Shown piece by piece: positions 1 through 10,944 of a stretch of DNA of 10,944 bases. The number at the start of each line of letters is the position of its first letter. Position 1 is the stretch's first letter. The notes below the pieces were generated by a model. The model was not told where the DNA came from, made no database searches, and was given only the letters and a program-made list of their open reading frames with translations. The position numbers and the translations under genes are program-made. The stretch spans positions 1 to 10,944 of the forward strand of contig JAICHC010000040.1 in NCBI GenBank assembly GCA_025922795.1, read 5' to 3'. The DNA comes from Candidatus Binatia bacterium. GTDB lineage: Bacteria; Desulfobacterota_B; Binatia; UBA9968.

Positions 1-240
1 ATCACCCCGGGCTCCGTGTTCGCCGTCTTGCTATGGCTGCTCGTCTCCTTGGCGTTTTCGTATTACGTCAATAATTTCGGTTCCTACGACAAGACCTACG
101 GAAGCATCGGCGCCATTATCATCCTGTTGACCTGGATGTACGTGAGCGGCTTCGTAATCCTGGTGGGCGGCGAAATCAATTCGGTCATCGAACATGCCAG
201 CGCAAAGGGTAAGGCGCCGGGGCAAAAAACCGCCGCTTAG
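1..240 (+). CDS. YihY/BrkB family inner-membrane protein, C-terminal part
   Basis: The window opens inside this gene; frame 1 is open from the first base and ends with TAG at 238-240, giving the last 79 residues. They contain two hydrophobic segments (about residues 6-22 and 38-56 of the fragment) around the loop NNFGSYDKTYGSIGA, then a GGEINSVIEHA segment and a short basic, polar tail. This arrangement (SYDKTYGSIGA, L-TW-Y-SG, GGE-N) is characteristic of the YihY/BrkB family (formerly mis-assigned as RNase BN), multi-pass membrane proteins of uncertain function, possibly transport related. The complete family protein is about 280-400 residues, so most of the gene lies to the left. It converges with the next gene. 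The family call is firm; no precise function can be given. Confidence 0.9.
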   Translation: MTPGSVFAVLLWLLVSLAFSYYVNNFGSYDKTYGSIGAIIILLTWMYVSGFVILVGGEINSVIEHASAKGKAPGQKTAA

Positions 241-272
241 CAGAGTGATATTATCGAGCGAAGCCTGAATTT

Positions 273-321
273 GTTCCGACTCCGCTCGAACCGGACTTCG
301 CGATAGTGATTCGGTCGGAAC
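273..321. repeat. 8-bp inverted repeat between convergent genes
   Basis: GTTCCGAC (273-280) and its exact reverse complement GTCGGAAC (314-321) flank a 33-base spacer. They sit in the 187-bp gap between two convergent genes, where a bidirectional terminator might be expected. No T-run follows on either strand, so a terminator role is not supported and chance is possible. Nothing else stands out in 241-427. Confidence 0.25.
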
Positions 322-427
322 TTGTCCGATACGGTTCACCCCGACGGGTCTGCACCGCAGTCCGGCTGCCCCGCGAGTGGACTGGTACGGAGACGGTCAC
401 GACAATGCGGCCGAGGTACGCCGCACA

Positions 428-916
428 TCAACTCGCCGGCTGTCCCAGTGCGAAAGCGATTTGCCTGAGCGCATCTTTTTCAGCGTCTGATATCCGCTCG
501 CCGCCAAATCCAAATATCCCGCCCTCGTTCGATGCTTCGGCCACGCGTTCGGCGACGGACAGTAGCCATTTTTTGAATTCATCGCCTTCTTGCGATGCGA
601 CTTTACGGTTGATGAGATCGCTGACCGCTTTCACATGATTGAGCGCTACCTCTTTGCATTTCTCGGGATCTGTCAGGCCCTGGGGAGGTTCTGCTTTGGT
701 GGCGCGCGCTTTTAGATCGTCAACCAGTGCCGCAATGAGCGAGTTAGAACTGCCCTTTTGTACGATTTCCGCCATCGCCATACCCATCGACAGCGTCTCC
801 TTCATCATGCCCCAGGGCCCGTTTGGGCTCGCACACGTAACCGCCAGTCCAACCATAGGAGCAGCGGCAACAATCGTCTTCCATTCTTCCGGTGTGAAAT
901 CAGCTTTGCTTGTCAT
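428..916 (-). CDS. Uncharacterised 162-aa soluble helical protein
   Basis: I do not recognise a characterised family. The protein is cytosolic by appearance: no signal peptide and no convincing membrane segment. It begins TSKADFTPEEWKTIVAAAPMVG and looks largely helical, with Ala/Lys/Glu-rich stretches and a Gly-rich loop GGIFGFGGERISDAEKD (about residues 133-149) before a last helix. The opening FTPEEWKT and an Ala-rich hydrophobic helix are reminiscent of hypothetical proteins in environmental bacteria, but no function is implied. The start is well supported: ATG at 914-916 is preceded by GAGGAGG (924-930) with seven bases between. A 16-bp tandem duplication lies directly upstream of that site. 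It is co-directional with the lipoprotein gene, whose stop is 90 bp upstream, so co-transcription is possible. Confidence 0.75.
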   Translation of the reverse strand: MTSKADFTPEEWKTIVAAAPMVGLAVTCASPNGPWGMMKETLSMGMAMAEIVQKGSSNSLIAALVDDLKARATKAEPPQGLTDPEKCKEVALNHVKAVSDLINRKVASQEGDEFKKWLLSVAERVAEASNEGGIFGFGGERISDAEKDALRQIAFALGQPAS

Positions 917-923
917 CGCAATG

Positions 924-930
924 CCTCCTC
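924..930 (-). promoter_or_regulatory. Strong Shine-Dalgarno sequence of the 162-aa protein
   Basis: On the minus strand GAGGAGG is followed by seven bases (CATTGCG) and ATG. This is close to the ideal anti-16S match and fixes the start at 916. Confidence 0.75.
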
Positions 931-962
931 AATATGAAAATTCGAGAATATGAAAACTCGAG
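931..962. repeat. Tandem duplication of a 16-bp unit
   Basis: AATATGAAAATTCGAG (931-946) is followed immediately by AATATGAAAACTCGAG (947-962), identical except for one base. On the minus strand the array lies directly before the Shine-Dalgarno sequence of the 162-aa gene, so it falls in its leader or core promoter. Each copy carries a CATATT hexamer on the minus strand that could act as a -10 element, and one copy ends in the palindrome CTCGAG. It may be a duplicated promoter or operator element or a recent slippage duplication. Confidence 0.7.
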
Positions 963-1006
963 TGCCGAACACCACATGAAACCGGCCGATCTCTTCTCGA
1001 GCGAGA

Positions 1007-1729
1007 TCAAGGCGAAAAGTTATACGACCGTACCCGCAGGCCGTCTATCTTGGTCTCGGCGAATCCACGGCCACCGGTAAAGGTAGCATAGACGCCGATA
1101 TGACCCGAGCCGATGCGATCCAACTGAAAAGGCCCGCCGGGAAGACGCATTGAGTTCCAAAAAATTTCGGCCGCATCGCTTTTAACCTCGATCATAACGC
1201 GGTGCCAACCGCTCCGCGTCGGCGCTCCGCCGGGAATCGCCTCGGCCTTCCACTCCGCTACGATGACCGGGAAATGCCTAGTGTCCTTGCCGACATAAGC
1301 CAGCGACAATGAAGGCTCACCGGTGAAATGGGCCGCGAGGCGGTAGTATTTATCGCGGCCGGGATCGACCCTAAAGGCAATTCCGTTTAGTGAACCCTTT
1401 TCCGCTGCAGTCACCTGGACGTGCAGCCAAGTCTCCAAGCTAAAGTCCGCAAGCGGTCGGGTGTCCGCGTATGACAATGCCGCAAAGCCGCCCGCCTTTC
1501 CGTTGTCGAGAACACCCACTCCGGGCTCTCCTTCGGGAGAAGAGCGATCGATCTCACCTTTTAGATTGTCGTGATTGAAGTACGGGTAGGGCCGCCAGGC
1601 GAGCTCAGGTGTTCCGTTCGTAAAACTGTCCCGAATTATCGCTTGCGTCACTTTCTCCATAGTAGGCGCCAAGCATGCCGACAGCATGAGCATGCTACAA
1701 ACAATCGAGAGCAACAGCCATCGGCGCAT
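1007..1729 (-). CDS. Lipoprotein with probable concanavalin A-like (LamG/DUF1080-type) domain
   Basis: The 240-aa product starts MRRWLLLSIVCSMLMLSAC: a short basic n-region, a hydrophobic core and a lipobox LSAC with lipidation expected at Cys19. The following residue is Leu rather than Asp, so under the enterobacterial sorting rule it would go to the outer membrane. Residues about 33-238 are rich in beta-type alternation and include DSFTNGT near the start, G-N-GIAFRVD (about 114-121), DKYYRLAAHF, SGWHRVMIEVKSDAAEIFWN and a closing GSGHIGVYATFTGG..A.TKIDGLRV. That pattern is typical of single-domain jelly-roll proteins of the concanavalin/3-keto-disaccharide-hydrolase-like type, often carbohydrate binding. 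No catalytic residues can be assigned. ATG at 1727-1729 has GAGGAG about ten bases upstream. The lipoprotein call is strong; the fold is inferred. Confidence 0.75.
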   Translation of the reverse strand: MRRWLLLSIVCSMLMLSACLAPTMEKVTQAIIRDSFTNGTPELAWRPYPYFNHDNLKGEIDRSSPEGEPGVGVLDNGKAGGFAALSYADTRPLADFSLETWLHVQVTAAEKGSLNGIAFRVDPGRDKYYRLAAHFTGEPSLSLAYVGKDTRHFPVIVAEWKAEAIPGGAPTRSGWHRVMIEVKSDAAEIFWNSMRLPGGPFQLDRIGSGHIGVYATFTGGRGFAETKIDGLRVRSYNFSP

Positions 1730-1843
1730 TTTTTCATCGCTCCTCGCTCAAAAACCGCGGACGAGAAACCAGCCTCTCCAGTATACGCGAGCGGGCGGCT
1801 GGCTCAATCGATAGTCCAGGGAATTGGGACGCCGCAGTCAGCA

Positions 1844-1875
1844 AAAGGGGCGTTCAGAAACAATTGACGCCCTTT
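1844..1875 (-). terminator. Possible weak terminator hairpin downstream of the binding-protein gene
   Basis: On the minus strand AAAGGGCGT (1875-1867) pairs with ACGCCCCTTT (1853-1844) with one bulged base, and TTTT closes the structure. The T-run is short and the loop is 13 bases, so the call is tentative. It lies about 260 bp after the stop of the LysM-binding-protein gene. Confidence 0.35.
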
Positions 1876-1983
1876 CAGAATGGCTCCCTGCCCCCATGCG
1901 GGAGAAATGGTCGGTTCGAAAAAAAAAGCTATTCCACGCTTTTCTCTCTCCGGGACGCCTTTCTGTCGGACTTTATTCAGGTT

Positions 1984-2011
1984 GCGTTATCGCGACGCCA
2001 GCGTTATCGCG
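1984..2011. repeat. 11-bp direct repeat, 17-bp period
   Basis: GCGTTATCGCG occurs at 1984-1994 and again at 2001-2011, separated by six bases (ACGCCA). The short spacing in a non-coding region resembles a pair of protein-binding sites, although no known operator is recognised. Confidence 0.5.
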
Positions 2012-2137
2012 GTTCGTCGAATCTTTATGAGTGACGTTTAGCAGGACCGAGAGGACGATTAGGCTTCGAGCACCAGCGCAGCCGTCCTGACATGGGATTG
2101 GTGACACATGCGGGTTGCACAAGCTGATCAATCAGAG

Positions 2138-3517
2138 CTATCCGCTTTCTTGGTTGAGCTTGTTCTCGAGCTCAGGTTGATCTGCCGGGATCAGAAGTTC
2201 CTGTCCAATATAAATATAATCCGGATTTCTTAGCGTCTTCGCATTGGCCTTGTAAATCTGGGGCCATTTATAAGTCGAACCGTAAAAACGTAGCGCCAGA
2301 TCTCCTAGCGTATCGCCGGCAACAACCTTGTACGGTCGCGGTAAACCGGACGCATCTGAAATCGGCAATGAAGATTTTTTCGATGGTGTCACAGTTTGCG
2401 CTTTTGCTCGTTCCCTGACTTGAGCGGGTAAAAGCCGGCTTTTTCGGCGGATCCCCGTAACCGACTCAGCTTTGTACAAACGATCAATAAAGCCAGAATC
2501 GTCCAGCTCTTTGACAAATGCTAAATCCACGAAGTGTTCAGGCCGGGCCGTCTCCGCTTTGGGCTCCTTGCCCGCTAACTCCCGGAGCATCACGTCGATT
2601 CCCTTCAGAGTTGGATATGGCTTCTCCGGAAGCAAGCCGAGTCCTATGGTTTTGTAGGTCTCGGTCAAAGCCTCGGTGTCGTCCGTCCGCAAGTATTTCC
2701 GGAGGACTGCGAGAGCCTCTGTGGGGTGCGTTTTGTAGTAATGAATTCCTTCCACATACGCCTTGATTACGTTGCGAACGAGATCAGGCCGGGATTTGAT
2801 CAGTGACTTAGTACTGGACAGCGCTGTATGCTGATACTCCAGCCCGAGCATCCGGAGGTCAGCCAGGATGTTAAACCCCAGCTTCTTCGCCATCAGGGTA
2901 AAAGGCACCTGAACCATCACACCCTGGACTCTCCCTTTCTCGAGGGCGGCGAACCGGGCGGGTTGACTCCCTATTTCCAGAATCGCAACGTCTTTCTCTG
3001 GAACGAGCCCGTATCGTTCCAGCGCGTAGCGGGTAGCGAAGTCTGAGCCCGATCCAAATCGACTGACGGCCACTGCCTTGCCCCTCAACTGATCGGGCCT
3101 CTTGATGTTCTTCGCAACAACAAACTGAAACGGCATCGTGTTGAGAAGGCCAGCAATCATCACTACGTCTGAGCCTTTGAGATGACTCTGTAGGGGGGCA
3201 GCGCCTGCCATTTGAGCCAATGCTACGTCTCCCGCGATCAAGGTTTGGACGGCAGTGCTTCCACCTTCGACAAAAACGATCTGTGCATCCAAGCCATGCT
3301 TACGGAAGAGGCCTGCCTCGTGCGTCATCCAGAGCGGCGCATGGCCAGCGGAGATACCGCCGTAGACGATCGTGACCTTCTCCAGCTGCTCGCCTATCGG
3401 CTTATCTGCTGTGTTCGCGGTAACGGGACAGAGGACTGCCAGCAGCGAAAGACAAACGCATGTCGCGAGCCAGCCATCTCGTTTCTTACATTCCGTATTG
3501 TCCGTTCCCATAAACAT
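2138..3517 (-). CDS. NMT1/SsuA-type solute-binding protein fused to a C-terminal LysM domain
   Basis: This 459-aa product has an N-terminal export signal (KKR at 11-13, hydrophobic 17-34, probable cleavage after ANTA about residue 37). Residues about 46-350 form a type 2 periplasmic binding protein of the NMT1/THI5/SsuA group: VTIVYGGISAGHAPLWMTHEAGLFRKHG, EGGSTAVQTLIAGDVALAQMAG, and LRGKAVAVSRFGSGSDFATRY. Such proteins normally deliver small organic molecules (sulfonates, pyrimidines, taurine) to an ABC importer, but no permease or ATPase gene is nearby. After a basic, Ser/Pro-rich linker (about 351-394), residues 396-445 form a LysM domain (YKVVAGDTLGDLALRFYGS ... IYIGQELLIP), a peptidoglycan-binding module. 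The fusion suggests a wall-tethered receptor. ATG at 3515-3517 is used; a second in-frame ATG lies two codons in. It follows the sensor gene by 60 bp and is probably co-transcribed with it. The ligand is unknown. Confidence 0.9.
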   Translation of the reverse strand: MFMGTDNTECKKRDGWLATCVCLSLLAVLCPVTANTADKPIGEQLEKVTIVYGGISAGHAPLWMTHEAGLFRKHGLDAQIVFVEGGSTAVQTLIAGDVALAQMAGAAPLQSHLKGSDVVMIAGLLNTMPFQFVVAKNIKRPDQLRGKAVAVSRFGSGSDFATRYALERYGLVPEKDVAILEIGSQPARFAALEKGRVQGVMVQVPFTLMAKKLGFNILADLRMLGLEYQHTALSSTKSLIKSRPDLVRNVIKAYVEGIHYYKTHPTEALAVLRKYLRTDDTEALTETYKTIGLGLLPEKPYPTLKGIDVMLRELAGKEPKAETARPEHFVDLAFVKELDDSGFIDRLYKAESVTGIRRKSRLLPAQVRERAKAQTVTPSKKSSLPISDASGLPRPYKVVAGDTLGDLALRFYGSTYKWPQIYKANAKTLRNPDYIYIGQELLIPADQPELENKLNQESG

Positions 3518-3577
3518 AAAACCCAGGTGTTCCTATTGGGTTCGACGTAACGGTCCAAGCTCGCCCGGAATCCGATC

Positions 3578-4330
3578 TCATCCCGTGACTCTAGTTTTAC
3601 CGGGTCTCTCCAAGTCGCCGATGGTCAACGTACCCGCCATATCTGTGAGCCAGCGGATGATCCCTCGCGCGACAAAAACCAGCAGGGCGGCACCGGGAAT
3701 AATCAGGATCATGATCAGCCCGGTTATCGGAAGAAGCGCGCTATAAATTTCTGATGCGACGCTCTCGCCCCATATGCCGATGTGCGCCGCTCCCACTTGA
3801 CCCTCCAGAATCGGCGTGCGGGTCTCGTACACCGTCCTTCCCTGCAATGTAACGACTCGCCGCGTGATCCGATTTCGTTCATTCATAGCCACTGTGTCCA
3901 CAAGCTCCGGAGGAAAACTCCGCAAGCTGTGGGCAACGATCTCTCCTCGGCTATCTTGAATAAAGGCGTACGCCGACCCGTCTAGACGAGCATACTTTGT
4001 AACCAGGGCGTGAAGCTCAAGGGTATTTCTTCCAATAACATGGCCGGCGGCCGCATCACTTAAGGTCGTGGCCACGACCAAGGCCCTTTGATCAATTTGG
4101 GTCCGCAGAGCCCGGCCCAAAAGATGATTCACCATGGCCGCTAGCAGAAGGCCAAAAATCACAACGATGCCGCCAATAATGACGATAATCTTCCACTCGA
4201 GTTGGCTGATATCCTTCCAGCAGAGACTCAACGCCGCGCCGTTGTAGTTGCTCCGCCCGCGAAAGTAAGCGACTCTTGCGCGAGGCCTCTTTTTTTCCAG
4301 TTTTACCAGGGCATCATATATTTTGCTCAT
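3578..4330 (-). CDS. Two-TM Cache-type sensor with GspB-like N-terminus and broken HAMP
   Basis: The start chosen is ATG at 4328-4330, preceded by GGAGAGG, rather than a start 24 codons upstream that would overlap the previous gene; this gives 250 aa. The cytosolic N-terminus MSKIYDALVKLEKKRPR resembles the opening of GspB proteins (MSxILDALKKAE type) and some polysaccharide-export tyrosine kinases. TM1 spans about 47-69, a periplasmic domain about 70-197, and TM2 about 198-222. The periplasmic part contains YAFIQDSRGEIVAHS (121-135), typical of single-Cache sensor domains. After TM2, IIRWLTDMAGTLTIGDLERP is the first half of a HAMP linker, then the frame ends. The next frame encodes DEIGFRASLDRYV at the correct HAMP spacing, so a one-base frameshift near 3583 is likely. 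No kinase, cyclase or methyl-accepting domain follows. It lies 31 bp after the ExeA-like gene and 60 bp before the binding-protein gene. Signal and output are unknown. Confidence 0.75.
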   Translation of the reverse strand: MSKIYDALVKLEKKRPRARVAYFRGRSNYNGAALSLCWKDISQLEWKIIVIIGGIVVIFGLLLAAMVNHLLGRALRTQIDQRALVVATTLSDAAAGHVIGRNTLELHALVTKYARLDGSAYAFIQDSRGEIVAHSLRSFPPELVDTVAMNERNRITRRVVTLQGRTVYETRTPILEGQVGAAHIGIWGESVASEIYSALLPITGLIMILIIPGAALLVFVARGIIRWLTDMAGTLTIGDLERPGKTRVTG

Positions 4331-4361
4331 AGCCTCTCCGGCGGTTGCTGTGTCATGCTGT

Positions 4362-5984
4362 CTATTGCCTGTCCCCATTCGTTGGACTATCAACGACGGC
4401 AAACCAATGATTCCGTACTCCCGTTTCCCAGACTTTGTTGGCCTCTTCAGCGTTCTTTAAACCGTCAATTTCAACCCGGTGCAGCAAAAGATCGTCCGAA
4501 ACCCGGTTCGATGTAATCACGACTTGATATCCGGCGTCGCCCAGGAGTTGGGCGTATTTGTTGGCTTCGGTTAGGCTACGAAATGTTTCCACGATGAGAC
4601 GATAAGAACCGTCCGATTGCTTCCGAAGCATCGTTTCGTGAGTGAGCGGGGGGAGCAAGAGATCCTGACCAGGAAATACCCAATTGAGGTTTTCGATTTG
4701 AGGATTGAATTCCTTGATAAGATCCATAGCCAGGAGAGTGTTAGCTCCATATGCCTCACGGACAATTTTGTGGATAGTGGAGCCATGCTGAATCATGATG
4801 CGCGGGTGCTGCTTGACCGGCGCACGGTTCGCGTCCACTTTAGTTTTTTCAGGGACAGCCGGCTGCTGCGCAATCGCCTCTGCGGTGATTTTTTTTGACA
4901 CAGCCTGCGGATGCGTAATCAGCATGCCCCATTGTTTTAGATTGGCTTTCGAGACCTGAAGCCGATTCGCCGCAGTGTTAAACAATTGCTGGGGATCGAT
5001 CATCGATGCTACCGCAACAAACGCGAGGATTCCCACCAACCCCAAGACCCCGGCACCGATGTGGCGTTCCAATTTAAGCCAAGGGACCGAATTTGGCGCT
5101 TCCCGGAGTGCCGTTGCCGGTTCCTGGTTAGACATTGGGACAGGAGGAATGCTTTCCGCGTCATTGACTTGAAGTTCCGCTCCGAGCCTGAGATCACGGC
5201 CGACTTCCTTGACGATATCGGCGGAAATAACTTTCTGAGAGCCGGCATAGGCAATCAGTAGCGCATTATCGCAGATGATGTTGATCAGTCGGGGAATTCC
5301 CTGCGAATAAAAAGCGATCTGCTGAACCGCGTCCGATTGAAACAGATCCTTACCTGCATAGCCGACAGCCCGAAGCCGAAACTCAATATACGGACCCACC
5401 TCCTCGGCCTTGAGCGGAGCAAGCCGGCATTGAAAAGCCACCCGCTGTTTAAGCTGCCGGAGTCCGGGCTGATCAAGTTTTGCCTTAAGCTCAGGCTGTC
5501 CCATCAGCACAATCTGGAGCAGCTTTTCCTGATCGGTCTCGAGATTGGAGAGAAGTCTCAGCCCTTCCAGCGCCTCATCGCTCAAATTCTGGGCTTCGTC
5601 GATTAGCACCGAAACGACATGGCCCTGTTTGAGCTGCTTGATCAAATAATCGTTCAGCTCCTGAAGCATCGTCACCTTATTTGGTTGTTCAGGGGCTAAA
5701 CCCAGATCGTGAAGAATGAGCTGCAGCAATTCCGGAAAGCTTAAGAGGGTGTTGAAGATAAAGACCGAATGGATGGTATCACTCAGGTTGCGCATCAGTT
5801 TGCGCAGCAGGGTGGTTTTTCCTGTTCCCACCTCGCCCGTAATAACAATGAAACCTTTCTTGGCTTCGATCCCGTATCGCAGGGCCGCGAAAGCTTCCTG
5901 GTAGACAGGATTGCTGTAAAACAAACGCGGATCGGGAGTAACGTTGAAAGGTGACTCTGCAAATCCAAAGTAGCTGTTGTACAT
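4362..5984 (-). CDS. ExeA/GspA-like AAA ATPase with TM, LysM and SPOR-like domains
   Basis: Starting at ATG 5982-5984 the protein is 540 aa and opens MYNSYFGFAESPFNVTPDP, the standard ExeA/GspA and PEP-CTERM-locus ATPase beginning. The cytosolic ATPase domain (about 1-270) has Walker A GEVGTGKTT (50-58), Walker B VSVLIDEAQNL (124-134), sensor-like QIVLMGQPEL (157-166) and a conserved LKQRVAFQ (178-185). A membrane segment follows at about 308-328, then a periplasmic part with a LysM domain (about 395-447, ending VFPGQDLLLPP) and a SPOR-like domain (about 459-532, YRLIVETFRSLTEANKYAQLLGDAGYQV). ExeA proteins use ATP and a peptidoglycan-binding periplasmic domain to help place secretin or envelope complexes across the wall; here LysM plus SPOR-like modules occupy that place. 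An upstream in-frame extension to 6167 needs a TTG start and lacks family features. The next gene begins 31 bp downstream and has a GspB-like N-terminus, as in gspA-gspB pairs. No secretin is in the window, so the partner machine is unknown. Confidence 0.9.
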   Translation of the reverse strand: MYNSYFGFAESPFNVTPDPRLFYSNPVYQEAFAALRYGIEAKKGFIVITGEVGTGKTTLLRKLMRNLSDTIHSVFIFNTLLSFPELLQLILHDLGLAPEQPNKVTMLQELNDYLIKQLKQGHVVSVLIDEAQNLSDEALEGLRLLSNLETDQEKLLQIVLMGQPELKAKLDQPGLRQLKQRVAFQCRLAPLKAEEVGPYIEFRLRAVGYAGKDLFQSDAVQQIAFYSQGIPRLINIICDNALLIAYAGSQKVISADIVKEVGRDLRLGAELQVNDAESIPPVPMSNQEPATALREAPNSVPWLKLERHIGAGVLGLVGILAFVAVASMIDPQQLFNTAANRLQVSKANLKQWGMLITHPQAVSKKITAEAIAQQPAVPEKTKVDANRAPVKQHPRIMIQHGSTIHKIVREAYGANTLLAMDLIKEFNPQIENLNWVFPGQDLLLPPLTHETMLRKQSDGSYRLIVETFRSLTEANKYAQLLGDAGYQVVITSNRVSDDLLLHRVEIDGLKNAEEANKVWETGVRNHWFAVVDSPTNGDRQ

Positions 5985-6190
5985 GAGGTTCACCGCCTGT
6001 CTGGCGCCGCGCGCGCGAAAAGCGACCATCTGCCGGAGATAATCAGTCCGCAGCTTATCTTCATCTTCTATCTTTAAGTGCCCTCGCACTGCCGACGCAC
6101 TTGCCTTTTTGGAGTTCAATAAACGGGTCGCTAGGTTGGCAATATGCAACCTGACAGCAGGGATCAAGGATCCAAGCGGATAAGGCTAAA

Positions 6191-6226
6191 GGAAAAACGG
6201 ATAGCTTATGGGCGGCGACAGCTATC
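6191..6226 (-). terminator. Possible terminator after the LuxR-type regulator
   Basis: On the minus strand GATAGCT (6226-6220) and AGCTATC (6206-6200) form a perfect 7-bp stem around a 13-base loop, followed by CGTTTTTCC. It lies about 53 bp after the regulator stop and upstream of the ExeA-like gene. If active, it would separate their transcripts. The stem is only moderately GC-rich and the loop is long. An overlapping short palindrome-like element (ATCTA-N5-TAGAT, 6224-6238) could instead mark a protein-binding site. Confidence 0.4.
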
Positions 6227-6278
6227 TAAAGTATAGATGCCGCTGAGCTTTCCGACGGAGGCAGGTCAGGAGCAGAAT

Positions 6279-6986
6279 TTAAAACGCTCTTGTTTCCAAC
6301 GACTTCCGGTCGGAAATCAAATCGTGATCGATTGCATACGTAAGTAGCTGCAGGCGGGTTTGGACCTTAAATCTCTTGTAAAGCTTGGCTAAGTGAAACT
6401 TGACTGTAACCTCAGCCACCCCGACCTTGTTGGCGATCTCCTTATTGCTCAGGCCTTTGGCAAGAAGACTTACAAGAGTTCGCTCGCGAACGGTAATTAG
6501 GTCCGTTCGGGTGGCCACCGGCTTGATATCTTTGAGAGTGATTAAGCGTCCGAGGCTCCGTGCTATTGCCTCCGGCGGGCCCCAGATGAGACCTTTACTG
6601 ACGAATTTCAAGCTTTCGAGCAGATTTTCAGGTTGACCGGAGAGTAAGAAATAGCCTTTGGCGCCCGCAATCAAAATCTCAGCGACCTTGTCGATATTCG
6701 CTTCGTAACCATGAACAAGAATGTTGGCTTTAGGGAAAATGCCTTTGATCTTCGTAACCAATGATAGCTTGAAATCAGCCAGAAGAGCATGCGAAAGCAT
6801 CACCACGGTGGGATCCAAATCCGGCGAATTATTTCTTAGAGCAAGGATTTTATTATAATCGACGCCGTCAACGAGCTTGATCTGAGCTTCCTCCTTTAGG
6901 ACGTGCATGAATCCGAGGCGACGCCACGGGTCAGGCTCAAGTACCAGGACCACGATTTCCGCGCGGGAAACGTCGTTGCGATTCAC
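6279..6986 (-). CDS. LuxR/NarL-type regulator with degenerate pseudo-receiver domain
   Basis: The 235-aa product has a receiver-like domain at about 10-130 and a LuxR-type helix-turn-helix at about 163-222 (LITVRERTLVSLLAKGLSNKEIANKVGVAEVTVKFHLAKLYKRF), which binds DNA as a dimer. The architecture matches NarL/FixJ response regulators, but the phosphorylation site is lost. The strand that should end in the acceptor Asp reads VVMLSHALL, placing Ser65 there. The acidic pocket normally DD reads EP (LEPDP, 16-20), and the conserved Lys after the fifth strand is Ser (YFLLSGQ). It is therefore unlikely to be controlled by a classic histidine kinase and may be set by ligand, protein partner or amount. 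The start is GTG at 6984-6986 with GGGAAG just upstream. It precedes the envelope gene cluster on the same strand by about 290 bp, so it is a candidate regulator of it; that link is inferred. Confidence 0.9.
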   Translation of the reverse strand: MNRNDVSRAEIVVLVLEPDPWRRLGFMHVLKEEAQIKLVDGVDYNKILALRNNSPDLDPTVVMLSHALLADFKLSLVTKIKGIFPKANILVHGYEANIDKVAEILIAGAKGYFLLSGQPENLLESLKFVSKGLIWGPPEAIARSLGRLITLKDIKPVATRTDLITVRERTLVSLLAKGLSNKEIANKVGVAEVTVKFHLAKLYKRFKVQTRLQLLTYAIDHDLISDRKSLETRAF

Positions 6987-7120
6987 AATTCTTCCCTAAA
7001 CAGCAACAATTTACCCAGAAAGCGAGATAGGACTCCTCAATTATCTTGACTGGTGGAGCAAGCTCGATGCCACCGGAGGATGTGAAGCTTGGCTATGACT
7101 TCCGCGGACAATAGTTGAAA

Positions 7121-7140
7121 AAAGTTACCAAAAGTTACAA
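7121..7140. repeat. 10-bp tandem repeat AAAGTTACMA x2
   Basis: AAAGTTACCA (7121-7130) is followed at once by AAAGTTACAA (7131-7140), one mismatch. A 10-bp period places both copies on the same face of the helix, as in paired binding sites. It lies about 135 bp upstream of the LuxR-type gene start. Confidence 0.5.
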
Positions 7141-7180
7141 GGAGCGGTTCTTATTAGGTACAACACTGTATGAACCAGAG

Positions 7181-7198
7181 TGAAGCTTACGAGCTTCA
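7181..7198. repeat. Perfect 7-bp hairpin, 4-base loop
   Basis: TGAAGCT (7181-7187), loop TACG, AGCTTCA (7192-7198). The stem is perfect, but no T-run follows on either strand, so it may be an operator or transcript hairpin. It lies about 100 bp beyond the end of the stress-protein gene. Confidence 0.45.
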
Positions 7199-7301
7199 GT
7201 ACTGTTCAGACCCTGGCAAGGTCGGTGTTTTGAATCCGGAAGGGCGCTCGCGGCGCGATGCGCGACTGCAGAAGCTCAGACCCTGCTAGGACGATCAGCC
7301 G

Positions 7302-8192
7302 TCATTTCCCGGTGGGAATGGCCAGGACGGGACAGTGCGCGCCACGCAGCACTCGTTCGGTCGTGCTGCCTCGCAGCGCATCGAGAAAGTCCAGATGTCC
7401 CTGCGTTGCGAGCACCATGAAATCGGGATGCCAGTCACTCTCAGCCTTTAGGATTTCATCCACCACATCGCCGCGTTTCACGACCCTATCAAAAGACCAG
7501 CCCGGGCTCCCAGGCAGATCAACTACGGGTGCTGTTTTCCGGGAGCCCACGTGAACCAGGCGAAATTCTCCCGCGACACAACCAAGCCCTCGCGCTAGAA
7601 GCAAAGCCTTCTCGACCGCGGTTTGCGGATCGGGACGATGATCGACCGGAATGAGAATCTTTTTTAGCGTGACCGTACCCTTGGTGAGCGAAATAAAACC
7701 TCTTCCTTGGCGTGGAACAAAAAGTGTCATGGCTCCCGACCGGCGCGCGAGCGGCTCTGCCACCGCCTTGTGCAGCCAACGGTCGGCGCCTTCTCTCTGG
7801 TGGGTAGCCAGTACGATCAGGTGGGGTGGAAATCGGCGGAAATGCCGCAGCATCGTTTCGACCGGATCGGCACCTGACTGTAGAATCTTCCTGATACGAA
7901 CACCGGTTTTCACGACATCTTCCCGCCTAACACCCGCGGGTAACCCCCCCCAGCGGGTCAAAGTGGCTCTCACTCCTGGAAAATCGAGCCAGTAAGGTTT
8001 CTCCGGGCTAAGCTGTCTCTCCACATGCATGATATCGAGCTTCGCCTTCGCCTGCAGCGCAATTTTAAGCGCGTGCGCAAAGGCAGCATGGCTGGCCCGA
8101 GAAAAATCGGATGGATGGAAGATGGCAAAGTTTCGGCCGAGCTGTCTTACGCTCACCGACACACCGGTAACTTCATTTGGTTCGGTCGACAA
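7302..8192 (-). CDS. Tandem-domain universal stress protein (UspA family)
   Basis: The 296-aa product holds two Usp domains: residues about 21-160 (NFAIFHPSDFSRASHAAFAHALKIA ... LIVLATHQREG) and 177-294 (LKKILIPVDHRPDPQTAVEKALLLA ... VLRGAHCPVLAIP). The second keeps most of the ATP-loop pattern G-x2-G-x9-G-S/T as A262-x2-G265-x9-G275-S276; the first lacks the glycines and is probably non-binding. Tandem Usp proteins are cytosolic and linked to stress or starvation survival; no partner is suggested by neighbours. The start is uncertain. The frame begins at a TTG (8190-8192), with in-frame GTG codons shortly after, while the best Shine-Dalgarno (AGGAG) precedes an ATG at 8198-8200 that lies in another frame and stops after 15 codons. 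The gene appears to be monocistronic. Confidence 0.88.
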   Translation of the reverse strand: MSTEPNEVTGVSVSVRQLGRNFAIFHPSDFSRASHAAFAHALKIALQAKAKLDIMHVERQLSPEKPYWLDFPGVRATLTRWGGLPAGVRREDVVKTGVRIRKILQSGADPVETMLRHFRRFPPHLIVLATHQREGADRWLHKAVAEPLARRSGAMTLFVPRQGRGFISLTKGTVTLKKILIPVDHRPDPQTAVEKALLLARGLGCVAGEFRLVHVGSRKTAPVVDLPGSPGWSFDRVVKRGDVVDEILKAESDWHPDFMVLATQGHLDFLDALRGSTTERVLRGAHCPVLAIPTGK

Positions 8193-8450
8193 ATTTTCAT
8201 CGAACGTAAAACTCCTAAGGCAATTATTTAACGGTGAAGATGACGCAGCTCCAGAGCGGGCCGGTCATGCGGCGGTCAGGCTACACGCTCACAATCCTGC
8301 GCAAGCAAACCGATAGACACTGGCTTCTCTATCGAGACGCCAACATGCTCGTACCCGAATAGTCGAATTCGAGATATTTCCGTAGCCACGTGGTACCTGC
8401 TCGCTCGTCGCTTTCCCCGCACGGACTCAGCAAAGACTTGCCCGCGGACT

Positions 8451-8480
8451 AAAAAAAAGCCCTCGATTTCTCGAGGGCTT
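8451..8480 (-). terminator. Rho-independent terminator after tRNA-Gly
   Basis: On the minus strand AAGCCCTCGA (8480-8471), loop GAAA and TCGAGGGCTT (8466-8457) form a perfect 10-bp stem capped by a GNRA tetraloop, continuing into eight T residues (8458-8451). It starts six bases after the encoded CCA of the tRNA and ends the mutT-slt-pgsA-tRNA series. Confidence 0.93.
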
Positions 8481-8485
8481 GAAAA

Positions 8486-8562
8486 TGGAGCGGGTGAGGA
8501 GGGTCGAACTCCCGACCTTATGCTTGGCAAGCATACGCTCTAGCCAACTGAGCTACACCCGC
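8486..8562 (-). tRNA. tRNA-Gly, anticodon GCC, with encoded CCA
   Basis: The minus strand folds as a full cloverleaf. The acceptor stem is GCGGGTG/CACCCGC, the D stem GCTC/GAGC, and the anticodon stem TATGC/GCATA with loop TTGCCAA (anticodon GCC, reading GGC and GGU). The variable loop is AGGTC and the T arm GGGAG-TTCGACC-CTCCT, with one G-U pair. The discriminator base is U, as in bacterial tRNA-Gly, and CCA is encoded. The mature body is 8489-8562 (74 nt). It lies 49 bp after pgsA and directly before a strong terminator, so it is probably processed from the pgsA transcript or has its own promoter in the gap. Confidence 0.97.
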
Positions 8563-8611
8563 GATGATTTTTTACTACCTGAAGGCGACTGGTTTGTCAA
8601 TTTATTGCGGG

Positions 8612-9184
8612 CTAGGCGCGGCTCAGACGTGCTTGCCGCAGACGGAAAAACTGCAGGTGATAATTCACTCCCGACCACAGCGCGATCGCCGACGACAGCA
8701 CGAGGAAGTACATCCCGGCGGCAAAGAAATCCAGGCCCCAATATCGATAGTGCACCAGCAATCCGACCACGGCGTAAGCCTGTAAAATGAATTTGTATTT
8801 GCCGAGAGTCTCCGCCTGGATTACGATCCCCTCGCTGAGGGCGATGCCGCGCAGCACCGTCACGGCCGTCTCACGCGCCAAAACCAAGACGACCAGCCAG
8901 GCCGGCACGCTCGGCTCCTGGGGCCGGTCGATGGCGGCCAACATGATCAGAGCCGATGCGACCATCAATTTATCCGCAAGCGGATCGAGAATCTTGCCGA
9001 CATCGGAAACACTTTTGTTGCGCCGGGCCAGGTAACCATCAAAATAATCGGTCACTGAGGCCACTAAAAAGAGCGCCGCGGCAAGCAGCGATGACCACCG
9101 ATCTGGAAAAGTTAGCAAATAGACCAGGACAGGGATAATCAGGATTCGAAACAAGCTTAAGAGATTGGGAAAAGTACAAACCAC
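8612..9184 (-). CDS. pgsA: CDP-diacylglycerol-glycerol-3-phosphate 3-phosphatidyltransferase
   Basis: PgsA transfers the phosphatidyl group from CDP-diacylglycerol to glycerol 3-phosphate, forming phosphatidylglycerol phosphate, the committed step to phosphatidylglycerol and cardiolipin, at the inner membrane. The CDP-alcohol phosphotransferase signature is complete: D46-x2-D49-G50-x2-A53-R54-x8-G63-x3-D67-x3-D71 (DYFDGYLAR ... GKILDPLAD). The opening FPNLLSLFRILIIPVLV is typical of PgsA, with several hydrophobic segments to about residue 175. The start taken is GTG at 9182-9184, giving 190 aa, near the usual 180-200. An upstream in-frame ATG (9337) would overlap the preceding transglycosylase gene by over 100 bp and add a non-family stretch. 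The ribosome site is weak. It lies 31 bp after the transglycosylase gene and 49 bp before tRNA-Gly. Confidence 0.93.
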   Translation of the reverse strand: MVCTFPNLLSLFRILIIPVLVYLLTFPDRWSSLLAAALFLVASVTDYFDGYLARRNKSVSDVGKILDPLADKLMVASALIMLAAIDRPQEPSVPAWLVVLVLARETAVTVLRGIALSEGIVIQAETLGKYKFILQAYAVVGLLVHYRYWGLDFFAAGMYFLVLSSAIALWSGVNYHLQFFRLRQARLSRA

Positions 9185-9215
9185 GGGAGACTCTGCTTGC
9201 GATGGCTTGTGCCAT

Positions 9216-9827
9216 CTACTGCCGAACCGGGCTGGAAATCTGCAAGGCCTCGCCCCGGTAAGAACTGTAAACGTGCAGCACGCGGCGGACGTATTCTCTG
9301 GTTTCGGAAAACGGCGGAATACCCCGATGTTTTTCAACCGCCCCGCTGCCGGCGTTATACGCCGCCAGAGAAAGCTCGAGATCGCCCCGATAGCGATCGA
9401 GCAGCATTCTTAGATGCCGCACTCCACCCTCGACATTTTCTTCCGGATTGTAAGCGTCGCTGACGTTATGAAAACGCGCAGTGTCCGGCATCAGCTGCAT
9501 CAGCCCCATCGCACCCTTCCGCGAGCGCGCGGTAGCGTTGAAGTCCGACTCGGTTTTGATCACGGCGCGGATCAGGTCAGCGTCGATGTTATAGCGGTCC
9601 GAAGCCGTGCGAATGAGAGCATCGTAAGAAGGTTTGAAAGCCGCCGATGCCATGGGGCGCTTTGGGTCTCTCAGCACCCGGCGAAACCCGCCATGAGTGG
9701 GAACGTTGGTAAATGTCATGACGCCATTTCGGTCTTTGTAAGCGTAGACATCGGCAAATGCAGCCGTTGCCGTCGCGAGCAAGAGCGCAAGGATCGCAAC
9801 GCTATAAATCGATTTCCGAATGAACAT
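9216..9827 (-). CDS. Periplasmic lytic transglycosylase (SLT domain) with DUF4124 N-terminus
   Basis: The enzyme cleaves peptidoglycan between MurNAc and GlcNAc, forming 1,6-anhydro ends. From ATG 9825-9827 the product is 203 aa: signal peptide 1-25 (MFIRKSIYSVAILALLLATA, cleavage after AFA), a short DUF4124-like strand motif (DVYAYKDRNGVMTFTNVPT, 26-44), then the SLT domain at about 66-190. The catalytic Glu is E93 in IKTESDFNATARS, followed by KGAMGLMQLMP (104-114), NVEGGVRHL and the AYNAG motif (156-160). All family-1 transglycosylase motifs are present, so it should be active. A start 25 codons upstream is less likely because it would bury the signal peptide. It is co-directional with mutT (106-bp gap) and pgsA (31-bp gap). 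Such small DUF4124-SLT proteins often assist trans-envelope machines or wall turnover. Confidence 0.93.
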   Translation of the reverse strand: MFIRKSIYSVAILALLLATATAAFADVYAYKDRNGVMTFTNVPTHGGFRRVLRDPKRPMASAAFKPSYDALIRTASDRYNIDADLIRAVIKTESDFNATARSRKGAMGLMQLMPDTARFHNVSDAYNPEENVEGGVRHLRMLLDRYRGDLELSLAAYNAGSGAVEKHRGIPPFSETREYVRRVLHVYSSYRGEALQISSPVRQ

Positions 9828-9933
9828 CCCGCGGCTTTTCAAAACCTGCCTAGGATAGCCGCAGCGATAATGGCTGTCAATTGCACGGCGCAACTTCGGC
9901 AAAAACTCGATTCAGGAGAAGAGAAACAACAAA

Positions 9934-10362
9934 TTATCTTCCCAGCAACGCGGCTGCGTCGATCGCTGTGAGCTCTGCAATCAAAGGGCGGTCGCCGTCG
10001 AGAAAATCCAGCTGCTCCAGATCCGATAATTTGCGCCATGAAATCCGTTCGAATACCAAATTTTGCGGTTCGCCTTCAAAATCACAGACATTGTAAAAAC
10101 GCAGCGATACTGTCGGACCTTTCGGATAAGAATGATCATGCTCACAAAAAAACTTGGCCTTGCGCACTTCGATGGCCAACTCCTCGTATAGCTCTCGCGT
10201 CAGAGCGGCGAGTTCCGTCTCCCCTCCTTCCACTTTGCCGCCGGGAAACTCCCATTTCAGCGGAAAAGCGGCGTCGGCACGCCGTTGGCAGACCAACAGT
10301 CGTCCGTCTCGATAGATCAGGCCGGCAACGACCTTGATCGGTGTATTTCCTCTTAGCGTCAT
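9934..10362 (-). CDS. mutT: MutT-like Nudix hydrolase (probable 8-oxo-dGTP diphosphatase)
   Basis: MutT-type enzymes hydrolyse oxidised dGTP to the monophosphate and so prevent A:T to C:G transversions. The 142-aa product (ATG 10360-10362) has the Nudix box G42-x5-E48-x7-R56-E57-L-x-E60-E61-L-A63-I: all catalytic Glu/Arg residues are present, but the usual Gly before the last hydrophobic position is Ala. Flanking marks of true MutT are KVVAGLIYRDGRLLVCQRR (10-28), KWEFPGGKVE (36-45), the SWRKLSDLEQLDF segment, and DGDRPLI (122-128) near the C-terminus. The frame stays open upstream to 10632, but that 90-residue stretch shows no family similarity, so the internal ATG is used; its ribosome site is weak. 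It heads the co-directional set with the transglycosylase, pgsA and tRNA-Gly. Substrate is inferred from the family. Confidence 0.88.
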   Translation of the reverse strand: MTLRGNTPIKVVAGLIYRDGRLLVCQRRADAAFPLKWEFPGGKVEGGETELAALTRELYEELAIEVRKAKFFCEHDHSYPKGPTVSLRFYNVCDFEGEPQNLVFERISWRKLSDLEQLDFLDGDRPLIAELTAIDAAALLGR

Positions 10363-10504
10363 GAACGAACTTTGCGTCCGGAAGAATGATTCGAGGGTGC
10401 GCCAGATTACCAATACCCCGGCAGCACCGCTCCGCATAATATTTCTCGCATAATCGACTGCGATTACAAGACAAACAACCGTGTCTATTCGGGCGATTTT
10501 CGTT

Positions 10505-10525
10505 ACGGTTCCAGTCCCGAACCGT
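10505..10525. repeat. Perfect 7-bp inverted repeat in the divergent region
   Basis: ACGGTTC (10505-10511), loop CAGTCCC, GAACCGT (10519-10525), followed on the plus strand by a T/G-rich tract (TTGTTGGGTTTTGTT). It could be an operator or a weak plus-strand terminator, but no plus-strand gene precedes it. On the minus strand it would sit in a long leader of mutT. Confidence 0.45.
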
Positions 10526-10711
10526 TTGTTGGGTTTTGTTAGAGATGTTGAGGTCGGTGATTGTGAAAAGATCGTTTCCGCTCTGCCGCCGTGTTGGTCG
10601 TTACCCCTTGCGTGTCCGTTTGCACGAACCATGCTCGACGGCGCTGCTCGGTGAGCTTTTGCCGAGATGATAAATCACAAAGATGCCCTTTACCGGTTGT
10701 CCCGGCGGTGT

Positions 10712-10739
10712 TTGCTTTATTGCACAAACGTGATAGATA
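10712..10739 (+). promoter_or_regulatory. Candidate sigma-70 promoter of the last gene
   Basis: TTGCTT (10712-10717), a 16-base spacer and TAGATA (10734-10739) match the -35/-10 pattern moderately well and lie 27 bp before the GTG start. Only sequence resemblance supports it. Confidence 0.35.
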
Positions 10740-10756
10740 GAGCGGATTTCAAACTT

Positions 10757-10761
10757 GGAGG
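10757..10761 (+). promoter_or_regulatory. Shine-Dalgarno deciding the GTG start at 10767
   Basis: GGAGG lies five bases before GTG at 10767-10769, within TTGGAGGCAACGGTG. It is the main reason to accept a non-ATG start for the truncated gene that follows; the first in-frame ATG, seven codons later, has no comparable site. Confidence 0.7.
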
Positions 10762-10766
10762 CAACG

Positions 10767-10944
10767 GTGAATAGGAAGGAATTGGAGATGCGGATTTGGG
10801 GAAAGTCAATAGCGGCGGCACGAACAAACGGGCTTATTTCGGAAGAAGAAGCGCAGTTTTTATTAGATGAATATCTAAAGGAATTTAAGCTAAAAAGTGG
10901 TTGGACCTGGCAAAAGCATTTTGGCAGTCTCTTAGCTAGCGCCC
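10767..10944 (+). CDS. Unknown protein, N-terminal 59 codons, runs off the window
   Basis: From GTG 10767 the frame is open to the window edge, with a GGAGG ribosome site and a possible promoter in front. The visible part is charged and probably helical: it opens MNRKELEMRIWGKSIAAAR, continues NGLISEEEAQFLLDEYLKEF and ends GWTWQKHFGSLLASA. There is no signal peptide and no family I can name; the tail may begin a hydrophobic segment. Its codons are AT-richer than those of its neighbours (GAA, TTA, AAG, AAA runs), a hint of different ancestry, though the sample is short. It diverges from mutT. I am fairly sure it is a real gene and have no basis for a function. Confidence 0.6.
   Translation, partial: MNRKELEMRIWGKSIAAARTNGLISEEEAQFLLDEYLKEFKLKSGWTWQKHFGSLLASA

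Follow-up and report, generated by a model that had tools for sequence, protein, structure and literature searches.

A wall-tethered binding protein, a Cache membrane protein and a wall-anchored AAA+ ATPase as a candidate transmembrane signalling unit in a Binatia bacterium

Three reverse-strand genes of a Candidatus Binatia bacterium lie close together within the window, the whole stretch of 10,944 nucleotides that was analysed: 31 bases separate an ATPase gene from that of a Cache membrane protein, and 60 bases separate the latter from a solute-binding protein gene (Table 1). The tight spacing agrees with the first-pass annotation, which interpreted the set as a GspA/GspB pair of type II secretion (T2SS) rebuilt as a sensory, wall-anchored module and thereby raised the question of whether the three genes constitute a unit and what kind of unit it would be. 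We read them as one transmembrane signalling unit in which a receptor made up of binding protein and Cache protein can work with different cytosolic partners, the one here being a wall-anchored AAA+ ATPase, and place the probability of this reading at roughly 0.55. As annotated, secretin, permease and importer ATPase had no Pfam match in the ten window ORFs scanned (for the ATPase, among the best 25 of 47 families), and E. coli TauB and TauC queries gave no tblastn match in the window. A T2SS linkage test with Pfam found no secretin or T2SS genes there, and queries for polysaccharide export, chain-length, kinase and glycosyltransferase genes were without match in the window.

Table 1. Features of the window, with residues numbered within each protein
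Feature	Position	Strand	Details
ATPase gene	4362..5984	-	ATG 5984, stop 4362; 540 aa; AAA+, ExeA/GspA/XrtA-ATPase family with TM, LysM-like and SPOR parts
ATPase domain, residues 1-270, Walker A GEVGTGKTT	5175..5984	-	
ATPase predicted TM helix, residues ~311-329	4998..5054	-	Hydropathy
ATPase LysM-like domain, residues 394-448	4641..4805	-	hhalign against the LysM of the binding protein; missed by Pfam
ATPase SPOR domain, residues 458-518	4431..4613	-	Below the Pfam cut-off in the window protein
Cache membrane protein gene	3578..4330	-	ATG 4330, stop 3578; 250 aa; no cytosolic output domain recognised
Cache protein N-terminal peptide MSKIYDALVKLEKK...	4271..4330	-	Also in GspB and in stand-alone polysaccharide tyrosine kinases; may dock the ATPase
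sCache_3_2 domain, between TM helices ~48-66 and ~202-220	3734..4114	-	Pfam; TM helices by hydropathy
NMT1/SsuA-type solute-binding protein gene, C-terminal LysM	2138..3517	-	ATG 3517, stop 2138; 459 aa
Binding protein LysM domain, residues 396-444	2186..2332	-	Pfam
NarL/LuxR-type regulator gene upstream of the trio	6279..6986	-	Neighbour; candidate member only

The domain anatomy of all three proteins is as the annotation had outlined. The ATPase matches AAA_22 of Pfam at 92.9 bits, and the best curated model is TIGR03015, which scores 299.8 bits against a curated cut-off of 324.5. Its periplasmic part does consist of LysM-like and SPOR domains, so that a peptidoglycan-binding region is present in this form and not as PF01471. 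SPOR reaches 17.3 bits in the window protein, below the Pfam cut-off of 21, and is above it in two orthologues (L079, 26.1 bits; L080, 21.5 bits), with a match at E <= 0.1 in 29 of the 30 aligned family members. Pfam found no LysM in residues ~395-540, where SPOR was the sole match at E <= 10, because the LysM of the ATPase is too divergent; profile comparison of the LysM-like segment with the LysM of the binding protein gave a probability of 84.7 (E 6.7e-6), and two control segments of the ATPase gave no profile match. In the Cache protein, sCache_3_2 scores 47.9 bits (cut-off 28.4) between two TM helices, and Pfam at E <= 1 returned sCache_3_2 and dCache_1 only, the GspB domain PF16537 not being listed. 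The protein stops shortly past the second helix with no Pfam or NCBIfam output domain, and aligned Cache relatives terminate at or beyond HAMP. Profile comparison with E. coli DcuS gave a probability of 1.4, so the ligand is not predictable and no ligand is claimed; a solved-structure profile search with the Cache alignment found no match at E <= 10. The binding protein carries NMT1 (83.3 bits, cut-off 20.5) and its LysM tether (36.8 bits, cut-off 20.9), both by Pfam. As first annotated, the set has a sensory, wall-anchored look.

The arrangement is more than chance because it recurs in other genomes. The relatives surveyed were 35 genomes of one order-level group, of which 14 carry Cache genes (27 in total). 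The binding protein adjoins the Cache gene on the same strand at 23 of these 27 places (20 spanning LysM and three truncated by contig ends), and the full order of ATPase, Cache and binding protein is present at 11 places in nine genomes, so the earlier claim that the three genes belong together holds. Gene fusions run in each direction, both in one genome each: an ATPase-Cache-HAMP protein of 761 aa in G003 and a Cache-HAMP-NMT1-LysM protein of 734 aa in G422. The complete window-type trio (Cache with MSKIYDAL, ATPase with TM/LysM/SPOR and LysM binding protein) was seen in the window only; contig G426:C211 has the window-type ATPase and Cache, its remaining 808 bases containing another ORF, and contig G004:C378 breaks off within the Cache gene. 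On equal-sized contigs, coincidences of ATPase and Cache numbered 10, one pair being from different sources, against a null mean of 1.3 and maximum of 5, and those with the window-type binding protein numbered 2 and 4, within the null; these counts support linkage of the ATPase to Cache, not of the binding protein. Two phylum-wide draws yielded only weak hits outside the genomes already known: in the first, 24 of 395 reached E <= 1e-20 (G001 itself among them, the best other at 103 bits), and in the second 1 of 345 reached E <= 1e-40, namely G004 itself. A class-wide search of 148 genomes returned the same 14 genomes. The recurrence that had been proposed as a check is thus found within one order-level group and not in distant genomes.

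The LysM form of the binding protein follows the Cache gene. Among the matches listed, with at most 47 candidates scored per genome, a LysM-bearing binding protein is present in 13 of the 14 Cache genomes and in none of the 21 others (Fisher p 9e-9), and every LysM-spanning match listed lies at a Cache place, bar two contig-edge pieces. In G415 the gene after a close relative of the binding protein that lacks LysM (59%) encodes a histidine kinase, which favours a sensing role. NMT1/SsuA family proteins mostly serve importers. They seem very numerous in these genomes, with up to 478 first-look candidates per genome.

The gene preceding Cache varies. It is an ATPase at 13 of the 27 places, a DUF4388 gene at 10, never both, and neither at four, so the ATPase is not a constant output. 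Twelve of the 13 Cache-adjoining ATPases match the C-terminal part of the DUF4388 protein, an uncatalogued domain of about 75 aa located within L072:2810-3124 on the minus strand (the L065 DUF4388 gene was left out of its alignment), and the thirteenth is of the window type; the window ATPase lacks the domain. The domain is partly degraded in the ATPase-Cache fusion and is also found in two kinase-adjoining ATPases, L179 and L181, whose fragments contain no Cache gene. Where examined, the Cache proteins paired with those 12 domain-bearing ATPases do not start with MSKIYDAL, which means that pairing can occur without the peptide.

The MSKIYDAL start, which is kept in homologues of the window Cache protein, was compared with profiles built from kinases (34 rows) and GspB proteins (13 rows), all rows having been chosen as motif-bearing; the GspB rows represent 13 of 22 GspB loci, the rest having an unrecognised start or another frame taken. 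The kinase profile gives the window N-terminus 26.1 and the GspB profile 21.9, with none of 1004 background Met-20-mers equally high on either. The N-terminus contains MSxIxxALxK and aligns with GspB as well as with ATPase-partner families, a point on which the annotation had staked its reading. In the plain-motif choice of 97 of 120 Cache homologues, 87 score higher on the kinase profile, and in size-matched draws of 13 kinases a median of 83 of the 97 did so (range 49 to 95); in a set picked by kinase score, a choice that favours kinases, the count was 68 of 77. The window peptide itself prefers the kinase profile in 125 of 200 size-matched draws. These comparisons suggest that the peptide of the Cache family leans to kinases, and that of the window weakly. 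The GspB-like N-terminus of the annotation accordingly stands in that GspB proteins also begin with MSxIxxAL, and gives way in that most homologues are nearer kinases. Among kinases the peptide is present in 35 of 39 stand-alone forms and none of nine large ones, and 24 of the 35 have an ExeA-type ATPase within the short fragment seen; six of the nine large kinases reach the fragment start, so that ATPase absence there says little. The kinase loci were the first 18 plus 30 fetched, the strongest of a longer list, and the L092 kinase was scored motif-negative only because the pattern disallowed glutamine at position 10.

From these arrangements a working mechanism can be proposed. The exported NMT1-type protein, held on peptidoglycan by LysM, would capture a small molecule and act on the extracytoplasmic Cache domain, and the membrane protein, having no output domain of its own, would control a distinct protein in the cytosol as its partner. 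For most relatives this may be an ATPase or a DUF4388 protein docking through the shared C-terminal domain. In the window type, where this domain is missing, the receptor may dock instead through the MSKIYDAL peptide of the stand-alone polysaccharide tyrosine kinases, which mostly adjoin the same kind of ATPase. The output would be an AAA+ ATPase of ExeA-like type; its window-type form is predicted to span the membrane and grip the wall by LysM and SPOR. This ATPase would probably assemble or gate some structure of the envelope at the wall, for instance in polysaccharide export, and the XrtA-type polysaccharide genes at L077 offer one link to the envelope. The ATP-driven envelope remodelling or secretion put forward in the annotation is likewise a putative output.

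The likeness to kinases permits another reading, in which the Cache protein mimics a tyrosine kinase N-terminus, engages polysaccharide-locus ATPases encoded elsewhere and tunes capsule or exopolysaccharide export by ligand. Besides the peptide preference of the Cache family, it can draw on L179, where a kinase starting MSKIFEALVKAEEK adjoins an ATPase 58.5% identical to that of the window over residues 1-270, and on L077, a locus with XrtA-type polysaccharide genes where a fused Cache-binding protein lies between polysaccharide ATPase and kinase genes. However, an ATPase gene of its own already adjoins that of the window-type receptor, the L179 ATPase has a soluble C-terminal domain and no TM-LysM-SPOR part, the polysaccharide genes tested were not found in the window, and the window peptide prefers kinases in just 125 of the 200 draws; we consider this reading unlikely. 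The wider context suggested in the annotation did not materialise: the polysaccharide gene types tested match at one of 27 Cache places, and with an exosortase in one of the 35 relatives a general exosortase/PEP-CTERM tie was rejected.

The variable gene before Cache could instead mean that a general receptor, composed of Cache and binding protein, serves transcriptional or other regulators, with the ATPase a passenger at some loci. The ten DUF4388 places, a sigma-54 activator gene at one of them (L174) and the NarL-like regulator upstream in the window would fit such a role, but 12 of 13 Cache-adjoining ATPases share the C-terminal domain of the DUF4388 protein and one is fused to Cache. Both observations speak for the ATPase as a real partner, and long odds are given to its being a passenger.

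A true GspA/GspB derivative, which would place a secretin through the wall with Cache replacing the GspB periplasmic domain, is similarly improbable. The ATPase is of the same wider family, the peptide is common to GspB proteins, an ExeA-type ATPase is present at all 14 enlarged GspB loci (of 22 found), and the GspA-GspB fusions described in the available text of PMC9239104 parallel the ATPase-Cache fusion. E. coli K-12 GspA and GspB were too divergent as yardsticks, and the tree was built with GspA from the 14 enlarged loci. These form their own clade (support 100/99) with the window ATPase outside; its nearest neighbours are ATPases of sensor loci and one from a polysaccharide locus, and the trio ATPases of other relatives sit in a second clade, so that the association of ATPase, Cache and binding protein may have arisen more than once. 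Secretins are present in 35 of 35 relatives, equally in those without the Cache system, and so are not discriminating; in two relatives they share a contig with a DUF4388-type Cache gene, ~12 kb off. The window yielded no secretin, and PF16537 is missing both from the Cache protein and from 34 of the 35 relatives. The clade separation and the single PF16537 genome led us to reject this derivation, and with it, given also the kinase-leaning peptides, the description of a rebuilt GspA/GspB pair; the ExeA/GspA-type label is retained only for the wider ExeA/GspA/XrtA family.

Finally, an orphan importer binding protein lying by accident beside unrelated envelope genes, for which the usual importer linkage and sheer number of NMT1/SsuA proteins might argue, is highly improbable and was rejected, since LysM versions are listed only at Cache genes or as contig-edge pieces, linkage to Cache already counts against it, one genome has the two proteins fused, and the TauC search at E <= 1e-5 was negative for all 28 system loci and for the window (TauB matched at L062 and L078 only).

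Returning to the signalling unit, a more general class may tentatively be imagined, in which a wall-tethered binding protein and a Cache half-receptor drive interchangeable partners via portable docking elements, either the C-terminal domain on the side of the partner or the kinase/GspB-type peptide on that of the receptor. With an AAA+ envelope ATPase among these partners, a small molecule present at the peptidoglycan would directly switch an ATP-driven envelope machine. If so, GspB, polysaccharide tyrosine kinases and the Cache receptor would all use MSxIxxALxKAE as a general peptide for docking to ExeA-type ATPases, and this offers a testable idea of partner recognition through one short N-terminal peptide. 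No description of the ATPase-Cache-binding-protein combination was found in the literature searched, with subscription papers mostly outside the search.

Compared with known systems, the set resembles T2SS GspA/GspB (ExeA/ExeB) in its AAA+ ATPase with a TM helix and peptidoglycan-binding periplasmic part, in a membrane partner with an MSxIxxAL N-terminus and, by the portion of PMC9239104 available, in natural ATPase-partner fusions. It differs in ATPase clade, in Cache replacing PF16537, in LysM/SPOR where GspA has PF01471 and a cysteine-peptidase-like domain, and in an added binding protein with no secretin found in the window. With the XrtA/PEP-CTERM ATPase (TIGR03015) and kinase (TIGR03018) it shares the best curated ATPase model and the N-terminal peptide of stand-alone kinases that mostly adjoin such ATPases, whereas the window ATPase falls below the TIGR03015 cut-off, a Cache receptor stands where the kinase would be, exosortase is rare among relatives and the tested polysaccharide genes were not found in the window. 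Unlike NMT1/SsuA proteins of ABC importers, its NMT1 protein has no adjoining permease or importer ATPase found at the window. DcuS/CitA-type sensor kinases share the periplasmic sCache_3_2 domain, but here there is no kinase and the DcuS profile comparison is negligible. Activation of receptors by binding proteins is an established mechanism, and in the part of PMC9602780 accessible those receptors are chemoreceptors, sensor kinases, cyclases/phosphodiesterases and Ser/Thr kinases. The present set is like them in that a binding protein without transporter genes is encoded beside a transmembrane receptor whose ligand-binding domain is extracytoplasmic (at 23 of 27 Cache places, and in the G422 fusion). 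Against what that text describes, the window receptor has no recognised output domain, its neighbour is an AAA+ ATPase or, elsewhere, a DUF4388 protein, and the binding protein bears LysM; a wall-anchored AAA+ ATPase as partner of such a receptor would represent a new output.

The three genes lie in the order ATPase, membrane protein, binding protein, separated by spacers of 31 and 60 bases, and the close spacing and domains claimed by the first-pass annotation were borne out by coordinates, Pfam, transmembrane (TM) and LysM/SPOR evidence. Homologs were named Candidatus Binatia for P0007 (74%) and Nitrospirota for P0058 (58%), which hints at a Binatia-like host, short of a formal placement. 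Pfam listed no receiver domain in the NarL-like regulator at E ≤ 1, and its receiver may be degenerate. The set is real and more coherent than could be seen at first pass, but it does not represent a GspA/GspB pair in rebuilt form. The reading we favour is a receptor made up of binding protein and Cache protein, whose cytosolic partners are interchangeable and which in the window type is coupled to its own wall-anchored AAA+ ATPase.

Features of the three-gene set and its flanks
Feature	Position	Strand	Description
NarL/LuxR-type regulator	6279-6986		upstream of ATPase; Pfam: DNA-binding GerE
ATPase	5984-4362	minus	540 aa; AAA_22 (92.9 bits), one TM helix, divergent LysM, SPOR
Cache membrane protein	4330-3578	minus	250 aa; sCache_3_2 between two TM helices; N-terminus MSKIYDAL
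Binding protein	3517-2138	minus	459 aa; NMT1/SsuA-like, C-terminal LysM
Lipoprotein-like ORF	1007-1729		240 aa; directly after the set; no Pfam or NCBIfam match

A Cache-family profile (E ≤ 1e-40) identified 27 places, spread over 14 of the 35 genomes in one order-level group; a class-wide search of 148 genomes recovered the identical 14 and none beyond. Neighbours were counted on the longest fragment fetched for each place. A binding protein adjoins the Cache gene on the same strand at 23 places (20 span LysM, 3 are cut by contig ends), lying upstream of it only on contig G004:C429. The gene immediately upstream of Cache is an ATPase at 13 places, a DUF4388 protein at 10, neither at 4 and never both. 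Recurrence of the window order, raised in the first-pass annotation, held at 11 places in 9 genomes. Among the matches listed (up to 47 candidates scored per genome, LysM-spanning ones at the top), LysM-spanning binding proteins sit at Cache places except for two contig-edge pieces (G428:C272 and G005:C579), which fit the halves missing at G428:C52 and G005:C454; on these matches, such proteins occur in 13/14 Cache genomes versus 0/21 others (Fisher p 9e-9). Two Cache homologs are longer (L176:8354-9478, 374 aa; L177:8755-9846, 363 aa), with HAMP in L176, the one scanned, and neither has a binding protein, ATPase or DUF4388 neighbour.

The complete window-type trio was confirmed in the window only. 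A window-type ATPase and Cache gene occur on contig G426:C211, the remaining 808 bases of which carry a different ORF, and contig G004:C378 stops inside the Cache gene. Size coincidences of source contigs between ATPase and Cache numbered 10 (one pair being from different sources) against a null mean of 1.3 and maximum of 5, and suggest that further window-type ATPase-Cache pairs exist; those involving the binding protein (2 and 4) were within chance.

Natural fusions, each type in one genome only, tie the ATPase to Cache and Cache to the binding protein. In G003, a single 761-aa frame joins AAA_22, sCache_3_2 and HAMP and is followed by a binding protein. In G422, a 734-aa frame comprises Cache (sCache_3_2 at 21.4 bits, under the cut-off of 28.4), HAMP, NMT1 and LysM.

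The two alternative partners share a C-terminal domain. The C-termini of 12 of the 13 Cache-adjacent ATPases match the 264-aa DUF4388 protein from about residue 170 onwards. An alignment of nine of these 12, the fused ATPase, two kinase-adjacent ATPases and five DUF4388 proteins gave the common pattern TEAMGPMA..V..D.I.ALGES...FP...L..L...EI, and Pfam searches relaxed to E ≤ 10 matched none of four such segments. The 13th ATPase, that of G426:C211, is of the window type, with TM, LysM-like and SPOR in place of this domain, and its Cache protein begins MSSVYNAL. The domain is partly degraded in the ATPase-Cache fusion, which would fit a role in recruiting the ATPase to the receptor. It also occurs outside this pairing: the kinase-adjacent ATPases of loci L179 and L181 carry it on fragments that have no Cache gene. 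A second conserved neighbourhood precedes Cache and the binding protein (L072:2807-3601, L174:751-7112, L171:3089-9663), consisting of a MAIGELLLAK-type protein (possible P-loop), a sigma-54 activator (Pfam, L174), a 108-aa protein and the DUF4388 protein; in L171 it includes a protein of ~430-530 aa with no clear Pfam match. The DUF4388-type loci L070 and L073 have a secretin ~12 kb away on the same contigs, which also carry what we take, from the look of the sequence, to be Tad-pilus-like genes.

A phylogeny of 51 ATPases placed the 14 GspA rows in a single clade (100/99). The window ATPase lay outside it, which speaks against the rebuilt GspA/GspB pair proposed at first pass. Its nearest companions were the ATPases of L079 and L080 (99/93); six triad ATPases joined next (95/88), followed by that of polysaccharide-locus L179 (100/100). 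A second clade (99/98) united four other triad ATPases with three kinase-locus ATPases of the same genome group; the family was thus probably recruited to triads more than once. The XrtA/PEP-CTERM ATPase model TIGR03015 scored 299.8 bits on the window ATPase, under its cut-off of 324.5. Proximity to PEP-CTERM or polysaccharide genes held only for the L077 triad, within an XrtA-like polysaccharide locus; the polysaccharide genes tested were absent from all other Cache places and the window, and exosortase occurred in 1/35 genomes.

The N-terminal peptide of the Cache protein is common to GspB (e.g. MSYILEALKKAEQKR) and stand-alone polysaccharide tyrosine kinases (MSKIYKALEKAEKER, MSKIFEALVKAEEKL). 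On profiles of 34 kinases and 13 GspB proteins, the window start scored 26.1 and 21.9, respectively, with 0/1004 background Met-20-mers as high; the Cache protein of L079 was the sole background entry to score positively against the kinase profile. Among the Cache homologs, 97/120 begin with the plain M[ST]xxxxAL motif, 87 of these being nearer to the kinase profile (median 83, range 49-95, with size-matched kinase samples). The window's own start discriminates only weakly, with the kinase profile preferred in 125/200 size-matched draws. Across 48 kinase loci, the peptide occurred in 35/39 stand-alone versus 0/9 large kinases, and 24 of the 35 had an ATPase of this family within the short fragment; each of the 14 GspB loci that were enlarged, out of 22 found, also contained one. 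We infer that the peptide docks the ATPase.

Across 28 system loci and the window, the importer permease TauC found no match and the importer ATPase TauB matched in L062 and L078 only, in agreement with the earlier remark that neither is in view in the window. A close LysM-less relative of the binding protein (59%) in G415 (L231:7453-10216) is directly followed by a HisKA/HATPase sensor histidine kinase. NMT1-type candidates are very numerous in G417, G420 and G422 (425-478 per genome at first look), with 40 of 47 scored in G422 matching at E ≤ 1e-80. Binding proteins are an established means of activating chemoreceptors, sensor kinases, cyclases/phosphodiesterases and Ser/Thr kinases (PMC9602780); an ATPase is not among these outputs.
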